From TM7 phylum sp. oral taxon 349 (lineage in GTDB: Bacteria; Patescibacteriota; Saccharimonadia; Saccharimonadales; Saccharimonadaceae): a stretch of DNA of 64,000 bases. The stretch lies in contig CP072328.1 in the NCBI GenBank assembly GCA_018127705.1, positions 372,001 through 436,000 of the forward strand, in the 5' to 3' direction. Below the pieces are notes generated by a model. That model did no database searches. It saw only the letters and a list, made by a program, of their open reading frames with translations, and was not told the origin of the DNA. The translations under genes were made by a program, and so were the position numbers. Below are positions 1 to 64,000 of this stretch, piece by piece; within the stretch, counting starts at the first letter, position 1; each line of letters opens with the position of its first letter.

Positions 1-759
1 GACCTCCTGCCGAGTGATATTGTCGGTACTCAGATATACGATGGGTCTAGAGGTGAGTTTCGAACTGAGCTTGGTCCAATTCACGCAAATTTTGTACTGC
101 TTGATGAGATTAATCGTTCTAGCGCAAAAACGCAAAGTGCCCTTTTGGAGGCAATGCAAGAGAAGCAGGTTAGCATTGGTGGAGTAAAATATAACCTGCC
201 AAATCCTTTTATGGTGCTTGCGACGCAAAATCCTATTGAGCAGGAGGGTACGTATGAATTACCCGAAGCACAGCTTGATCGCTTTCTATTTAAGGAAATA
301 TTGTCGTATCCATCGTCTAAGGAAGAGGTGGCAATACTTAAGAGAATTGAGTCTGGGATATTAGATGAGGGTCAGGATCAAGAAACTGAACCGCGAGTTT
401 CTGCAGATGAAATTGTATATTTACAAGGGCTAGCAAAGAAAGTCTACATAGACGATGCGGTAAAAGACTATATTGTTCAAATTGTGTCCGCCACGAGGGA
501 TCCCAAATCTGTAATTGCGCCGGATCTTGCTAAATATGTGCAATATGGTGCAAGTCCACGTGCAAGCATCGCTCTTCAGCAGGCATCAAAAGTCCTCGCA
601 CTAATGAACGGTCGAGGTTATGTCATACCGGAAGACATTAAGCAGCTTGGCTTTAGCGTATTGCGACATAGAATCATCCTTAATTTTGAAGCTGTTGCCG
701 ATCAAGTTCATTCCGAAGTTATTATTAATGCGATACTCAATACAGTAACAACGCCATAG
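1..759 (+). CDS. MoxR-family AAA+ ATPase, 5' end outside window
   Basis: Partial MoxR ATPase, a chaperone-like AAA+ protein thought to activate or insert metal ions into VWA-domain partners. The frame is open from base 1, so the N-terminus and Walker A lie upstream. Visible are the segment GEFRTELGPIHANFVLLDEI with Walker B (LLDEINR), ALLEAMQEKQVSIGG, and the sensor region ATQNPIEQEGTYELPEAQLD with its arginine finger, followed by the small helical lid domain. It ends 4 bases before a DUF58 gene and heads a MoxR-DUF58-VWA-VWA-TPR operon, the classic partner set for MoxR. Confidence 0.93.
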   Translation, partial: DLLPSDIVGTQIYDGSRGEFRTELGPIHANFVLLDEINRSSAKTQSALLEAMQEKQVSIGGVKYNLPNPFMVLATQNPIEQEGTYELPEAQLDRFLFKEILSYPSSKEEVAILKRIESGILDEGQDQETEPRVSADEIVYLQGLAKKVYIDDAVKDYIVQIVSATRDPKSVIAPDLAKYVQYGASPRASIALQQASKVLALMNGRGYVIPEDIKQLGFSVLRHRIILNFEAVADQVHSEVIINAILNTVTTP

Positions 760-763
760 CTTT

Positions 764-1645
764 ATGAGTAGTCTTTTATCTCAAGTCAAATCTAAAATGA
801 TGATTTACTCGCATGAAAAAACGCGAGAGCTGCTTAGTGGAGAGTATGGGTCGGTATTCAAGGGGCGTAGTATGGATTTTGATGACTTGCGAGAATATGT
901 CATTGGCGATGACACTAAAGATATTGACTGGAAAGCAACGGCGCGTAGCGGCAATACTCTCATCCGTCGGTATATTGCTATTCGAAAGCACAATATTCTA
1001 TTGATTGTTGACACTGGTAAAAATATGGCAGCAGTGAGCGAATCAGGAGATATTAAGCGCGATGTGTCTATAATGGTTGCTGGAGCTATTAGCTCCATTG
1101 CTGTAAACCATGGTGACTTAGTTGGTATGTTGTCTGGGGACACGGAATCGAATAGCTTATTTCATTTTAAAGGCGAAAGTTCGCATATTGAGCAAATTCT
1201 GCAACATATTCAAAAAGCAACACGCTTAGATTCTCCGCGAGGAAAAATTGCTAATCAGCTAGATTATGCTGCGCGAAATTTGCGCAGGAAAATGATTACT
1301 GTTGTTATTAGTGACGATAGCCATATTGATGAGGAGTGTCAAAGGGGAATTCGTAACCTACGAGCACAGCATGAGATATTATGGGTTACGATTGGCGATG
1401 CTTCTGGACTCAAATCACATATAGATTTTTTTGATATAGACAATGATCTTCCGTTGTTGAGAGTGCCTAGGTTGGCGAAAGCTATTAGGGCGTCTTTTGA
1501 AGAAGCAAACAAAGTCACTATTGATAACCGTATGAAATTTTTTAATAGGATGGGTATCGTTGAGCAGCGGATAACTGGCGAAAGCGAAGTCATGCACGAT
1601 CTTTATCGGCTACTGGAGAGGAGTCGCTATGCCAGAATACGCTGA
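764..1645 (+). CDS. DUF58 domain protein of the MoxR operon
   Basis: DUF58 protein of 293 residues. The family signature is clear: MDFDDLREYVIGDDTKDIDW, followed by KATARSGNTLIRRY. The central and C-terminal part has a VWA-like fold beginning at NILLIVDTGKNMAA. DUF58 proteins sit next to MoxR in most bacteria and are presumed clients of the ATPase; the biochemical role is not established. The start ATG lies 4 bases after the moxR stop, and the 3' end overlaps the next gene by 17 bases, indicating one operon. Confidence 0.9.
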   Translation: MSSLLSQVKSKMMIYSHEKTRELLSGEYGSVFKGRSMDFDDLREYVIGDDTKDIDWKATARSGNTLIRRYIAIRKHNILLIVDTGKNMAAVSESGDIKRDVSIMVAGAISSIAVNHGDLVGMLSGDTESNSLFHFKGESSHIEQILQHIQKATRLDSPRGKIANQLDYAARNLRRKMITVVISDDSHIDEECQRGIRNLRAQHEILWVTIGDASGLKSHIDFFDIDNDLPLLRVPRLAKAIRASFEEANKVTIDNRMKFFNRMGIVEQRITGESEVMHDLYRLLERSRYARIR

Positions 1646-2108
1646 ACTAAGAGAGTGGATGGAGTTTGATATAACTGCCATGCTAGTTGGTGTATTGTTG
1701 GTTGTTGGGCTATGTACATGGTATGGATTTGTTTTTTTTGTAACCAGAAAAAAACCGCAGCGGACGCTGGCGACTCTTAAACCGAAGCCTTATGCCCCAC
1801 CCGATATCACCCGCCTACAGGAAAAGTATTTGTCTATGCTTTCTGAATTGGAAGAAAAGTATTCTGATAAGAAGTTGTCAAATAAAGCAGTTCATCAGAA
1901 GTTGAGCTATCTAGTGAGGTTCTTTGCGTATGAAGTCAACGGACATAGAGTTGACACCTTAACTCTTGCTGATCTTGAGAAAAGTCGGTATGAGAACTTG
2001 ACAAAAGCTGTGAGGTTATATTATCCTGCGGAATTTGCTAAATTTCAAGAAAGCGATGTCGCGACGTCAATGGCACTTGCGAGAGAGGTTATTCAAAAGT
2101 GGAACTGA
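1629..2108 (+). CDS. Small membrane protein in the Bat-like operon (DUF4381-like position)
   Basis: Protein of 159 residues with one predicted transmembrane helix near residues 17-39 and a cytoplasmic helical region. It has no motif I can assign firmly. Its place between DUF58 and the first VWA protein is where DUF4381 proteins lie in aerotolerance (Bat) operons, so that is my working label. A strong Shine-Dalgarno site (GAGAGGAG) lies inside the end of the DUF58 gene. The stop overlaps the next gene by 10 bases. Confidence 0.75.
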   Translation: MPEYAELREWMEFDITAMLVGVLLVVGLCTWYGFVFFVTRKKPQRTLATLKPKPYAPPDITRLQEKYLSMLSELEEKYSDKKLSNKAVHQKLSYLVRFFAYEVNGHRVDTLTLADLEKSRYENLTKAVRLYYPAEFAKFQESDVATSMALAREVIQKWN

Positions 2109-3142
2109 TTGCATGGTGGATGATGCCGCTTATGGCAATTCTTGTGGCGGTAACGTTGTTTTTGGCGCGTGCTTCCCAGGCGCGTCGCGATCATACACGA
2201 GAAAGGCTGCCGCTTGCAAATAGTTTTAGGCTGCTAGCTCTGCCTGAGTATAAGCTATTTTTGAAGAGGTACGCTTTTCTCACGAGAGCAGTTCTTGTTG
2301 CCTGTATTCTTTCGCTGTTTCTCTTGGTTATAATATCCGGTAGGCCTGCGGCGGTTTCCGTTGTGCAGCCTGATGTCACTGGTCGAGATATTGTATTATG
2401 TTTGGATGTTCATTCGCTTTTAGCTATTAATATGGATGCAAGAATAACAAAAACGTACGTAGAGTTAGCAAAACAGTTTAAGGATGAGAGGCTTGGTTTG
2501 GTGGCGTTTGACGCATCTCCGGTAACTATCTTTCCATTGACGGATAATCGTGAATTTATCGTTGAACAACTTTCTCAATTTTCTAAAAAAGCTGAGAAAT
2601 ATTATGAATCACTAATAAAGAGGGAATGGTCAACAGGCAAGACCGCGTTTGAGTTTAGAGATTTGGTAAGAGGAACGGAGCAAGGGGATACAGCTCATGT
2701 TGCTACTGGTGATGGTTTAGCGAGTTGCGTTAATCGGTTTGACAGGGCGGATTCCAAGCGCCTTCGGTCGGTTGTTTTTAGCGCAGAAAGCCGCGCTCGT
2801 TATATTGATCAGAACCAGATTGTTACTCTCCCTGAGGCGGCGGCTATAGCAAAAGACAAGAATATTCGTATATATGGTATGAATTTATATGATCATAATG
2901 ATACAGATTCTGACGTGTTTAAATCAGCGATGCTTGCGACGAACGGTGATTACTATGCAGTAAACGAGGGCAGCGATATCTTGGCTATAAGAGGTATCGC
3001 AAATAAAATAGCCGCGCAGGAAGCAACACGGTTTAAGGGGTCGCCGCGGCTGCTGCGCATAGATCAGCCGCAAATTTATATATATATGTTTATGGCGCTT
3101 TTGGTGGTGCTTATTATATTTGCATGGAGGATGGGGCTATGA
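2099..3142 (+). CDS. VWA-domain membrane protein, BatA-like
   Basis: BatA-like protein of 347 residues starting at GTG. Transmembrane helices flank a von Willebrand A domain: roughly residues 5-22 and 55-80 at the N-terminus, and 325-345 at the C-terminus. The VWA domain begins at DIVLCLDVHSLLAIN. The MIDAS metal site is normally DxSxS; here the corresponding residues read DVHSL, so metal binding at this site is doubtful. It would face the outside of the membrane and work with MoxR, DUF58 and the second VWA protein. The 3' end overlaps the next gene in an ATGA arrangement. Confidence 0.85.
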   Translation: MELIAWWMMPLMAILVAVTLFLARASQARRDHTRERLPLANSFRLLALPEYKLFLKRYAFLTRAVLVACILSLFLLVIISGRPAAVSVVQPDVTGRDIVLCLDVHSLLAINMDARITKTYVELAKQFKDERLGLVAFDASPVTIFPLTDNREFIVEQLSQFSKKAEKYYESLIKREWSTGKTAFEFRDLVRGTEQGDTAHVATGDGLASCVNRFDRADSKRLRSVVFSAESRARYIDQNQIVTLPEAAAIAKDKNIRIYGMNLYDHNDTDSDVFKSAMLATNGDYYAVNEGSDILAIRGIANKIAAQEATRFKGSPRLLRIDQPQIYIYMFMALLVVLIIFAWRMGL

Positions 3143-4155
3143 CGCTGCAGCCAGTTATGCCTCTTTGGACTATTGCGGCAGTCCTTACGCCAATAGCTGG
3201 ATTGCTTATATATTTGATAATAGCTTATCGCCATGATCGTAGAAAATGGGCATGGCTGAGGAGGCTTTTCTTAGTTGCATTGACGGCTATAAGTGCGCTT
3301 GGTGTATCTGTGCCTGGTAAAACATATGCTACAGGAAATTCTTTACTAGATGTATATTTTTTATTTGATCAATCGTACAGTGCAAAAGCTCTTGACTATG
3401 ACGGTGGCAAAGAGCGTCTTGAAGGCATGCGCCATGACGTGAAGGCTATTGCCAGCTCGTTAGTTGGTGCAGACTTTAATTTGATACTATTTGACAGTAT
3501 CGTTTCAGCTCCGTTGCCGAAGACATCTGATATATCCGCGCTAGAAACGGTATTAAATACGACAGCGATTCGTCAAACCGAAAGTGCCATTAGTGCTCCA
3601 GTGCAGTTGACGGAGCAAATGCTGCGGCGAGACTATGAGAAAAAGCCGCATAGAGGAAGGATTGTTTTCTATTTTGGCGATGGCGAGCAGACGGCAGATA
3701 AGCCGGTTGAATCATTTGAACGGCTTAAACCATTTATCAGCGGAGGCGCCATATTGGGATACGGCACAGAGAGCGGTGGTAAAATGCATGATAAGTATTG
3801 GGGTACAAAACTCCAAATAAGAGAATTTATACCCGACAATACGGCAAAAGACTCCTTCCCGCTGCCTGATGCAATTTCAAAAATTAATGAGACTAACCTG
3901 AGAAATATTGGAAAGCAGGCAGGATTGCAGTATTTTCATCGCACAAAGCCGGATGAAATAAGTGATATAATAAAAAAAATTGAAATAACGAAGGTAATTG
4001 AACGGAGTACGGATTCTGATTATTACGACAACCTGACATGGCTTATTGCGCCGTTCATGATTATCTTGAGTGCTATTGATGGTTGGGTATTTTATACATC
4101 AGACGTGAATGCTAAGAAGCTTCGAAAGGTAAGTGATGAAGAATCGGCCATTTGA
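3139..4155 (+). CDS. VWA-domain membrane protein, BatB-like
   Basis: BatB-like protein of about 338 residues. I chose ATG 3139 rather than the in-frame ATG at 3124 because GGAGG at 3126-3130 is then well spaced and the start overlaps the preceding stop as ATGA. It has N-terminal transmembrane helices, a VWA domain with an intact MIDAS motif (DQSYS in LFDQSYSAKA), and a C-terminal helix near LTWLIAPFMIILSAIDGWVF. Intact metal-site residues here contrast with the degenerate site in the upstream VWA protein, suggesting only one of the pair binds ligand by MIDAS. Confidence 0.86.
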   Translation: MTLQPVMPLWTIAAVLTPIAGLLIYLIIAYRHDRRKWAWLRRLFLVALTAISALGVSVPGKTYATGNSLLDVYFLFDQSYSAKALDYDGGKERLEGMRHDVKAIASSLVGADFNLILFDSIVSAPLPKTSDISALETVLNTTAIRQTESAISAPVQLTEQMLRRDYEKKPHRGRIVFYFGDGEQTADKPVESFERLKPFISGGAILGYGTESGGKMHDKYWGTKLQIREFIPDNTAKDSFPLPDAISKINETNLRNIGKQAGLQYFHRTKPDEISDIIKKIEITKVIERSTDSDYYDNLTWLIAPFMIILSAIDGWVFYTSDVNAKKLRKVSDEESAI

Positions 4156-4942
4156 TCTGGCAAAGTTAGATTTTGAGAAGATTCGAAAAAGAAGGCGGAG
4201 AAAACTGTTGCGTTGGTCGGCGCCAGCTTGTACCATTATTATGGTAATTGCTCTTTACCTTACCTATATATCCGCCCTTAAGTCAATCGCCTACCGCTCG
4301 TATGCTACTTCGTCTTATGAGGCGGCTGTCTCCTTTCTTGATCATTCCGTATTCGTCGATGTTTTAGAGAAATATAAGGTGTATTTCAATCAGGGAAATG
4401 CATACTTTAAGAGGAAAGAATACAATCAGGCTGAAAATTATTTTCGGAAATCACTAGAAATCGTGCCAAAGGTGCAGGAATGCAGCGTGAGGATTAATCT
4501 TGCATTGAGCATTGAGACTCAGAGTGACAGGGAAGTGGATCTTAAGCACTATGACATTGCGACGGAAAAATACGATGACATAAAAGCGGTTTTATACGAC
4601 GGGCAAGAGAGCTGCAATGTGCAGTTAAATAGGCTTTTGTATTCGGATAAGCAAGCAAAACATGAAGACTATTCTAAAAATCAACGCGATTTTTATGCAA
4701 TTTATCAGCGGATTCAGGAGAAATCAAATGATGTAAAAAGAAAGAAAAATGGAGACGAAACAGATAGCCATAAGAGCAACAGCTCTGAGGCAACGAAAAA
4801 AGAGCTAGAGAATATGCAAAGAAAAATAGATGAATTGGAAGAGAAAACTAAAAAAGCGCAAAAATACAAGAGCGATAGAGAGGAGATGGATAGGTTCTGG
4901 CACGATAAAACGGACACTCAGCGACCATCAAAACGATGGTGA
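4136..4942 (+). CDS. TPR-repeat membrane protein, BatC-like
   Basis: Last gene of the operon, 268 residues from ATG 4136 (a GTG at 4133 is an alternative). One transmembrane helix lies near residues 23-46. A tetratricopeptide pair follows (NQGNAYFKRKEYNQAENYFR is a clear TPR). The C-terminal 90 residues are a highly charged Lys/Glu coiled coil. This matches BatC, the TPR partner of the VWA proteins. It overlaps the previous gene by 20 bases. Confidence 0.8.
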   Translation: MKNRPFDLAKLDFEKIRKRRRRKLLRWSAPACTIIMVIALYLTYISALKSIAYRSYATSSYEAAVSFLDHSVFVDVLEKYKVYFNQGNAYFKRKEYNQAENYFRKSLEIVPKVQECSVRINLALSIETQSDREVDLKHYDIATEKYDDIKAVLYDGQESCNVQLNRLLYSDKQAKHEDYSKNQRDFYAIYQRIQEKSNDVKRKKNGDETDSHKSNSSEATKKELENMQRKIDELEEKTKKAQKYKSDREEMDRFWHDKTDTQRPSKRW

Positions 4943-4989
4943 GGTGGCGAGATCTTGACGGTGTTTGTGGTGTTGTGTAATGGCAATAT

Positions 4990-5008
4990 TATCTTACTGT
5001 ATAAGATA
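4990..5008 (+). terminator. Weak hairpin after the Bat-like operon
   Basis: TATCTTA and TAAGATA form a 7-bp stem with a 5-base loop, followed by GTATTTTG. The T run is short, so this is a tentative terminator. Confidence 0.35.
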
Positions 5009-5077
5009 GTATTTTGTTCATGATTTTGAATGAGAAATGTTTAATAACATAGCACACTCTTATACATATCTATTTAA

Positions 5078-5106
5078 CAAAAAACTAGCTCCTATAAAAA
5101 GCTAGT
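5078..5106 (-). terminator. Intrinsic terminator of tRNA-Gly(GCC)
   Basis: On the minus strand ACTAGCT, a 9-base loop and AGCTAGT are followed by six T. It lies 14 bases past the CCA end of the minus-strand tRNA. Confidence 0.8.
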
Positions 5107-5119
5107 CGTCTGCGTTATG

Positions 5120-5195
5120 TGGTGCGGGTTAGGAGACTCTAACTCCTGGCCTCTTCCATGGCAAGGAAGCGCTCTAACAACTGAGCTAAACCCGC
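5120..5195 (-). tRNA. tRNA-Gly (anticodon GCC)
   Basis: Reads on the minus strand from GCGGGTTTAGCTC. The acceptor stem GCGGGTT pairs with AACCCGC, the anticodon loop is TTGCCAT with anticodon GCC, the discriminator is A and the CCA end is encoded. D- and T-arms are regular. Divergent from the second tRNA-Gly 85 bases away. Confidence 0.95.
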
Positions 5196-5213
5196 ATAGG
5201 ATTTATGTGTATC

Positions 5214-5242
5214 ATTATAGCGGACTTGCCGATTGATTTCAA
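5214..5242 (-). promoter_or_regulatory. Promoter of tRNA-Gly(GCC)
   Basis: Minus-strand TTGAAA (5242-5237), a 17-base spacer and TATAAT (5219-5214), placed about 18 bases before the mature tRNA. Confidence 0.75.
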
Positions 5243-5280
5243 TACCTCTGCGTTATGTAGTATAATAATGAAAGGTATTT

Positions 5281-5355
5281 GCGGGTATCGTATAACGGCT
5301 ATTATGTATGCTTCCCAAGCATGAGACGAGGGTTCGACTCCCTCTACCCGCACCA
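5281..5355 (+). tRNA. tRNA-Gly (anticodon CCC)
   Basis: The acceptor stem GCGGGTA pairs with TACCCGC, the anticodon loop is TTCCCAA with anticodon CCC, and discriminator A and CCA are encoded. A TATAAT box lies at 5261-5266. Confidence 0.93.
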
Positions 5356-5398
5356 GACCATTGATAATAGCTGTAACCTAAGTGAAAAACATAGTTCG

Positions 5399-5427
5399 CT
5401 ACTGTTTTGTGACAGTAGTTTTTTTAT
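5399..5427 (+). terminator. Intrinsic terminator of tRNA-Gly(CCC)
   Basis: CTACTGT, a 6-base loop and ACAGTAG are followed by seven T. Confidence 0.85.
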
Positions 5428-5466
5428 TTTCGTATATTTCATTGATGAAAGTATATATTCTATATT

Positions 5467-5483
5467 TATACACTCGGTGTATA
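5467..5483 (+). promoter_or_regulatory. Palindrome, candidate PadR operator
   Basis: TATACAC-TCG-GTGTATA is a 17-bp palindrome upstream of the padR promoter. A matching half-site, GGTGTATA, recurs at 5521-5528 across the -10 box. This fits autoregulation by the PadR protein encoded next, but binding is inferred. Confidence 0.5.
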
Positions 5484-5501
5484 TTTTTTGTATAAAATAG
5501 C

Positions 5502-5530
5502 TTGCATAAACTAATAACTGGGTGTATAGT
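5502..5530 (+). promoter_or_regulatory. Promoter of the padR-ABC operon (leaderless)
   Basis: TTGCAT (5502-5507), a 17-base spacer and TATAGT (5525-5530). Only 6 bases separate the -10 box from the padR ATG, so the transcript should start at or next to the start codon. Confidence 0.65.
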
Positions 5531-5536
5531 TAAGTT

Positions 5537-6079
5537 ATGAATGCACAGTATGTATTGCTCGGATTTTTGACGGAAGAGTCAAATTACGGGTATGAGCTAA
5601 AGAAGAAGTACGATGGGTATTTCGGTAAGGACAAGCCAATTTTGGCGGGTCAAGTTTATTCGACGCTCGCGCGGTTGAAGCGCGATAATAAGGTAGAAGA
5701 AATCGCCGACACGAGCGAATCGGGCGGTCCGGACAGGGTTCGCTACGCTATCACCGAGCAAGGTGAAAAGGACTTACAATCCTGGCTAGAATCACCTGAA
5801 GCGCCATCTCCGCAGTTGCAAGCGACGATGTATGTCAAAACAGTATTAGCAATCTTGAAAGACGGCGATGCTGCGCCATACCTCGACAACCAGCGGAAAG
5901 CGCATGTTCAGCGAATGCGCGAGCTGACAAACCGGCGCCGCGACAGTAGTTTATCAGACATGCTATTGATTGATTATGCGCTATATCATTTAGAAGCAGA
6001 CCTGCGCTGGATCGAGTTGACGATTTCGCGCTTAATGAAATTAAAGGAGGAAATATTACATGAATCAACCAATAATTAG
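5537..6079 (+). CDS. PadR-family transcriptional regulator
   Basis: PadR regulator of 180 residues. The N-terminal winged helix (ILLGFLTEESNYGYELKK, then AGQVYSTLARLKRDNKVEE) is the typical PadR DNA-binding domain, and a C-terminal helical region follows for dimerisation. It overlaps the downstream ABC ATPase by 20 bases, so it very likely controls that exporter, as PadR proteins often do for multidrug or peptide exporters. A palindrome and half-site near its own promoter suggest autorepression. Confidence 0.92.
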   Translation: MNAQYVLLGFLTEESNYGYELKKKYDGYFGKDKPILAGQVYSTLARLKRDNKVEEIADTSESGGPDRVRYAITEQGEKDLQSWLESPEAPSPQLQATMYVKTVLAILKDGDAAPYLDNQRKAHVQRMRELTNRRRDSSLSDMLLIDYALYHLEADLRWIELTISRLMKLKEEILHESTNN

Positions 6080-6734
6080 CGCTAAACACATCAAAAAGTC
6101 GTATGGGCAAACCCATGCATTGCGCGGCGTATCGCTTGACGTGCTTCCAGGCGAAGTGCTGGCAATTATGGGTCCAAGCGGCTCTGGCAAGTCGACGTTA
6201 CTTCATAGCTTGGCGGCAATCATCAGTGTGGATAGCGGTGAAATTATGCTTGATAGAAAACGCATTGATAAACTAAGTGACGATAAGCGCTCTAAATTGC
6301 GCCGTACGTGCTTTGGGTTTGTATTTCAATTCGGACAGCTTGTGCCGGAACTGACAGTTCATGATAACGTGGCGTTGCCGCTGTTGCTGAACGGCGTTGA
6401 CCGTAAAGAGGCGTATCGGCGTGCTAATACGTGGATTGATAAGGTTGGATTGAATGGTAAAGAGGAGAGTTTGCCGGGCGAATTGTCGGGCGGGCAAGCG
6501 CAACGGGCGGCGATTGCGCGGGCGATGGTGATTGAGCCGAAAGTATTGTTTGCTGATGAGCCAACTGGTTCGCTTGATTCGCTCAATTCCGAGAAGGTGA
6601 TGGAGTTGTTTATCAAAACCGCGAAAGATAATGGCACGACGGTCATTATGGTGACGCATGAGCCGACGATTGCCGCCTATGCCGATCGCGAGATTATTGT
6701 TCGCGACGGGCAAATTGCTGGAGGGCGAAAATGA
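6060..6734 (+). CDS. ABC transporter ATP-binding protein, MacB/LolD type
   Basis: ATPase subunit of 224 residues with a full set of motifs: Walker A GPSGSGKST (about residues 38-46), Q-loop at FQFGQL, signature LSGGQAQRAAIARA, Walker B VLFADEPTGSLDS and switch histidine in MVTHEP. The sequence belongs to the LolD/MacB/FtsE type that pairs with FtsX-like permeases, which is what follows. A strong Shine-Dalgarno site (AAAGGAGG) sits inside the end of padR. Substrate unknown; antimicrobial peptide or lipoprotein export are common roles. Confidence 0.95.
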   Translation: MNQPIISAKHIKKSYGQTHALRGVSLDVLPGEVLAIMGPSGSGKSTLLHSLAAIISVDSGEIMLDRKRIDKLSDDKRSKLRRTCFGFVFQFGQLVPELTVHDNVALPLLLNGVDRKEAYRRANTWIDKVGLNGKEESLPGELSGGQAQRAAIARAMVIEPKVLFADEPTGSLDSLNSEKVMELFIKTAKDNGTTVIMVTHEPTIAAYADREIIVRDGQIAGGRK

Positions 6735-8920
6735 GTATCAGTTGGCTGTTGTTCAAAAAATCTGGCCGCCAATCAATTGGGCGCCTCAGTCTGACGGCGG
6801 CGGCAGTCGCGCTTGGTCTTTTTGTTCTATTGGCACTGACGGCAGGTACGAACGGCTTGATGGGTCGTGCGCAGCATGTCGACTGGCGTTTTGCGGTATT
6901 TAATGCTAAGCAGAATAATCAAAAACCAATTCCTGGTGTGTCGCCGTTAAAGGCGTCATTGTATATGCCTGGTAATCTCAACAAATGGCACGACAAAGAG
7001 TTTGATGTAATGTCAGTCTATGCGGCAGGAGATCATGCGCTGAAGTTGCCAGGCGGAATAAAGACGCCGGCGCCGGGCGAGTATTATTTGTCGGAAGCGT
7101 TGGCAAAAATCGCCAAAGAGCGTCCGGAGGATCGTATCGGTGAACGCTATGGTACAAAGTATTTGGGAACGATTCCGGCATCGCTTGAATCGTCGCCCGA
7201 CTCGTTGTCTGTCATTCGCGGGGCGAATGCCGATGAAGCAGCCGCAAAAGATGATTATGGACAGAGCATGTTTGTTGACATGTATAAATTTGACACGAGC
7301 GGTATGAGAGCGGGGTTTGGCGCGGTAGGATTAGCGCTTATTGCAGTTGGCGGTACGGTTTTACTCTTTCCGATCGTGATGTTTATAGCGGTTGCGACGC
7401 AGCTCGGAAGTGCGCAGCGCGAGCAGCGTTACGCAGCAATTCGACTAATCGGCGGTACGCGGCGCCAAGTGACGAAGATTCTCTTGTTTGAATCATTTAT
7501 CGCAACGCTCGCCGGAGTCGTTGTCGGCTCGTTGGCGTATCTAGCAACATTGCCTCTCTTGCAGCAATATAAATTTGACGATATGCGTTTTATGTCGCAG
7601 GACATGGTCGTTGGCTGGGGGCAATACGCGTTGATTGTCGGTCTGACACTCGTGCTTAGCCTGGCGGCAAACTGGTGGGGTATGCGCCACGTGCAAACGT
7701 CGCCGCTTGGTGTGGCGCGCAAGCAGAAAGTCGCGAAAAAACCGCGGTTATGGCGCGTAATTCCATTGCTCGCTGGACTCGGTATCTTTGTCTGGATGAC
7801 GCTGCCGGAGGGTGTAAAATGGGTAAAAAGTGCAGATGATGCTATGATGCCAATGCTGGCGTTGATGGGCGGTATTGTACTTGTGATGTTTGGTTTGGTT
7901 CTGGCAGGATCGTGGCTAACATATATATTGTCTCGCGTTGCCGCCCGCTTCACGGCACGTCCGTCGACACTTATCGCAGGCAAGCGAATTTCCGGTCAAT
8001 CAAAACAGGTGTTCCGTAGTGTGAGCGGCGTGGTTTTAGCACTCTTTGCGGGTAGTTTTTACCTCACGACGGTTGGCGGCATTGATAAGCTGAACGCTGA
8101 TGCTGTTAATAACAACGGCTACTCGCAGCTCAAGCGAGATGCTGCGCTTGTGGTGATCGAGCCAGCGGCAGGCGATTTAACTGAACTATTACGCTCGCAG
8201 AACTATGTGAAGTCGGTCGAAAAGATTTACCGCAAAGATGACAGTTCATATATTCCATGCCATGTGTTGCCTGTGTATACGCGCCACATTTGTCCAGATA
8301 ATAAAGAGTATGCGGTGGTGAATTTTAACAACAAGGTGGTTAAAACGGTTGCAACGGTCGATGCTGTTGATAAAGGCGCGACACTGTCAACGTATATGGT
8401 GGCATTGAATAGCAACGACAATATCGACGCGCTGCGTACGCTTATTGCAGAGAATAGTTCGCAAACCGCGAGTCGTTATGTTATCAGCGGCACGTACGCG
8501 CAGCAGCCGCATATTAGTCCGGTGGTTAAAAGTTTTGCTGAAATGGCATATGCTGGTATCGGTTTGACTATGTCAGTAGCGGTTTGCAGTATGATTGTAT
8601 CGACAATTGGCGGATTGCTGGAGCGCCGGCGTTCGCTCCTGACACTGCGCCTCGGCGGTATGACGATCGGACAATTAAAGCAGATTGTGATGATTGAGTC
8701 GCTTATCCCGCTCGTAAGCGTATCGCTCGTGGCAGCTGGTTTGGGGGTATGGGTCTCAACCATATTCTTGTCGTCGCTTTCAAACACAGTTAGACCAACG
8801 CTTACGTCGACATATTACTGTATCGTTGGCGGATTGCTTGCGGCAGCAGCCGTTGGCGTTTATCTTGTGTTGCCGATGATTAAGAAGATAACATCGCTTG
8901 AGGAAAACCGGACAGAATAA
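6731..8920 (+). CDS. ABC transporter permease, FtsX/MacB-like
   Basis: Permease of 729 residues that overlaps the ATPase gene by 4 bases. The order is one N-terminal transmembrane helix (about 20-40), an extracytoplasmic region, three helices around 200-320, two further helices near 345-400, a helix near 430, a second extracytoplasmic region, and three C-terminal helices. This duplicated FtsX arrangement resembles the bacteriocin/bacitracin exporters of Firmicutes (BceB-like) more than the four-helix MacB. The conserved FtsX segment QREQRYAAIRLIGGTRRQVT is visible, repeated near LERRRSLLTLRLGGMTIGQL. Confidence 0.9.
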   Translation: MSISWLLFKKSGRQSIGRLSLTAAAVALGLFVLLALTAGTNGLMGRAQHVDWRFAVFNAKQNNQKPIPGVSPLKASLYMPGNLNKWHDKEFDVMSVYAAGDHALKLPGGIKTPAPGEYYLSEALAKIAKERPEDRIGERYGTKYLGTIPASLESSPDSLSVIRGANADEAAAKDDYGQSMFVDMYKFDTSGMRAGFGAVGLALIAVGGTVLLFPIVMFIAVATQLGSAQREQRYAAIRLIGGTRRQVTKILLFESFIATLAGVVVGSLAYLATLPLLQQYKFDDMRFMSQDMVVGWGQYALIVGLTLVLSLAANWWGMRHVQTSPLGVARKQKVAKKPRLWRVIPLLAGLGIFVWMTLPEGVKWVKSADDAMMPMLALMGGIVLVMFGLVLAGSWLTYILSRVAARFTARPSTLIAGKRISGQSKQVFRSVSGVVLALFAGSFYLTTVGGIDKLNADAVNNNGYSQLKRDAALVVIEPAAGDLTELLRSQNYVKSVEKIYRKDDSSYIPCHVLPVYTRHICPDNKEYAVVNFNNKVVKTVATVDAVDKGATLSTYMVALNSNDNIDALRTLIAENSSQTASRYVISGTYAQQPHISPVVKSFAEMAYAGIGLTMSVAVCSMIVSTIGGLLERRRSLLTLRLGGMTIGQLKQIVMIESLIPLVSVSLVAAGLGVWVSTIFLSSLSNTVRPTLTSTYYCIVGGLLAAAAVGVYLVLPMIKKITSLEENRTE

Positions 8921-8937
8921 TGGCACGCTCTCCTCTA

Positions 8938-8966
8938 TTGTGCAAACAAAGAGAGTTTAGTAGAAT
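8938..8966 (+). promoter_or_regulatory. Promoter of tRNA-Phe
   Basis: TTGTGC (8938-8943), a 17-base spacer and TAGAAT (8961-8966), ending 11 bases before the tRNA. Confidence 0.6.
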
Positions 8967-8977
8967 AGAGGAGGTGT

Positions 8978-9053
8978 GGCTCTTTAGCTCAGTTGGTAGA
9001 GCAGAGGCCTGAAGAGCCTTGTGTCACTAGTTCGAGTCTAGTAGGAGCCACCA
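8978..9053 (+). tRNA. tRNA-Phe (anticodon GAA)
   Basis: The acceptor stem GGCTCTT pairs with AGGAGCC, with one G-T pair. The anticodon loop CTGAAGA gives anticodon GAA. Discriminator A and CCA are encoded. Confidence 0.94.
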
Positions 9054-9057
9054 GAAA

Positions 9058-9095
9058 AGCACGCTCTAGGATGGTCTAGAGGGTGTTTTTCTTTT
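9058..9095 (+). terminator. Intrinsic terminator of tRNA-Phe
   Basis: CACGCTCTAG pairs with CTAGAGGGTG (one mismatch), followed by a T-rich tract. Confidence 0.8.
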
Positions 9096-9138
9096 GCTTT
9101 TATTTTCGTATTTTTACCACATACGGTATCATAAGTAT

Positions 9139-10419
9139 ATGTTCAAAAAATATGTCCTGAAGAAAATGAAGCGATACGTCATTGACTATTTTGCGTATCA
9201 CCCCGAAATTAAACTCATTGTTGTTGCCGGCAGTGTTGGCAAGACAAGCACGAAGCGTGCGCTTGGCGATCTGCTCGTACAGCGTTACCGCGTACGCATG
9301 CACGAAGGCAATCATAACTCTGAAGTGTCGGTACCGCTCGCGATTCTCGGTATTGCTTTGCCAACGAAGTTGAAAAATCCATTTTCGTGGTTCGGCGTAT
9401 TCCGTGCGGCGCGGCGGCGGATTCGGCAGCCAACTGATGTTGATGTTATCGTCCAAGAACTTGGCGTTGATCATCCTGGCGATATGGCAGCGTTTGGCGA
9501 ATATTTGCGTCCGGATATTGCGCTTGTGACTGCGGTGACGCCAGAGCATATGGAGTTCTTTGGCACGATTGAGGCAGTGGCGCAAGAAGAATTGTCGGTG
9601 TTGTCGTTTTCAAAAGTCGGACTCATCAACCGCGATGATATCGACGGGCGGTTTGCGGATCTTATCAATAATCCAAATTTCAGTACGTACGGTACGTCTG
9701 GCAGCGCTGAGTTTCGGTTTGAGCCGCAGCGATTTGATGCTGATGTCGGTTATGAGGGTACGATTATTGCGTCGGAGTACGGTTCATTTCCGGCGACAAT
9801 CAAAGTTGCGGGCGAGCACAGCCTGCGTCCGATTATGGGCGCGGTTGCTGCTGCAATTATGTTTGGGTTTGCGCCCGAAGAAGTCGTGCGCGGCTTGAGC
9901 ATGATCAAGCCTGTGCCGGGGCGCATGAATATTCTGCACGGGATCGGCGGTGTTACGGTGATTGATGATACATATAATTCAAGTCCAGCCGCTGCCGCCG
10001 CAGCGCTCCAAACACTCTATTCGTTTGACGATGCTGCTGAACGTATTGTTGTGTTCGGCGATATGCGCGAACTTGGCGCAAGTAGCCAAATGGAGCACGA
10101 AAAGCTTGGTTCAATGTGCGATCCGAATTTACTTGCCTGGGTAGTTACTGTTGGTCCGGAGTCTGAACGTTATATTGCTCCCGCGGCGCGGCGGCGCGGT
10201 TGCCAAGTTCACATTGCGCGGAATGCGATTGAAGCAGGCGAGTTCGTGCGTTCGGTGACGCAGGGAAATGCGATTGTGCTCGTGAAGGGGTCTCAGGACA
10301 CGATTTATCTGGAAGAATGCGTAAAAGTATTGTGTAATATGACAGAAGATGTTAAACTTGTCCGCCAAGATGCGCAGTGGATGGCAAAAAAAGAAGCGTT
10401 TTTCCAGCAATTTAAGTAA
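9139..10419 (+). CDS. Mur ligase family protein, MurF-like, lacking the N-terminal domain
   Basis: ATP-dependent amide ligase of 426 residues, most like MurF, which adds D-Ala-D-Ala to the UDP-MurNAc tripeptide in peptidoglycan synthesis. The P-loop GSVGKTST is at residues 31-38; NHNSEVSVPL and ELGVDHPGDM lie in the central domain; the C-terminal domain has the MurF hallmark IDDTYNSSP and VFGDMRELG. Canonical MurF has its P-loop near residue 107 because of an N-terminal UDP-sugar-binding domain, which is absent here. I placed the start at ATG 9139 because a TATCAT -10 box ends 6 bases before it and the 15 upstream codons look non-native. Substrate may therefore differ from MurF. Confidence 0.85.
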   Translation: MFKKYVLKKMKRYVIDYFAYHPEIKLIVVAGSVGKTSTKRALGDLLVQRYRVRMHEGNHNSEVSVPLAILGIALPTKLKNPFSWFGVFRAARRRIRQPTDVDVIVQELGVDHPGDMAAFGEYLRPDIALVTAVTPEHMEFFGTIEAVAQEELSVLSFSKVGLINRDDIDGRFADLINNPNFSTYGTSGSAEFRFEPQRFDADVGYEGTIIASEYGSFPATIKVAGEHSLRPIMGAVAAAIMFGFAPEEVVRGLSMIKPVPGRMNILHGIGGVTVIDDTYNSSPAAAAAALQTLYSFDDAAERIVVFGDMRELGASSQMEHEKLGSMCDPNLLAWVVTVGPESERYIAPAARRRGCQVHIARNAIEAGEFVRSVTQGNAIVLVKGSQDTIYLEECVKVLCNMTEDVKLVRQDAQWMAKKEAFFQQFK

Positions 10420-10433
10420 GAGGAGCAGGCATT

Positions 10434-11705
10434 GTGGTGAAAGAGAAAGAATCATCAAAACCGAAGCAGAAACGCGCGAAGAAGAAAGATGTAGAACGAT
10501 CAACTGCCGGCACGAACGCAGAGCAGGCAATAGCTAACGCGGAATTGCCAGAAACCGCGGCGCCCGCTCAGCCAGTGCCGCAGCCATTGCAGCCGGCATT
10601 ACCGCAGCAGCCTATGCCATACATGCCGCGCACATCGTCGTCGCAGTTAATACTTATTGTTATTGGCTGTATCGCGGGCGGCGTGTTGTTTTTGCTTGCG
10701 ATTTGCGGCGGCGTGCTGGCGTACTCAATATATCAACGTCCCGAAAATGTCGTGCTTGACGCGATTACGAAACTGCAATCAGCGAAAAAGTTTTCGACGC
10801 ATACAGAGATAACCATGGACTATAAATATGATGCAGGCACGAAAAATGTTTCACTCAAAAAGTTAACGCTTGATACCGGCATGAATTCGTCGCCAAGCGT
10901 TGATGCTAACGCTACGCTACAAATGAGTATTGATGGTCGTGATATTTCAGTGAAAGCGTCTGCACTCATGACTGACGACGGCACGATATATTTCAAAGTT
11001 AAAAATCTCGCAGAAGCGCTGAGTGTATTTACGGGCGGTAAAGAATTGCCGGCGTCCGCTAAAAATCAGCTTGAAAAAGCGAGCAATAAGTGGGTGAAAT
11101 ACGAGATTAATGATTTATACAAGAATAATCAGCGCGCAGCAGAACGGGCGCGCTGTGTACAAAATGTCTATAAGCGTAGCCTTAAAGACAGTAAAAAACG
11201 TAGGGAAATCGTGAGTACTTACCGCAAATATCCATTTGTGATGATTGAAAGTATAGCGCAGCCAAAGGACGACAATGTCGGGTATACGGTATGGATTGAA
11301 CCAGTGACATGGCGGCAATTCAACAAGGCATTCGCACATACGGCGATTGCGCAGGATATAAAAGCTTGCGACCCATCGACGCATGATAATCTCTCTGCAG
11401 TGCTGGACGATGCAGACGATAACTACACTCATCCTACACCTTCACACTCAGTGATCGGCCGCAGTAAAACGAAATTTACAATGTGGATATCGCCATGGTC
11501 GCATGAACTGCGTGCGCTTGATATTGAAGGCGGACCTGACGCACGGTTCTCGCTGAAGAGCCACACTAAATTTGATTTCTCGAAAGGCGTGGCGACTACG
11601 AAGCCGAATGACTCGGAAGTGATACATGCCGACGAATGGAATAAACGTCTTAATGAGGCAATGAATATAAGCAGTTCTTCGGCGTCGTCAAGCTATGGCA
11701 GTTAG
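10434..11705 (+). CDS. Conserved membrane protein with Pro/Gln-rich N-terminus
   Basis: I do not recognise a named family. The 423-residue protein, starting at GTG behind a GAGGAG Shine-Dalgarno site, has a lysine-rich start, a Pro/Gln/Ala-rich linker (residues about 38-65), one transmembrane helix (about 71-96), and an extracytoplasmic domain of about 325 residues with a Ser-rich tail. The topology suggests an anchored cell-surface or envelope protein. It lies 14 bases after the MurF-like gene and may be co-transcribed with it. Confidence 0.8.
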   Translation: MVKEKESSKPKQKRAKKKDVERSTAGTNAEQAIANAELPETAAPAQPVPQPLQPALPQQPMPYMPRTSSSQLILIVIGCIAGGVLFLLAICGGVLAYSIYQRPENVVLDAITKLQSAKKFSTHTEITMDYKYDAGTKNVSLKKLTLDTGMNSSPSVDANATLQMSIDGRDISVKASALMTDDGTIYFKVKNLAEALSVFTGGKELPASAKNQLEKASNKWVKYEINDLYKNNQRAAERARCVQNVYKRSLKDSKKRREIVSTYRKYPFVMIESIAQPKDDNVGYTVWIEPVTWRQFNKAFAHTAIAQDIKACDPSTHDNLSAVLDDADDNYTHPTPSHSVIGRSKTKFTMWISPWSHELRALDIEGGPDARFSLKSHTKFDFSKGVATTKPNDSEVIHADEWNKRLNEAMNISSSSASSSYGS

Positions 11706-11734
11706 CTCTATCCTCTGCCGATTAGCATAAAATC

Positions 11735-11743
11735 TGATATACT
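11735..11743 (+). promoter_or_regulatory. Extended -10 promoter of leuS (leaderless)
   Basis: TGA followed by TATACT (11738-11743) ends 7 bases before the leuS ATG. No good -35 is visible, as expected for an extended -10 promoter. Confidence 0.7.
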
Positions 11744-11750
11744 ATAGCTA

Positions 11751-14501
11751 ATGAAACGCTATAATCCATCTGAAATTGAGCCGAAGTGGCAGCAAATCTG
11801 GGCGGATGATGCCCGCTGCCATGCTGTTGACTTTGGCGATAAACCAAAATACTACATCACGGGTATGTTCCCGTATCCAAGCGGCGCAGGCATGCATGCA
11901 GGGCATTTTTTGGAGCACTCCATCGTTGATGCGGTTGCGCGGTTTCGCCGGGCGCTTGGGTATAACGTATTATATCCGATGGGCTGGGACAGCTTCGGAT
12001 TGCCGGCGGAAAATTATGCGATTAAAACAGGCAGGTCGCCGAAACAAACTGTACCCGAAAATATTGCGAACTTCAAGAATCAGCTGCAGCGCGTTGGTGC
12101 AAGTATTGATTGGACGCGCGAAATCAATACCAGCGACCCAGCGTATTATAAGTGGACGCAGTGGATTTTTACGAAGTTATTTGAGCGCGGGCTTGCGTAT
12201 CAAAAGGATTCGCTCCAGTGGTGGTGCCCAAAAGACAAAACAGTGCTTGCGAATGAACAGGTGATTGACGGCAAATGTTGGCGCTGTGATTCTGTGGTTA
12301 TCAAGAAGCCGATGAAGCAATGGTTCTTCAAAATTACAGCATACGCTGATGAATTACTCGCCGAGTTGCCCGAAATGGATTGGCCGGACAAAATTAAAAT
12401 AGCGCAGCGAAACTGGATCGGCAAAAGCGAGGGTGCGGAGGTGAATTTCCTGATTGACTGCAAGCCGTCTGATTCGCTGAAATTTACGCCTGAGCTAGCA
12501 GAGAAAATCAAGGCTGGTGCTAAGACGAATACGATTCGCTTGGGGGCAAAAAATCTTGCAGCGGGCGATGTTGCCGAACTTATGTCGCGCGATGGTAATG
12601 TCGTAGAATCGTTTGGTTATGCGAAAATTACGAATGTTCAGAAAATGCCGCTTAAAAAGGTGCCGAACAATATGCCTGGACATGAGAGCTATCACGACAA
12701 TGGTGAGAAGCTTGCTGATTTTCAGAAATTTTACGGTAATGATGTGACGCTAGATAGCGTAGTTGCGGTATACGATTTTGAATATATTCCGCCAATTACC
12801 GTTTTCACGACGCGTCCCGACACGATTTTTGGCGCAACGTATCTAGTGCTTGCGCCTGAGCATCCCCTGGCGCGAATGCTAGTGGACGGAGATACCCAGG
12901 CGGCAGTAAATGCATACATTGACGAAGCGGTGAAAAAAACTGAAATTGATCGCACGAATGACACCAAGGGGAAGACAGGCGTTTTCACTGGCAGCTACGC
13001 GGTCAATCCGGCGAATGGCGAAAAAATGCCGATCTGGGTAGCTGATTATGTGCTCGGCGGTTACGGTACGGGTGCAGTGATGGGCGTACCGGCGCATGAT
13101 GAACGTGATTTTGCATTTGCAGAGAAATTTGAGCTACCGGTCGTTGAAGTCATTGAGCGTCCTGAGGACGACGCGAGTACTGAACAGTGTTATCATGGTG
13201 AGGGGATTCTCGTAAACTCTGGCGCATTTGACGGCGCACGGAGTGAAGACGCGCGCGAGCAGATTGTTGCGTGGTTGGAACAAGAAGGTGTTGGCTGCGC
13301 TAAGACAACATATAAGATGCGTGATTGGCTAATTAGCCGCCAACGTTATTGGGGTGCGCCAATTCCGATCGTTCATTGTCCGATTGACGGTGTAGTAGCT
13401 GTACCGGAGCATGATTTGCCGGTGCTACTTCCAGATGTTGACGATTTTGTACCGCGCGGCGACGGTAAATCTGTATTGGCGGCGCAGGAAGATTGGGTAC
13501 ATACGACTTGCCCAAAGTGCGGCGGTCCAGCAATGCGCGAAACAGATACGATGGATGGTTATGCGTGTAGCTCGTGGTACCTATTACGCTACACAGATCC
13601 ACACGATGATCAATGCGCATGGGGTACGAAACAAGTTAACTACTGGGCGCCGGTCGACATGTATGTCGGTGGCGACCATGCAACGGCGCACTTGCTCTAT
13701 GTTCGTTTTTGGACGCACGTCTTTCGCGATCTCGGACTGACAGAATTTGCCGAGCCGGTTAAGCGACTTGTGTATCATGGGCTAATTCAAGCTGAGGATG
13801 GGCGCAAAATGAGCAAAAGCCTCGGCAATGTTGTCGACCCGCTTGATGTTATTGATCAAGGCTATGGCGCCGATGCGCTTCGTACATTTGAGTTGTTCCT
13901 CGGGCCAATTACTGAGAACTCCAGTTGGTCGAGCCGCGGCATCGCTGGCGTGTATCGATTCTTGAATCGTTTGTGGACGCTTGTACAAGAATACGACGAA
14001 AGCGATAAATCAGCGCAAGTAAACGTAAAAAAGCTTGATAGTTTGACGCACGCAACAATTAAAAAGGTTACCGACGATATTTATCGCTTAAGCTTCAATA
14101 CGGCGATTGCCGCTCTGATGGAGTATGTAAATGATCTGTACAAACTAAAAACTGAGGGCTTTTCACCTGCGTGGCGGTCGGCGCTTGAGACGCTCGTGCA
14201 GCTCGTGCAGCCTTTTGCGCCGCATATGGCTGCTGAGCTGTGGAAGCAGCTTGGGCATGATTCGCAGCTTGATTTTGTTGATTGGCCAGATTTTGACGAT
14301 GCGAAAATTATGCAGGACACGATGACGATTGTCGTGCAAGTCAATGGTAAAGTACGCGCCAAATTACAGGTAGCAACCAGCGCGGGCGAAGATAAAATCA
14401 AACAGCTCGCCCTGAGCGACGAAAGTGTCAAACGCTATGTTGTGGGCGAGCCGAAGAAAGTGATTTATGTGAAAGGTAAGCTAATTAGTATAGTAATTTA
14501 G
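11751..14501 (+). CDS. leuS: Leucyl-tRNA synthetase with an extra domain in the editing region
   Basis: LeuRS of 916 residues that charges tRNA-Leu. Class I signatures are present: HAGH (in PSGAGMHAGHF) and KMSKS. The CP1 editing domain contains the threonine-rich site TTRPDT at residues 353-358 and GTGAVMGVPAHDERD. Between GAEV (228-231) and the editing site lie about 120 residues where bacterial enzymes usually have about 20. The extra segment (about 243-346) has GAKTNTIR, a GD pair, GYAKI and HESY, resembling an ASCH domain. The anticodon-binding domain and a C-terminal domain (MTIVVQVNGKVRAKL) follow. Expressed from a leaderless promoter. Confidence 0.97.
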   Translation: MKRYNPSEIEPKWQQIWADDARCHAVDFGDKPKYYITGMFPYPSGAGMHAGHFLEHSIVDAVARFRRALGYNVLYPMGWDSFGLPAENYAIKTGRSPKQTVPENIANFKNQLQRVGASIDWTREINTSDPAYYKWTQWIFTKLFERGLAYQKDSLQWWCPKDKTVLANEQVIDGKCWRCDSVVIKKPMKQWFFKITAYADELLAELPEMDWPDKIKIAQRNWIGKSEGAEVNFLIDCKPSDSLKFTPELAEKIKAGAKTNTIRLGAKNLAAGDVAELMSRDGNVVESFGYAKITNVQKMPLKKVPNNMPGHESYHDNGEKLADFQKFYGNDVTLDSVVAVYDFEYIPPITVFTTRPDTIFGATYLVLAPEHPLARMLVDGDTQAAVNAYIDEAVKKTEIDRTNDTKGKTGVFTGSYAVNPANGEKMPIWVADYVLGGYGTGAVMGVPAHDERDFAFAEKFELPVVEVIERPEDDASTEQCYHGEGILVNSGAFDGARSEDAREQIVAWLEQEGVGCAKTTYKMRDWLISRQRYWGAPIPIVHCPIDGVVAVPEHDLPVLLPDVDDFVPRGDGKSVLAAQEDWVHTTCPKCGGPAMRETDTMDGYACSSWYLLRYTDPHDDQCAWGTKQVNYWAPVDMYVGGDHATAHLLYVRFWTHVFRDLGLTEFAEPVKRLVYHGLIQAEDGRKMSKSLGNVVDPLDVIDQGYGADALRTFELFLGPITENSSWSSRGIAGVYRFLNRLWTLVQEYDESDKSAQVNVKKLDSLTHATIKKVTDDIYRLSFNTAIAALMEYVNDLYKLKTEGFSPAWRSALETLVQLVQPFAPHMAAELWKQLGHDSQLDFVDWPDFDDAKIMQDTMTIVVQVNGKVRAKLQVATSAGEDKIKQLALSDESVKRYVVGEPKKVIYVKGKLISIVI

Positions 14502-14502
14502 C

Positions 14503-15018
14503 CTAATCCTCAGCCTTTCGCTCTAATCGTAAATTCGCGACATCTATGAGTTCGTCACCATTTATGCGTCCGACGGCTACATAAGCTGTATCTCCAGGGT
14601 GCATAGCGCCTTTGCCGTCGCCTTCTATGCTGCTTGATAGATTTGTTGACGTAGCGGCTGAAGTACTTCGTGCATTGTTAGCATCAGCGCTAGAAAAATT
14701 GCCCGATTTTCGTTGCTCAGCTATAATCCTTTCACCAGCGCTTTGGGAGCCATCGCCATCCTTTATAGTTACTTCTACGATCTCAACACCCTCGGGCAAC
14801 GGGTTATTTTCGGGGTCTTTAATGTAATTATCAACAATTTGAGCAACCTGTGTCTCTGGTGATAGCGGCTCTTTTGCTTCAACTTCTGTCTCGCTACTAC
14901 ACGCTCCTAACCCCGTTGCCAGCGTGGCGAGAACAGCAATCTCAGCGCTTGTCTTTAGGACGCGGTTTGCGGTTGATTTTGATTTTTCTGTGTTGGATAG
15001 TTCATGTGATGTATTCAT
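14503..15018 (-). CDS. Putative lipoprotein
   Basis: Protein of 171 residues from ATG 15018; the longer frame from 15054 adds residues that look like untranslated leader. A Lys-rich start, a hydrophobic stretch and a lipobox (LGAC, cleavage before Cys) mark it as a secreted lipoprotein. The remainder is acidic and low in complexity, with a short C-terminal region (DTAYVAVGRINGDELIDVAN). I recognise no domain. It lies tail to tail with leuS, with one base between the stops. Confidence 0.65.
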   Translation of the reverse strand: MNTSHELSNTEKSKSTANRVLKTSAEIAVLATLATGLGACSSETEVEAKEPLSPETQVAQIVDNYIKDPENNPLPEGVEIVEVTIKDGDGSQSAGERIIAEQRKSGNFSSADANNARSTSAATSTNLSSSIEGDGKGAMHPGDTAYVAVGRINGDELIDVANLRLERKAED

Positions 15019-15091
15019 AGATATTACAATAACATAAGCATAATAAAAAGTCAATGTTTTATCATAAAAAATGGTAAATTAGTCAAGTAAC

Positions 15092-15120
15092 TTGAGAAAA
15101 ACATCACTTTCGCGTATAAT
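15092..15120 (+). promoter_or_regulatory. Promoter of the L32-like/nusB operon
   Basis: TTGAGA (15092-15097), a 17-base spacer and TATAAT (15115-15120). About 39 bases of leader follow with a GAAGGAGA Shine-Dalgarno site, so this transcript is not leaderless. Confidence 0.75.
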
Positions 15121-15165
15121 ACAGTTCAAGTTTATACAAGAAATCCGAGAGAAGGAGAATATTTC

Positions 15166-15375
15166 ATGGCACAGCCAAAGAAGCAATCAAGTCCTCGCAA
15201 GACTGGTCTGCGTCGCAGCCACTTGGTCGAGAAACTCGCGAAGCGCGTTAACCGCACCTCGCCGGTGCGCGTGTATGTCGGCAAGAATAAACGGACAACC
15301 GCACAGGTGGCGCAACCAGCAAACAGCCAAACGAGCAAGCTAGCAAAAGCAGCGGAGTCGAAATCTGCGAAGTAA
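15166..15375 (+). CDS. rpmF: Probable 50S ribosomal protein L32
   Basis: Basic protein of 69 residues. The start MAQPKKQSSPRKTGLRRSHL matches the L32 pattern (MAxPKxxxSxxR...RRSH). The C-terminal half lacks the zinc-binding cysteines found in many L32 proteins, which is common for C-minus ribosomal paralogues. A good promoter and a strong Shine-Dalgarno site precede it, and nusB follows, as expected for a translation/transcription operon. The call rests on the N-terminal signature and composition. Confidence 0.62.
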   Translation: MAQPKKQSSPRKTGLRRSHLVEKLAKRVNRTSPVRVYVGKNKRTTAQVAQPANSQTSKLAKAAESKSAK

Positions 15376-15428
15376 GTTAACAGAGTCTTATTTTAAGAGG
15401 AAAAATACTAAATAAGGAACTGACGCGT

Positions 15429-15908
15429 ATGGCATCAAACCGGCATCTGGGTAGAATTGTCGCATTGCAGGCACTGTATGAATATGAAGTCCGCACGCAA
15501 GCGGGCGACACATCGGATACGCTTGAGGCTATTGTTGCGCGCGATATTGTTCGGTACGAATCAGCGATTGACGACGTTACGTTTGTAAAAGAGCTTGCAG
15601 ACGGTGTCGTTGATAAGCAGGCGGAGCTTGATGCGGCGCTACAGCCGATTGCGCCAGACTGGCCAATTTCGCAGATAGCGCGCGTTGACCGCACGGTGCT
15701 GCGAATCGGCCTGTACGAATTGCTATACCGCAGCGACGTCGTGCCACCAAAGGTAGCAATCAACGAAGCGGTTGAGCTTGCGAAAGCGTTTGGTTCCGAT
15801 AATTCAAGCCGGTTTGTGAATGGCGTGCTCGGCACGGCGTATCGCACGCTGGTAAAAGGGGCATCGGATAATGACGAAACCGCCAAAGAAGCAGCAAAGC
15901 AAAAATAG
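15429..15908 (+). CDS. nusB: Transcription antitermination factor NusB
   Basis: All-helical NusB, 159 residues, which with NusE (S10) binds boxA RNA in rRNA antitermination. Typical segments: RIVALQALYEYE near the N-terminus, RVDRTVLRIGLYELLY, VAINEAVELAKAFGSDNSSR and FVNGVLGTAYR. Length is normal with a short polar tail. The 3' end overlaps the nudix gene by 38 bases. Confidence 0.93.
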   Translation: MASNRHLGRIVALQALYEYEVRTQAGDTSDTLEAIVARDIVRYESAIDDVTFVKELADGVVDKQAELDAALQPIAPDWPISQIARVDRTVLRIGLYELLYRSDVVPPKVAINEAVELAKAFGSDNSSRFVNGVLGTAYRTLVKGASDNDETAKEAAKQK

Positions 15909-16389
15909 ATTCGATCACATCCGCAGGTATTTGACGCGTTCGCGTTCGGCGTCGATTCAAGAAATTGTGCGTGAGCCGACAAGCGGTGGCGTGATTTTTC
16001 GCCACGGCGTCAATGGACTGGAAATCTTATTGATTCAAGATGCTAAAGACCGCTGGACGATTCCGAAAGGGCATATTGAAGAGGGTGAGACTGCAGTGCA
16101 AACAGCACGCCGCGAAATTGGCGAAGAGGCAGGATTGCATGATGTTGATATGCTCGGATGGCTCGGTAAAATTTATTTTCGATATCGCCGAATTGATAAA
16201 CTCGTATTGATGACGACGCAAATTTATCTAGTACGTGTTCGTACAAGCGGAGATGAAATCCAAAAAGAGGATTGGATGAAAGGTATCAAGTGGTTTCCGT
16301 TCAATGAAGCTCTCGACTTAATTGAATATGAAGATATTGCAAAACTAATGTTAAAGGCAAAAACACGTATACGAGAGGAGAAGTTATAA
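15871..16389 (+). CDS. NUDIX hydrolase
   Basis: Nudix hydrolase of 172 residues. The nudix box is complete: GHIEEGETAVQTARREIGEE followed by AGL, giving the metal-binding REUXEE core. It cleaves nucleoside diphosphate-linked compounds; the substrate cannot be told from sequence. The N-terminal 35 residues are basic and overlap the nusB gene. It ends directly before the rnc start, so it is translated within the nusB-rnc operon. Confidence 0.9.
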   Translation: MTKPPKKQQSKNRFDHIRRYLTRSRSASIQEIVREPTSGGVIFRHGVNGLEILLIQDAKDRWTIPKGHIEEGETAVQTARREIGEEAGLHDVDMLGWLGKIYFRYRRIDKLVLMTTQIYLVRVRTSGDEIQKEDWMKGIKWFPFNEALDLIEYEDIAKLMLKAKTRIREEKL

Positions 16390-17115
16390 ATGTCAGGCAT
16401 GCCGACAGGACCATATCAGGACTGGGCGAAGCAGAAATTGGGATTTGAATATAATGATATTCAACTTCTAATTACCGCTTTGACACATCGCAGCTATGTG
16501 AATGAGCACCGTAAATCGGTAAGCGAGCATAATGAGCGGCTTGAGTTTCTGGGCGATGCAGTACTTGAACTGGTCGTGACCGATTATTTGTTTCAGCACT
16601 ACAGCGAGCCGGAGGGGATTCTGACTAGTTGGCGTGCGGCATTGGTGAATACGATTAGCAATGCGGAATCTGGTAAAGAATTGGGATACGAAGCGCTAAT
16701 TCGCATGAGTAAGGGTGAGAAACATGGTTCAGATCGGGCGCGGCGTCAGATTTTGGCAAATGCGTATGAAGCGGTAATTGGTTCGATTTATTTAGAACGA
16801 GGCTACGACGACGCAGCGGCATTTATACAAAAGCATACGATTGTGAAACTTGATAAAATCCTTGCCGATGGTTCGTGGCGCGATCCGAAAAGTCATCTAC
16901 AAGAAATTAGCCAGCAGGTTGATAGCGCGACACCGGTTTATAAGGTTATATCTGAAGAGGGGCCAGATCATGATAAAGTATTTACACTTGGCGCATATGT
17001 AAACGATAGGTTGATGGGCAAGGGGATTGGATCAAGTAAACAATCGGCACAACAAGAAGCAGCAAGGGCGGCGCTTAAAGCCTATGCGAAGCAAAATAGC
17101 GCTAAGTTAGATTGA
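16390..17115 (+). CDS. rnc: Ribonuclease III
   Basis: RNase III of 241 residues, processing rRNA precursors and structured mRNA. The signature HNERLEFLGDAVLEL holds the catalytic acidic residues; a second set appears in AYEAVIGSIYLERG. The C-terminal double-stranded RNA-binding domain starts near DPKSHLQE and ends with SKQSAQQEAARAAL. The ATG follows the nudix stop without a gap. Confidence 0.96.
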   Translation: MSGMPTGPYQDWAKQKLGFEYNDIQLLITALTHRSYVNEHRKSVSEHNERLEFLGDAVLELVVTDYLFQHYSEPEGILTSWRAALVNTISNAESGKELGYEALIRMSKGEKHGSDRARRQILANAYEAVIGSIYLERGYDDAAAFIQKHTIVKLDKILADGSWRDPKSHLQEISQQVDSATPVYKVISEEGPDHDKVFTLGAYVNDRLMGKGIGSSKQSAQQEAARAALKAYAKQNSAKLD

Positions 17116-17140
17116 CTTTTATCACAAAATCCGGTAGAAT
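17112..17140 (+). promoter_or_regulatory. Promoter of rpsP
   Basis: TTGACT (17112-17117, overlapping the rnc stop), a 17-base spacer and TAGAAT (17135-17140). The leader of about 48 bases carries AAAGGAATATTAC. Confidence 0.7.
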
Positions 17141-17194
17141 GTCTAGGAAGTAAAAGAGTAAACCTGTAAAGTGAAGTAAAGGAATATTACATTT

Positions 17195-17551
17195 ATGCTC
17201 GCAATTCGTTTGCAACGTCTCGGTCGCAAGGCTTATCCGGTATACCGGTTAGCAGTACAAGAAGCTCAGCGTCATCCGTCAAGCGGTCGCGTGGTTGCGT
17301 ATGTTGGCAGCTACAATCCGCACACTAAAGAGTCAAATATTAACGTTGAATTAGCGCAAAAATATTTGGATAATGGTGCGCAGCCATCGCCGCGTGTCGT
17401 CAAGTTGTTCAAAAGTGCTGGCGTGAAGCTGCCGGGTTGGGTAAAAGAGTTTGAAGGTAACAAAACGAGAGCGGTGAAAAACGCCGAGAAGTTGCGTAAG
17501 AATCAGCCAAAAGAAGATCTTGCGGAAGAGTCTGAGGTTGCCGAAGTTTAG
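17195..17551 (+). CDS. rpsP: 30S ribosomal protein S16
   Basis: S16 of 118 residues, a 30S assembly protein. The core (MLAIRLQRLGRKAYPVYRLA, then GRVVAYVGSYNPHTK) is standard. The C-terminus carries an additional acidic and lysine-rich tail of about 30 residues. It is a monocistronic unit between a promoter at 17112 and a terminator at 17571; in many bacteria rpsP is followed directly by khpA-rimM-trmD, and khpA and trmD are also close by here. Confidence 0.95.
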   Translation: MLAIRLQRLGRKAYPVYRLAVQEAQRHPSSGRVVAYVGSYNPHTKESNINVELAQKYLDNGAQPSPRVVKLFKSAGVKLPGWVKEFEGNKTRAVKNAEKLRKNQPKEDLAEESEVAEV

Positions 17552-17570
17552 CCTAGGAAGTGAAGCGTGA

Positions 17571-17610
17571 AAAGCTCGCCCAGAGTCTATAACGGCGGGC
17601 TTTTTATTTT
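17571..17610 (+). terminator. Intrinsic terminator of rpsP
   Basis: GCTCGCC (17574-17580) pairs with GGCGGGC (17594-17600), extended by A-T pairs, followed by TTTTTATTTT. Confidence 0.88.
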
Positions 17611-17625
17611 GCTTGTGTTCCGTGG

Positions 17626-17631
17626 TATACT
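17626..17631 (+). promoter_or_regulatory. Extended -10 of the khpA gene
   Basis: TGG followed by TATACT gives an extended -10. The leader of about 43 bases holds AAAAAGGAGG. Confidence 0.6.
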
Positions 17632-17681
17632 GAAAAAGTACGATAACCTGTAAGACCGAAAAAAAGGAGGCATGAGGGCAT

Positions 17682-18077
17682 ATGTCGACAATAGACCAGC
17701 AATTTGTAGAATATATCGTAAAATCTTTGGTAGAGCACCCAGACGATGTATCGGTTGACCGTATCGTTGACGAGAAAGGTGTGCTGTTGACGCTGACGGT
17801 TAATCCTGGAGATCTAGGTCGTGTAATTGGTCGCCGCGGCGGTACGGCGCAAAGCTTGCGGACACTGCTGCGTGCACTTGGAACGAAGAATAGCGCGCGC
17901 TACAACCTGAAAATTGTCAACAACGACAACCTGGACGAAACAGTAGCGAATGTGTCAAGCGAAGAACCTGTGGATGGCGCAACTACTGATACTGTGGAAA
18001 ACAGTACTGATGAGCCAAGCGAATTTGCAAAAAAGTCGCGCGAAGAGCTTGCGGAACTAGACGATCTTGATATATAA
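17682..18077 (+). CDS. khpA: KH-domain RNA-binding protein KhpA
   Basis: RNA-binding protein of 131 residues with one KH domain (GXXG loop GRRGG in LGRVIGRRGGTAQSLRTLLR). KhpA normally has about 75-80 residues and works with KhpB/Jag in small-RNA and cell-division control. This one has an extra acidic C-terminal tail of about 50 residues. A strong Shine-Dalgarno site lies 12 bases upstream. The neighbours rpsP and trmD are the usual company of khpA; rimM, usually between, is missing here. Confidence 0.9.
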   Translation: MSTIDQQFVEYIVKSLVEHPDDVSVDRIVDEKGVLLTLTVNPGDLGRVIGRRGGTAQSLRTLLRALGTKNSARYNLKIVNNDNLDETVANVSSEEPVDGATTDTVENSTDEPSEFAKKSREELAELDDLDI

Positions 18078-18181
18078 TCATAAGTAAGTTCATGCGAGAA
18101 CCTTGAACTGCGAGAAAACGTACAAATTGCTCTTATTGCGAGCAGACCAACAAATGGTTTGAGAGACTTATTTGTGCAAGA
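18078..18181 (+). other. Structured non-coding stretch after khpA
   Basis: No gene seen. The bases form several short hairpins: GTTCA/TGAAC near 18090, GCTC/GAGC near 18133, and ACAAAT/ATTTGT near 18149-18176. TGCGAGAA occurs twice. It leads into a terminator, so it is either a long structured 3' UTR or a small RNA. Confidence 0.35.
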
Positions 18182-18217
18182 AAGTCACTTTTGCTATTCA
18201 GCGGAGTGGCTTTTTTG
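18182..18217 (+). terminator. Intrinsic terminator after khpA
   Basis: AAGTCACT pairs with AGTGGCTT (one G-T pair), followed by TTTTTTG. Confidence 0.85.
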
Positions 18218-18440
18218 TTGGTTGTGAAAGTGGCAAGGGTTTTATTTTGTAGCACAGCTTGCAAGAGGTGCAGGAATCATTTGATGAAAGTAATAGTGCA
18301 TAATTTATAATATTATGTATATTTTTACAAACATAGTTATAAAATAAATTATACAAGTAACGTTACTCATATATAACAATGAAGCAAGCATATGCGCAAT
18401 CACACTAAGAATATAAATAGACGCTTTAGTCAAATATTGC
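18218..18440 (+). other. AT-rich intergenic region before trmD
   Basis: No coding frame. The second half is strongly AT-rich. A 12-bp perfect palindrome, AGTAACGTTACT, lies at 18356-18367. I see no recognised RNA or mobile element. Confidence 0.4.
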
Positions 18441-18453
18441 TATACTATAAATT

Positions 18454-19107
18454 ATGAGAAAATTCCAAATTGTCACCTTATTTCCTGAGATGTTTACTGG
18501 TGTCTTTGGCAGCTCTATGATGTGGAAAGCGCAAAAAGACGGTTATGTTGAGCTGTCAACAATCAATCTGCGCGAGTTTGGAATTGGTGCGCGTCAAACA
18601 GTTGATGATACGCCATATGGCGGCGGTGACGGCATGCTTCTGATGGTTGAACCGTTATGGCGAGCGGTTGAGCAAGCGAAAGAAAACGACTCAACTGCAA
18701 AAGTTGTCATCATGACGCCGCGTGGTATGCGTTGGAAGCAGGCGCTTGCGCAAGAATATAGTGAGCAAGATCACGGATGTATCTTTATCTGCGGCCGGTA
18801 CGAAGGATATGATGAACGGATTATGGCACTTGTCGATCAAGAGCTAAGCGTTGGCGATTATGTGTTGACAGGTGGTGAGCTGCCGGCGATGACGATTATT
18901 GATAGCATTGTGCGGCTTATCCCGGGCGTACTTGGTGGCGAAAATAGCGCGGCAATTGAAAGCTTTAGCGATGGTGAAACGCTCGAGTTTCCTCAGTACA
19001 CGCGCCCTGAAGAATGGCGCGGCATGAAAGTTCCCGAGGTGCTGCTGAGTGGCCATCATGGCAATATTGCTAAATGGCGTGCAGAGCATAGCCGTAAGGC
19101 AGAATAG
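18454..19107 (+). CDS. trmD: tRNA (guanine-37-N1) methyltransferase
   Basis: TrmD of 217 residues, which methylates G37 of tRNAs reading CNN codons and prevents frameshifting. The SPOUT knot residues are present: TPRGMRWKQ, ICGRYEGYDERI, VGDYVLTGGELPAM and RPEEWRG. The C-terminal domain is shorter than in E. coli (255 residues). The leaderless promoter is TGC-TATACT (18441-18446), 7 bases before ATG. Confidence 0.96.
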   Translation: MRKFQIVTLFPEMFTGVFGSSMMWKAQKDGYVELSTINLREFGIGARQTVDDTPYGGGDGMLLMVEPLWRAVEQAKENDSTAKVVIMTPRGMRWKQALAQEYSEQDHGCIFICGRYEGYDERIMALVDQELSVGDYVLTGGELPAMTIIDSIVRLIPGVLGGENSAAIESFSDGETLEFPQYTRPEEWRGMKVPEVLLSGHHGNIAKWRAEHSRKAE

Positions 19108-19169
19108 GAGCCATTCGGTTCAGTGCGCATTGGGAGCCGAGTCTTGTAAGTTGCGTGTGCTCTCAGAAA

Positions 19170-19207
19170 CCCCAAATACCCTGCAAAAAGCAGGGTATTT
19201 GGGTTGT
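19170..19207 (+). terminator. Strong intrinsic terminator after trmD
   Basis: CCCAAATACCCTGC and its exact complement form a 14-bp perfect stem with an AAAAA loop (19171-19203), followed by TTGTTG. The T tract is weak but the stem is very stable. Confidence 0.75.
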
Positions 19208-19359
19208 TGTGGTGGATATATCGGAGAGCGATCGATACAAGTTTTGGTGTTTGTTTTTTGTAACTTCGCTATCTGTAGAATACATGGAATTGCAGCGCAT
19301 GGCAAGTATTTTTTGGACAAATTTGAAAAAATCATGTGGAAAAACGGTATACTAAAGAT

Positions 19360-19800
19360 GTGAAACAGTTTATAGCTAGCATTTTTCCAAAAGAATTTTT
19401 TACAACACGGGCGAATTATGTTGCGTTTTATTTGGCGTGGTGGACGGTTGCGGTACTTGTGCTACAGCTGTTTGCGTTTGAAAAGTTTCCTGGCACGTTT
19501 AGTGGCTTGTCGAGTGATGTGCAGGTGCGCGCTGCAGTCACGATTGTCATTGTCGAGCTGTTGTCGTTACCGTTTTTGTTATCTATGCGATTGTCGGACG
19601 TTGTTCGACGCATTTCCGGTATGTTGTCGGTGCTTGCGCCGTTTATTTGGATTATTCTCAGCTTCGTTGGCAATGGACGCGTTAGCCTATTCGGTGCGAA
19701 GTTACCGGCGACACCAGCGGTGTGCGGTGCTGCTGTTGCGACCGTGTGGCTTGCGGTGGTGATGTACTGCTGCACAGTAGAGTGTCGTAAAAAGAGTTGA
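19360..19800 (+). CDS. Small membrane protein, four helices
   Basis: Unrecognised membrane protein of 146 residues with about four transmembrane helices (WWTVAVLVLQLFAF, AAVTIVIVELLSLPFLL, SVLAPFIWIILSFVG, CGAAVATVWLAVVMY). I chose GTG 19360, because the TATACT box at 19348-19353 ends 6 bases before it, matching the spacing seen at other leaderless genes; an in-frame ATG at 19336 lies upstream of that box. Alone between trmD and tRNA-Gln. Confidence 0.7.
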   Translation: MKQFIASIFPKEFFTTRANYVAFYLAWWTVAVLVLQLFAFEKFPGTFSGLSSDVQVRAAVTIVIVELLSLPFLLSMRLSDVVRRISGMLSVLAPFIWIILSFVGNGRVSLFGAKLPATPAVCGAAVATVWLAVVMYCCTVECRKKS

Positions 19801-19876
19801 GTTTTTGGCGTAAAGGTACTATAATCTAAAGAGCTTGTCGTATTTCATTTGGCATTTTGAGCCAGTATCGGTGTAT

Positions 19877-19951
19877 TGGGGATTCGCCAAGTGGTAAGGC
19901 ACTGGGTTCTGGTCCCAGCATTCGGGGGTTCGAATCCCTCATCCCCAGCCA
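19877..19951 (+). tRNA. tRNA-Gln (anticodon CTG)
   Basis: The acceptor stem TGGGGAT pairs with ATCCCCA, the anticodon loop TTCTGGT gives CTG, the discriminator is G and CCA is encoded. A TATAAT box lies at 19820-19825. A 13-bp inverted repeat joins the 5' leader (19841-19853) to the 3' end (19948-19960). GatCAB in this window suggests it may be charged by misacylation and transamidation. Confidence 0.94.
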
Positions 19952-19972
19952 AATGAAATATGATGAAGGACC

Positions 19973-20001
19973 ATCAGTGGTAAAACGCCACTGATTTTTT
20001 G
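19973..20001 (+). terminator. Intrinsic terminator of tRNA-Gln
   Basis: ATCAGTGG, a 7-base loop and CCACTGAT, followed by six T. Confidence 0.88.
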
Positions 20002-20251
20002 TACAGAAAAGCTTGGAGTTATCTGCGGAGAGAACGGCGCAACGATGTAGGCGCGACAGTATAACACTCTCTAGCGGAAACTTTCTCCTTAACGACGTGT
20101 AGACAATAGCGAAAAGTCTAGCCAGCGATGATTTTAATGTGCCCTGTTCGTATAGCTTTTGGGAGTCGGTACAAAAATGCAAATACATCCTGTAATTGGA
20201 TGATAAAATAATATCTGTAAGATAGTACACAGGGCTTAAGGCTATGCAAAT

Positions 20252-20464
20252 ATGATGAAAAACAGAATCTTGTGCTACGTTTGTTTATTCGCGTCGTTTG
20301 TGGTGTCATCGATTTCTATACAGACATCAATGGAGGCTGGATCAAGCGGCAAAGTCTCGAATGTGTGGCTGCATACGTTTGAGTTTTTTATAGCAGTATT
20401 TTTGGTTGCGTTGGCGATCTATTTTAAGTATAAGTCTTTGCGGGATAAAGATAGGCAATTGTAG
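20252..20464 (+). CDS. Small two-helix membrane protein
   Basis: Protein of 70 residues (starts at ATG 20252 or 20255) with two hydrophobic helices separated by a short polar loop and a charged C-terminus (KYKSLRDKDRQL). No family recognised. The 250 bases before it (20002-20251) hold nothing I can assign, and no convincing Shine-Dalgarno site is visible. Confidence 0.5.
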   Translation: MMKNRILCYVCLFASFVVSSISIQTSMEAGSSGKVSNVWLHTFEFFIAVFLVALAIYFKYKSLRDKDRQL

Positions 20465-20473
20465 CGCTATCTT

Positions 20474-20502
20474 TTGACAAATTGTCCTAATCCCGACATA
20501 AT
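20474..20502 (+). promoter_or_regulatory. Promoter of hisS (leaderless)
   Basis: TTGACA (20474-20479), a 17-base spacer and CATAAT (20497-20502); 6 bases remain to the ATG. Confidence 0.75.
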
Positions 20503-20508
20503 AGAACT

Positions 20509-21816
20509 ATGAGTACGATTACAGCACCACGCTTGCCGAGTGGCTTCAATGAATATTTACCGGCGGAACAAATTGAGTTTAATCGTTTACTGGCTATTAT
20601 CCGAACAACATATGAGCATTATGGATTTACGCCGCTTGATACGCCTAATGTTGAACTGAGCGAGGTACTGCTCGCAAAAGGTGGCGGCGAAACCGAGAAA
20701 CAAATTTATCGGTTTGAGCGTGGTAAAAATGACTTGAGTCTACGATTTGATTTAACTGTGCCGCTTGCGCGCTACGTTGCACAGCATCAGGGTGAATTGG
20801 CATTTCCGTTCCGGCGCTATCAAATTGGCAAAGTGTATCGCGCAGAGCGGGCGCAGGCGGGGCGATTTCGTGAATTTTATCAGTGCGACATTGACATGAT
20901 CGGCAGTGATAGTTCAATAGCGGATGCAGAATTTCCGGCGATCATCAATGAGATTTTCGAGCAGTTTGATTTTGGCGAATTTACGATCCGTATCAATAAC
21001 CGTAAAGTGCTAAATGGATTTTTTGACGAACTTGGTTTGGGTGCGGCGGCGACTGACGTATTACGGATTATCGACAAAATTGAAAAAATCAGCCGTGGTG
21101 ATTTGATGGCTGAGTTGCATAATGCCGGTTGCAGCGACGAACAAGTCGCACGCTTATTGGAATTTATCACGATTCAAGGTGAGAATGACGAAATTCTACG
21201 CAAACTTGAGACGATTGACATCAATAACGAACAATTCCAGACGGGTGCGCGTGAACTTCATGACGTGCTGACAGCGCTGCGTGCAATGCATGTTCCGGAG
21301 CGGCGCGTGAAGCTTGACCTGACAATTACACGCGGTTTGGATTATTACACTGGTACGGTGTACGAAACTAATTTGAACGACCACCCGGAGGTCGGCAGCG
21401 TGTGTTCGGGTGGGCGGTACGATAATCTGACGGCGAATTATTCCAAGCGATCGTTGCCGGGTGTGGGGATCTCGATCGGCCTGTCGCGGTTGTTCTATAA
21501 ATTGCGCGAAGCGGGGATTGTTAAGCCGGCGCAGCAAACGCTTGCACGCGTGATGGTGGCGCCGCTTAGTTCCGCACAGTTGACGCGTGCGCTTGATGTG
21601 GCACATGAACTGCGCACGGTGTGCCCGGTGACGACGTACGTTGATGATGTTACAGCCGGCAAGAAACTGAAATATGCCGACAAACTTGGCGTTCGCTATG
21701 CAGTGCTAATCGGCGAAGATGAAGCAGCGGCGGGCGATGTAACGCTAAAAGATATGCAGACGGGCGAGAATCGGCGCATGTCGGTGCGCAATGTTTGCGA
21801 TCTGTTGCAAGCGTAA
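20509..21816 (+). CDS. hisS: Histidyl-tRNA synthetase
   Basis: Class II HisRS of 435 residues. Motif 2 (RRYQIGKVYRAERAQAGRFR) and the histidine-binding stretch GLDYYTGTVYE are clear, as is motif 3 (LPGVGISIGLSRLFY). The C-terminal anticodon-binding domain follows (ARVMVAPLSS to the end). Its leaderless promoter has a consensus -35. Confidence 0.96.
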   Translation: MSTITAPRLPSGFNEYLPAEQIEFNRLLAIIRTTYEHYGFTPLDTPNVELSEVLLAKGGGETEKQIYRFERGKNDLSLRFDLTVPLARYVAQHQGELAFPFRRYQIGKVYRAERAQAGRFREFYQCDIDMIGSDSSIADAEFPAIINEIFEQFDFGEFTIRINNRKVLNGFFDELGLGAAATDVLRIIDKIEKISRGDLMAELHNAGCSDEQVARLLEFITIQGENDEILRKLETIDINNEQFQTGARELHDVLTALRAMHVPERRVKLDLTITRGLDYYTGTVYETNLNDHPEVGSVCSGGRYDNLTANYSKRSLPGVGISIGLSRLFYKLREAGIVKPAQQTLARVMVAPLSSAQLTRALDVAHELRTVCPVTTYVDDVTAGKKLKYADKLGVRYAVLIGEDEAAAGDVTLKDMQTGENRRMSVRNVCDLLQA

Positions 21817-21886
21817 GACACTTATGCTTGAGTTTTGCTAAAAATCTGTTGCAAAAACCACTTTCTTTTCACGCGTTTTCACGTAG

Positions 21887-21892
21887 TATACT
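21887..21892 (+). promoter_or_regulatory. -10 box before the short uORF and secreted protein gene
   Basis: TATACT ends 6 bases before an ATG at 21899. Confidence 0.55.
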
Positions 21893-21898
21893 TGAGGT

Positions 21899-21943
21899 AT
21901 GAGCAAAGCTCATGCTAAAAACGAAAGGAGGACGACAACATGA
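21899..21943 (+). CDS. Possible 14-codon leaderless upstream ORF
   Basis: ATG at 21899 is 6 bases from a TATACT box, the spacing seen for leaderless genes here. The frame reads MSKAHAKNERRTTT and stops at TGA, overlapping the next gene's start as ATGA. The Shine-Dalgarno site of the main gene (AAAGGAGG) lies inside it. Its first 15 bases are a hairpin (ATGAGC-AAA-GCTCAT). It could couple or regulate translation of the downstream gene. Confidence 0.4.
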   Translation: MSKAHAKNERRTTT

Positions 21944-22308
21944 AAATGTCCACCAAGACAATTGCATCACTGATGGTGGTGACGGCGGTTGCTTCTGCGA
22001 TACCTGGGGTAAGCCAGCTTGGCGTACCACGGCAGCGTCGCAAATCACAATTTGATAAATTACTAGCGGTTCATGATCGCAAAGGTGAACTACGCGCAGA
22101 GATTTTGGGGATTAGCGCGCTCACGTTTCGTCAGATGAGTCGTACGCGTTCATTTGCACAGATCGTACGCGAGTGCGGTATTGGTTCGACGCGGGCGTTT
22201 CGCTTGGCGTTATTCGGGCGATTGCGCGACGAATTATTGCGCCGCGGCTGGTCGCGAGCGAAGATTGACGCGTATATGACGGCGCGCGCAGTCCGCGTGG
22301 CAGCGTAG
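21940..22308 (+). CDS. Short secreted basic protein
   Basis: Protein of 122 residues with a signal-peptide-like start (KTIASLMVVTAVASAIPGVS, cleavage plausible near residue 25) and a strongly basic, arginine-rich body. Two segments (LRAEILGISALTFRQMSRTR and IRECG...) look helical. No family recognised. The Shine-Dalgarno site AAAGGAGG is excellent. Upstream sits a short overlapping ORF. Confidence 0.7.
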   Translation: MKMSTKTIASLMVVTAVASAIPGVSQLGVPRQRRKSQFDKLLAVHDRKGELRAEILGISALTFRQMSRTRSFAQIVRECGIGSTRAFRLALFGRLRDELLRRGWSRAKIDAYMTARAVRVAA

Positions 22309-22325
22309 TCTTTTAGCAAAAAAAC

Positions 22326-22359
22326 TGCTCGGAAATTAATGATTTTCGGGCAACTTTTG
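22326..22359 (+). terminator. Possible terminator
   Basis: GCTCGGAAA pairs with TTTTCGGGC (two G-T pairs), followed by AACTTTTG. Confidence 0.4.
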
Positions 22360-22443
22360 TATACAACAACATAAATAGCGTATATAAACATGAATGAGAC
22401 GCTATCGCTAGTGTTATGCTACTAAAATTATTAATTTCAAGAA

Positions 22444-22473
22444 TTGACATAAGCATATATAGTATACTATCAT
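22444..22473 (+). promoter_or_regulatory. Likely promoter of the nrdDG operon
   Basis: TTGACA at 22444-22449 with TATCAT at 22468-22473 (18-base spacer); TATACT at 22463-22468 is an alternative -10. A 12-bp palindrome, ATAGTATACTAT, covers 22459-22470. The remaining 311-base gap before nrdD has no other gene. Confidence 0.5.
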
Positions 22474-22482
22474 GAAATACAT

Positions 22483-22498
22483 ACGCTATATATAGCGT
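22483..22498 (+). promoter_or_regulatory. Candidate NrdR box
   Basis: ACGCTATATATAGCGT is a 16-bp perfect palindrome whose core CTATATATAG fits the known NrdR-box consensus (acaCwATATaTwGtgt). A weaker half-site lies about three helical turns upstream, near 22450-22465. NrdR represses ribonucleotide reductase genes when dATP is plentiful. Confidence 0.65.
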
Positions 22499-22619
22499 TT
22501 CGCTGTATCTCTGGAGGGCGATCGGCGGTATCATATAAACAAACAATAAATAATAAGTAGAAGTGCGCTGACGTCGTTGGTGTTTCGTTTTGTGCGCTTA
22601 AAATTATACAAGGAGGGGT

Positions 22620-24335
22620 ATGTATAACTACATCAAAAAACGCGACGGCCGAAAGGTCAAATTCAACGACCGCAAGATTATGTCGGCGATTGAGCGCGCT
22701 GGACTTGAGACGGGCGAGTTTGCAGAAGCCGAAGCAGACAAGCTGACGAAAAAAGTATTGGCGCGCGCCGAAAAAGAGTTAACGGAAAAAGTGCCGGGTG
22801 TCGAGCAGGTTCAAGATATTGTCGAAGAAGTTTTGCTTAGCAGCCGCTATAAAAAAACCGCCAAAGCATATATTATTTATCGCGATCAGCATAAGAAACT
22901 GCGCGAAATTACCGATGCGGCGCACCTTGACTTGATGGATCAGTACTTATCGCGGCTTGACTGGCGTGTGAACGAAAATTCAAATATGGGGTATAGCTTG
23001 CAAGGCTTAAACAACTACATCGCGAGCGAAGTTAGCAAAACATATTGGCTTAATAAGGTTTACACACCGGAAATCGGTCGGTTGCACCGCTCGGGCGATA
23101 TGCATATTCATGATTTGAATTTGCTGAGCGTGTACTGTGTGGGCTGGGATTTGCAGGATTTGCTGCGCAGCGGATTCACAGGTGTGCAAAACAAGATTTC
23201 CAGCAAACCGGCGAAGCACTTTCGTGCGATTCTCGGGCAAGTTGTCAACTTTTTCTATACGCTGCAAGGCGAGGCGGCAGGCGCGCAAGCATTTAGTAAC
23301 TTTGATACGCTGCTTGCGCCATTTATCAAATACGACAAGTTGTCGTACGACGAGGTGAAGCAGTCGCTGCAGGAATTCGTGTTTAATGTGAATGTGCCGA
23401 CGCGCGTTGGTTTTCAGACGCCGTTTACAAACATTACGCTTGACCTGGAGTGCCCGAGCTATATGAAGGGGCAGCCTGTGGTGATCGGCGGCGAATTACA
23501 AGATACGAATTACGGCGATCACCAAGAAGAGATGAACATGTTTAACCGCGCGCTGCTTGAAGTCTTAACCGAAGGCGACGCAAGCGGGCGTGTGTTCACG
23601 TTCCCGATTCCAACCTATAATATCACGAAGGACTTTAACTGGGATAATCCAGTGATTGAGAATTTGTGGGAAGCGAGTGCAAAGTACGGTATTCCATACT
23701 TTAGCAATTTCGTCAATAGCGACATGAGTCCGGAAGACGCGCGTAGCATGTGCTGCCGCCTGCGCATTGATAATCGCCAGTTAGAATATCGCGGCGGCGG
23801 GTTGTTTGGCAGTAACCCGATGACTGGTTCGGTTGGCGTAGTGACGATTAATTTGCCGCGCTTGGCGCTGAAATCAAAAGATGAAACAGAATTTCGCAAG
23901 GGTCTTGACTATCTGATGGAGAAGGCGAAGGAGTCGCTTGAAGTGAAACGCAAAACGCTGGAAGTTCTGACTGACAAGAATCTTTATCCGTATACGAAAT
24001 TCTATCTGCGTGATATCAAGAAGCGGTTCGGTGTATATTGGAAAAACCACTTCTCGACAATTGGGCTGATCGGCATGAATGAGGCGGCGCTGAATTTACT
24101 CGGCGCGGACATTGGCAGCGATACGGGCAGAGAATTTGCGGAGCGCACGCTTGATTATATGCGCAATCGTTTGGTTGAATTTCAGAAAGAGACGGGTAAT
24201 AACTATAATTTGGAAGCGACGCCAGCTGAAGGCACGACGTACCGTTTGGCGCGAATTGATAAAGCGGACTTTCCAGAAACGGCGCATTTCGCGAACGGTA
24301 TCGGTGCGGCGGTTGAGCATCCGTTTTTATACTAA
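22620..24335 (+). CDS. nrdD: Anaerobic ribonucleoside-triphosphate reductase, N-terminal part (frameshifted)
   Basis: Class III ribonucleotide reductase catalytic subunit, 571 residues before a premature stop. It makes dNTPs without oxygen by a glycyl radical made by NrdG. The N-terminal ATP-cone (KKRDGRKVKFNDRKIMSAIE) and the finger-loop core (RSGDMHIHDLNLLSVYCVGW, FTNITLDLECP, MCCRLRIDN) are present. After EHPF the frame reaches a stop, while the expected continuation is found one base further on, so a single extra T in the TTTTT run (24324-24328) separates the two parts. It begins with GGAGGGGT as Shine-Dalgarno site and sits behind an NrdR-like box. Confidence 0.92.
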   Translation: MYNYIKKRDGRKVKFNDRKIMSAIERAGLETGEFAEAEADKLTKKVLARAEKELTEKVPGVEQVQDIVEEVLLSSRYKKTAKAYIIYRDQHKKLREITDAAHLDLMDQYLSRLDWRVNENSNMGYSLQGLNNYIASEVSKTYWLNKVYTPEIGRLHRSGDMHIHDLNLLSVYCVGWDLQDLLRSGFTGVQNKISSKPAKHFRAILGQVVNFFYTLQGEAAGAQAFSNFDTLLAPFIKYDKLSYDEVKQSLQEFVFNVNVPTRVGFQTPFTNITLDLECPSYMKGQPVVIGGELQDTNYGDHQEEMNMFNRALLEVLTEGDASGRVFTFPIPTYNITKDFNWDNPVIENLWEASAKYGIPYFSNFVNSDMSPEDARSMCCRLRIDNRQLEYRGGGLFGSNPMTGSVGVVTINLPRLALKSKDETEFRKGLDYLMEKAKESLEVKRKTLEVLTDKNLYPYTKFYLRDIKKRFGVYWKNHFSTIGLIGMNEAALNLLGADIGSDTGREFAERTLDYMRNRLVEFQKETGNNYNLEATPAEGTTYRLARIDKADFPETAHFANGIGAAVEHPFLY

Positions 24336-24729
24336 CTCGACGCATTTACCAGTTAATTATACTGACGACCTGTTTGAATTACTTGATTTGCAGGATGAGT
24401 TGCAAACGAAGTATACAGGCGGCACGGTGATTCACTTCTTCTTGGGTGAGCGCATGGCAAATGCAAAAACGCTTAAAGGACTCGTGAAGAAGATTTGTGA
24501 TAATTACCGTTTGCCGTATTTTACCTTTAGTCCAAGTTTCAGCATTTGCCGCAATCACGGATATTTGCTTGGCGAGCAGGCGCATTGTCCGAAGTGTAAC
24601 GAGCCATGCGAAGTATATTCGCGCGTAGTTGGTTTCTTGCGCCCGGTCGAGCAATGGAACAAGGGTAAGCAGGCTGAGTTTGCGATGCGCGAACACTATG
24701 ATAAGGTGGTTGAAGTAGTAAAAAAGTAG
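24326..24729 (+). CDS. nrdD: NrdD C-terminal part with glycyl-radical domain (+1 frame)
   Basis: About 134 codons in the +1 frame continue NrdD: YTNSTHLPVNYTDDLFELLD directly follows EHPF in homologues. It carries four cysteines of the zinc site (SIC, HCPKC, PC) and the glycyl-radical region RVVGFLRPVEQWNKGKQ. No start codon or Shine-Dalgarno site serves this part alone, so the enzyme needs a +1 shift, or the locus has a real or sequencing indel. Without this part the enzyme cannot work. Confidence 0.88.
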
Positions 24730-24736
24730 GAGAGGC

Positions 24737-24778
24737 GGTGTCTCGGAATACGGTTTAGTTACCGCATTCCGAGACGCT
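24737..24778 (+). other. Long hairpin between nrdD and nrdG
   Basis: GTCTCGGAAT-A-CGGT, loop TTAGTT, ACCG-C-ATTCCGAGAC, extended by G-T and G-C pairs. No T tract follows, so it is unlikely to be a strong terminator; RNA stability or differential expression control is more likely. Confidence 0.55.
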
Positions 24779-24793
24779 ATACAGGTAGCGGAA

Positions 24794-25480
24794 ATGGTAA
24801 TCGGTGGCGTACAGAAATTTAGTACAGTAGACGACCCGGGCTATGTAGTAGCGGGATTGTTTACCGTTGGCTGCAATATGCGCTGCGGATACTGCCATAA
24901 TCCCGAACTAGTGTTGCCAGAGCAATATGCAGGCGGCATTCCCGAAGATGAGATTTTTGAGTTTTTGGAGTCGCGGCGCGGCAAACTAGACGGCGTATTT
25001 ATTAGCGGCGGCGAGCCGACGATGCACGATGATCTGCCGGATTTAATACGTCACTGCAAGAATATGGGATTTCGGGTGAAGTTAGATACAAATGGCACGC
25101 ATCCGGATATGCTGCGCGATATTCTGGCGGAAGGTTTGGTTGATTTTATCGCGATGGATGTGAAGGGTCCGCTGAGCAAGTATTCGCAAATCGCTGCTCG
25201 ACCAGTGAATCTGGATGCGATCAAAGAATCAATCCGGCTGATAAAAACGATTGATCATGAGTTTCGGACGACTATCGTGAAAGGACAGTTGGAGGTTGAT
25301 GATTTTGGGGCGGTCGGCGAACTAGTAGATGGCGCGCAGCGGTTTGCGTTGCAATATTTTTTGACTGGTCCGACGCTTGTCAGTCCGCAGTTTCGCGATC
25401 GCGTGAGTTTTTCGCCGGATGAAATGGAACAAGCGAAACAAATTATGCTGCGACACGTGGCAGAATGCGTGGTGCGCTGA
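24794..25480 (+). CDS. nrdG: Anaerobic ribonucleotide reductase activating protein
   Basis: Radical SAM protein of 228 residues. CNMRCGYC holds the CX3CX2C iron-sulfur motif (Cys 27, 31, 34), and GGEPTMHDDLP is the SAM-binding GGE region. The fold and length fit NrdG/pyruvate formate-lyase-activating enzyme family ('NrdG2' type with TIM-barrel half). It makes the glycyl radical on NrdD, the upstream gene. Its stop overlaps the next start as TGATG. Confidence 0.93.
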   Translation: MVIGGVQKFSTVDDPGYVVAGLFTVGCNMRCGYCHNPELVLPEQYAGGIPEDEIFEFLESRRGKLDGVFISGGEPTMHDDLPDLIRHCKNMGFRVKLDTNGTHPDMLRDILAEGLVDFIAMDVKGPLSKYSQIAARPVNLDAIKESIRLIKTIDHEFRTTIVKGQLEVDDFGAVGELVDGAQRFALQYFLTGPTLVSPQFRDRVSFSPDEMEQAKQIMLRHVAECVVR

Positions 25481-26169
25481 TGGAGTGGCTAACGGCAAAG
25501 GTTTTACGCGTTCAGCGTGAAACGGACGACATAGCGACGATTTTTTTCACGGTGCCGGGGCGGGATTTTCATTATATAGCGGGACAGTACATCACGGTAT
25601 TTTTCGAACAAAGCAGTACGCCGGAAGGCAAAGCGTATAGCTTGTCGAGCGCGCCGTATGAAAAATTACTGAGCATTACGGTAAAAAAGGTTGGCGAGTA
25701 TTCTGGGCGATTGCATGCGCTCCGTGAGGGCGATTCGTTCATGATTTCCGAAGCATACGGGACATTTAATCCGCAGACGATGAAACCGCTGGCGTGTATC
25801 AGCGCAGGCTGCGGGCTTGCCCCAATATGGAGCGTGCTTAAAGACGAATTACGCTGCAATACGAACAGGCGGGTACAGCTCTTTTTTAGCAATAAAACGG
25901 TCGATTCTATTCCGTTTTTTGACGATCTGAACGCGTGCCAGTCAGCGCACCGCAGCGTAAAGATCTACCATTACATTACTAGGCAGCACGACGTGCCGGC
26001 GAATATGAAAAAGGGTCGGATCGACCTAGACCAATGCGTGAGCGCGGTGCCAAATGAAGTCGCGTATTTGGTCTGCGGATCTGCGGACTTTGTGCGTGAT
26101 ATGTGGCGCGGGCTAGTTGAGCGCGGCGTGGATGGCGGCAGTATTAGCACGGAGACATTTTTTGAATGA
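25480..26169 (+). CDS. FAD/NAD(P)-binding oxidoreductase (ferredoxin-NADP reductase family)
   Basis: Flavin reductase of 229 residues from ATG 25480, chosen because it overlaps the nrdG stop as TGATG (another ATG lies at 25465). The FAD motif KAYSLSSAP (RxYS-like), the NAD motif ISAGCGLAPIWSVLKDE, and the C-terminal CGSADFVRDMW and STETFFE all fit this family. Placement right behind nrdDG suggests it supplies electrons to NrdG or NrdD, an inference from context. Confidence 0.9.
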   Translation: MEWLTAKVLRVQRETDDIATIFFTVPGRDFHYIAGQYITVFFEQSSTPEGKAYSLSSAPYEKLLSITVKKVGEYSGRLHALREGDSFMISEAYGTFNPQTMKPLACISAGCGLAPIWSVLKDELRCNTNRRVQLFFSNKTVDSIPFFDDLNACQSAHRSVKIYHYITRQHDVPANMKKGRIDLDQCVSAVPNEVAYLVCGSADFVRDMWRGLVERGVDGGSISTETFFE

Positions 26170-26756
26170 AACAGAACTTTGAAAAAATGGAAACAAAGAA
26201 GCGTCCGCGGGTCAATCCGCGGGTGGCGGTAAATATGGGGAAATGCGCTGCTTGCCCGCTCGTTAATTTATGCCAGGCGGCACGCTTGAAGCGTCCAGAT
26301 ATTGTGAATGACGACAATTGCCAAGCGGTCGTTGAGCACATGGAGAGCGATTCAGGCGGCGGGGAATATTTGCCGAGTACGAAAGAACAGTTTAACGATA
26401 ATTCGCGAAACATGGTTTTCGCGACTGATTTGCACCGCGTGCCATCGCAGAAGCAGAACATAGAGAAACAAAAGCAATTAGAACGAATCGCAGCAGAAAA
26501 AAAGCGCCGCGCCGAACAGCAGCGTGATTTGCAGCTAAAACGCCAGCGCGAGCAGCAGGCAACCGCGCGCGCGCGGCAGAAAATGCATCAAAATAAATTA
26601 CAGCAGGAGAAGGTGCGATCGGTGAAAAGAAATCAGTCCCGCGGGAAGGAAAATTCTTTTCTCGGAGAAATGGTTCGTGTTCTTGTTGAGCCGTTTTGCC
26701 GCACGCTCGGCAAGCGCGCCACGCAAGCTGCGGGCGTAGTGGCAAAACGTTCGTAA
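26166..26756 (+). CDS. Cysteine-cluster protein with coiled coil, end of the nrd operon
   Basis: Unrecognised protein of 196 residues. Near the N-terminus CAACPLVNLC and a fourth cysteine (Cys27, 30, 36, 52) resemble a ferredoxin-like iron-sulfur or zinc ligand set. The middle is a long Lys/Arg/Glu/Gln coiled coil (about residues 100-155). The C-terminus is a basic helix. It overlaps the flavin reductase gene by 4 bases (ATGA), so an electron-transfer or adaptor role for the reductase chain is possible. Confidence 0.75.
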   Translation: MKQNFEKMETKKRPRVNPRVAVNMGKCAACPLVNLCQAARLKRPDIVNDDNCQAVVEHMESDSGGGEYLPSTKEQFNDNSRNMVFATDLHRVPSQKQNIEKQKQLERIAAEKKRRAEQQRDLQLKRQREQQATARARQKMHQNKLQQEKVRSVKRNQSRGKENSFLGEMVRVLVEPFCRTLGKRATQAAGVVAKRS

Positions 26757-26774
26757 GCGCGCTATACTATAGCC

Positions 26775-27272
26775 ATGCAGTTTCTTGTCCGCTTTGTTGC
26801 TGATTGGCTGATGATTCCGGTCGTGCTTGTATCACTCTATGCGCTTGTTTGGCGCGTGCCGAACCGGCTGCGATATGTGCGGTATTGTTATATTTTGATG
26901 GCGGGCGCAACGGCGTATACGTTGGCAAAGGTAGCGGGGCTATTGTGGCAGCCTGAACAACTGCGCCCATTCGAACTGATTGGCGCGGAGCCGGGCGCGG
27001 CATATTTGAATAATCCAGGATTTCCGTCGGATCACGCGCTTTTCACGATGTTTTTAGCGCTCGCTGTTTGGTATGGAACGCGTAATCGCCGGCTTGGAAT
27101 AACGTTGGTCGTTTTAGCGGCGATAATTAGTGTGGGGCGCGTGGCGGCGCTTGTACATACGCCGCTTGATGTAGCGGGCGGTGTAATTATTGCGTGCGTC
27201 GGGTCGTTGTGGTACGGCGTTGATAAAATTATGAATAGATCTAGTAAAATACGCAAAAATGTAGTAAAATAG
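26775..27272 (+). CDS. PAP2-family membrane phosphatase
   Basis: PAP2 superfamily protein of 165 residues with about five transmembrane helices. Visible motifs are FPSDHALF (PSxH variant) and GRVAALVHTPLDVAGG, holding the catalytic His and Asp. Likely substrates are undecaprenyl diphosphate or lipid phosphates. The leaderless TATACT box (26763-26768) ends 6 bases before ATG. Confidence 0.88.
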   Translation: MQFLVRFVADWLMIPVVLVSLYALVWRVPNRLRYVRYCYILMAGATAYTLAKVAGLLWQPEQLRPFELIGAEPGAAYLNNPGFPSDHALFTMFLALAVWYGTRNRRLGITLVVLAAIISVGRVAALVHTPLDVAGGVIIACVGSLWYGVDKIMNRSSKIRKNVVK

Positions 27273-27303
27273 CATAAAGTTAACCGAGCGGAGCAATATA
27301 GTA

Positions 27304-27786
27304 ATGAATGAAACGGCGAGCGAAACGAGATCAAACCTTGTGCCGATGACGTGGCGCGAGTTGGCGCGGATCGGTGCGATTGGTGCAGTGATAGGCGCGT
27401 TGAGCGTTGGTTTGTACGTGTTGTTCCATACGTATATATTCCAAGCGGTGCTGTGCCGCGATCAGGCGAACACAGCGTGCGGGCAGGCGGCAACGTATGC
27501 GGCGATCACAACAGCATTTATTGCGTCGTTTGTTGCCGTGGTAGTGCTGGCTCATATTCGCGTGTATCGTCCGCTATTGATTATTCTCGCGGCGATTTTG
27601 GCGCTGTGGGGCATCCAGTCGATTGTGGCAGTACTGCCGTGGTATTGGGCGCTTGCCGGCATGATAGCGGTCGGCGCTTTGGCGTACAGTTTGTTCGCGT
27701 GGATTGCGCGCATTCGTTCGTTTATTCTGTCGGCAGTGGCGGCGATTGTGATCGCGGTGATTATCCGCTGCATCATCGTATTATAG
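27304..27786 (+). CDS. Membrane protein, four helices
   Basis: Protein of 160 residues with about four transmembrane helices (GAIGAVIGALSVGLYVLFHT, AAITTAFIASFVAVVVLA, LIILAAILALWGIQSIVAVL and a C-terminal pair). No family name assigned with confidence. Starts 31 bases after the PAP2 gene and ends 22 bases before rmuC. Confidence 0.75.
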   Translation: MNETASETRSNLVPMTWRELARIGAIGAVIGALSVGLYVLFHTYIFQAVLCRDQANTACGQAATYAAITTAFIASFVAVVVLAHIRVYRPLLIILAAILALWGIQSIVAVLPWYWALAGMIAVGALAYSLFAWIARIRSFILSAVAAIVIAVIIRCIIVL

Positions 27787-27808
27787 CCTTGAGTGCTATA
27801 ATAAGGTC

Positions 27809-28876
27809 ATGGAACTTATTCTTATTGTTTTGCCTATCATTGTCATTGTCGGCTTGGCGTGCGGCTTAATAATTCTGGCGCAAAAGATTAACAAACTCAC
27901 GCAGCAAAGTGCGGTTGAATTAGTAAAGAGCGATGTCGTGGAGCTGTCGCGGTCAATTGCGGCGCTGCAGCAGACCATGGGCGACAAGCTAGAGCGTTCG
28001 CAGCTCGCAACGCAGCAATCGGTGCAAAAGCAGCTGAGTGAAAGCGCGAAATTAGTCGCAGACGTCACGCAGCGCCTGACGAAATTAGACGAAACAAACA
28101 AGCGCGTCGTCGATGTGGCGACTGATTTGAAGACGCTGCAGAATGTTTTGCAAAATCCAAAGCAGCGCGGCGTATTTGGCGAATATTATTTATCAAGCGT
28201 GCTCGAAAATGTGCTTGCGCCCGGGCAGTATCAGACGCAGTATAAGTTTAAGGACGGCGAAATTGTTGACGCAGTGATTTTGCTTGACAAAGGGCGGATT
28301 TTGCCGATTGACAGCAAGTTTAGTTTGGAAAATTACAACCGTATGATTAACGCCAGCAGCAAAGAGCGCGAACAATTACTTACGAAAGTAAAGGCCGATT
28401 TGAAAGGGCGCATTGACGAAACGAGCAAATATATCCGCCCGGGCGAGCGTACGATGGATTTTGCGTTTATGTTCATCCCGAGCGAATCGCTGTATTATGA
28501 TTTGTTGATTAATAACGTCGGTAGTGGCGGCAGCTCGCGTGATTTGATTGAATACGCGTTTCGCGATAAGCATGTTATCATTGTTAGCCCGACGAGTTTC
28601 ATGGCATATTTGCAAACAGTATTGCAGGGTTTGCGCAGTTTGCAAATTGAAGAGCAGGCAAAGGATATTCAAGTGCGTGTCGGTAAATTAGGACAGCATA
28701 TTGCGAAGTACGACGAGTATATGAATAAGCTCGGCAACTCGCTTGGTACGACGGTGAATCATTACAACAATGCATATAAAGAATTCGGCAAAGTCGATAA
28801 GGATGTCGTGAAGATTACCGGACGCGACACGGCGGTTGAGCCGCTGTTGATTGATCGCCCGAGTGTGCGTGATTGA
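27809..28876 (+). CDS. rmuC: DNA recombination protein RmuC
   Basis: RmuC of 355 residues: an N-terminal membrane helix (LILIVLPIIVIVGLACGLII), a coiled coil, and a nuclease-like domain with the family's conserved stretches RGVFGEYYLSSVLENVLAPG, PIDSKFSLENY and AFMFIPSESLYYDLL. The family limits recombination at inverted repeats; mechanism is not settled. Leaderless: TGC-TATAAT (27797-27802), 6 bases from ATG. Confidence 0.93.
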   Translation: MELILIVLPIIVIVGLACGLIILAQKINKLTQQSAVELVKSDVVELSRSIAALQQTMGDKLERSQLATQQSVQKQLSESAKLVADVTQRLTKLDETNKRVVDVATDLKTLQNVLQNPKQRGVFGEYYLSSVLENVLAPGQYQTQYKFKDGEIVDAVILLDKGRILPIDSKFSLENYNRMINASSKEREQLLTKVKADLKGRIDETSKYIRPGERTMDFAFMFIPSESLYYDLLINNVGSGGSSRDLIEYAFRDKHVIIVSPTSFMAYLQTVLQGLRSLQIEEQAKDIQVRVGKLGQHIAKYDEYMNKLGNSLGTTVNHYNNAYKEFGKVDKDVVKITGRDTAVEPLLIDRPSVRD

Positions 28877-28885
28877 TAAAAATAA

Positions 28886-28913
28886 AAATCCCTCCGGCTA
28901 AGCGAAGGGATTT
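28886..28913 (-). terminator. Terminator of the aquaporin gene, bidirectional
   Basis: AAATCCCT pairs with AGGGATTT. The minus strand has the longer T tract, so it mainly ends the convergent aquaporin transcript. Confidence 0.8.
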
Positions 28914-28933
28914 GTAATAAAGTAATGTGGCGG

Positions 28934-29890
28934 CTAGTCGTTCTTTTTGCTGTTTGCAATGAGCAAGTATAAATTACTGCCGACCATCGCGCCAATCAAT
29001 GCGCCAAGCAGCGATTCAAGCGTGAAGCGCGATTTGCTGACTTCGCCTGCCGACGCGGAGCTGTTTGTTAATTCGGCTTTCGTGTGATCGGTCATCGCGA
29101 GCGCAATAGCTGGGTTCAGGCTTGCGCTTTTGACGTATGCTGAATGCGGAATTTCAACATCTTTGCTGCTGTTCGCCGATTGCGAAGCCTTTTGGTAGTC
29201 GGCGACCGCTTGCGTTTTCGTTTTATTTAACAAATAGTTTGAGCTGAGTAATCCGACAGTAAGCGCCAAACCAATTGTTAGCGCCCGCAGCCCTACGCTC
29301 AGTTGCTCGCGGGTGACTGCGGCGGTCAGTGCGAACAAGAATACTGCCGTACCGACTAGCTCAATGCCGAAAATTGACCAGTCCATGCTGGTAAAGTTGT
29401 CAAAACTAAAGTTGATAGAATTGTGCGCGATTGTGTTTGTCAGAATGACAGCCAGCATCGCACCGAGGAATTGCGACCCCCAGTAGAACGGTAGTAGGAT
29501 TGGCTTTAATTTACGAACCGACCACAAACCGAGTGTTACTGCCGGGTTGACATGCGCGCCTGATACGGCGCCGACCGTCATAACGATAATACTGAGCGCA
29601 AAACCAATCGCGATTGCGCCGATGCTGCCATCGTTAAACGATGTTAACGCGACGAGCGTCAAAATAAACGTGCCGACCAGCTCGGCAAAAATAACGTTGA
29701 TAATATTTTTCGGCAGCGTGGTTGTTTTTTCACGCTTAGCAACGGTGACGACTGGCTCTGTATTCACAGCAGGCGCTTTCTTTTTGGGAGCGCTTGTGCT
29801 TACAGTGCGCACAGTCGTTTTACTTGCCTTGGCTGCGGCCGGCTTTTTGGCGGTCGCTTTTTTGGTAGAAGCGGCTTTTCTAGTAGCCAT
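28934..29890 (-). CDS. Aquaporin (MIP family) with basic N-terminal tail
   Basis: MIP channel of 318 residues from ATG 29890. That start is preferred to 29941 because AAAGGAGG lies just before it. The two half-helices have SGAHVNPAVT and SLNPAIAL, both with the NPA core. Six transmembrane helices fill the rest. The first 60 residues are Lys/Ala/Thr-rich (ATRKAASTKKATAKKPAAAK), like a histone H1 tail and unusual for an aquaporin. A polar 40-residue insertion precedes the second NPA. Water or glycerol transport is likely. Confidence 0.93.
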   Translation of the reverse strand: MATRKAASTKKATAKKPAAAKASKTTVRTVSTSAPKKKAPAVNTEPVVTVAKREKTTTLPKNIINVIFAELVGTFILTLVALTSFNDGSIGAIAIGFALSIIVMTVGAVSGAHVNPAVTLGLWSVRKLKPILLPFYWGSQFLGAMLAVILTNTIAHNSINFSFDNFTSMDWSIFGIELVGTAVFLFALTAAVTREQLSVGLRALTIGLALTVGLLSSNYLLNKTKTQAVADYQKASQSANSSKDVEIPHSAYVKSASLNPAIALAMTDHTKAELTNSSASAGEVSKSRFTLESLLGALIGAMVGSNLYLLIANSKKND

Positions 29891-29977
29891 GTATATCCCT
29901 CCTTTACTGAAATATATGATAAGTATACCACATGCGCTCATCTGTGCGCTATAGAGATAGAGTGGTATAATACGTGC

Positions 29978-30241
29978 ATGGGACGATATCTAGAACAACA
30001 CGAAGGGCGAAGCGAACTGCAGCAGCGAATCGCGGCGGAACTTCGCGCCAAAGCTGAGGCGAAATCAAAGCAGACGTCAGACAGCGACGACGATAATTAT
30101 TATCGTGAGCGCGCCGGCGTGGACGATACAGCGTATTTGCAGGGTACGAAATTAACGACGACATTAGCGCCGGCGTGGATACTCGTCGGTTTGATGGCGG
30201 CCGGCGTGTTTGGATATTTCGTGTATTTGGTGAGCCGGTAG
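29978..30241 (+). CDS. Small tail-anchored protein
   Basis: Protein of 87 residues: charged, Ala/Glu/Lys-rich helical N-terminus, an acidic patch (SDSDDDNYY), and one C-terminal transmembrane helix. Leaderless: TGG-TATAAT (29966-29971), 6 bases before ATG. It is transcribed towards pheS, 7 bases away. No family recognised. Confidence 0.75.
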   Translation: MGRYLEQHEGRSELQQRIAAELRAKAEAKSKQTSDSDDDNYYRERAGVDDTAYLQGTKLTTTLAPAWILVGLMAAGVFGYFVYLVSR

Positions 30242-30248
30242 GTAGCGT

Positions 30249-31289
30249 ATGGATATAGAAACGATTGCAAAGACTTTGACCGACCGAGCGCTCGCCTCAA
30301 GCGCACCGCGCGAAGTTTTGCGCGCGCCAGAGTTAAAAGCGCTGTACGAGCATATCAAAACGCTGCCATCTGACGAACGCGGCAGCTTTGGCAAGCGCGT
30401 CAACGAGCTGAAGCAGGCGCTTGAACTGGCAGTGTCGGCGCGCCAGGCGGAATTAGAGAAAGTTGATTTGCCGCCGATTGATGTTACTGCGCCGATGGAT
30501 GTTAATACTGATATTCCGCCGCTCTTGCCAAGCGATCAGGGTACGATACACCCTTTAAGTGCCGAGATTGAACGCATTAGCGGTATATTTAACCGCATGG
30601 GCTACTGTGTCGAGGAGTCGCGCGAAATCGACGACCAGTTCCATATGTTCGAAAGTTTGAATTTCCCGAAGGGCCATCCGGCGCGCGACGATTACGATAC
30701 ATTTATGACCGAACAGACGGACGTAAACGGCGACCGTCTGATTGCGCCGGCACATACCAGCACCATGCAGAACCGCGTCTTGCAAAAGTATCGCGCGCAG
30801 CTGGAGCGAGGCGAAGCTATTGCTGCTATCGTCCCCGACCGCGTCTTCCGTAACGAAGACCTGGATGCGCGGCACGAACATACGTTTTATCAAGTCGAAG
30901 GCGTCTATGTTGGCAAGGGTGTCGCTGTCGGTAACCTGATTGCCACGCTACAGGCATTTTTGCAGGAATATTACGGTAAAAAACTTGACGTGCGTGTCAA
31001 TCCATTTTATTTCCCATTTACTGAGCCAAGTTTTGAATTTGCCTTGAGCTGCCCATTTTGCGAGGGTAAAGATCCGTCTTGTAAAGTTTGCTCCGGCGAG
31101 GGTTGGATTGAATTATTGGGCTGCGGCATGATTCACCCGAACGTATTGCGCGCCGCCAACATCAACCCGGATGAGTACACCGGCTTTGCGTTCGGCTGCG
31201 GTATTGACCGCCTGGTCATGATGCGCTACGGCATTGAAGACGTGCGGCATTTTGAAAGCGGTAGGTTAGACTTTTTGGAGCAGTTTTAG
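30249..31289 (+). CDS. pheS: Phenylalanyl-tRNA synthetase alpha subunit
   Basis: Class II synthetase catalytic subunit of 346 residues. Typical segments: HPLSAEIERISGIFNRMGY, TSTMQNRVLQ, RVFRNEDLDARHEHTFYQVE (motif 2), FPFTEPSFE, and the C-terminal FGCGIDRLVMMRYGI (motif 3). A zinc-ribbon-like CPFC...CKVC insert is present. pheT lies 3.5 kb further on instead of being adjacent. Confidence 0.96.
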   Translation: MDIETIAKTLTDRALASSAPREVLRAPELKALYEHIKTLPSDERGSFGKRVNELKQALELAVSARQAELEKVDLPPIDVTAPMDVNTDIPPLLPSDQGTIHPLSAEIERISGIFNRMGYCVEESREIDDQFHMFESLNFPKGHPARDDYDTFMTEQTDVNGDRLIAPAHTSTMQNRVLQKYRAQLERGEAIAAIVPDRVFRNEDLDARHEHTFYQVEGVYVGKGVAVGNLIATLQAFLQEYYGKKLDVRVNPFYFPFTEPSFEFALSCPFCEGKDPSCKVCSGEGWIELLGCGMIHPNVLRAANINPDEYTGFAFGCGIDRLVMMRYGIEDVRHFESGRLDFLEQF

Positions 31290-31331
31290 TGTGGTCAACA
31301 GCTATAAAATGATAAATTAAAGTGAATAAAC

Positions 31332-34250
31332 GTGAACATTCTACATGCAACTCGTAACATTTCTACCACTAGAGTGTGGAAGTGGCTGACTTCTAAATTC
31401 AATAAAGTACGACATGCAAGTTATTTTTGGACGTTTGTACTCTGCGGGTTGCTTGTGGCGTTTTTCTTGATTTGCAAACTCGTACCATGTGTACCTGAAT
31501 GCTTAATCCCATGGTTGAGAGAAGATTCCGAATCTAGGGGACTTAAGGTAGATTTGTTGGCATATATCGCAGCACTTGCTACAGTTATGATACCTATATA
31601 TTTGTTTATTGCCGAACAAAAGGTCGGTGTTGGCAAAATTGGCTCACTTGCGTTACTGAGGTATGCTAATTTTCGAACAGTCGTATTCTTGTTGATCACT
31701 CAGGTAACACTAATGCTCTTTGCTGATGTTGGTAAAAAGACAGATTACTTTACTGTGCTACTGATAATTGCCAGTCTAGTTACGGTAGTTTACGCCTTGC
31801 GTAAGGTGCTTCAAGTGCTGCTTCAAGAAAAGTCTAATGGTGAAATATTAAAACCTATCGTAAGGAATGTAGTTGCTGCATGTTTGGATGCGGCTATTCA
31901 GGATCGATATAAGCGTGATGACATATACAGAAGCATAAAGAATAGTAGTTATACAGATATTTTTGTAACAATAGATGAAAGTGAGTACTCAAAATTTTCT
32001 GTTAAGTCCACCAGGGAAGGGCGAATTGCAAGCATTAATGTTGTGTCTATTGACGAAGCGGTGGATAAGTTGTTTGGTGTGAAGGCGAACGAGATAGTAG
32101 GAGATGTGTCTAGTGATTTAAGTCAAGATAAGCCGAAAGTTATAATAGAGCTTAACTTTCTTATGGGGCGCGGGTTGGTGGATGTAGGTGATGATATATG
32201 TTCGATTTACATTCTGAAAGATCGTGGCAAGCGTGATGGCAAGATTGAGCAATTAAAGAGCTGTATCATTAAAAATGTAAAAATTAGCAATGAGAGCGAT
32301 AAGCCGATTGCACTGGTGACGGATTGGCTTGATGAGATTGAGCGAAAAATTGATGAAACGCGGTCTATTGACGGCGTCGCTGCACTCAATCAAGCTCTTG
32401 ACTGGTACGAAATGATTGTAGACGAGCTAGACAGTTATATTAGCGAAAAACTTAAGTTCAGTATCGAAGATGCAGAAGCTATTTTGGGCCCTTGGCAAGT
32501 TGATGGCGTTAGCCAAGTTTTTAGAAGAACTCACCAGATCATCGATGAGGCTCTACGCAATGAGTCTAAGAGGGGCAACGTAGATAGGTTTAATGCTGTT
32601 TATGATTTTGCGTATAGAAAAGCTTTGAATAATCGATATCTAATGGCAACCGTTCGCTTCCGTAGGTGGCTTAGACTTGCAGTGTATTTAAGCGTTGAAA
32701 CTAGTGAGATTGAGGAAGAGGTTTTTGATAGAGTGGTTGATTCGTATGCAACATACATAGGCGGTAGTTTATATGAGATTAAGGAGCAAGGCTACGGGCA
32801 CGATCACGATTCGTTGGATACTGTTTCTATATATCTTGATGATACAAGAAATATGCTACTTTACGCTATAAAAAATCGCAATACTACAGATAATAAAATC
32901 AAGAGTGAACGAAGCAAAAAACTTTTTGAAAAAATCAGTAAAGTACTAATAAGATATTCACATCAAGGATTGGGTTATCGTCGATATTCTCTACCAGATA
33001 AGATTGATCAGAAGTTAGGCAATGTTCTTCTATTGGTTGCAGTATATGCAAAGTATAAAAATCAAGATGAACAGTGTACAGCTCTGTTCAATAGGATCAA
33101 CACATGGAGTCCTGAATATTTAACGGAAAGGACGCTCACTTGCTACGACAATAATTTGATAGACAAGTGGAACATAAATACATTTGATCTAGAGGCTGAT
33201 GGGCAGGTCCACGATGTACCAGATTTGAATGGAGGATTGAGGGAAATATGGCTTGATGGTGTCAAAAATAAAATAGATGATTTATATGTACGAAAAAATT
33301 TTCAGACAGTGGGGCTGGAGAATACCCTATTCTTTACTGGTGGTATGACAGAATTTAAGAATACGCCCTTTCACGAGTATGAAAATAATATAAATGAGGA
33401 TTTGCTAAAGGCTATTAAAGAATGTTGCAAAATCCGATGGGACTGGGAAAATAACCAACTCGCGAAAGCTCCGCTTGACCAAAATAAAATTGATGAGTTT
33501 CACAAGAAAGCCGAAAATAGCTTTAGGCAGCAATCAATAATGACAAAGATTTTACCTAAAAGTAAATTGGTTCTACACAGGTCAATCGAAGAAGGGGCAA
33601 AAGGCTATCGTCAATATGGAATTAATACAGTTTTTGGCAAGGAAGCGTTTATTAAGGATTGGCATGTGAGCGTAATGGTTGATAACGTTGCCTCTGACAT
33701 TGGTCGACAGGCGGCCGTGGCGGAAGATTCTGAGATAATAAAAAAGCTTACAAAAAAATCAAACCAAATAAAGATAGAGGAAATTGGCGACAAAATAGGT
33801 GCTGTCAAGGACGAGTGGATTGTAATATTGCAGAATATTGATATATGGGAGATACCGTGGAACCTAGAAGAGCTTTGCGATAAGAGGAACGATCGTACAA
33901 ATGTATACATAAAGGGTATCAAGCAGAGACTACCTGCATTTGAACTGTATGACAATAACATGAACGACAAAAGAATAATTTTTATTCGCAAGTCGACTCT
34001 CGGATCACTTGAATATAAGGCCAGCGACAGCGGTAATCTTGATTTTAGTATAAAATCTTTTTACGATGATGTAGAGCTAGTGAATAATCTGATAGAACAG
34101 AAGCCTGACTGGCTGCAAGAAAAAAGCACAACCAATGACGAAATGCGTCGTTACTTAAATACAAGAGTATGGCTTTATTTGAATCGCATATTTCGTTATA
34201 GTTCGTCAGGCGATGAAGAGGTTTTTGTGTGTGATATGGCGAATGTATAG
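31332..34250 (+). CDS. Large unknown membrane protein inserted between pheS and pheT
   Basis: 972 residues, starting at GTG. The first 165 residues hold about four transmembrane helices (FWTFVLCGLLVAFFLIC, AYIAALATVMIPIYLFIA, FRTVVFLLITQVTLMLFA, YFTVLLIIASLVTVVYAL), then about 800 soluble, probably cytoplasmic residues rich in Asp/Lys/Ile/Asn. I recognise no catalytic motif. Its base composition is clearly more AT-rich than neighbours and it uses many AGA/ATA codons, unlike them. That and the split of the usual pheS-pheT pair point to horizontal acquisition. An anti-phage or surface role is possible but unsupported. Confidence 0.85.
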   Translation: MNILHATRNISTTRVWKWLTSKFNKVRHASYFWTFVLCGLLVAFFLICKLVPCVPECLIPWLREDSESRGLKVDLLAYIAALATVMIPIYLFIAEQKVGVGKIGSLALLRYANFRTVVFLLITQVTLMLFADVGKKTDYFTVLLIIASLVTVVYALRKVLQVLLQEKSNGEILKPIVRNVVAACLDAAIQDRYKRDDIYRSIKNSSYTDIFVTIDESEYSKFSVKSTREGRIASINVVSIDEAVDKLFGVKANEIVGDVSSDLSQDKPKVIIELNFLMGRGLVDVGDDICSIYILKDRGKRDGKIEQLKSCIIKNVKISNESDKPIALVTDWLDEIERKIDETRSIDGVAALNQALDWYEMIVDELDSYISEKLKFSIEDAEAILGPWQVDGVSQVFRRTHQIIDEALRNESKRGNVDRFNAVYDFAYRKALNNRYLMATVRFRRWLRLAVYLSVETSEIEEEVFDRVVDSYATYIGGSLYEIKEQGYGHDHDSLDTVSIYLDDTRNMLLYAIKNRNTTDNKIKSERSKKLFEKISKVLIRYSHQGLGYRRYSLPDKIDQKLGNVLLLVAVYAKYKNQDEQCTALFNRINTWSPEYLTERTLTCYDNNLIDKWNINTFDLEADGQVHDVPDLNGGLREIWLDGVKNKIDDLYVRKNFQTVGLENTLFFTGGMTEFKNTPFHEYENNINEDLLKAIKECCKIRWDWENNQLAKAPLDQNKIDEFHKKAENSFRQQSIMTKILPKSKLVLHRSIEEGAKGYRQYGINTVFGKEAFIKDWHVSVMVDNVASDIGRQAAVAEDSEIIKKLTKKSNQIKIEEIGDKIGAVKDEWIVILQNIDIWEIPWNLEELCDKRNDRTNVYIKGIKQRLPAFELYDNNMNDKRIIFIRKSTLGSLEYKASDSGNLDFSIKSFYDDVELVNNLIEQKPDWLQEKSTTNDEMRRYLNTRVWLYLNRIFRYSSSGDEEVFVCDMANV

Positions 34251-34284
34251 TCTAATTCTAAAGCTCTCAGCTGTGGTAGAGATG

Positions 34285-34307
34285 AGGATTAGTATATGTC
34301 TAATCCT
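34285..34307 (+). terminator. Hairpin after the unknown gene
   Basis: AGGATTAG and CTAATCCT form an 8-bp stem with a 7-base loop. There is no T tract, so termination is uncertain. Confidence 0.4.
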
Positions 34308-34412
34308 ACAAATCCACGCTGCTTGATTTGACTATGTTTGACAGCAGAGTATTTTGTCGATTGAGGTGTTGAAAACAGCGGTGGCATTATTATGCACTGG
34401 TGTTGACTATAA

Positions 34413-34676
34413 ATTACGTACATCAACGAAACACTTGATTACGCTAGCGAGCAGTGGTTGAAAGCCACCGACTCGGACTGGTGCGAAGTGGAGAGTATTA
34501 TGCCACTAAAGTCATCGTACTTGACGCAATGAGTAGTTGGCGCACCGACCGCACAAAACTACCGTCATGTTTCGGCGTTGCGCCGTGTGCGACAGATTAC
34601 TCCAGAAGTGATGTTGATTCAAAATATTTACCGTTCAGGAACAACTTATAATGCCGGCGAACAACTAGATTATTGA
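34413..34676 (+). pseudogene. Degraded coding remnant with an in-frame TGA
   Basis: A frame without start codon reads a protein-like sequence (YINETLDYASEQWLKATDSD ... VVGAPTAQNYRHVSALRRVR ... NIYRSGTTYNAGEQLDY) interrupted by TGA at 34530-34532. No Shine-Dalgarno site or start codon is present. It occupies the end of the pheS-pheT gap, next to the AT-rich island, and has higher GC than the 972-residue gene. Origin unknown. The rest of the 515-base gap holds only the hairpin and the pheT promoter. Confidence 0.5.
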
Positions 34677-34750
34677 GCGGGTAACTAACTATTTCACTCA
34701 ATTACGGTTCCAAATGGCTTGCCGGCTTTTAAAATGCTCCAGATATGGCG

Positions 34751-34756
34751 TATAAT
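34751..34756 (+). promoter_or_regulatory. -10 box of pheT
   Basis: TATAAT ends 9 bases before the pheT ATG, implying a separate, nearly leaderless pheT transcript. Confidence 0.65.
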
Positions 34757-34765
34757 TGAGATAGT

Positions 34766-37306
34766 ATGAAAGTCAGTCTGAATATCGTTAAAAGTTTAGT
34801 TAATTTTGAGTTGCCACCGGTGGATGAATTGGTGGCGCGGGTGAATGTGCAGTTAGGTAGCGTCGAGAAGGTCATTGACCTGGGCGCTCAGTACAAAGAC
34901 GCGCGGATCGTGCATGTTGTACAGTGCGAGCCGCACCCGAATGCCGATCGGCTGCACGTGTGTTTAATAGATGATGGCGGCACTGTTGCTAATGTGCCGC
35001 GCGATGATAAAGGCTATGTGCAGGTGGTCTGCGGTGCGCCGAATGTCCATGCTGACATGTGGGCAGTGTGGTTGCCGCCGAATAGTACGGTGCCAGCGAG
35101 TTTTGACGACGCGGAGCCGTTTGTACTGAACGCACGCAAGTTGCGCGGCGTATTGAGCCAAGGGATGCTGGCGGCAGCAGATGAGTTGGCGATTGGCACA
35201 GATCATGACGGTATTGTTGAAATCCGCGAACGAGATATGCCAAAAGGCGCGGTATTGCGAGCGGGCGATAGTTTCGCGCAGGTGTTTGGCTTGGATGATG
35301 TTGTGCTTGATATTGAGAATAAGATGTTTACGCACCGGCCGGATTGTTTCGGACAATTAGGTGTGGCGCGCGAAATTTCTGGAATTTTCGGGCAGGCGTT
35401 TACCAGTCCGGATTGGTATACGGTGGCGCAGAAATTTGCTGATGGCAGCGGGCTGAAGCTTGACGTCTACAACGATATACCGGATTTAGTGCCGCGGTTT
35501 ATGGCAGTGGCGGTGAAAAATGTGACGGTGCAGCCGAGTCCATTGTGGCTACAGTGTCAGTTAGTAGCAATGGGCGGCAAGCCGATCAATAGCATCGTTG
35601 ACGCGACGAATTACATCATGCTCATGACGGCGCAACCGACGCACGCTTACGATTATGATAAATTGCGCGGCGGTAAGTTAGGTGCACGTATGGCGCGCGA
35701 AGGCGAAACGATTGCACTATTGAACGGTAAAACGTACACGCTCGGCACGGACGATATCGTCATCGCAGACAGCGAACGAGCGGTAGCGCTGGGCGGTATT
35801 ATGGGTGGTGCTGACACGGAAGTTTCAAGTGATACGAAAAATATCGTGCTAGAATGCGCGAATTTTGATATGTATACAGTGCGAAAAACTGCTATGCGCC
35901 ACGGCGTGTTTACCGACGCGCTAAGCCGGTTTAACAAAGGCCAGTCGCCATTGCAAAATGCGCCCGTATTGAAGCGGTTGATGAGTATGGTCGGCGGTGA
36001 GCAGGCAAGTGAAGTGCACGACAAGAAACAATTTAGCGATGAATTTGATGAATATTTTGCGGGTAAGTATACGCCGGCGAACATTGACATTAATAGTTCG
36101 TTCATCAATCAGCGGCTTGGGCTGCAACTGACAGATAGCGACATATATACGTTGCTCAATAACGTTGAGGTTCATAGCCACGGTCCAGAAGATAAGCTCG
36201 GCTATACGTGTATACAAGTGCCGTTTTGGCGTACTGATATTGAATTGAAAGAAGATGTCGTCGAGGAGGTGGGGCGATTGTACGACTTCGGCAAATTACC
36301 GCGCGAGCTGCCGCAGCGTTCGACAAAGCCGGCGCCAAAAAATCCGCGGCGCGAATTGAAGCGGCAAATTCGCGAGCAGCTGTCGCGCGCCGGCGCAAAC
36401 GAAGCGCTTACCTATAGTTTTGTGCACGAGCATATACTGAAGCGCGCCGAGCAACATGCAGATCAAGCGTATAAGCTGAGCAATGCACTGAGTCCTGATT
36501 TACAATACTACCGTTTGAGCGTGCTGCCAAGTTTGCTTGACAAAGTCCATGCGAATATCAAGGCGGGGCATGATGAGTTTTGTTTATTTGAGATCGGCAA
36601 AGGACACGATGTACGGTTGCCGCATAGCGAAGATGGTTTGCCGAGCGAGCAGACATTTGTCGATGCGGTGTATGCGGCGAAGAAAGCACGCGCTAGCGCG
36701 CCATATTATCAGGTGCAGCGCATGGCGGTGCGATTGCTCAGCTCATTGGGCGCACAGTTTGAATTAACCCCAATGGCGACTGAGAACGATGACGGTGAAG
36801 GACTAAGCGGCGTTGAGTTTGAAGTCGCTGCGCCATTTGATCGGCAGCGAAGCGCGTGGATACTGTGCGGTAAGGAGCGGCTTGGTATTGTTGGTGAATT
36901 TAAGCAAGCGGTACGCCGGAATTTCAAACTGCCGGAATATGCTGCTGGATTTTCGATTGATTTCGATCAGTTGTTAGCACAGCCGCGCGATGGGCAAACC
37001 TATCGGCCGCTGAGCCGCTTTCCATCGACGAGTCGCGATGTGTCGCTGCGGGCGCCACGCGACGTATCGTATGCTGAGCTTTACCATGTGGTGCAAGCGG
37101 CAGTTGGCGAATCGGCAGGCGATATCACCGTGACAATTGAGCCGCGCGCGATTTTTCAGCCGGCGAATGATCACTCAATAAAGACGACGACATTCCGATT
37201 GCGCATGACGCATTATGAGCGCACGCTGACGGATGCGGACGCGAAACCGATTGTCGACCGCGTGGCGACGATGGCGCTCGCAAAACTTGGCGCGGAGTGC
37301 GTGTAA
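34766..37306 (+). CDS. pheT: Phenylalanyl-tRNA synthetase beta subunit
   Basis: 846 residues. Domains in order: N-terminal region, tRNA-binding OB fold (ARIVHVVQCEPHPNADRLHV), B3/B4 editing region (HRPDCFGQLGVAREISGIFG, PLWLQ), B5 (YFAGKYTPANIDINSSFINQ), catalytic-like core (LKEDVVEEVGRLYDFGKLP) and C-terminal FDX-ACB anticodon domain (YRPLSRFPSTSRDVSL). Together with pheS it forms the alpha2-beta2 enzyme. Confidence 0.96.
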   Translation: MKVSLNIVKSLVNFELPPVDELVARVNVQLGSVEKVIDLGAQYKDARIVHVVQCEPHPNADRLHVCLIDDGGTVANVPRDDKGYVQVVCGAPNVHADMWAVWLPPNSTVPASFDDAEPFVLNARKLRGVLSQGMLAAADELAIGTDHDGIVEIRERDMPKGAVLRAGDSFAQVFGLDDVVLDIENKMFTHRPDCFGQLGVAREISGIFGQAFTSPDWYTVAQKFADGSGLKLDVYNDIPDLVPRFMAVAVKNVTVQPSPLWLQCQLVAMGGKPINSIVDATNYIMLMTAQPTHAYDYDKLRGGKLGARMAREGETIALLNGKTYTLGTDDIVIADSERAVALGGIMGGADTEVSSDTKNIVLECANFDMYTVRKTAMRHGVFTDALSRFNKGQSPLQNAPVLKRLMSMVGGEQASEVHDKKQFSDEFDEYFAGKYTPANIDINSSFINQRLGLQLTDSDIYTLLNNVEVHSHGPEDKLGYTCIQVPFWRTDIELKEDVVEEVGRLYDFGKLPRELPQRSTKPAPKNPRRELKRQIREQLSRAGANEALTYSFVHEHILKRAEQHADQAYKLSNALSPDLQYYRLSVLPSLLDKVHANIKAGHDEFCLFEIGKGHDVRLPHSEDGLPSEQTFVDAVYAAKKARASAPYYQVQRMAVRLLSSLGAQFELTPMATENDDGEGLSGVEFEVAAPFDRQRSAWILCGKERLGIVGEFKQAVRRNFKLPEYAAGFSIDFDQLLAQPRDGQTYRPLSRFPSTSRDVSLRAPRDVSYAELYHVVQAAVGESAGDITVTIEPRAIFQPANDHSIKTTTFRLRMTHYERTLTDADAKPIVDRVATMALAKLGAECV

Positions 37307-37324
37307 TAAATATAAGAGAAAGTA

Positions 37325-38734
37325 TTACTCTCGATCTTCGCTGCGTAATGGCCATTGCGGCAAGCTGTTGCGAATTAGAACAAAGCTGCGGCGCGTCGGG
37401 CGCCCGACAAGCACGCCAAACGACGCGCCTGCGGCAATAGCGACGGAAATAAGAATAGCGCGCAGCAGCAAATCGTCTCCGCCGGGCGCATTTTCCGGTG
37501 CGATTAACCCCATTAGCCCATTGTACAGAATTAGCCCCGGCACGAGCGGTACGATGCTAGCATTGACGATCGCAAGGCTTGGCATGTGCCAAACGCGCGA
37601 CACAAGCGTAGCGATAAATCCAATCGTAATGCCGGCAAGCGCGTTAGCAGGGATTGATGAAAGCCCCGCGCCGCTGCTTGCTAAAAAGGTGTAATAGCCG
37701 AGCAGTCCGGTTGCGCCGGTCAAAATAATGCCGCCGAGCCGCGTATGGTTGCCAAGCGCAAATGATGCCGAAATAATGACAGCGCCTAGATATTGATAAC
37801 TCGCGCTTGCAAACGTTAGGCGGTCGGGCGTTGGAATGAACGAAATGCCGAGTTTCCGGCTAGCGTATAAGCCGATGCCAACGCCGGCGACGATGCCGGT
37901 CGTCATCATAGCTACGCGCAATAGTCGTGCGCCGGCAGTAACATAATATTCGTCGATCGCGTCTTGAAAGGCGCCGACAATCGCCATGCCGGCAACGAGC
38001 AAGACGATTCCGCCGACCGTAATGAGCGTCGGGTTGACGCTTCCCATGAAGTCGACATAGCCATGGCTAACGAACCACATAAGCGCGGAAGCGAATAGCG
38101 TAATGAATAATGATGCGACGACTTGCGTGAAAAACGGCGGTAAAGCCAGCCGTCCGAGCCTTCCGAGCAGCCATGCTGTAACGGCGCCGACGAAAAATGC
38201 AATTAAGACAAGCGGCCAGGTCGCTGAGTAGAGAATCGCTGAGCCGGCGCTGATTCCGCCGCTTGCGATATAAATGACCCAGCGCGGATAACGGCGCACG
38301 TGCGATAATATTTTGTCGAGAGATTTTTCGGCATCGTCAAGCGTGAGCGTGTGGTTGGCGATTTTTGCGCTCAGGTCTTGCAATTGCTGCATGAGCTGGT
38401 AATTCGTTTCGCGCGGCGTGATTGTGCGGATTAGTGTGAGCGGTTCGTGGTCGACACCGCGGTCTTGCGAAACAAAAATTTGCGTGTAGCTGATATCAAT
38501 ATGGACTTTCTGCCGGCAATAAACATCGGTAATATTGAGCGCTAAATTCGTGACGCTATGCGCCGGCATACCCATTGACGATAGTTGGTCTGCCATCGTC
38601 ATGACGAGGCGCAACGCACGCATATTTGGCGTGAGCGTGTTGTCGATTTTTTCGAAATCTGCGATTTTTACCGAACCTTGCGCGGCAATAATTTTGCCGA
38701 ACGAACGGCGAACCAGTTGCGTAAATGAATTCAT
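37325..38734 (-). CDS. ThrE-like threonine/serine exporter
   Basis: 469 residues from ATG 38734. That start is chosen because TGC-TATAAT (38747-38742) ends 7 bases before it. The N-terminal cytoplasmic domain (DUF1212/ThrE) begins near RALRLVMTMADQLSSMGMPA, followed by about ten transmembrane helices. Single-chain ThrE proteins export small amino acids. The gene converges on pheT with 18 bases between the stops. Confidence 0.88.
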   Translation of the reverse strand: MNSFTQLVRRSFGKIIAAQGSVKIADFEKIDNTLTPNMRALRLVMTMADQLSSMGMPAHSVTNLALNITDVYCRQKVHIDISYTQIFVSQDRGVDHEPLTLIRTITPRETNYQLMQQLQDLSAKIANHTLTLDDAEKSLDKILSHVRRYPRWVIYIASGGISAGSAILYSATWPLVLIAFFVGAVTAWLLGRLGRLALPPFFTQVVASLFITLFASALMWFVSHGYVDFMGSVNPTLITVGGIVLLVAGMAIVGAFQDAIDEYYVTAGARLLRVAMMTTGIVAGVGIGLYASRKLGISFIPTPDRLTFASASYQYLGAVIISASFALGNHTRLGGIILTGATGLLGYYTFLASSGAGLSSIPANALAGITIGFIATLVSRVWHMPSLAIVNASIVPLVPGLILYNGLMGLIAPENAPGGDDLLLRAILISVAIAAGASFGVLVGRPTRRSFVLIRNSLPQWPLRSEDRE

Positions 38735-38859
38735 ACCGTTCATTATAGCAAGCTGCACGCGAAAAGTTACTTATGATTTTTTGTTTTTGCCGCCGGAATC
38801 GCCTAGCGCGCGCAGAGAGAATTTGCTATACTATAGGCTGATTATAACGAGAGGGGAAT

Positions 38860-39552
38860 ATGGCAACATCGAAAGTGCAGCGTTGGGGAATTATGACGAT
38901 TTTGATCGTGACGGTAGTCGGCACGCTTGGGTCGTTTGCGGTGATGGTTTTGTCAATGCAAAATCAGCAGCGAATACAAGCCGACTATGAAAAAGTCAAT
39001 AATGAATACCAGACGCAATTAAAAGCGTACAAGGCAAAAGTGCAGGCGCAGGCAGATGAGTTGTCGGCAAAATATTACGATACGTTTAAGCAGTACAGTA
39101 CGCAGGCGGGCACGTACGATGTGAATAGCGTCAAGGAGCTGAAAACGGAAGATTTAGCTGAAGGCGACGGTGCGGTGATTGACGGCTCGACGAAATTTGC
39201 GGCGTATTATATCGGCTGGGACGCGAACGGTAATGTATTTGACCAAAGTATTGATAGCGGCAAATTGAAAGAGCCGACTGCTGTGGCAAACGGACTTGAC
39301 AAAGCTGGGTTAATCGCTGGCTGGAAAGAGGGATTGAAAGGTATGAAAATCGGCGGCGTGCGTTTGCTGAGTATCCCGTCTGACAAAGCATACGGCGAAG
39401 CGGGGCAAAAAGATAAAAACGGCAAGCAGACAATTCCTGCAAATATGCCGCTGAAATTTGTCGTCATGGCGATTCCGCAGCCGCCGACTATTCCTCAGCC
39501 GGACTCATCAAAACTGATGGAAGCGTATATGAAAGTGTATGGAAATCAATAG
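38860..39552 (+). CDS. Membrane-anchored FKBP-type peptidyl-prolyl isomerase
   Basis: 230 residues: an N-terminal anchor helix (WGIMTILIVTVVGTLGSFAV), a coiled-coil stretch (about residues 35-75), then an FKBP domain (FDQSIDSGKLKEPTA, LIAGWKEGLKGMKIGGVRLL, IPSDKAYGEAG). It should help fold extracytoplasmic proteins. The -10 box TATACT lies about 30 bases upstream, with a GAGAGGGG Shine-Dalgarno site. trxB follows 9 bases after its stop. Confidence 0.92.
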   Translation: MATSKVQRWGIMTILIVTVVGTLGSFAVMVLSMQNQQRIQADYEKVNNEYQTQLKAYKAKVQAQADELSAKYYDTFKQYSTQAGTYDVNSVKELKTEDLAEGDGAVIDGSTKFAAYYIGWDANGNVFDQSIDSGKLKEPTAVANGLDKAGLIAGWKEGLKGMKIGGVRLLSIPSDKAYGEAGQKDKNGKQTIPANMPLKFVVMAIPQPPTIPQPDSSKLMEAYMKVYGNQ

Positions 39553-39561
39553 GAGGTGCAA

Positions 39562-40491
39562 GTGAAAAATGATATTATTCCAGTCGTGATGATTGGTGCT
39601 GGACCGAGCGCGCTCGCAGCAGCAATTTACACAACGCGCGAAGCGATTGATACGGTGCTGTACGAAAAAGGTGTCGTCGGCGGGTTGGCAGCTATTACCG
39701 ATCAAGTTGATAATTACCCGGGTTTTCCTGATGGCATTGCCGGTATGCAGCTCGCGGAGCAATTGCAGAAGCAGGCAGAGCGTTTCGGTGCGAGAATTGA
39801 ATACGGCGATGTGTCGGCATTGCGGCACGAAAGCGGCGTGAATATTGTGACGGTTGACGGGAAGGACGTGGCGGCGCGCGCTGTGCTGATCGCAACGGGC
39901 AGTGATTATAATAAACTTGGCATTCCGGGCGAAAAGGAATTATACGGGCGCGGCGTACACTATTGCGCGACGTGCGACGGCGCATTTTATAAAGGCAAGC
40001 GCTTGGCAGTTGTCGGCGGCGGTAATTCCGGCGTACAAGAAGCGATTTTTTTGACGCGGTTTGCGAGCCATATTGATTTGCTGGTGCGTAGTACGGTAAA
40101 AGCGAGCAAGGTGCTGCAAGACGAATTGCAGCCGTATATTGACGATGGCAAAGTGACGGTGCATGTAAAAACAGTGCCGCAAGAAATCGTTGCAAAGAAT
40201 GGCGTAGTGCGAGCAGTTCGGGCGCAGTGCGACGGCAAGCCGGTTGAATTTGCGGTTGACGGCGTATTTGTATTCATCGGGCTAAAGCCGAATACGCATT
40301 TTTTGGCGGGCAGCGGTGTTGAGCTTGACACGCGCGGACTCATCAAAACCGACGAGCACTTGGCGACGAATGTGCCGGGCGTGTTTGCAAGCGGCGATGT
40401 GCGCAGCGGTGCGACGATGCAAGTCGCGAGCGCGGTTGGCGAGGGCGCGACAGCGGCGCTAAATATTCGCGAATATTTAGATCATAAATAG
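39562..40491 (+). CDS. trxB: Thioredoxin reductase
   Basis: FAD enzyme of 309 residues that reduces thioredoxin with NADPH. FAD motif GAGPSALAAAIY, redox-active CATC in GVHYCATCDGAFYKGKRLAV, NADPH motif GGGNSGVQEA, and the closing ASGDVRSG are present. I prefer GTG 39562 as start because AGGAGG (39551-39556) is 5 bases before it; an earlier GTG at 39556 overlaps that site. Confidence 0.95.
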   Translation: MKNDIIPVVMIGAGPSALAAAIYTTREAIDTVLYEKGVVGGLAAITDQVDNYPGFPDGIAGMQLAEQLQKQAERFGARIEYGDVSALRHESGVNIVTVDGKDVAARAVLIATGSDYNKLGIPGEKELYGRGVHYCATCDGAFYKGKRLAVVGGGNSGVQEAIFLTRFASHIDLLVRSTVKASKVLQDELQPYIDDGKVTVHVKTVPQEIVAKNGVVRAVRAQCDGKPVEFAVDGVFVFIGLKPNTHFLAGSGVELDTRGLIKTDEHLATNVPGVFASGDVRSGATMQVASAVGEGATAALNIREYLDHK

Positions 40492-40546
40492 CATAGTTGT
40501 ATTGTTCGTGCTAATATCCTCGCGGCTGGATATAGGTTAGGGGTAG

Positions 40547-41254
40547 CTAATCGCGTGTTTCGGCGTGCGCATTTATGTACGCGATACACTTGTCGGGGTA
40601 ATTAGTAACAATTGCCTGCACACCCTGATGCTCTAGGCGGTGGATTGCGCTCGGACGATCAACGGTATATGCGTAAATAAAAATACCAGCGCGCCGCGCA
40701 ATTTCAAGCGCAAGCCGATGTAAATACAAGCGGTGAAAACCAACTGCCGTCAGCTTAAGATAGCGGTGGTATGCGATAAACGCGAATGGATTTTGATGAT
40801 GCAAAAGCGCAAGATTAGCGCGTTTCGACCGTCGGCGAACGCGCATGAGCTCGCGTGCTTTGAATGATGAAATTAGTACCAGATCCCAATCATCGGCGCA
40901 AGTGATGAAATGTCGCCGAAGCAGCCGTACGAGCGCGTCGCCTGTGTGGCGACTTTTGATTTCAATATTAAGCAAGATTTTTCCAAAGAACTCGCGTAGC
41001 ACATCTTCAAGCAGCGGCACGGGATTATCGCGCGTTAATTCCTGCAGCTTTTTGTACGTCAGCGACGCGACGCTATCTGCGGCATAATGCGTACGTAGCA
41101 GCAAGGCGTCATGGATAACAACAAGCCGATGATCAGCGGTCAAACGCACGTCAAGTTCAAGCATATCGGCGCCAGCTTCGTAGCCAGCGCGAAACGCCGG
41201 CAGCGTATTCTCAGGCGCTAAGCCGCCCGCGCCGCGATGTCCAATGACAAGCAT
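40547..41254 (-). CDS. Glycerophosphodiester phosphodiesterase
   Basis: GDPD/UgpQ-type enzyme of 235 residues, splitting glycerophosphodiesters into glycerol 3-phosphate and an alcohol. The signature HRGAGGLAPENTLPAF, the metal ligands in LELDVRLTADHRLVVIHD, and NIEIKS are complete. No signal peptide. A TGA-TATAAT -10 box (41269-41264) ends 9 bases before the ATG. A phospholipase D-like gene lies just upstream in the same direction. Confidence 0.93.
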   Translation of the reverse strand: MLVIGHRGAGGLAPENTLPAFRAGYEAGADMLELDVRLTADHRLVVIHDALLLRTHYAADSVASLTYKKLQELTRDNPVPLLEDVLREFFGKILLNIEIKSRHTGDALVRLLRRHFITCADDWDLVLISSFKARELMRVRRRSKRANLALLHHQNPFAFIAYHRYLKLTAVGFHRLYLHRLALEIARRAGIFIYAYTVDRPSAIHRLEHQGVQAIVTNYPDKCIAYINAHAETRD

Positions 41255-41280
41255 AACGTTCCTATTATATCATTGCGGGG

Positions 41281-42282
41281 TTATTCGACGTACCGGCGGC
41301 GGAATGTTTCAAGCTGCCGTATCAAGTGCGGGTCGTAGGTTTCAAGGGCAACTTCGCGCGTGCCAACTAGCCCCGACCCGTACATAAAATTATGCGATCC
41401 GGTAATCGCAGCTTTGCTGCCGTCCGGCATTGTTGCGATTAAAAATTTTGCATGCAGATAACAATCATGATTATATAGTGTTTTTTGCCTCGCCGTCATC
41501 ATACCGAGGCGAATGAGCAGTTTATTGAGCGATGAAGCAGTGCGCCAGTGATTAAAATAAAGGACCGCTTGTTTTCGTTTTAGCGTGCGGTTGAGTGCGC
41601 CTGTTGGACAATATTGCGATACGAGTGCAACGTGTTCTGCTTGTTTTGCAAGGGCGCGCGCCCGTTTGTATATGAGTGAATTTGTCGGCAATCCGTTGTC
41701 AAACAAAATTGTCGTGGTCTTCGACACAGGAGCTGAGTGGTTGCGCGCCGCACCGCCGCCGCGATCAGCACGGTAGATGTGCTGTTGTTCCTGTATGAGC
41801 CTATCGGCAAGCGCTTGGTCGGAAAAGCGAAACATATAATCGACGTTTGAAAAGCTTTCGTCGTCCATATTAACGCCGCCGCCGACGTAAGCAGTATCGT
41901 CGATGACTGTCCATTTGCTGTGCGTTCGACCGGCAAACAGCGTATTTGCTTTGCGCCCGAGCCAGTGGAATGATCCGCCGGCTTTCTTGATGCGCCGTTC
42001 TAATTTTAGCGCCTGCATGGCGCGTGCCGGCTGGCGCTTCGGCGCGCGCAAAATAAATTCTTTCGGTTCGATGTAGGTAAAGGTGTCGGCGCAAATGCAG
42101 ACGTCAACGCCGCGTTCGGCAGCGCGTACGAGTTCGTCGACGATTGCTTGCGACCGCTCGTCGTTGGCTCGGAATGTCGTTGCAATCATCGCGACGCGGT
42201 AGCGGGCTTTGGCAATTTTTTTCGCTGCATCGCGCGCATAATCGGCTGCAGGTAATAATTTCGGTGAATGTAACGCGTTCAT
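41281..42282 (-). CDS. Phospholipase D-like / cardiolipin synthase-like protein
   Basis: 333 residues with two HKD motifs: HSKWTVIDDTAYVGGGVNMD and HAKFLIATMPDGSKAAITGS. That pair defines the PLD superfamily, which includes cardiolipin synthases and some nucleases; no N-terminal membrane helix is evident, so cardiolipin synthase is uncertain. TATACT (42294-42289) ends 6 bases before the ATG. With the GDPD it suggests a phospholipid turnover unit. Confidence 0.88.
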   Translation of the reverse strand: MNALHSPKLLPAADYARDAAKKIAKARYRVAMIATTFRANDERSQAIVDELVRAAERGVDVCICADTFTYIEPKEFILRAPKRQPARAMQALKLERRIKKAGGSFHWLGRKANTLFAGRTHSKWTVIDDTAYVGGGVNMDDESFSNVDYMFRFSDQALADRLIQEQQHIYRADRGGGAARNHSAPVSKTTTILFDNGLPTNSLIYKRARALAKQAEHVALVSQYCPTGALNRTLKRKQAVLYFNHWRTASSLNKLLIRLGMMTARQKTLYNHDCYLHAKFLIATMPDGSKAAITGSHNFMYGSGLVGTREVALETYDPHLIRQLETFRRRYVE

Positions 42283-42351
42283 TCGTCTAGTATACTACTC
42301 TCTGCTAAAAGCTGGTACACTAGATACATAGCTAACTATGAAGGAGGTATA

Positions 42352-42882
42352 ATGGCAGATTTTAATCAAATACTCGCGCCAGGCGATGTTGACGGCGGCG
42401 TTGTTAATGTGGTGGTAGAGATTCCGCAGGGATCAAACCACAAAATCGAATGGAATCGTGACCTCGCAGTGATGCAGCTTGACCGCGTTGAGCCGGCGAT
42501 TTTTGCGAAACCGACGAATTACGGATTTATTCCGCAAACGCTTGATGAGGACGGTGATGAACTAGATGCGCTCATTGTCACCGACCAGCCGCTTGCAACC
42601 GGCGTATTTTTGGAGGCAAAAGTGATCGGCGTATTGGAGTTTGTGGATGACGATGAAGTCGACGATAAGGTTATTGTTGTGCCGGCAGACGACCGCAACG
42701 CCGGCAACGCGATTAATTCGCTAGAAGACGTGCCGCCGCAATTACTCAAGCAAATTGAGCACCATTTTAACCACTATAAAGACTTGAAAAAGCCAGGCTC
42801 AACCGTTGTGAAAGGCTTCGGCGATGCTGCGCGCGCCAAAGAAATTATCCGCGCCGCTATTGAACGCTGGAATAATCGTTAG
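42352..42882 (+). CDS. ppa: Inorganic pyrophosphatase
   Basis: Family I pyrophosphatase of 176 residues. Key residues appear in EIPQGSNHKIEWNRD, YGFIPQTLDEDGDELDALIV, and KVIVVPADDRN. Divergent from the PLD gene with partly shared promoter DNA. The transcript starts near TGG-TACACT and has a leader with GAAGGAGGT as Shine-Dalgarno site. Confidence 0.96.
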   Translation: MADFNQILAPGDVDGGVVNVVVEIPQGSNHKIEWNRDLAVMQLDRVEPAIFAKPTNYGFIPQTLDEDGDELDALIVTDQPLATGVFLEAKVIGVLEFVDDDEVDDKVIVVPADDRNAGNAINSLEDVPPQLLKQIEHHFNHYKDLKKPGSTVVKGFGDAARAKEIIRAAIERWNNR

Positions 42883-42914
42883 CACACTGAAATAGTAACT
42901 GTAAGGGAGGAAAA

Positions 42915-43448
42915 ATGGATTACTATAGTAATTATGACACATATAGCTACACAACGACAAGTACAGTGACGAGCGCCGTTGCAGGTGTGGTACTGATCTT
43001 CTCGTTGGTGGCAATGATCGCGTCGGTATTGATGATCATTGGTTTGTGGAAGGTGTTCACCAAAGCCGGTAAGCCAGGATGGGCGGCGATTGTGCCGATT
43101 TATAATATGATTACGCTATTTGAGATCGTTGGCCGTCCGGCATGGTGGGTGCTTTTGACATTTGTGCCGTTCGCAAACCTTTATGTAGTCATCATGGTAG
43201 CGATTGATTTGGCGAAAGCGTTTGGTAAATCGGGCGGATTCGCGGCGCTCTTGATATTACTGCCGCCTGTCGGCTATATGATGCTCGGTTTCGATAAGTC
43301 GGCGTATACAGGTCCGGTCGCGGCGATGCAGCCGGCATATCCGGGCGCGCCAGCTTATCAGCCTGGTCAACCCCAGCCGCCAGCGCAACCAGCGCAAGCT
43401 CCGGCTCAAGGCGATAGCGGACAGCCACAGCCGCCGCAAGCGAAATAA
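42915..43448 (+). CDS. DUF5684 membrane protein
   Basis: 177 residues: tyrosine-rich N-terminus, an N-terminal transmembrane helix, the DUF5684 region (KAGKPGWAAIVPIYNMITLF ... VGRPAWWVLL ... GFDKS) with two further helices, and a Pro/Gln/Ala-rich C-terminal tail of about 45 residues. Function unknown; the family is common in bacteria with such small membrane proteins. Shine-Dalgarno GGGAGGAAAA. Confidence 0.88.
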   Translation: MDYYSNYDTYSYTTTSTVTSAVAGVVLIFSLVAMIASVLMIIGLWKVFTKAGKPGWAAIVPIYNMITLFEIVGRPAWWVLLTFVPFANLYVVIMVAIDLAKAFGKSGGFAALLILLPPVGYMMLGFDKSAYTGPVAAMQPAYPGAPAYQPGQPQPPAQPAQAPAQGDSGQPQPPQAK

Positions 43449-43466
43449 TCCATAATATAGAGCATA

Positions 43467-43506
43467 AAAATAGCCGGTACGGTAGTTGTCCGGCTATTTT
43501 TTATTT
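43467..43506. terminator. Bidirectional intrinsic terminator
   Basis: AAAATAGCCGG and CCGGCTATTTT form an 11-bp perfect stem. T tracts flank both sides, ending the DUF5684 and RSH transcripts. Confidence 0.88.
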
Positions 43507-45029
43507 TTCCGCCGCCGCGCCGTCCGGTGAATAATTTCACCGACGTGGCCGAGTTGCCCAAGTAAGCTATTTTTACGCAGCTGCGCTTTGAATTTCATGC
43601 GCGCGTGTCCGGTGATCATATGATTGCTCCAACCTGGTTTTGGCTTGGCTTTTTTGTTGGTAAGAATTTCAATCGTATCGCCATGCTGTAATTTATAACT
43701 AAACGGCTCCATCTTGCCGTTTACCAAAAAGCCGCTTGCTTTCGCCGCCAGATCAGAGTGTACGCGGTAGGCGTAGTCAAGCGGAAACGAGCCGTCTGGT
43801 AAATCGTAGATGTCGCCCTTCGGCGAGTACACAAAAATTCGGTCGCCAAACAAATCAACTTTTAGATTTTCAGTATCAAATTCTTTGCCTTCGCGAATCA
43901 GCGCTGCCGCCGATTGTAGATGTCGGATCCAATGTAAATCTGTCGGCAGCGACGCCATCGTGCCGGATTTATAGGCGTCAGTCAGTTTTTGCTCGTTGTA
44001 GTGAAAGCTTGCCGCCAAGCCGCGCTCGGCGTAGTCGTGCATTTCGTGCGTGCGAATTTGAAATTCCACCGCTTGGCCGTTTTTTGTCGTGACCGTTGTG
44101 TGCAGGCTCTGGTAGCCGTTTGGTTTTGGCTTGGAAATATAATCCTTGATGCGCCCGACCATCGGCTCGTACATGCTATGCAGTTCGCTTAGTACGAGAT
44201 AGCATGTGTCAATATCGTTGACAATAATGCGCAAAGCTATCAAATCGTAAATATCGTCGATGTTCGGCACGCGCTGCATTTTTTTGTACAGGCTGTAGGT
44301 GCTTTTCACGCGCCCGTCGATGTCGTGTGCAATATTTTCTTTGGTGAGGTGCGCGTCGACGGCGCGGCGCACTGTATCAAGTTTGCGCTGGCTTTTCTTG
44401 ATGCGGCTGTCTTTGAGCGCGACGGTTTGGTTGTACTTTTCGGGCATAAGATATTTGAAGCTGAGTTCTTCAAGCTGCACGCGCAGCCGCCCCATATTCA
44501 GGCGGTCGGCAAGCGGCGCAAAGACGTTAAGCGTTTCGCGGGCAATTTTTTTCTGTTTTCCTTCGCTCTTGAACTGCAGCGTTTGCATATTATGCAGGCG
44601 GTCGGATAACTTGATAATGATAACGCGAACGTCTTGCCCGACGGCGATAAGCAGCTTTGTTAGATTATCGCGTGTTGCCGGCAGGTAACTTGCTAGATCG
44701 CGCATGCCAGCGCGCGCTTGGCTAACTTTTGTGACGCCGTCGACGAGAAACGCAATATCTTTGCCAAACAGTTCAATAATTTCTTCAAGCGTTGCGTCGG
44801 TGTCTTCAACCGTGTCGTGTAAGACTCCTGCAACGGCTGAATCAATATCCATACCCCAGTCAATGAGTGTCGCTGCTACCTGCAGCGGATGCGAGATGTA
44901 CGGCTCCCCGCTTTGGCGCATTTGCCCGGCGTGCTGCTCGGTAGCATAATCAATAGCATGCGTGAGCAGTTCGACTTGCGCGTCGGTATAGTGCTCTCCG
45001 GCAAGTTTGATTAGCTCGTGCTTATCCAT
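43494..45029 (-). CDS. RelA/SpoT homologue, (p)ppGpp synthetase/hydrolase lacking C-terminal regulatory domains
   Basis: RSH protein of 511 residues. The HD hydrolase domain has the metal site (HAGQMRQSGEPYISHPLQVA, LHDTVEDT). The synthetase domain has VKSTYSLYKKMQ, DIYDLIALRIIVND and KPKPNGYQSLHTTV. A TGS domain follows (PKGDIYDLPDGSFPLDYAYR). The protein then ends within about 90 residues, so the zinc-finger and ACT domains of full-length Rel (about 730 residues) are missing. It should control the stringent response. TATACT (45041-45036) ends 6 bases before ATG. Confidence 0.95.
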   Translation of the reverse strand: MDKHELIKLAGEHYTDAQVELLTHAIDYATEQHAGQMRQSGEPYISHPLQVAATLIDWGMDIDSAVAGVLHDTVEDTDATLEEIIELFGKDIAFLVDGVTKVSQARAGMRDLASYLPATRDNLTKLLIAVGQDVRVIIIKLSDRLHNMQTLQFKSEGKQKKIARETLNVFAPLADRLNMGRLRVQLEELSFKYLMPEKYNQTVALKDSRIKKSQRKLDTVRRAVDAHLTKENIAHDIDGRVKSTYSLYKKMQRVPNIDDIYDLIALRIIVNDIDTCYLVLSELHSMYEPMVGRIKDYISKPKPNGYQSLHTTVTTKNGQAVEFQIRTHEMHDYAERGLAASFHYNEQKLTDAYKSGTMASLPTDLHWIRHLQSAAALIREGKEFDTENLKVDLFGDRIFVYSPKGDIYDLPDGSFPLDYAYRVHSDLAAKASGFLVNGKMEPFSYKLQHGDTIEILTNKKAKPKPGWSNHMITGHARMKFKAQLRKNSLLGQLGHVGEIIHRTARRRKNKK

Positions 45030-45115
45030 ACTCTTAGTATAGCGAAAAGTTGCGAAAAATTCAGATTCGCGCTACACTAGAAGCTAAAGAGCTAGCGCTA
45101 AATCAAGGAGTGGGG

Positions 45116-46099
45116 ATGGCAGCGATAAAAATAGCAATCAATGGTTTTGATAGAATCGGGCGCAGCGCGTTCAAGATCGCGCAGGGGCGCAATGATGTTC
45201 ATGTTGTCGCAATTCGGAGCGAGTACGACGTTGATACGACGGCGTATTTGTTGAAGCACGATTCCGTGTACGGCAATTATGCACGCGCCGTGAAGCCTGA
45301 GGATAATTATATTGCTGTCGGCGAATCGCGGGTTGATATTGTGTCAAATTTGCAGTCAGTTAAAAAGTCGTGGCAAGACCGCATGGTTGACGTCGTGATT
45401 GATACGACAAATACCAATTCGGTGCGGTTGAAAGAGCATATTATAGCCGGCGCAAAGCAGGTCGTTGCGATGTCGACGGCGGACACGATTGAGACGATTA
45501 TTATGGGCGTGAACGACGACTCGATCGGCTCGATCTCGCCGGTCGTCAGCGCTGGCGAGCCGGGTGCAGTAGCAATTGCGCCTGTACTTGCTGTACTTGA
45601 GCAAGCGTTTGCGCCGAAGAAATCAGCGCTTACGGTGATTGACGGCGGCTCGCCGGTTGACGATACGCTCCGTACGAAGCGTACGCAGCAACAGAATATT
45701 ATTCCGGCGCCGTTCGCGGGGTTAACGCCGTCGCGCCAGGCGCTTGGACAGCAGGCAATTGACGGCTTGTCGATCCATACGCCAGTTGCAAATGTCGGGC
45801 TGGCGGTTATTACGGCAGTGCTTGCTGCACCGACAACAACAGCGATTGTAAATCAAGTATTTGAGCGTGCTGCTAAAGAGCCGTTTTATCAGGGAATTAT
45901 CAATACGACTAATAAGCCGCTCGTATCATTCGATTTGCGTGGCAGCAGCTATAGTGCGACGGTTGATACGCAGCTGACGCGCGTAATTGGCGGCGACTTA
46001 GTGCAGTTGGCGGTATGGTTTGACAGCGAGTGGGGTTATGCGAACCGTCTCGTTGAGTTGTCTGTCGACGCTGGGCGCGTGGCGCGGAATCGTGCATAA
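45116..46099 (+). CDS. GAPDH homologue lacking catalytic residues (pseudoenzyme)
   Basis: 327 residues from ATG 45116 behind GGAGTGGGG. The overall fold is GAPDH: INGFDRIGRSAFK, LLKHDSVYG, NIIPA, and WFDSEWGYANR. The catalytic cysteine segment (ASCTTNCLAP in active enzymes) reads AGEPGAVAIAP, so Cys is Pro (residue 149), and the whole protein has no cysteine. The catalytic His segment (TVHSYT) reads TVIDGG, so His is Ile. The NAD loop GFGRIG has Asp for the second Gly. Dehydrogenase activity is therefore not expected. It precedes rpiB-rpe-tkt and may be a sugar-phosphate sensor or structural protein. Confidence 0.9.
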   Translation: MAAIKIAINGFDRIGRSAFKIAQGRNDVHVVAIRSEYDVDTTAYLLKHDSVYGNYARAVKPEDNYIAVGESRVDIVSNLQSVKKSWQDRMVDVVIDTTNTNSVRLKEHIIAGAKQVVAMSTADTIETIIMGVNDDSIGSISPVVSAGEPGAVAIAPVLAVLEQAFAPKKSALTVIDGGSPVDDTLRTKRTQQQNIIPAPFAGLTPSRQALGQQAIDGLSIHTPVANVGLAVITAVLAAPTTTAIVNQVFERAAKEPFYQGIINTTNKPLVSFDLRGSSYSATVDTQLTRVIGGDLVQLAVWFDSEWGYANRLVELSVDAGRVARNRA

Positions 46100-46143
46100 T
46101 CAATAACTTTACAGGGAGAGCAATAGCGCTTATACTTACTATT

Positions 46144-46605
46144 ATGAAATTATTTCTCGGCGCCGATCATGGCGGATACTATCTAAAAGAAAAATTGCAG
46201 GCTTATTTGACAAAGCGTGGTTTTGAATGGGAAGATGTCGGTGATAAAGAGCTTGATCCGAACGATGACTTCCCGCAGTTTGCGCAAATGGCAGCAACCA
46301 AAGTGCTGGGCGAGGATGACGCGAACGACCCGCGCGCGATTCTGATTTGCACGGGCGGTCAGGGCATGGCGATGGCGGCAAATCGCTTCAGCGGTATTCG
46401 CGCCGCAGTGATTTGGGATAAATTTGAAGCGCATGAATGCCGCCATGATAACGACGCGAATGTATTGTGTCTGCCGGCGCGCGTCGTCGATCCGCCGGGC
46501 GAAGCGCATGATAATTGGAAAGAAATCGTTGACGAATGGCTTGATACGCCGTTTGCCGGCGCAGCGCGGTATATACGGCGAAACGCAGAACTGGACAAGT
46601 TTTAA
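46144..46605 (+). CDS. rpiB: Ribose-5-phosphate isomerase B
   Basis: RpiB/LacAB family, 153 residues, interconverting ribose 5-phosphate and ribulose 5-phosphate. Active-site parts: GADHGGYYLKE, ICTGGQGMAMAANRF (catalytic Cys), and the HDNDANVLCLPARVV region. Leaderless TATACT (46131-46136), 7 bases before ATG. The stop overlaps rpe as TAATG. Confidence 0.93.
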   Translation: MKLFLGADHGGYYLKEKLQAYLTKRGFEWEDVGDKELDPNDDFPQFAQMAATKVLGEDDANDPRAILICTGGQGMAMAANRFSGIRAAVIWDKFEAHECRHDNDANVLCLPARVVDPPGEAHDNWKEIVDEWLDTPFAGAARYIRRNAELDKF

Positions 46606-47249
46606 TGGCGCACATCGTTCCTTGTATCACCGTAGAGTCGGAAGACGATTACAAAGCGGCAGTTGAGCGTTTGTCGCCGTTTGCAACGCGCGTACATATT
46701 GACATTATGGACGGCGAATTTGCGCCGACTAAAAGTATTCCGGTTAATAAAATCTGGTGGCCGCAGGAATGGACGGTTGACATTCACGCTATGGTGGCGC
46801 ACCCGAGCCAATACGTTCAAGCGCTGATGCAAATGCGTCCGGCAACGGTGATTTTCCATGCTGAGGTGAAAGAGGATCTTACGCCGGTTATTCAGCAGTT
46901 GAAAGCGGTTGGCGTTCACGCAGGCGTTGGACTGCTCAAACCGACAGTGCCAAATACCGTCACGGAATATATTGAGATAGCAGATCATGTCTTGGTATTC
47001 TGCGGTAATTTGGGATACTATGGCGGCAAAGCTAGCCTGATGCAGCTCGAAAAAGTGCGGTTAATCCGCAACATTCATCCCGACGTTGAAATCGGCTGGG
47101 ACGGCGGCGCGAATCTTGAAAATGCGTTTAGTTTGGCTCAGGGTGGCGTTGACGTCATTAATTGCGGCGGTGCGATTTCGCAGGCGGCCGACGCAGCACA
47201 AGCCTACCAGCAGCTCGTGACTGAAATTAACAGAGAGAGTGTTATCTGA
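46605..47249 (+). CDS. rpe: Ribulose-phosphate 3-epimerase-like protein
   Basis: TIM-barrel protein of 214 residues. The epimerase landmarks are recognisable but divergent: HIDIMDGEFAPT, DIHAMVAHP, FHAEV, GVGLLKPTVP, and EIGWDGGANLENA with the catalytic Asp. The metal-ligand histidines and aspartates appear kept. It converts ribulose 5-phosphate to xylulose 5-phosphate for the transketolase encoded next. Confidence 0.85.
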   Translation: MAHIVPCITVESEDDYKAAVERLSPFATRVHIDIMDGEFAPTKSIPVNKIWWPQEWTVDIHAMVAHPSQYVQALMQMRPATVIFHAEVKEDLTPVIQQLKAVGVHAGVGLLKPTVPNTVTEYIEIADHVLVFCGNLGYYGGKASLMQLEKVRLIRNIHPDVEIGWDGGANLENAFSLAQGGVDVINCGGAISQAADAAQAYQQLVTEINRESVI

Positions 47250-47251
47250 TA

Positions 47252-48088
47252 GTGTACAGCGAAGCAGAAATTAAGCAGAAAGCAACACGTATGCGCCGAA
47301 ATATTATTCGGATGCTTGAACATGCTGGCAGCGGGCATTCGGCAGGCGCGCTTGGCATGGCGGATTTAGTGGCAGCGCTGTATTTCGGTATTATGAATAT
47401 TGATCCAAAAAATCCCGAAAATCCGGAGCGCGATTTGTTCATGCTTAGCAACGGGCATACTGTGCCAGTGCAGTATGCCGCGATGGCGGAAGCGGGATTT
47501 TTCCCCGAAAGCGAGTTAATGACCTTGCGCCAGTGGGGTTCGCGCTTGCAAGGGCATCCCGAGCGCATGATGTTGCCAGGACTTGAGACGACCAGCGGTC
47601 CGCTTGGCTGCGGTGTTGCGCAAGGCGCGGGCATGGCGTATGCGCTGCAGTACCTTGATAAGCAGCGTCATCGCTGGGTGTATGTTGTTACGGGTGACGG
47701 CGAGCTTGACGAGGGCAATATTTGGGAGTCGGCAATGTTTGCCGGCAAGTATAAATTAGCGCAGCTGATTGTCTTTGTTGATCGTAATAATATCCAAATT
47801 GATGGTCCGACGGAAGATGTTATGCCGCTTGAAAATCTTCGTGAAAAATGGGAAAGCTTTGGTTGGCATGTGCAAGAAATTGACGGCAACAACGTGCGTG
47901 CCGTGATTGACGCGGTGAATTTTGCAAAAGCGGTCGAAAATAAACCGTGCTGCATCATCACGCACACAATTCCCGGCAAGGATGTCGATTTCATGGAATA
48001 CGATTACACGTGGCACGGTATCGCGCCGAATAGCGAGCAGGCAGAACAGGCGCTTGCCGAGTTACCGGCTAATCAGGAGGACGTATAA
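47252..48088 (+). CDS. Transketolase, N-terminal subunit
   Basis: 278 residues, starting at GTG, with the thiamine-diphosphate-binding half of transketolase: HAGSGHSAGALGMADLVAAL, SNGHTVPVQYAA, GHPERMMLPGLETTSGPLGC, and the metal motif GDGELDEGNIWE. The C-terminal half is the next gene. Two-part transketolases are known in archaea and many reduced bacteria. Confidence 0.95.
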   Translation: MYSEAEIKQKATRMRRNIIRMLEHAGSGHSAGALGMADLVAALYFGIMNIDPKNPENPERDLFMLSNGHTVPVQYAAMAEAGFFPESELMTLRQWGSRLQGHPERMMLPGLETTSGPLGCGVAQGAGMAYALQYLDKQRHRWVYVVTGDGELDEGNIWESAMFAGKYKLAQLIVFVDRNNIQIDGPTEDVMPLENLREKWESFGWHVQEIDGNNVRAVIDAVNFAKAVENKPCCIITHTIPGKDVDFMEYDYTWHGIAPNSEQAEQALAELPANQEDV

Positions 48089-49081
48089 ATGTACCCGCTT
48101 AACGATAATATCTACACCAATAACCCTGATGTTGAGCCAACGCGTACTGGGTTTGGACGCGGACTAAAGGCTGCTGGACAAGCGGACGAACGTATCGTTG
48201 GGCTGTGCGCTGATTTGGTAGAAAGCGTCAAAATGGATGCGTTTGCGCGCGAATTTCCCGAGCGCTATATTGAAGTTGGTATTGCTGAGCAAAATCTCGT
48301 GACGGTGGCAGCGGGATTAGCGCGCGCCGGTAAAATACCGTTTGCAGCCAGCTACGCGGCGTTTAGCCCCGGGCGCAACTGGGAACAAATCAAAACGACA
48401 GCGTGCCTGAATGATATGCCGGTGAAAATCATCGGCGGCCATAGTGGTAGTACGGTCGGCCCAGACGGCGCAACGCATCAGATGTTTGAGGATATTGCGC
48501 TTATGCGCGTATTGCCGAACATGGTGGTGATTTGCCCGGGCGATAGTATTGAAGCCGGCAAAGCAACCCGCGCGATGGCGCGCGATTCCCGTCCGAATTA
48601 TTTGCGCGTAGCTCGCGAAAAAACGCCGATTTTCAGTACAAACGCTAGTCCGTTTGATATTGGAAAAGCGTATGTACTGCGCGAAGGCAGTGATGTGACG
48701 ATTCTGAGTACGGGTATTGAAACGCCGTACGCACTGCGGGCAGCAGATGTGTTGGCGCGTGATGGTGTGCAGGCTGAGGTTGTACACGTACCGACAGTGA
48801 AGCCGCTTGACCGTGCAACGATTACCGCAAGTATTAAGAAAACTGGTCGCGCAGTAACGTGCGAAGATGCGCAGGCTGCTGGCGGTTTTGGCGGCGCGGT
48901 CGCTGAACTGCTGTGCGATGAAATGCCGGCACCTTTATTGCGTATTGGCGTGCAAGATCGCTACGGCGAGTCGGGTAAACCGCTTGAAGTCCATCAAAAG
49001 CTTGGATTGGCAGACGATACGATTGTTGTCAAAACAAAAGAATTTATTGCGCATTGTCCGCAATATCGCGCTGGATTTTAA
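48089..49081 (+). CDS. Transketolase, C-terminal subunit
   Basis: 330 residues: pyrimidine-binding domain (LCADLVESVKMDAFAREFPE, YIEVGIAEQNLVTVAAGLAR, GGHSGSTVGPDGATHQMFED) and C-terminal domain. The catalytic Glu is in GIAEQN. It starts directly after the N-terminal subunit stop, behind CAGGAGGACG, ensuring matched expression. Confidence 0.95.
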   Translation: MYPLNDNIYTNNPDVEPTRTGFGRGLKAAGQADERIVGLCADLVESVKMDAFAREFPERYIEVGIAEQNLVTVAAGLARAGKIPFAASYAAFSPGRNWEQIKTTACLNDMPVKIIGGHSGSTVGPDGATHQMFEDIALMRVLPNMVVICPGDSIEAGKATRAMARDSRPNYLRVAREKTPIFSTNASPFDIGKAYVLREGSDVTILSTGIETPYALRAADVLARDGVQAEVVHVPTVKPLDRATITASIKKTGRAVTCEDAQAAGGFGGAVAELLCDEMPAPLLRIGVQDRYGESGKPLEVHQKLGLADDTIVVKTKEFIAHCPQYRAGF

Positions 49082-49167
49082 GTGGTAAAATATTTGATTA
49101 GCTGCGTAAATATAGCCTTTCTATTGTGGAATGATTAGTCAATATAGTTACGTCGATAAACCATAAG

Positions 49168-49176
49168 TGATATACT
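49168..49176 (+). promoter_or_regulatory. Extended -10 promoter before the aldolase gene
   Basis: TGA then TATACT (49171-49176). The leader of about 31 bases holds TTTAGGAGAAAC. Confidence 0.65.
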
Positions 49177-49214
49177 AGACGCTAGATAACCATAACAGCG
49201 TTTAGGAGAAACCT

Positions 49215-50126
49215 ATGAGTCTGATTGCCGAACAGATCTATGAAAATACCGCGCGCGCGCGCGAACTAATGCACCGTAGCCGCCAGGAGGGCTTTGCGGT
49301 CGGGGCGTTTAATATTGATAACCAAGAAACATTGCAAGCGATTTCGCAAGCAGCGCAAAAGCTGCAAGCGCCGGTAATGGTTGAAGTGAGCGCTGGCGAA
49401 GTTAAGACGATGGGCGGCTGCCAAAATATTCGCGATATGGTGAGTAATTACCGCAGTACGTATAATATAGAGATGTATATCAATCTTGACCATGCGCCGA
49501 CCGTCGAACTGTGCCAGCAGGCGATTGACGCTGGGTTTGAATTTATTCATATTGATATTTCGCAGGCGAATCATGATGCGGCGCTTGAAGAAATTATCGC
49601 GAAGACGAAAGATGTCGTAGCGTACGCGCGTTCAACCGGCGCGCTTGTCGAGGCGGAAGAGCGCTATTTCTTCGGCGATTCAAATGTGCACAAGGAAGCG
49701 ATTGACTATGAAGAGGTGAAAAAATGGAACACCAAGCCAAATGAAGCGCGCGATTTCGTGGCGGCGACGGGAATTGATACGATGGCGGTGCAAATCGGCA
49801 ATCTGCACGGATTGTATCCCGTGCCGAAAATTTTAGATTTAGACTTGCTGCGGGAGATTCGTGCGGCGATTGACTGTCAGATTAGTTTACATGGCGGCAG
49901 CGGCACTCCGCTCCATTATTTTGAAGATGCGGCAAAAATCGGTGTCAGCAAGATCAATATCAATAGTGATTTGCGCTATGCGTTTCGTACGACGCTTGAG
50001 AAAGTGCTGCGCGAAAATCCTGACGAGTACGCGGTGTACAAATTGATGCCGCAGGTGCGCGCGGCGGTGCAGGCGGTTGTTGAAGAAAAAATTCAGGCGT
50101 TTGGCAGCGTGGGTAAGGCGGCGTAA
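49215..50126 (+). CDS. fba: Class II fructose-bisphosphate aldolase
   Basis: Zinc aldolase of 303 residues. Ligands and active-site residues sit in NLDHAPTVELCQQAIDAGF, VEAEERYFFGD, IGNLHGLYP, SLHGGSGTP and INSDLRYAFR. It splits fructose 1,6-bisphosphate or joins triose phosphates. Tagatose-bisphosphate or related aldol reactions cannot be excluded from sequence. It heads a second unit with the PfkB kinase. Confidence 0.92.
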   Translation: MSLIAEQIYENTARARELMHRSRQEGFAVGAFNIDNQETLQAISQAAQKLQAPVMVEVSAGEVKTMGGCQNIRDMVSNYRSTYNIEMYINLDHAPTVELCQQAIDAGFEFIHIDISQANHDAALEEIIAKTKDVVAYARSTGALVEAEERYFFGDSNVHKEAIDYEEVKKWNTKPNEARDFVAATGIDTMAVQIGNLHGLYPVPKILDLDLLREIRAAIDCQISLHGGSGTPLHYFEDAAKIGVSKININSDLRYAFRTTLEKVLRENPDEYAVYKLMPQVRAAVQAVVEEKIQAFGSVGKAA

Positions 50127-51098
50127 GTGGTAAAAGTTTTAGCGATCGGCAAGGGGACACAAGACGTATTTTTGCGCAGCGACGAGTTTGACCCGCACAC
50201 GCGCGGCAAAAAAGTCTATACTGAAATCCCACTCGGACTCAAAATGGAAGTCGACGACGTTACGTTTAGTACGGGCGGTAATGCGACGAACGTGGCAACA
50301 ACGCTAGCGCGCCAGGGGATTGAGACAGCGTATATGTGGGGGCTGGGTGAAGATCCGGCGAGCCAGTCGATTTTGCACGAACTTGACCGCGAGGGTGTTG
50401 ATACGCGCCATGTTGTACAAGATCCGCATTATCAGTCAGGTTACTCGGTGATTATGATTGCGACGAACGGGGAGCGTACGATTCTCAACCACCGCGGCAA
50501 TGCGTTTGGGCGCAGCGGGCGGCATAATTTTAATTTAACAGCAATTGAGGGTTACGATTGGATTTATCCGACGAGTTTAGGCCATGGCGGTTTGAAATTG
50601 CTACGCGAAATTATTGATGCGGCAGAAAAATATGGCGCGAGTGTGATGCTTAATCCGGCTGGTCCGGAGTTGGCGGAAAAAGACAAATTAATTCCGCTAC
50701 TTGAAACGGTTGACGTACTCATTACGAATAAGGAAGAGATGCAGCAACTGGTGAGCGGTAAGACTTGCGAGGAGCTGGCGCTGCACGCGCTGAATTATGT
50801 GCCAGTTGCGATTGTAAGCGATGGTCCGAACGGCGTAGTCGCGACCGACGGTAAAACGATTGTGCGCGCCGGTATGTATGAGGATGTGCCAGTAGTTGAT
50901 CGGACGGGTGCGGGCGATGCGTTCGCGAGCGGCTTTCTGAGCCAATGGGCGCGTGGTAAAAGTTTGAAAGATTCAATTATTTTCGCAAGTGCAAACAGCA
51001 CAAGTGTCGTGACAAAAATTGGTGCTAAGGCTGGTATTTTGCGCCGCGGCGTGCATTTGCACGATATGCCAATTAGCGAAAAACCAATTGCAAGATAG
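50127..51098 (+). CDS. PfkB-family carbohydrate kinase
   Basis: 323 residues, starting at GTG directly after the aldolase stop. Signatures: FSTGGNATNVATTLARQG and DRTGAGDAFASGFLSQWARG with the catalytic Asp. PfkB enzymes phosphorylate fructose phosphates, ribose, or nucleosides. Next to a class II aldolase, a phosphofructokinase-type role is the simplest reading, but the sequence does not prove it. Confidence 0.9.
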   Translation: MVKVLAIGKGTQDVFLRSDEFDPHTRGKKVYTEIPLGLKMEVDDVTFSTGGNATNVATTLARQGIETAYMWGLGEDPASQSILHELDREGVDTRHVVQDPHYQSGYSVIMIATNGERTILNHRGNAFGRSGRHNFNLTAIEGYDWIYPTSLGHGGLKLLREIIDAAEKYGASVMLNPAGPELAEKDKLIPLLETVDVLITNKEEMQQLVSGKTCEELALHALNYVPVAIVSDGPNGVVATDGKTIVRAGMYEDVPVVDRTGAGDAFASGFLSQWARGKSLKDSIIFASANSTSVVTKIGAKAGILRRGVHLHDMPISEKPIAR

Positions 51099-51107
51099 GA
51101 GGAGGCG

Positions 51108-51716
51108 ATGAAGTATCAAATTTGCGTATCGGGTGCGGCATCTGGCGAAACTGTGATGGCGTCGAACGATTTAGCGTTTATGCTCGGTGCGGAGATTGCG
51201 CGCGCCGGTAAGACATTGCTAACGGGCGCGACAACCGGATTGCCGCATGCTGCTGCGCGCGGGTTCAAGAGCGTTAGTAATACTAAAGGCGTGTCGGTGG
51301 GGTTTTCGCCGGCGAGCAGTTTTCGCGAGCATGTATCAACCTACCGGTTGCCGACCGTAGAGTTTGACTATATCAATTTCACCAGCATGGAATATGTCGG
51401 GCGCGACGTGTATTTGGTACGCAGCGCTGATGCAGTGATCACGATCGGCGGGCGCATGGGCAGCTTGCACGAGTTTTCAACGGCGCTTGAAAGCCGCAAA
51501 GTGTGCGGTATCTTGGTGGGCAGCGGCGGGCTGGCGGATTATGCGGCGCAGCTGCTTAAAAACGTTGAAGCGCCAGGCGCAAAAGATGTAATTTATGACT
51601 CCGACCCAAAACGCCTAGTGGCGCGCGTCGTCGAAGCGCTCGACAAAAAATACGCCGATTTTGAGCATGACGGCACTGACTCGCAGGTAAAGGTACTTCC
51701 TAAACGAAATGGCTAG
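51108..51716 (+). CDS. LOG/SLOG-family Rossmann-fold protein
   Basis: 202 residues. GAASGETVMASND near the N-terminus, TGATTGLPHAAARG, and ITIGGRMGSLHEFSTALESR (PGGxGTxxE-like) place it in the lysine-decarboxylase-like/LOG superfamily. LOG enzymes release free bases from nucleotide phosphates; related SLOG proteins bind nucleotide signals. The Shine-Dalgarno site GGAGGAGG and 9-base gap link it to the PfkB gene. Confidence 0.85.
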   Translation: MKYQICVSGAASGETVMASNDLAFMLGAEIARAGKTLLTGATTGLPHAAARGFKSVSNTKGVSVGFSPASSFREHVSTYRLPTVEFDYINFTSMEYVGRDVYLVRSADAVITIGGRMGSLHEFSTALESRKVCGILVGSGGLADYAAQLLKNVEAPGAKDVIYDSDPKRLVARVVEALDKKYADFEHDGTDSQVKVLPKRNG

Positions 51717-51777
51717 CGATTGTGCTATGACGCGTTTGATTATAAAATAACAAGACGACAACCTAGAGGCAGGGGAT

Positions 51778-52492
51778 ATGAATAACCAACAAACAAACAA
51801 ACAAACAAACAAACAAACAAAGCTGGCAATAATAGTCCTTCGCAGAATCCGCCGGCTGCATATGCGTCATCACCATACCAACCGCCGGCGATGCCGCCTC
51901 GTCCGCGCGGCATAAAAACTTGGCAGATCGTCAGTATTGCGGTTGCTGGTGCTATTGTCGCTATCGTTGTCATCATCGTTGGAGCTATTGCGCTGAGCGG
52001 GAGCATGAACCGCGCAGTCAAAGATGCAAAGGGACGGTTAGCGATCGCCGCGTTTTTGGCGATAAAGATATGAATTATTTCGTCGTCTACACGCAAATTA
52101 AAGACGATGGGCACCCGGCTGGCATGTCTAAATCGCAGATGAAAAGCGAGATGAATTCGTTGTTCGAGCGGGCTCAGTCCGGTGGCAGCGGTCTTACTGA
52201 TGTACTGCGCCACGAGCAGCTTATCTGCAAAAAATACGAGCCGAGTGATTTTTCTGATCTTACCGTTAACACAGGTGAAATTACCGACGGTACGCCTGTG
52301 GTGAGTCTTCGTTACGTGTGTGACTCGCGGGTAGAAAACGGAAACAGCAAGATAGAGACCGACCAATTGACGTGGTATGATCGTGAAGGCAGGCTGAATA
52401 CGATTACGATGAGTTCAAACAACTTTTCGGAAGCTAAGTATGGCGGCAGAATGACAATGCTCATGCCTGGACTGACGGCGCGCCTGCGATAG
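51778..52492 (+). pseudogene. Surface membrane protein gene with tetranucleotide repeat and two frame breaks
   Basis: ATG 51778 (Shine-Dalgarno GAGGCAGGGG) opens NNQQTNKQTNK from a CAAA repeat, then the frame runs into a stop at 51913. The next natural reading (GNNSPSQNPPAAYASSPYQP, then a helix IVSIAVAGAIVAIVVIIVG) is in a second frame. The C-terminal domain (DMNYFVVYTQIKDDG to LPGLTARLR-like end, stop 52490) is in a third. Nine repeats instead of eight would join parts 1 and 2; a fourth G in the GGG near 52029 would join parts 2 and 3. Either a phase-variable gene now off, or a decayed one. The product would be a single-pass surface protein. Confidence 0.7.
51790..51821 (+). repeat. (CAAA)8 tetranucleotide repeat
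   Basis: Eight perfect CAAA units just inside a coding start. Slipped-strand changes of one unit shift the reading frame. Confidence 0.95.
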
Positions 52493-52547
52493 CGGTAGGC
52501 TGGTAGGTTGTGGCGGCGTAGTTGCGTAAGCTTGTTATAATAGCTGC

Positions 52548-54515
52548 ATGAATCGATTCATTCTTCATTCCGATTATCAGCCGACCGGCGATCAGCCGCA
52601 GGCTATTCAACAGCTTGTTAATGGGTTGCGGTCTGGTGAGCGTGAGCAAACGTTACTTGGTGTAACGGGAAGCGGTAAGACATTTACAATGGCAAATATC
52701 ATTGCTGAACGCAATGTGCCGACGCTGATTCTAGCGCATAATAAGACGCTTGCAGCGCAATTATTTAGTGAGTTTAAGCAATTCTTTCCCGAAAACGAAG
52801 TTCACTATTTTGTCAGTTATTTTGATTATTATCAGCCAGAGGCGTATATTGCGTCGAGCGATACATATATCGAAAAGGATTCGGCAATTAATGAAGAGAT
52901 TGACCGCCTGCGCCATGCTGCGACTGACGCGTTGTTGACGCGCCGCGATGTAATTATTGTTGCGAGTGTCAGTTGTATTTATGGTTTGGGTAGTCCGAGC
53001 GATTATTACGATTTATCAATTACAGTGAAAACGGGCGAGCGGCGCCTGCAGGATAAATTTCTGCGCCAGCTAATGGACATTCAATATCACCGCAACGACA
53101 TTGATTTTGCGCGTGGCACATTTCGCGTGCGCGGTGATGTAGTTGACGTGTTTCCGGCGAGCGGCGAGACGGCATATCGCGTGGAGTTTTTTGGTGACGA
53201 CGTTGATCGGATTACTCATATTGACCCGCTGACGGGCGAGATTATTGATGAGCCAAGCCAATTCACACTATTTCCGAGCAGTCATTATGCTACGCCGAAG
53301 CAGAAGATTCAGGCGGCGATTGAGGGAATCCGCCGCGAATATGATGAGCGTGTGGCGTGGTTTGAGGCGAATGATAAGTTGCTGGAGGCGCAACGTTTGA
53401 CACAGCGTACAAAATATGATTTAGAAATGCTTGAACAAACTGGATTTGTGAAAGGTATTGAAAACTATAGTCGCTATCTAACGAATCGTGAACCAGGCGA
53501 GCAGCCAGCGACGCTGCTTGACTATTTTCCGGACGATTTTTTGATGATGATTGACGAAAGCCATGTGACTGTACCGCAGGTGCGCGGCATGTATAATGGC
53601 GACCGTGCGCGCAAAGAGGTGCTGGTGCAATACGGATTTCGGCTGCCGAGTGCGCTTGACAACCGCCCGCTTCGTTTTGATGAATTTAATCGCCATATCA
53701 ACCAAGTGATTTACGTTTCGGCGACACCGGGTGACTATGAGTTGGAGCGATCGCCTGCACCGGCGCAGCAGGTGATTCGCCCGACAGGTTTGCTTGACCC
53801 TGAAATTAGCGTGCGCCCGACGGACGGGCAGGTTGATGATTTGGTTGCCGAAATCAAAGACCGCATTGATAAAAAGCAGCGCGTACTCGTGACGACGTTG
53901 ACAAAGCGTATGGCAGAAGATCTGTCGAGCTATCTGACGGATATGGGCGTAAAAACAGCATATATTCACAGTGAAATTGACACGTTGGAGCGCGGCGATA
54001 TTTTACGCGACTTGCGTATGGGCGTGTACGATGTTTTAGTTGGTATCAATTTACTGCGCGAGGGAATTGACTTGCCAGAAGTAAGTTTGGTTGCAATTAT
54101 GGACGCCGATAAGGAAGGCTTTTTGCGTAGCGAGCGTTCTCTTATCCAGACGATCGGGCGTGCTGCTCGCCATGTCGATGGCGCGGTTATTATGTACGGT
54201 GATACGATTACCGATAGCATGCGTTTGGCAATTGACGAAACTAAACGTCGCCGTAGTATTCAGCAGGCATATAATCAGGAGCATGGCATTACGCCGCGGG
54301 GAATTACGAAAGCGATCGACGAGGGATTACGCGCGATTATTCCACAAAAAGAGGATGAAAAGCCGAAGCTTGACCTCAAAAAGATTCCAAAAGATGAATA
54401 CGCAAGTTTAGTTAAAGACCTAACAGGGCAAATGAAGCTAGCGAGCGCAAACCTGGAATTTGAACGTGCCGCTGAACTGCGCGATTTGATCGCGGAGGTT
54501 AAACAGAAGATGTGA
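52548..54515 (+). CDS. uvrB: Excinuclease ABC subunit B
   Basis: UvrB of 655 residues for nucleotide excision repair. Walker A GVTGSGKT at residues 38-45; the beta-hairpin region [20 protein letters not shown]; helicase motifs [11 protein letters not shown] and [32 protein letters not shown]. The C-terminal UVR motif that contacts UvrA/UvrC is [15 protein letters not shown]. Leaderless: TGT-TATAAT (52536-52541), 6 bases before ATG. Confidence 0.97.
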
Positions 54516-54563
54516 TGCGCTAAAGCTTAGTCGGTACAGTGATCATTTGTTGACTATGATAGC

Positions 54564-54866
54564 ATGTATGATAGTGTTAACTACTGTTGTGTCCGTTCGA
54601 GAGAAGGGGTAGGAGTCGTGGTGGATATTACTAATCCAGCAAAAACCGGACGACGTTATGAGATCGTTCAAAAGAGAGTTGATATATGCGGAAGCTACAT
54701 CGCTAGCATTGAATCGCATATGAGCGATCTACAGAATCAGCTCGACATGTTTAACCATTGGATTGCTCGCGTCGGTAGCGGTTATGCTAAGGCACGACTG
54801 CAGGTTTTGCGCGACGAGGTACTCTATGCATTTGACTATCCCACAGTCGACCGTGGTTTACACTAA
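54564..54866 (+). CDS. Small helical protein
   Basis: 100 residues from ATG 54564, or 82 from GTG 54618, which has the better Shine-Dalgarno site (GGAG). The helical part IASIESHMSDLQNQLDMFNH and following residues suggest a small coiled-coil protein. No family recognised. A terminator follows closely, supporting a real transcript. Confidence 0.5.
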   Translation: MYDSVNYCCVRSREGVGVVVDITNPAKTGRRYEIVQKRVDICGSYIASIESHMSDLQNQLDMFNHWIARVGSGYAKARLQVLRDEVLYAFDYPTVDRGLH

Positions 54867-54885
54867 GCGGTAAGAGCCGCTTTCC

Positions 54886-54930
54886 GGCGTCCCAAGTGTA
54901 GAATAACCTCTATGCTTGGGGCGCCCTTTT
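54886..54930 (+). terminator. Intrinsic terminator
   Basis: GGCGTCCCAAG pairs with CTTGGGGCGCC (single bulges), followed by CTTTT. A smaller hairpin, AGCGG/CCGCT, lies just before at 54866-54881. Confidence 0.75.
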
Positions 54931-54944
54931 CATATATTTTGCAG

Positions 54945-56711
54945 TTATTCCTGCGATAAAATGTACAGCGTATACGCCGGCAGCGAAAAATGTGCGGTGG
55001 AATCCTTGTCTGTGTGAATGATACTTTGATGTCCGCCGCGAAAATCCTTGCTGTACCCGCGCCAGCTGCTGTTAAATCGAATATGCCATTTGCCGCCGAG
55101 CGGAAATTGCATAGCGTAATGGTCGTAATCGGTGCTGCTGAAATTAGCGATAACAATCACATCGTCGCCTGTGCCGCCATTAACCCAGCGGTGGTATCCA
55201 ATGACAAGCCCGTCGGTGTTAACGTGAAAGAGTGCGGTTGATTGCCCTTGTAGCCCGCCAGTATGTCCGTAGCGGTTGTGTCGCAAATCAAGCAAATGGC
55301 GGTGTGCTGTCACAATACCGGCGTATTTTTCGGTTTTTTGCCATTCAAGCGCCGCCCAATCGTTGAATGAGCCGTCTTGCAAGAACTCGCTGCCTTGCAG
55401 GAGCATTGGAATACCGGGAGACGTCAGCGTAACAGCGTTTGCGAGTAATGTTTTTTCGCGCGCGAAGAGCGTGGCGCCGCCTGCGGGCGCGACAGCTTCG
55501 TTTAGCCGAACTGAGCCGTTAGCGGCAGTATCGTGCGAATCGCTGAAAATTGTACGCGCAAAGGCGTCGCTGCCGTAAGCATGGTTGAACTCATATTGGA
55601 TGCCGTCTAAATTTGGCTGGTCGGTTGATAGCCCGAGCGCGGCGCGTAAAGCATGCGGAAAGCCTAGCTCCCACTGGCTATCAAACCCGCAGCCGCCATC
55701 AAGCCGCGGCGCGACGATCTGCGGGTTACTTGCAGAATCTTCAGCGATGATGAGCGAGTCGGGCTTAATTTTGTGTGCTAACGATACGATATCTTGTAAT
55801 AAGCTCCAGGCATCGCCGATGTCGTAGTCGGGGTCGTTGTCGCGCCCGGCGGTATTGCGCATGTAAATCGTACTATCAACGCGCAAACCGTCTATATGAT
55901 ATTCAGCGAACCACATCGCGACGTTGTCAAGGATGAATTGGCGTACTTCCGGCCGCCCGTAGTCGGGTCGTCCGCCCCACGGCGTATCGCCGCGCTCGTC
56001 ATTATAAAAATAGATGCCGCCGCGATCATTCTCACTCCAGCCGTCAAAGCGCCACAAATCAGTATCGCCGTAAAAATGGTTGTATACAACGTCGAGAATG
56101 ACGCCGATACCGTGCTGATGGCAGGCGCGCACGAATTTCATCAGTCCATGCCGTCCGCCGAGCATACTTTCGACGCTAAAAATATGATTTGGCGCATAAC
56201 CCCAACCGTTGCTAAACGCCATGCTCGTGACCGGCATAAGTTCAATAATATTGATGCCGAGATCGCGCAAGTAATCAAGTTTTTCAATCGCAGAATCAAA
56301 TGTACCTGAGGTCGCGGCATCGGGACGGTTGAATGTGCCAACATGCAGTTCGTAAATAACGTGGTCGCACTTTGGCGGCATTATAAAATTGTCGCCATGC
56401 CAGTCGAATTCATTGTCGACAATTACTGAAAATCCTTTATCGCTTGACGTAATAGCCCGAGCACGCGGGTCATTCTTTTCGAGCAAGCGTCCGTCTGGCG
56501 TCTCAATGATATATTTGTATTGGTGTCCTGGTTCTGCGCCGTGAATCAGCGCAAACCAATAGCCGTCGTCCTCGCTGGTAAGCGGCTGCTTGCCGTTCGG
56601 CGTAAATGTGCCGTCAATGTAAACTTGTTTGGCGAACGGCGCCCACACGCGAAACTCCGCGCCGCCTCTGTGCGTGATGACGCCCAGGTTCTTTTTGATT
56701 TGATGTACCAT
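54945..56711 (-). CDS. GH13 family glucan branching enzyme or trehalohydrolase-like protein
   Basis: 588 residues: N-terminal CBM48-like domain (FRVWAPFAKQVYIDGTF), GH13 barrel and C-terminal beta domain. Catalytic regions: VILDVVYNH, DGLRVDSTIYM (nucleophile Asp), LIIAEDSASNP (acid Glu) and FSDSHDTAANG (stabilising Asp). Overall architecture matches GlgB or malto-oligosyltrehalose trehalohydrolase; I cannot separate them. No other glycogen genes are in the window apart from galU. Promoter TGG-TATAAT (56725-56720) on the minus strand, 8 bases from ATG. Confidence 0.88.
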   Translation of the reverse strand: MVHQIKKNLGVITHRGGAEFRVWAPFAKQVYIDGTFTPNGKQPLTSEDDGYWFALIHGAEPGHQYKYIIETPDGRLLEKNDPRARAITSSDKGFSVIVDNEFDWHGDNFIMPPKCDHVIYELHVGTFNRPDAATSGTFDSAIEKLDYLRDLGINIIELMPVTSMAFSNGWGYAPNHIFSVESMLGGRHGLMKFVRACHQHGIGVILDVVYNHFYGDTDLWRFDGWSENDRGGIYFYNDERGDTPWGGRPDYGRPEVRQFILDNVAMWFAEYHIDGLRVDSTIYMRNTAGRDNDPDYDIGDAWSLLQDIVSLAHKIKPDSLIIAEDSASNPQIVAPRLDGGCGFDSQWELGFPHALRAALGLSTDQPNLDGIQYEFNHAYGSDAFARTIFSDSHDTAANGSVRLNEAVAPAGGATLFAREKTLLANAVTLTSPGIPMLLQGSEFLQDGSFNDWAALEWQKTEKYAGIVTAHRHLLDLRHNRYGHTGGLQGQSTALFHVNTDGLVIGYHRWVNGGTGDDVIVIANFSSTDYDHYAMQFPLGGKWHIRFNSSWRGYSKDFRGGHQSIIHTDKDSTAHFSLPAYTLYILSQE

Positions 56712-56792
56712 TTTCTCAAATTATACCATAAGCGGTTATCTCAGGCAAAAACGATTACCATCTGGCGCAATTTTGCGTTATACTAAGGGTTG

Positions 56793-57083
56793 ATGAGTAC
56801 AATTACTACCGATGATGTGCACCATCTGGCACAGTTAAGCAGTCTGCAGTTATCTGATAGCGAGGTTGAAAATCTACGCACAGATCTCGAAAATATTATC
56901 AACTATATCAAGCAGCTGAACGAAGTCGATACGAGCGGCGTCGAACCGACATACCAAGTGACGGGGCTTGAAAACGTGTGGCGTGGCGACGAAATTGACG
57001 CTGGCAGCGTAACGCCGGAGCAGCTGCTTGATCTGGCGGCAGAACAGAGCGGTCATTGCGTAAAAGTACCAAAGGTGTTGTAG
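56793..57083 (+). CDS. gatC: Asp/Glu-tRNA amidotransferase subunit C
   Basis: 96 residues from ATG 56793; a TTG at 56790 is a less likely start. Typical GatC: VHHLAQLSSLQLSDSEVENL, INYIKQLNEVDTSGVEPTYQ. It stabilises the GatA-GatB complex. TATACT (56779-56784) ends 8 bases before ATG. gatA follows after one base. Confidence 0.92.
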   Translation: MSTITTDDVHHLAQLSSLQLSDSEVENLRTDLENIINYIKQLNEVDTSGVEPTYQVTGLENVWRGDEIDAGSVTPEQLLDLAAEQSGHCVKVPKVL

Positions 57084-57084
57084 T

Positions 57085-58488
57085 ATGAAAATTGCGGAAT
57101 TAGTACAGCAAATCGCGGCGCGTAAAACAACGGCGCGCGAGCAAGTCGAAGCGTCTATTGCTAAAGCACATAGCGTTGAAGAATATCATGCGTTGTTGAG
57201 TTTGACCGAAGAGCGGGCGTTGGCGCGTGCTGACGAGATTGATGCAAAAATTGCGAATGGCGAAGACGCGGGCGTGCTGGCGGGTGCGCCATTTGTGGTA
57301 AAGGACAACTACTTGGCGTTCGGCGCGCCGACGACAGCGGCGAGCAAAATGCTTGAACACTTTAACGCACCGCTGCAGGCGACGGTCGTTGAAAAGCTTG
57401 AAGCGGCAGGAGCAATTTGTATTGGTAAATCAAATATGGATGCGTTTGCACACGGCGGCAGTACCGAGAATTCGGCGTTCGGTGTGACGCACAATGCAGT
57501 CGATACAACAAAGGTTGCGGGCGGCTCAAGCGGTGGATCGGCGGTTGTGACGGCACTTGATGTCGTGCCGTTTGCGCTTGGCACCGACACGGGTGGTTCA
57601 ATTCGCCAGCCAGCTAGCTTCAACGGCGTACTTGGATTTAAGCCAACCTATGGATTGAGTAGCCGCTACGGTGTCGTGGCGATGGCGTCAAGCACCGACA
57701 CAATGGGCTGTTTTGCTAAATCTGCCGACGACATTGCACTAGTTACGAGTGTGATGGCGGGGCACGATCCGCGTGATATGACGACGCTGCCAGATTATTT
57801 TGAAGTGCAGCATGATGCACCAAAAAATCTGAAAATCGGTATCATTCGTGAAACAATGACTGACGACGTCGATACGGATGTGCGTGCGGCAGTGAATAAC
57901 TACGCTGATGCGTTGCGCGCAGCGGGGCACACGGTTGAAATGGTTGCTATGCCGAGCATTAAGCATGCGCTTGCAATTTATTATATCGTTGTGCCGGCGG
58001 AGATTTCGTCGAATTTAGCGCGCTACGACGGAGTGCGCTACGGTCGCCGTGCCGAAGGCGTGAAAACGCTAGCAGAACTGTATGGGCGTTCGCGCGGCGA
58101 AGGTTTTGTTACCGAAAACAAGCGCCGTATTATGATCGGCAGCTACGTGCTGAGCAGCGGATTCTTCGACGCCTATTATTTGCAGGCGCAAAAAGCGCGC
58201 ACGGTGCTTATCAATGAATTTAATGCATTGTTTGAGCAGTATGATTTCTTGTTGATGCCGACCGCGCCGACGCCAGCGTTTGGTATTGGCGAGAACGCGG
58301 ACGATCCGGTGAAGATGTACTTGGCGGACGTCATGACTGTGCCGCCGAGTCTGGCGGGTTTGCCGGCGTTGAGTGTGCCGGCGGGTGTGAATGCACGAGG
58401 GTTGCCGATTGGCGCACAGTTGGTCGGCCGCGCTAAGTCGGATGCGGCGCTGATCGCGCTTGCGGGCAGTATGGAGGCTCGGGCATGA
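57085..58488 (+). CDS. gatA: Asp/Glu-tRNA amidotransferase subunit A
   Basis: Amidase of 467 residues that frees ammonia from glutamine. The Ser-cisSer-Lys triad sits in PFVVKDNYLAF, GGSSGGSAVVTALDVVPFAL and GTDTGGSIRQPASFNGVLGF. Standard length. Ammonia passes to GatB for making Gln-tRNA(Gln) or Asn-tRNA(Asn). Overlaps the next gene by 4 bases (ATGA). Confidence 0.96.
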   Translation: MKIAELVQQIAARKTTAREQVEASIAKAHSVEEYHALLSLTEERALARADEIDAKIANGEDAGVLAGAPFVVKDNYLAFGAPTTAASKMLEHFNAPLQATVVEKLEAAGAICIGKSNMDAFAHGGSTENSAFGVTHNAVDTTKVAGGSSGGSAVVTALDVVPFALGTDTGGSIRQPASFNGVLGFKPTYGLSSRYGVVAMASSTDTMGCFAKSADDIALVTSVMAGHDPRDMTTLPDYFEVQHDAPKNLKIGIIRETMTDDVDTDVRAAVNNYADALRAAGHTVEMVAMPSIKHALAIYYIVVPAEISSNLARYDGVRYGRRAEGVKTLAELYGRSRGEGFVTENKRRIMIGSYVLSSGFFDAYYLQAQKARTVLINEFNALFEQYDFLLMPTAPTPAFGIGENADDPVKMYLADVMTVPPSLAGLPALSVPAGVNARGLPIGAQLVGRAKSDAALIALAGSMEARA

Positions 58489-58904
58489 ATAGCTTCGCGA
58501 TTTGGTTTATTCTGATTGCTATTTTGATTTTGGCGGTCGTTGGGATTTTGTATTTGGCGTTTGCGCGCGCCACGCCAAAACTTAACGTAACGAGGTTTCG
58601 CACGCAGTGGTTAGCGATCGAGAATAGTTTTTCAAAAAGTAATCCGGCGAGCTGGCACGTTGCAATTTTCAATGCCGATAAACTCGTTGACAAAGCTCTG
58701 CGCGAAAGCAGATACAAAGGCGAGACGATGGGCGAGCGTATGAAATCGGCGCAAGACGCTTGGTCGCATCCGAATCATATTTGGGGCGCACACAAAATTC
58801 GTAATCGCCTGGCGCACGACACCGAGGTAAAACTTTCGCACGATCTCGCCCTGCGCGCATTATCAGCCTATAAACAAGCATTGAAAGATTTAGGAGCGAT
58901 TTAA
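58485..58904 (+). CDS. Membrane-anchored HEPN-like protein within the gat operon
   Basis: 139 residues: one N-terminal transmembrane helix (about 5-27), then a helical domain. RNRLAH (residues 106-111) matches the RNxxxH pair of HEPN RNases, and lies on the second of two long helices (KIRNRLAHDTEVKL ... LALRALSAYKQALKDLG), as expected for that fold. It is tightly packed between gatA and gatB with 4- and 1-base overlaps. Ribonuclease activity and target are inferences; it might be an inactive HEPN. Confidence 0.7.
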   Translation: MNSFAIWFILIAILILAVVGILYLAFARATPKLNVTRFRTQWLAIENSFSKSNPASWHVAIFNADKLVDKALRESRYKGETMGERMKSAQDAWSHPNHIWGAHKIRNRLAHDTEVKLSHDLALRALSAYKQALKDLGAI

Positions 58905-60415
58905 TGGCAGCATCCGCAGAAATATTGCAGAAATATGAAATGACAATCGGCATTGAGTGTCACGTCCAACTTGCGACTGATACGAAATTATTTAGCCCAG
59001 CAGACAACGATGCGCGCGATGCAACACCGAATACTAAAGTTCATCCGATTGATTTTGGGCTGCCGGGCATGCTACCGGTGTTGAACCGGCGTGCTGTTGA
59101 TTTAGCGATTCGCGCCGGAAAAGCTCTTAACGCGCCGATTGCGAACGTGTCGCGCTTTGATCGTAAGCACTATTTTTATCCTGACCTGCCGAAAGGTTAT
59201 CAGACAAGCCAAATGTACCAGCCGATTATTCTTGCCGGCTACGTTGATGCGCCGCTTGAGGATGGCGCGGTAAAACGCGTGCGTATTGAGCACGCGCACA
59301 TGGAAGAAGATGCGGGTAAGTTAACACACCACGATAACTATTCGCTCGTTGATTTGAACCGCGCTGGCACGCCGCTTATCGAAATTGTGTCTGAGCCGGA
59401 TATGCATTCGGCGGCAGAGGCGCGCGCCTATGCGACAGAGTTGTACCGTTTAATGACATACGCAGGCGTGACATATGGTGATTTATACCATGGTAATATG
59501 CGGTTTGACGTAAACATTAGTATTGCGCCAAAAGGCTCAACGACGCTTGGCAAGCGCGCCGAGGTGAAGAATCTGAATAGTTTTCGGAGTGTTGAGCACG
59601 CTGCGCAATATGAATTTGAGCGCCAGGTTGCATTAGTTGAAGCGGGCGAGCCGGTTGTGCAGGAAACTCGCGGTTGGAACGACGACAGAGGAGTAACGAC
59701 GAGCCAGCGTAGCAAGGAAGATGCGCAAGATTATCGTTATATGCCCGACCCCGATATTCCGCCGATCGTTTTGACTGATGAAGAAATTGCTGATATTCAA
59801 GCCGGCATGCCGATGCTGCCGGGCGAATACCGCGAGTCGTGGGCTGACCTATCTCTTGATAAATCGGTAGTCGATACGATTTTAGGCCACCAGGAAGTTG
59901 CCGATTTGCTGCAGCAAACGTATCGCCTGGCAGATTCGGATCAAGGCGGTGTGCTGAGCGAGTTGGGCGTGGATAAACAAGTCTATGCGGCGCTGATGCG
60001 CCGGATCTTCAATTGGTTTGCGTCAATGCCTGATGAAATGATTGATCTTGCGCGTATTCGGTCTGGCTTGGTTGAGTCGCGCCGTCTCGTCCAGTTGGCG
60101 CTGTTGGCAGAAAAAAACGAAATTAGTTCAAGTAATACCAAAGAGGTGTTCCTCTTCTTGTTTGACAAATCGTCTGTCGGCAAGATGCCGCGCGACATCG
60201 CTAAAGAAAAGAATTTATTGCAAGTTTCGGACGAAAGCGCTATTGCTGTTATTGTTGACGAGGTAATGAGTGATCCTGCAAGCGCGGCTTCTATTGCCGA
60301 TATTAAAGCTGGTAAAGATAAAGCCATCGGCTATCTTGTCGGTCAAGTTATGAAGCGATCAAGAGGACAGGCGAACCCAAGCTTGGCGCAGAAATTAATT
60401 CGAGAGAGGCTATAA
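58904..60415 (+). CDS. gatB: Asp/Glu-tRNA amidotransferase subunit B
   Basis: 503 residues: kinase/transamidase domain (MTIGIECHVQLATDTKLFSP, FGLPGMLPVLNRRAVDLAIR, RKHYFYPDLPKGYQ, HMEEDAGKL, DLNRAGTPLIEIVSEPD) and C-terminal tRNA-binding YqeY-like domain. Together with GatC and GatA it corrects misacylated tRNA. The stop directly precedes galU. Confidence 0.97.
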   Translation: MAASAEILQKYEMTIGIECHVQLATDTKLFSPADNDARDATPNTKVHPIDFGLPGMLPVLNRRAVDLAIRAGKALNAPIANVSRFDRKHYFYPDLPKGYQTSQMYQPIILAGYVDAPLEDGAVKRVRIEHAHMEEDAGKLTHHDNYSLVDLNRAGTPLIEIVSEPDMHSAAEARAYATELYRLMTYAGVTYGDLYHGNMRFDVNISIAPKGSTTLGKRAEVKNLNSFRSVEHAAQYEFERQVALVEAGEPVVQETRGWNDDRGVTTSQRSKEDAQDYRYMPDPDIPPIVLTDEEIADIQAGMPMLPGEYRESWADLSLDKSVVDTILGHQEVADLLQQTYRLADSDQGGVLSELGVDKQVYAALMRRIFNWFASMPDEMIDLARIRSGLVESRRLVQLALLAEKNEISSSNTKEVFLFLFDKSSVGKMPRDIAKEKNLLQVSDESAIAVIVDEVMSDPASAASIADIKAGKDKAIGYLVGQVMKRSRGQANPSLAQKLIRERL

Positions 60416-61330
60416 ATGATGAAACGACCAACTAAAGCTATTATTGCTGCTGCCGGATTCGGTACGCGCTTTTTGCCACAAACTAAGGCAATGCCAAAAG
60501 AGATGATGCCGCTCATTGATAAGCCGATTATCCAGTATGTAGTTGAGGAGCTGGTTGATGCGGGTATTAAAGATATCATTATTGTGGGGAGCGCGAGCAA
60601 GCGTGCAATTGAAGATCATTTTGACTTACCGAACGAAGATCTGCTTGCAAATCTGCGTGCTGGCGGTGATAAGAAAAAACCATTGCTTGATCAGGTTGAG
60701 GCGATCGCAAACCTAGCAAACTTCGTTTATTTGCGACAGAAAGGCGCATACGGCAACGCGACGCCGATTCAGTGTGCGGCGCATTTGATGGGCAGCGAAC
60801 CGTTTATCTACACTTGGGCGGACGATTTTTTTGTCAGCCGGCCAGGCGTTACGAAACAGCTGATTGAGACGTACGAGCGCTACGGCGGCAGTGTACTTGC
60901 GTGCAAACGTGCCGAGAAGGACGATGAGTATGACAAGTACGGTTTTGTTAGCGGCACGGCAGAACAGACAGGTGAGGTTAAAGTCGATCGCATTATAGAA
61001 AAACCTGGTAAAGCGAATGCGCCGAGCGAACTCGGCAGCGTAAGCGAATTTCTGTTTACACCGGAAATTTTTGATTATCTAGAAAAAGCACATACCAGCT
61101 TTGACGGGCACGGAGAGTTTATGATTCAGCCAGTGGTGCAGGCAATGATTAACGATGGATGGGGTGTGTATGCGCGTGAGATCATCGACGGCAGATTTTA
61201 CGATACCGGCGATAAGCTTGAATATCTGAAAACGATGATTGACTTCGGACTTGATCATCCCAAACTCGGCATAGCACTTCGCGAACATTTGCTGCGGCGC
61301 GTGGCAGAATTATCTGAAACACCTGAGTAG
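60416..61330 (+). CDS. galU: UTP-glucose-1-phosphate uridylyltransferase
   Basis: 304 residues. Makes UDP-glucose for glycans. Nucleotide motif AAGFGTRFLPQTKAMPKEMM, then IDKPIIQYVVEELVDAGIKD, LRQKGAYGNATPIQCA, and active-site Asp in YTWADDFF. Second ATG at 60419 is an alternative start. Last gene of the gat operon by position. Confidence 0.95.
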   Translation: MMKRPTKAIIAAAGFGTRFLPQTKAMPKEMMPLIDKPIIQYVVEELVDAGIKDIIIVGSASKRAIEDHFDLPNEDLLANLRAGGDKKKPLLDQVEAIANLANFVYLRQKGAYGNATPIQCAAHLMGSEPFIYTWADDFFVSRPGVTKQLIETYERYGGSVLACKRAEKDDEYDKYGFVSGTAEQTGEVKVDRIIEKPGKANAPSELGSVSEFLFTPEIFDYLEKAHTSFDGHGEFMIQPVVQAMINDGWGVYAREIIDGRFYDTGDKLEYLKTMIDFGLDHPKLGIALREHLLRRVAELSETPE

Positions 61331-61334
61331 ACTT

Positions 61335-61363
61335 TTGCATATTTTTGCAAAATGCGCTATAGT
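61335..61363 (+). promoter_or_regulatory. Promoter of the small membrane protein/YtxH unit
   Basis: TTGCAT (61335-61340), 17 bases, TATAGT (61358-61363). The -35 lies in an inverted repeat, TTTTGCA/TGCAAAA (61333-61352). Same elements as the padR promoter. Confidence 0.6.
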
Positions 61364-61416
61364 TATAGGCGTAACCGTTTTGGTTTGTCATTAATAAAAT
61401 AAAAAGGAGCGTGCGC

Positions 61417-61656
61417 ATGGTATGGGCGCAAGTACTAGTCATTATTTTGTCGGTATTTTTGTCGGTATTTTTGTTGCTGGCGATTGTGCTGGCAATAAAG
61501 CTTATTAAGTTAACCCGGCAAATTAAGCGCGTCACCGATGTAGCGGAGCGTACGGCGGTGAAATTCGAGACTATCGCTGGAAATGTTGCGGCAGTTACGT
61601 CGCCGATGGCACTATTAAAAATCATTTCAAGGTTTGTTAAACGAGTAAAAAAATAA
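61417..61656 (+). CDS. Small single-helix membrane protein
   Basis: 79 residues from ATG 61417, behind AAGGAG; GTG 61411 is an alternative. One long transmembrane helix (LVIILSVFLSVFLLLAIVLA) followed by an amphipathic, basic segment ending in KIISRFVKRVKK. It resembles the YtxH/DUF948-type partners. The YtxH gene follows after 10 bases. Confidence 0.75.
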   Translation: MVWAQVLVIILSVFLSVFLLLAIVLAIKLIKLTRQIKRVTDVAERTAVKFETIAGNVAAVTSPMALLKIISRFVKRVKK

Positions 61657-61666
61657 AGGAGGAATT

Positions 61667-61993
61667 ATGTCAAAAGGTAAGTTTGCACTTGGAGCATTGT
61701 TTGGAGCGGTCGCTGGCGTGATCGCTGGTGTGCTGACTGCGCCAAAATCAGGCAAAGAGACGCGTGCTAATCTAAAAGCAAAAGCGGACGAATTGAAAAA
61801 AGATACCGATAAGGCAGTCGACGAAGCCAAGAAAAAAGGTGAAAAAGTCTATAAAGACACGAAAAAACATGTCGAGACGGCTGTCGAAGAGGGGCGCAAA
61901 ACTGTCGATGATTACCGCGAGCGTGCTGGGCGTGCAGCTGCGAGTGCAAAAGAAGAATTTAGCAAAAGCGCGCGTGAAGCGCAAAAAAAGTAG
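61667..61993 (+). CDS. YtxH-like stress protein
   Basis: 108 residues. The YtxH N-terminus (GKFALGALFGAVAGVIAGVL, then TAPKSGKETR) forms one membrane helix, followed by a long Lys/Glu/Ala helix like LEA or apolipoprotein segments. Role in stress tolerance is only by family. Shine-Dalgarno AAAGGAGG. Confidence 0.9.
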   Translation: MSKGKFALGALFGAVAGVIAGVLTAPKSGKETRANLKAKADELKKDTDKAVDEAKKKGEKVYKDTKKHVETAVEEGRKTVDDYRERAGRAAASAKEEFSKSAREAQKK

Positions 61994-62022
61994 CAGCAGA
62001 ACTCTTGCCGTTTTGACTGTAG

Positions 62023-62050
62023 GCGCCGGCGTTAATTCCGGCGCATTTTA
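62023..62050 (+). terminator. Intrinsic terminator
   Basis: GCGCCGG (62023-62029) and CCGGCGC (62038-62044), then ATTTTATT. Confidence 0.82.
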
Positions 62051-62085
62051 TTGTGAAAACGATCCATTTCGCGTACACTAGGGCT

Positions 62086-62379
62086 ATGACAAAACAACAA
62101 AATATCGTGAAACGGATCGTCCAGAAAATCGCGCATGATAACGAAGTCGGTGCGCGCAAGGGCGTGCTTGAGGATTTGTTTAACGACTTTAATACGAACC
62201 GGGCGCAGGTTTATAAATTTAATTTTATACGCGGCATATTTTTCGGGCTTGGATCGGTGCTGGGCGGCACAGTGCTGATTGCGGGCGCTATTTGGCTGCT
62301 GAATCTAACAGGACAATTCATTCCGGGCATCGCAGGGTTTGTTGATGAAATCGTACGAATCGTGCAGGCGCGCCACTAA
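62086..62379 (+). CDS. DUF5665 membrane protein
   Basis: 97 residues from ATG 62086; the longer frame at 62053 is upstream of the TACACT -10 box (62074-62079), which ends 6 bases before this start. The NFIRGIFFGLGSVLGGTVLI segment and WLLN are characteristic of DUF5665, with one or two membrane helices. Function unknown. Confidence 0.85.
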   Translation: MTKQQNIVKRIVQKIAHDNEVGARKGVLEDLFNDFNTNRAQVYKFNFIRGIFFGLGSVLGGTVLIAGAIWLLNLTGQFIPGIAGFVDEIVRIVQARH

Positions 62380-62450
62380 AGTATCGTTGATTTTACTACA
62401 AAGAAGCTCGTGAAACCGCCAGGCAAAAGCGGTATAATGAAAAGTAATCT

Positions 62451-64000
62451 ATGGGGAGTACACAGACGAAACAGGCGGTGGAATCATTGCAGCCGAGCGA
62501 TTTTGTTCACCTGCACAACCATACGTATCATTCGGTGCTGGATGGACTGACGCGCATCGGCGATTTGGTTGATAAGGTGAAAGAGTTCGGCATGGAAGCA
62601 GCGGCGGTGACTGATCATGGCACGATGAGCGGAATCTTAGAATATTATAAAGCCGCTAAAGCTGCCGGCATCAAGCCGATTCTCGGGATTGAGACGTACG
62701 TGGCGGCGCGCTCGCGTTTTGACCGCGATCCTGCAAAAGATAAGCAGCGCTTTCACTTGACTGTGCTTGCGATGAATAACACTGGTTTTCATAATTTGAT
62801 GAAGCTATCAACGCGTGCTAACCTTGAGGGCATGTACTACAAGCCTCGCATAGATCACGATTTACTTGAAGAGCTAAACGAAGGCTTGATCGTACTGAGC
62901 GGCTGTGCTAGCGGTGAAATCGGTGTGGCGCTGAAGGAAGATGATTACGCGCGCGCTAAAGAAATTGCTGCGTGGTATAAATCAGTACTTGGCGACCGCT
63001 ATTACCTAGAGTTGCAGGATCACGGTCATCCGAAATCAAACACGCATTGGGATGTGCAGGCAAAAATTAACGAAGGATTGATTAAGCTGTCAAAAGAACT
63101 TGCTATTCCAATGGTCGTGACCTGCGATGGACACTATCTAACGCATGCCTACCAGGATGCGCATGAGATTCTGCTGTGCGTCGGCACGGGCGCATATTTG
63201 AGCGACGAAAAACGTATGAGCTTGAAAGATTTTGAGTTGCATTTGACTGACCCGCGCGACATCATTGATCATTGGGGCGATGAGTTTCCTGAGGTAATTA
63301 CAAACACTAAGGCAATTGCTGATCGATGTAATGTTGAAATTGAATTAGGGCGGATTTTAATTCCGAAATATCCGCTGCCCGATGGCGAAAGCGAGCATTC
63401 ATATTTACACAAGCTCGTCTATCAAGGTTTGGCGCGCCGCTATAATGACAAAACTGCCGACGAAGTTGAGTCGATGACAGTTGACGACATTGCAGCAATC
63501 CTCGCGCCTGAGGTGCGCGAGCGTGTTGAGATGGAGCTTGGCGTTATGGCGAACATGGGATATGAGGGCTATTTTTTAATCGTGCAAGACTTTATCAACT
63601 GGGGCAAGTCTCAGGGGATTGTATTTGGTCCAGGGCGAGGAAGCGCAGCGGGCTCAATTGTGGCATATGCACTTAATATTACTGATCTTGATCCGCTGAA
63701 ATACGGACTGCTATTTGAGCGTTTCCTCAACCCTGACCGTATCTCGATGCCTGATATTGATGTTGACATTCAGGATACGCGTCGCGATGAAGTAATTCAA
63801 TATTGTGCAAATAAATACGGAGAAGATCACGTTAGTAATATCGCGACGTTCGGTAAGATGTTTGGGCGTATGGCGGTGCGCGATGTAGCACGTGTACTAG
63901 AAGTACCATATGCCGAAAGCGATCGACTTGCAAAATTGGTGCCACCGCCGGCGCAGGGTCGCCACATACCTTTGAGTAAGAGTATCGTTGATGATGCTGA
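62451..64000 (+). CDS. dnaE: DNA polymerase III alpha subunit, 3' end outside window
   Basis: Replicative polymerase, first 516 codons. PHP domain at the N-terminus (FVHLHNHTYHSVLDGLTRIG, VTDHGTMSGILEYYKAAK, CASGEIG), then the palm region (FGPGRGSAAGSIVAYALNIT, PDIDVDIQDTRRDEVIQY) with the catalytic DxD and the start of the next palm segment. The frame is open to the window edge. TATAAT (62433-62438) ends 12 bases before ATG. Confidence 0.96.
   Translation, partial: MGSTQTKQAVESLQPSDFVHLHNHTYHSVLDGLTRIGDLVDKVKEFGMEAAAVTDHGTMSGILEYYKAAKAAGIKPILGIETYVAARSRFDRDPAKDKQRFHLTVLAMNNTGFHNLMKLSTRANLEGMYYKPRIDHDLLEELNEGLIVLSGCASGEIGVALKEDDYARAKEIAAWYKSVLGDRYYLELQDHGHPKSNTHWDVQAKINEGLIKLSKELAIPMVVTCDGHYLTHAYQDAHEILLCVGTGAYLSDEKRMSLKDFELHLTDPRDIIDHWGDEFPEVITNTKAIADRCNVEIELGRILIPKYPLPDGESEHSYLHKLVYQGLARRYNDKTADEVESMTVDDIAAILAPEVRERVEMELGVMANMGYEGYFLIVQDFINWGKSQGIVFGPGRGSAAGSIVAYALNITDLDPLKYGLLFERFLNPDRISMPDIDVDIQDTRRDEVIQYCANKYGEDHVSNIATFGKMFGRMAVRDVARVLEVPYAESDRLAKLVPPPAQGRHIPLSKSIVDDA

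What the first reader, a model, noticed from the sequence alone, without database searches (positions are those of the whole stretch)
12477..12788. ASCH-like domain inserted in the LeuRS editing domain
Between GAEV (residues 228-231) and TTRPDT (353-358) bacterial LeuRS has about 20 residues; here there are about 120. The insert contains GAKTNTIR, which matches the GxKxxTxR core of ASCH domains, followed by AAGD, GYAKI and HESY at the expected spacing for ASCH. ASCH proteins are PUA-related and bind RNA or modified nucleosides (YqfB hydrolyses N4-acetylcytidine). Such a module beside the editing pocket could change tRNA binding or proofreading. I know of no description of this fusion.
Basis: partly seen in the sequence, partly recalled or inferred. 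Interest (0 to 1): 0.72.

Follow-up and report, generated by a model that had tools for sequence, protein, structure and literature searches.

The report
Mobile ASCH enzyme domain inside LeuRS
In some Saccharibacteria the enzyme that attaches leucine to tRNA carries a complete extra enzyme-like domain inside its proofreading part, and family trees suggest that this guest domain has moved between species independently of its host enzyme.

Summary
The window's LeuRS (11751-14501, 916 aa) has 131 residues from the linker Trp (WIG) to TTRPDT, against 24 in 17 of 21 relatives without an insert. The extra ~107 residues pass the Pfam ASCH cut-off and model confidently as an ASCH fold (pLDDT 91), best matching crystalline YqfB, an N4-acetylcytidine amidohydrolase. 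YqfB's Lys, Thr, Arg and Glu are present; its Asp27 is not.

Relatives show more. ASCH sits at this site in 11 Patescibacteria LeuRS, in two ValRS at another site, and a diverged version in two more ValRS. LeuRS carriers are scattered among relatives without it. The ten Saccharimonadia inserts form one clade whose history conflicts with that of their hosts (AU p<0.001), while six of six testable host segments of equal length follow the host tree. The same LeuRS site elsewhere holds an alpha/beta hydrolase, a Nudix domain or an unknown domain.

Best reading: a probably active, horizontally exchanged guest amidohydrolase in a permissive hairpin, not a tRNA-binding aid. Substrate and benefit are unproven. 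No paper on ASCH with a tRNA synthetase was found.

The parts
11751..14501 (+). leuS, bacterial-type leucyl-tRNA synthetase (916 aa) hosting the insert
   Evidence: TIGR00396 986.9 bits; editing domain PF13603 and catalytic PF00133
12462..12794 (+). extra segment (about residues 238-348) in the tip of the first beta-hairpin of the editing (CP1) domain, here called site A
   Evidence: alignment with PDB LeuRS 1h3n; 131 against mostly 24 residues from Trp222 to Thr353; hairpin inferred from strands 225-236 and 349-353 of a poor full-length model
12474..12788 (+). ASCH domain (residues 242-346)
   Evidence: PF04266 over cut-off; AlphaFold2 pLDDT 91; Foldseek best hit YqfB 9kyf, probability 1.00
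12522..12539 (+). codons of Lys258, Thr261 and Arg263, which align with YqfB Lys21 (proposed base), Thr24 (proposed nucleophile) and Arg26 (proposed oxyanion hole)
   Evidence: profile alignment to YqfB; roles from PMC6972931 (passages); present in 15 of 15 embedded and 23 of 23 standalone domains examined
12684..12686 (+). Glu312 (GHE), aligned with YqfB Glu74 (proposed acid)
   Evidence: Glu in 10 of 11 LeuRS, 2 of 4 ValRS, 19 of 23 standalone
12732..12734 (+). Tyr328, probable counterpart of YqfB Tyr89
   Evidence: A1 invariant Tyr; Tyr in 11 of 11 LeuRS; equivalence by spacing, inferred
12807..12824 (+). TTRPDT, threonine-rich motif of the LeuRS editing site, intact
   Evidence: sequence

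Best explanation
The insert is a complete ASCH domain resembling the amidohydrolase YqfB, carried as a guest in the tip of the first beta-hairpin of the LeuRS editing domain. Shown: it is an ASCH domain with YqfB's four key residues; it is under purifying selection in the one pair tested; it is patchy, at one fixed place; and its history differs from that of the host enzyme. Inferred: copies move between LeuRS genes of different Saccharimonadia, most simply by homologous recombination through the conserved sequence on both sides; LeuRS keeps aminoacylating and editing; and the guest cleaves an acyl group from N4-acylated cytidine-type (or similar acyl-amide) nucleosides, either salvaged from outside or toxic, without taking part in tRNA editing.
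For: ASCH by profile and fold: of 16 Foldseek hits with E<=0.001, 12 are titled YqfB or ASCH (YqfB first), two DUF984 and two an uncharacterised protein. Lys/Thr/Arg in 15 of 15 embedded domains and Glu in 12 of 15; alanine at these places inactivates YqfB or lowers its turnover 100-1000-fold (PMC6972931, passages). dN/dS 0.18 in the ASCH part and 0.05 in the rest for G000/G484 (Fisher p=6e-5 on rounded counts). Patchy: 8 and 9 changes on two LeuRS trees; G269 with insert against G252 without it is 90-100% identical in the five 40-column windows before the site and 96% in the one after it. Ten Saccharimonadia inserts form one clade, 100/99. The ASCH data reject the LeuRS topology (p=0.0002; four models, p 3e-6 to 8e-4), while 6 of 6 testable LeuRS windows of equal length reject the ASCH topology. 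The empty site is mostly 24 residues, in 1h3n too (counted), so gain is simpler than exact loss. Insert G+C is below the rest of the gene in 7 of 7 carriers compared, of 11.
Against: No activity was measured. YqfB's Asp27 is Leu here, and the conserved His lies next to the Glu instead of four residues before it. One LeuRS insert (G269) has lost both His and Glu, and the two diverged ValRS domains lack Glu and Tyr. Purifying selection was tested in one pair only. The tree conflict rests on about 105 columns. The nearest empty-site relatives of the window's own LeuRS (G476, G452) have 30 and 31 residues, not 24, so a lost insert there is not excluded. The host genome has no match to the families that I recall as the ac4C makers TmcA (PF13718) and TmcAL (PF05636), so turnover of its own tRNA ac4C is unlikely and the substrate is open.
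Confidence: 0.57

Rival explanations
1. RNA-handling module: the ASCH/PUA-type fold touches tRNA-Leu and tunes transfer to the editing site or proofreading.
For: The fold is related to PUA (recalled); the insert lies in the editing domain; the ASCH matches in frames over 700 aa (6 and 8, two genomes shared, so 12 different ones) are all in LeuRS or ValRS, both tRNA-editing enzymes.
Against: Amidohydrolase residues are kept; YqfB-type proteins did not bind tRNA (PMC9599836, passages); it is missing from very similar LeuRS; unrelated domains occupy the same site; in ValRS it sits at other places.
Confidence: 0.2
2. Tolerated passenger: the hairpin tip is permissive, the domain came in by chance recombination and does little or nothing there.
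For: Site A also takes unrelated domains and low-complexity stretches; the insert evolves faster than LeuRS (85% core against 60% ASCH identity for G521/G434); G269 has lost Glu and His.
Against: The four key residues are kept in 10 of 11 LeuRS inserts; dN/dS is well below 1 in the pair tested; the long ASCH frames found are all class I synthetases.
Confidence: 0.2
3. One ancient insertion, inherited vertically and lost many times.
For: The ten Saccharimonadia inserts are one clade at one site; the window's nearest empty-site relatives have slightly long hairpins (30-31 residues).
Against: The LeuRS topology is rejected by the ASCH data under four models; many losses would each have to leave a 24-residue hairpin.
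Confidence: 0.08

Closest known systems
E. coli YqfB, N4-acetylcytidine amidohydrolase (ASCH superfamily)
   Same: ASCH fold, GxKxxTxR, Lys/Thr/Arg/Glu of the proposed catalytic set
   Different: YqfB is a free-standing 103-aa protein; Asp27 and the His70 spacing are not shared; the insert's activity is unknown
Insertions I1ae-I4ae in the CP1 domain of archaeal and eukaryotic LeuRS (PMC7229842, passages)
   Same: Extra segments on the surface of the LeuRS editing domain
   Different: Described as peripheral insertions of largely unclear function; nothing in the passages I read describes them as enzymes or as moving independently of LeuRS
NCBIfam NF040702, isoleucyl-tRNA synthetase with an N-acetyltransferase domain
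   Same: A named class I synthetase containing an added small enzyme domain (name listed)
   Different: Another synthetase and another domain; where the domain sits was not examined
Self-immunity LeuRS AgnB2 against agrocin 84 (PMC5059758, passages)
   Same: A horizontally transferred LeuRS trait linked to a LeuRS toxin
   Different: AgnB2 resists by altered binding in a second LeuRS; no added enzyme domain is mentioned in the passages I read

Membership tests
ASCH superfamily (PF04266) | Pfam gathering score | tested here: met
   23.8 bits whole protein, 28.4 bits insert alone, cut-off 21.2
ASCH superfamily (PF04266) | ASCH beta-barrel fold | tested here: met
   pLDDT 91 model; 12 of the 16 PDB hits at E<=0.001 are titled YqfB or ASCH
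   GAKTNTIR, residues 256-263
YqfB-type amidohydrolases | Lys21, Thr24, Arg26, Glu74 | tested here: met
   Lys258, Thr261, Arg263, Glu312 by profile alignment
YqfB-type amidohydrolases | Asp27, 100% conserved in the YqfB group (PMC6972931, passages) | tested here: not met
   Leu264 in the window
YqfB-type amidohydrolases | His70, four residues before Glu74 | tested here: inconclusive
   A conserved His exists but directly before Glu312; whether it plays the same part is unknown
YqfB-type amidohydrolases | Hydrolysis of N4-acylcytidines | not testable with these tools
   No assay; hence 'works like YqfB' is proposed, not membership of the YqfB group
Bacterial-type LeuRS (TIGR00396) | Equivalog score; HIGH-type, KMSKS and editing motifs (motifs recalled) | tested here: met
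   986.9 bits against 548.4; HAGH 49-52, KMSKS 686-690, TTRPDT and AHDERD present

The most novel reading that the evidence does not exclude
Two sites in the LeuRS editing domain of Patescibacteria (and places in ValRS) act as docking sites for exchangeable small hydrolases: ASCH, Nudix and alpha/beta hydrolases. They are swapped between species because they protect the carrier synthetase from nucleoside- or aminoacyl-nucleotide-type inhibitors, or clear acylated by-products made near it.
Probability: 0.2. Interest if true: 0.88.

Novelty: new variant of a known kind. Interest (0 to 1): 0.7.

Why it matters
Domain insertions in tRNA synthetases are usually seen as old, lineage-specific traits. 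Here an enzyme-like domain appears to enter an essential gene again and again at one place, to differ in history from its host and to be absent from near neighbours. That gives a natural series of with/without pairs for testing what a guest enzyme does in LeuRS, and a clue to how tiny-genome bacteria exchange functions. It would also give the poorly understood ASCH superfamily a physical partner.

Tried and rejected
A viral source: one scan of viral contigs gave 11 pattern matches and no confirmed relative. A direct PDB sequence search with the insert alone gave only a chance-level hit; the alignment profile was needed to reach YqfB. A full-length LeuRS model was too poor (pLDDT 58.8, pTM 0.37) to place the domain against the editing pocket or tRNA, so nothing is claimed on that. 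Looking by eye at flanking DNA of 16 genes for a recombination tract or terminal repeats showed no clear sign. ac4C turnover of the cell's own tRNA as the purpose: no PF13718 or PF05636 match in the host genome, while the controls rang in 3 and 4 of 14 genomes. A 438-aa frame with a weak 40-residue ASCH match (G076) was read by eye as a signal-peptidase-like protein and set aside as chance.

Rows dropped: G533 and G488 (LeuRS fragments) from all LeuRS trees; G190 and G274 from the second tree. The first tree kept Nudix columns, so it was rebuilt without them. The ASCH tree took 23 standalone domains; weak hits and G204 (a stop inside) were left out. In the control the first of seven host windows failed (most likely because G494 is cut at a contig end) and the last 41 of 790 core columns were not tried.

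Mended on re-reading: the two ValRS domains in the WYC loop are below the Pfam ASCH cut-off (G126 18.1 bits) or without an ASCH match (G274); they rest on my own profile A1 (E 6e-12 and 6e-10) and are now called diverged.

Full report
Observation. The window holds one intact leuS gene at 11751-14501 (+), 916 aa, a clear bacterial LeuRS (TIGR00396, 986.9 bits). Against PDB LeuRS 1h3n (T. thermophilus by recall) the alignment breaks at our residue 238 and resumes at 349, where 1h3n goes from 239 to 243. From Trp222 (WIG) to TTRPDT there are 131 residues; of 21 LeuRS without a large insert read, 17 have 24 and four have 30, 31, 37 and 47. The extra part passes the Pfam gathering score for ASCH in the whole protein and alone. 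It is the only ASCH match in the 1.02-Mb genome.

Identity. Alone, residues 232-349 with seven relatives in the alignment give an AlphaFold2 model of mean pLDDT 91 and pTM 0.80; four of five models agree in confidence, one scored 63.8. Foldseek puts crystalline E. coli YqfB first (9kyf, E 5e-6, probability 1.00, TM-score 0.78 by YqfB length). Of the 16 hits at E<=0.001, 12 are titled YqfB or ASCH, two DUF984 and two an uncharacterised protein (titles only seen). A profile of 20 Patescibacteria ASCH domains matches YqfB at E 1.5e-6. In that alignment YqfB Lys21, Thr24, Arg26 and Glu74 fall on Lys258, Thr261, Arg263 and Glu312 of the window. In YqfB, alanine at the first three abolishes activity and E74A lowers turnover 100- to 1000-fold (PMC6972931, passages read). 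YqfB's Asp27 is not shared, and the conserved His stands beside the Glu rather than four residues before it. So the domain is an ASCH-family member that may work like YqfB; it is not shown to be a member of the YqfB group.

How common. In 379 genomes drawn across the phylum, 40 have an ASCH match to my profile. Six of those matches lie in frames over 700 aa: three LeuRS (G000, G162, G269) and three ValRS (G210, G126, G274). In 198 genomes of the family, 30 have a match; eight lie in frames over 700 aa, all LeuRS. The class survey added G561 and G567. In all, 11 LeuRS carry ASCH at the same hairpin. Ten of them were scanned as inserts and pass the Pfam cut-off (G567 with one mistyped end residue); G561 was recognised by motif only.

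ValRS. Four ValRS, all over the TIGR00422 cut-off, carry such a domain. Two have it after the GWP motif: G210, over the Pfam cut-off, and L114, found by tblastn. Two have a diverged version in the loop after WYC, which I take for the zinc loop by recall: G126 at 18.1 bits is below the Pfam cut-off, and G274 has no Pfam ASCH match; both match my profile at E 6e-12 and 6e-10. One scan of 84,980 species genomes with two short peptide patterns gave seven confirmed loci: five Saccharibacteria-type records (one titled only Patescibacteria group), one Howlettbacteria and one Parcubacteria. This scan is insensitive, so it does not show absence elsewhere.

Class survey. 145 of 147 genomes have a LeuRS match. 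40 frames are 890 aa or longer, and 6 of those 40 hold ASCH at this site. Shorter frames were judged too short for an insert by length; only some were read. Four of the 145 are cut short (under 700 aa) and cannot be judged.

History. On trees of the LeuRS core, ASCH carriers are scattered: 8 changes on the first tree (77 rows), 9 on the one without Nudix columns (75 rows, 8 forced by starred branches). Clustering is only a little stronger than shuffled labels (8 of 500 shuffles as low, 37 of 500). G269 carries the insert; its relatives G252 and G480 do not. The five 40-column windows before the site are 90-100% and 92-97% identical, a window astride the junction 76% and 80%, and the window after it 96% and 92%. 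G434 and G521 carry it while G465, G527 and G508 do not. On the ASCH tree (38 rows, 105 columns) the ten Saccharimonadia LeuRS inserts form one clade (100/99) beside a standalone protein (G171). The Howlettbacteria LeuRS insert lies apart, and the ValRS ones form two further pairs, the diverged one grouped with standalone proteins. That makes at least four entries into synthetases on this tree, three if the diverged pair is not counted.

Tree conflict. For the ten Saccharimonadia carriers the ASCH data reject the LeuRS topology (AU p=0.0002, log-likelihood difference 51; under four models p from 3e-6 to 8e-4). As a control for short alignments, LeuRS core windows of 107 columns were tested the same way: six of six testable windows prefer the LeuRS topology and reject the ASCH one; a seventh could not be run. 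Core and ASCH identities are not significantly correlated across the 45 pairs (Spearman 0.18, p 0.25). With the empty site mostly 24 residues long, repeated gain by exchange is simpler than many exact losses; against this, the window's own nearest empty-site relatives have 30 and 31 residues. The route is inferred: homologous recombination through the conserved flanks would do. No tract was found in the DNA by eye.

Is it alive? Between G000 and G484 the ASCH part has dN/dS 0.18 against 0.05 for the rest. Per site, nonsynonymous changes are significantly rarer than synonymous ones (Fisher p=6e-5 on rounded counts). Lys, Thr and Arg are present in 15 of 15 embedded domains and Glu in 12 of 15. 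The exceptions are G269, which has Gln and Ala for His and Glu, and the two diverged ValRS domains. So most copies look active and some may not be.

What it does. tRNA handling is possible but weakly supported: studied YqfB-type enzymes bound no tRNA (PMC9599836, passages), and the guest is optional. ac4C from the cell's own tRNA is an unlikely substrate because the families of TmcA and TmcAL (names recalled) are not found in this genome. Salvaged or toxic N-acylated nucleosides remain; this step is inference. Other guests occur at this site and at a second site: an alpha/beta hydrolase in G126, G210 and G593, a Nudix domain in G294, and many Nudix domains at the second site. This suggests a general role of LeuRS as a carrier, perhaps linked to protection of the synthetase. 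LeuRS toxins and transferable LeuRS immunity do exist (agrocin 84, PMC5059758, passages), but no link to ASCH is known to me.

Print record. Searches for ASCH domain with leucyl-tRNA synthetase or with tRNA synthetase gave no papers. A broader six-term search gave none with four terms. Searches on Nudix or insertions with synthetases gave nothing relevant among the listed titles (long lists were cut), and the main text of the AARS Online paper does not contain the words ASCH or Nudix (term search). Only open-licence papers are held, so a description elsewhere is possible. Archaeal and eukaryotic LeuRS have other insertions in this domain (PMC7229842, passages).

Noticed in passing
LeuRS of Saccharimonadia, e.g. 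L037 2636-5926 (G521), L081 146-3067 (G459), L089 286-3645 (G294): A Nudix domain sits at a second site in the LeuRS editing domain, before GILVNSG. A Nudix-box pattern, sought anywhere in the protein, was found in 30 of the 40 long frames among 145 LeuRS, and several more have looser Nudix-like inserts.
   Followed up: partly
L086 149-3073 (G126), L088 124-3156 (G210), L148 (G593): The same hairpin that holds ASCH in the window holds an alpha/beta serine-hydrolase-like domain in these LeuRS. PF06821 is over its cut-off in G126 and G593 and just below it in G210.
   Followed up: partly
L151 (G318), residues between WIGRS and TTRPDT: A domain of about 125 residues with no significant Pfam match occupies the same site.
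   Followed up: no
L014 1495-2310 (G190): ASCH domain at the N-terminus of a 271-aa protein whose C-terminal part looks like RNase H (by eye).
   Followed up: no
L092 (G530) and L101 (G514): Short LeuRS in which the AHD motif of the editing domain was not found by pattern, a hint of reduced editing in some Saccharimonadia.
   Followed up: no
window 15871-16389 (+): A free-standing Nudix-like gene lies downstream of leuS, between a nusB-like and an RNase III-like gene (by eye).
   Followed up: no
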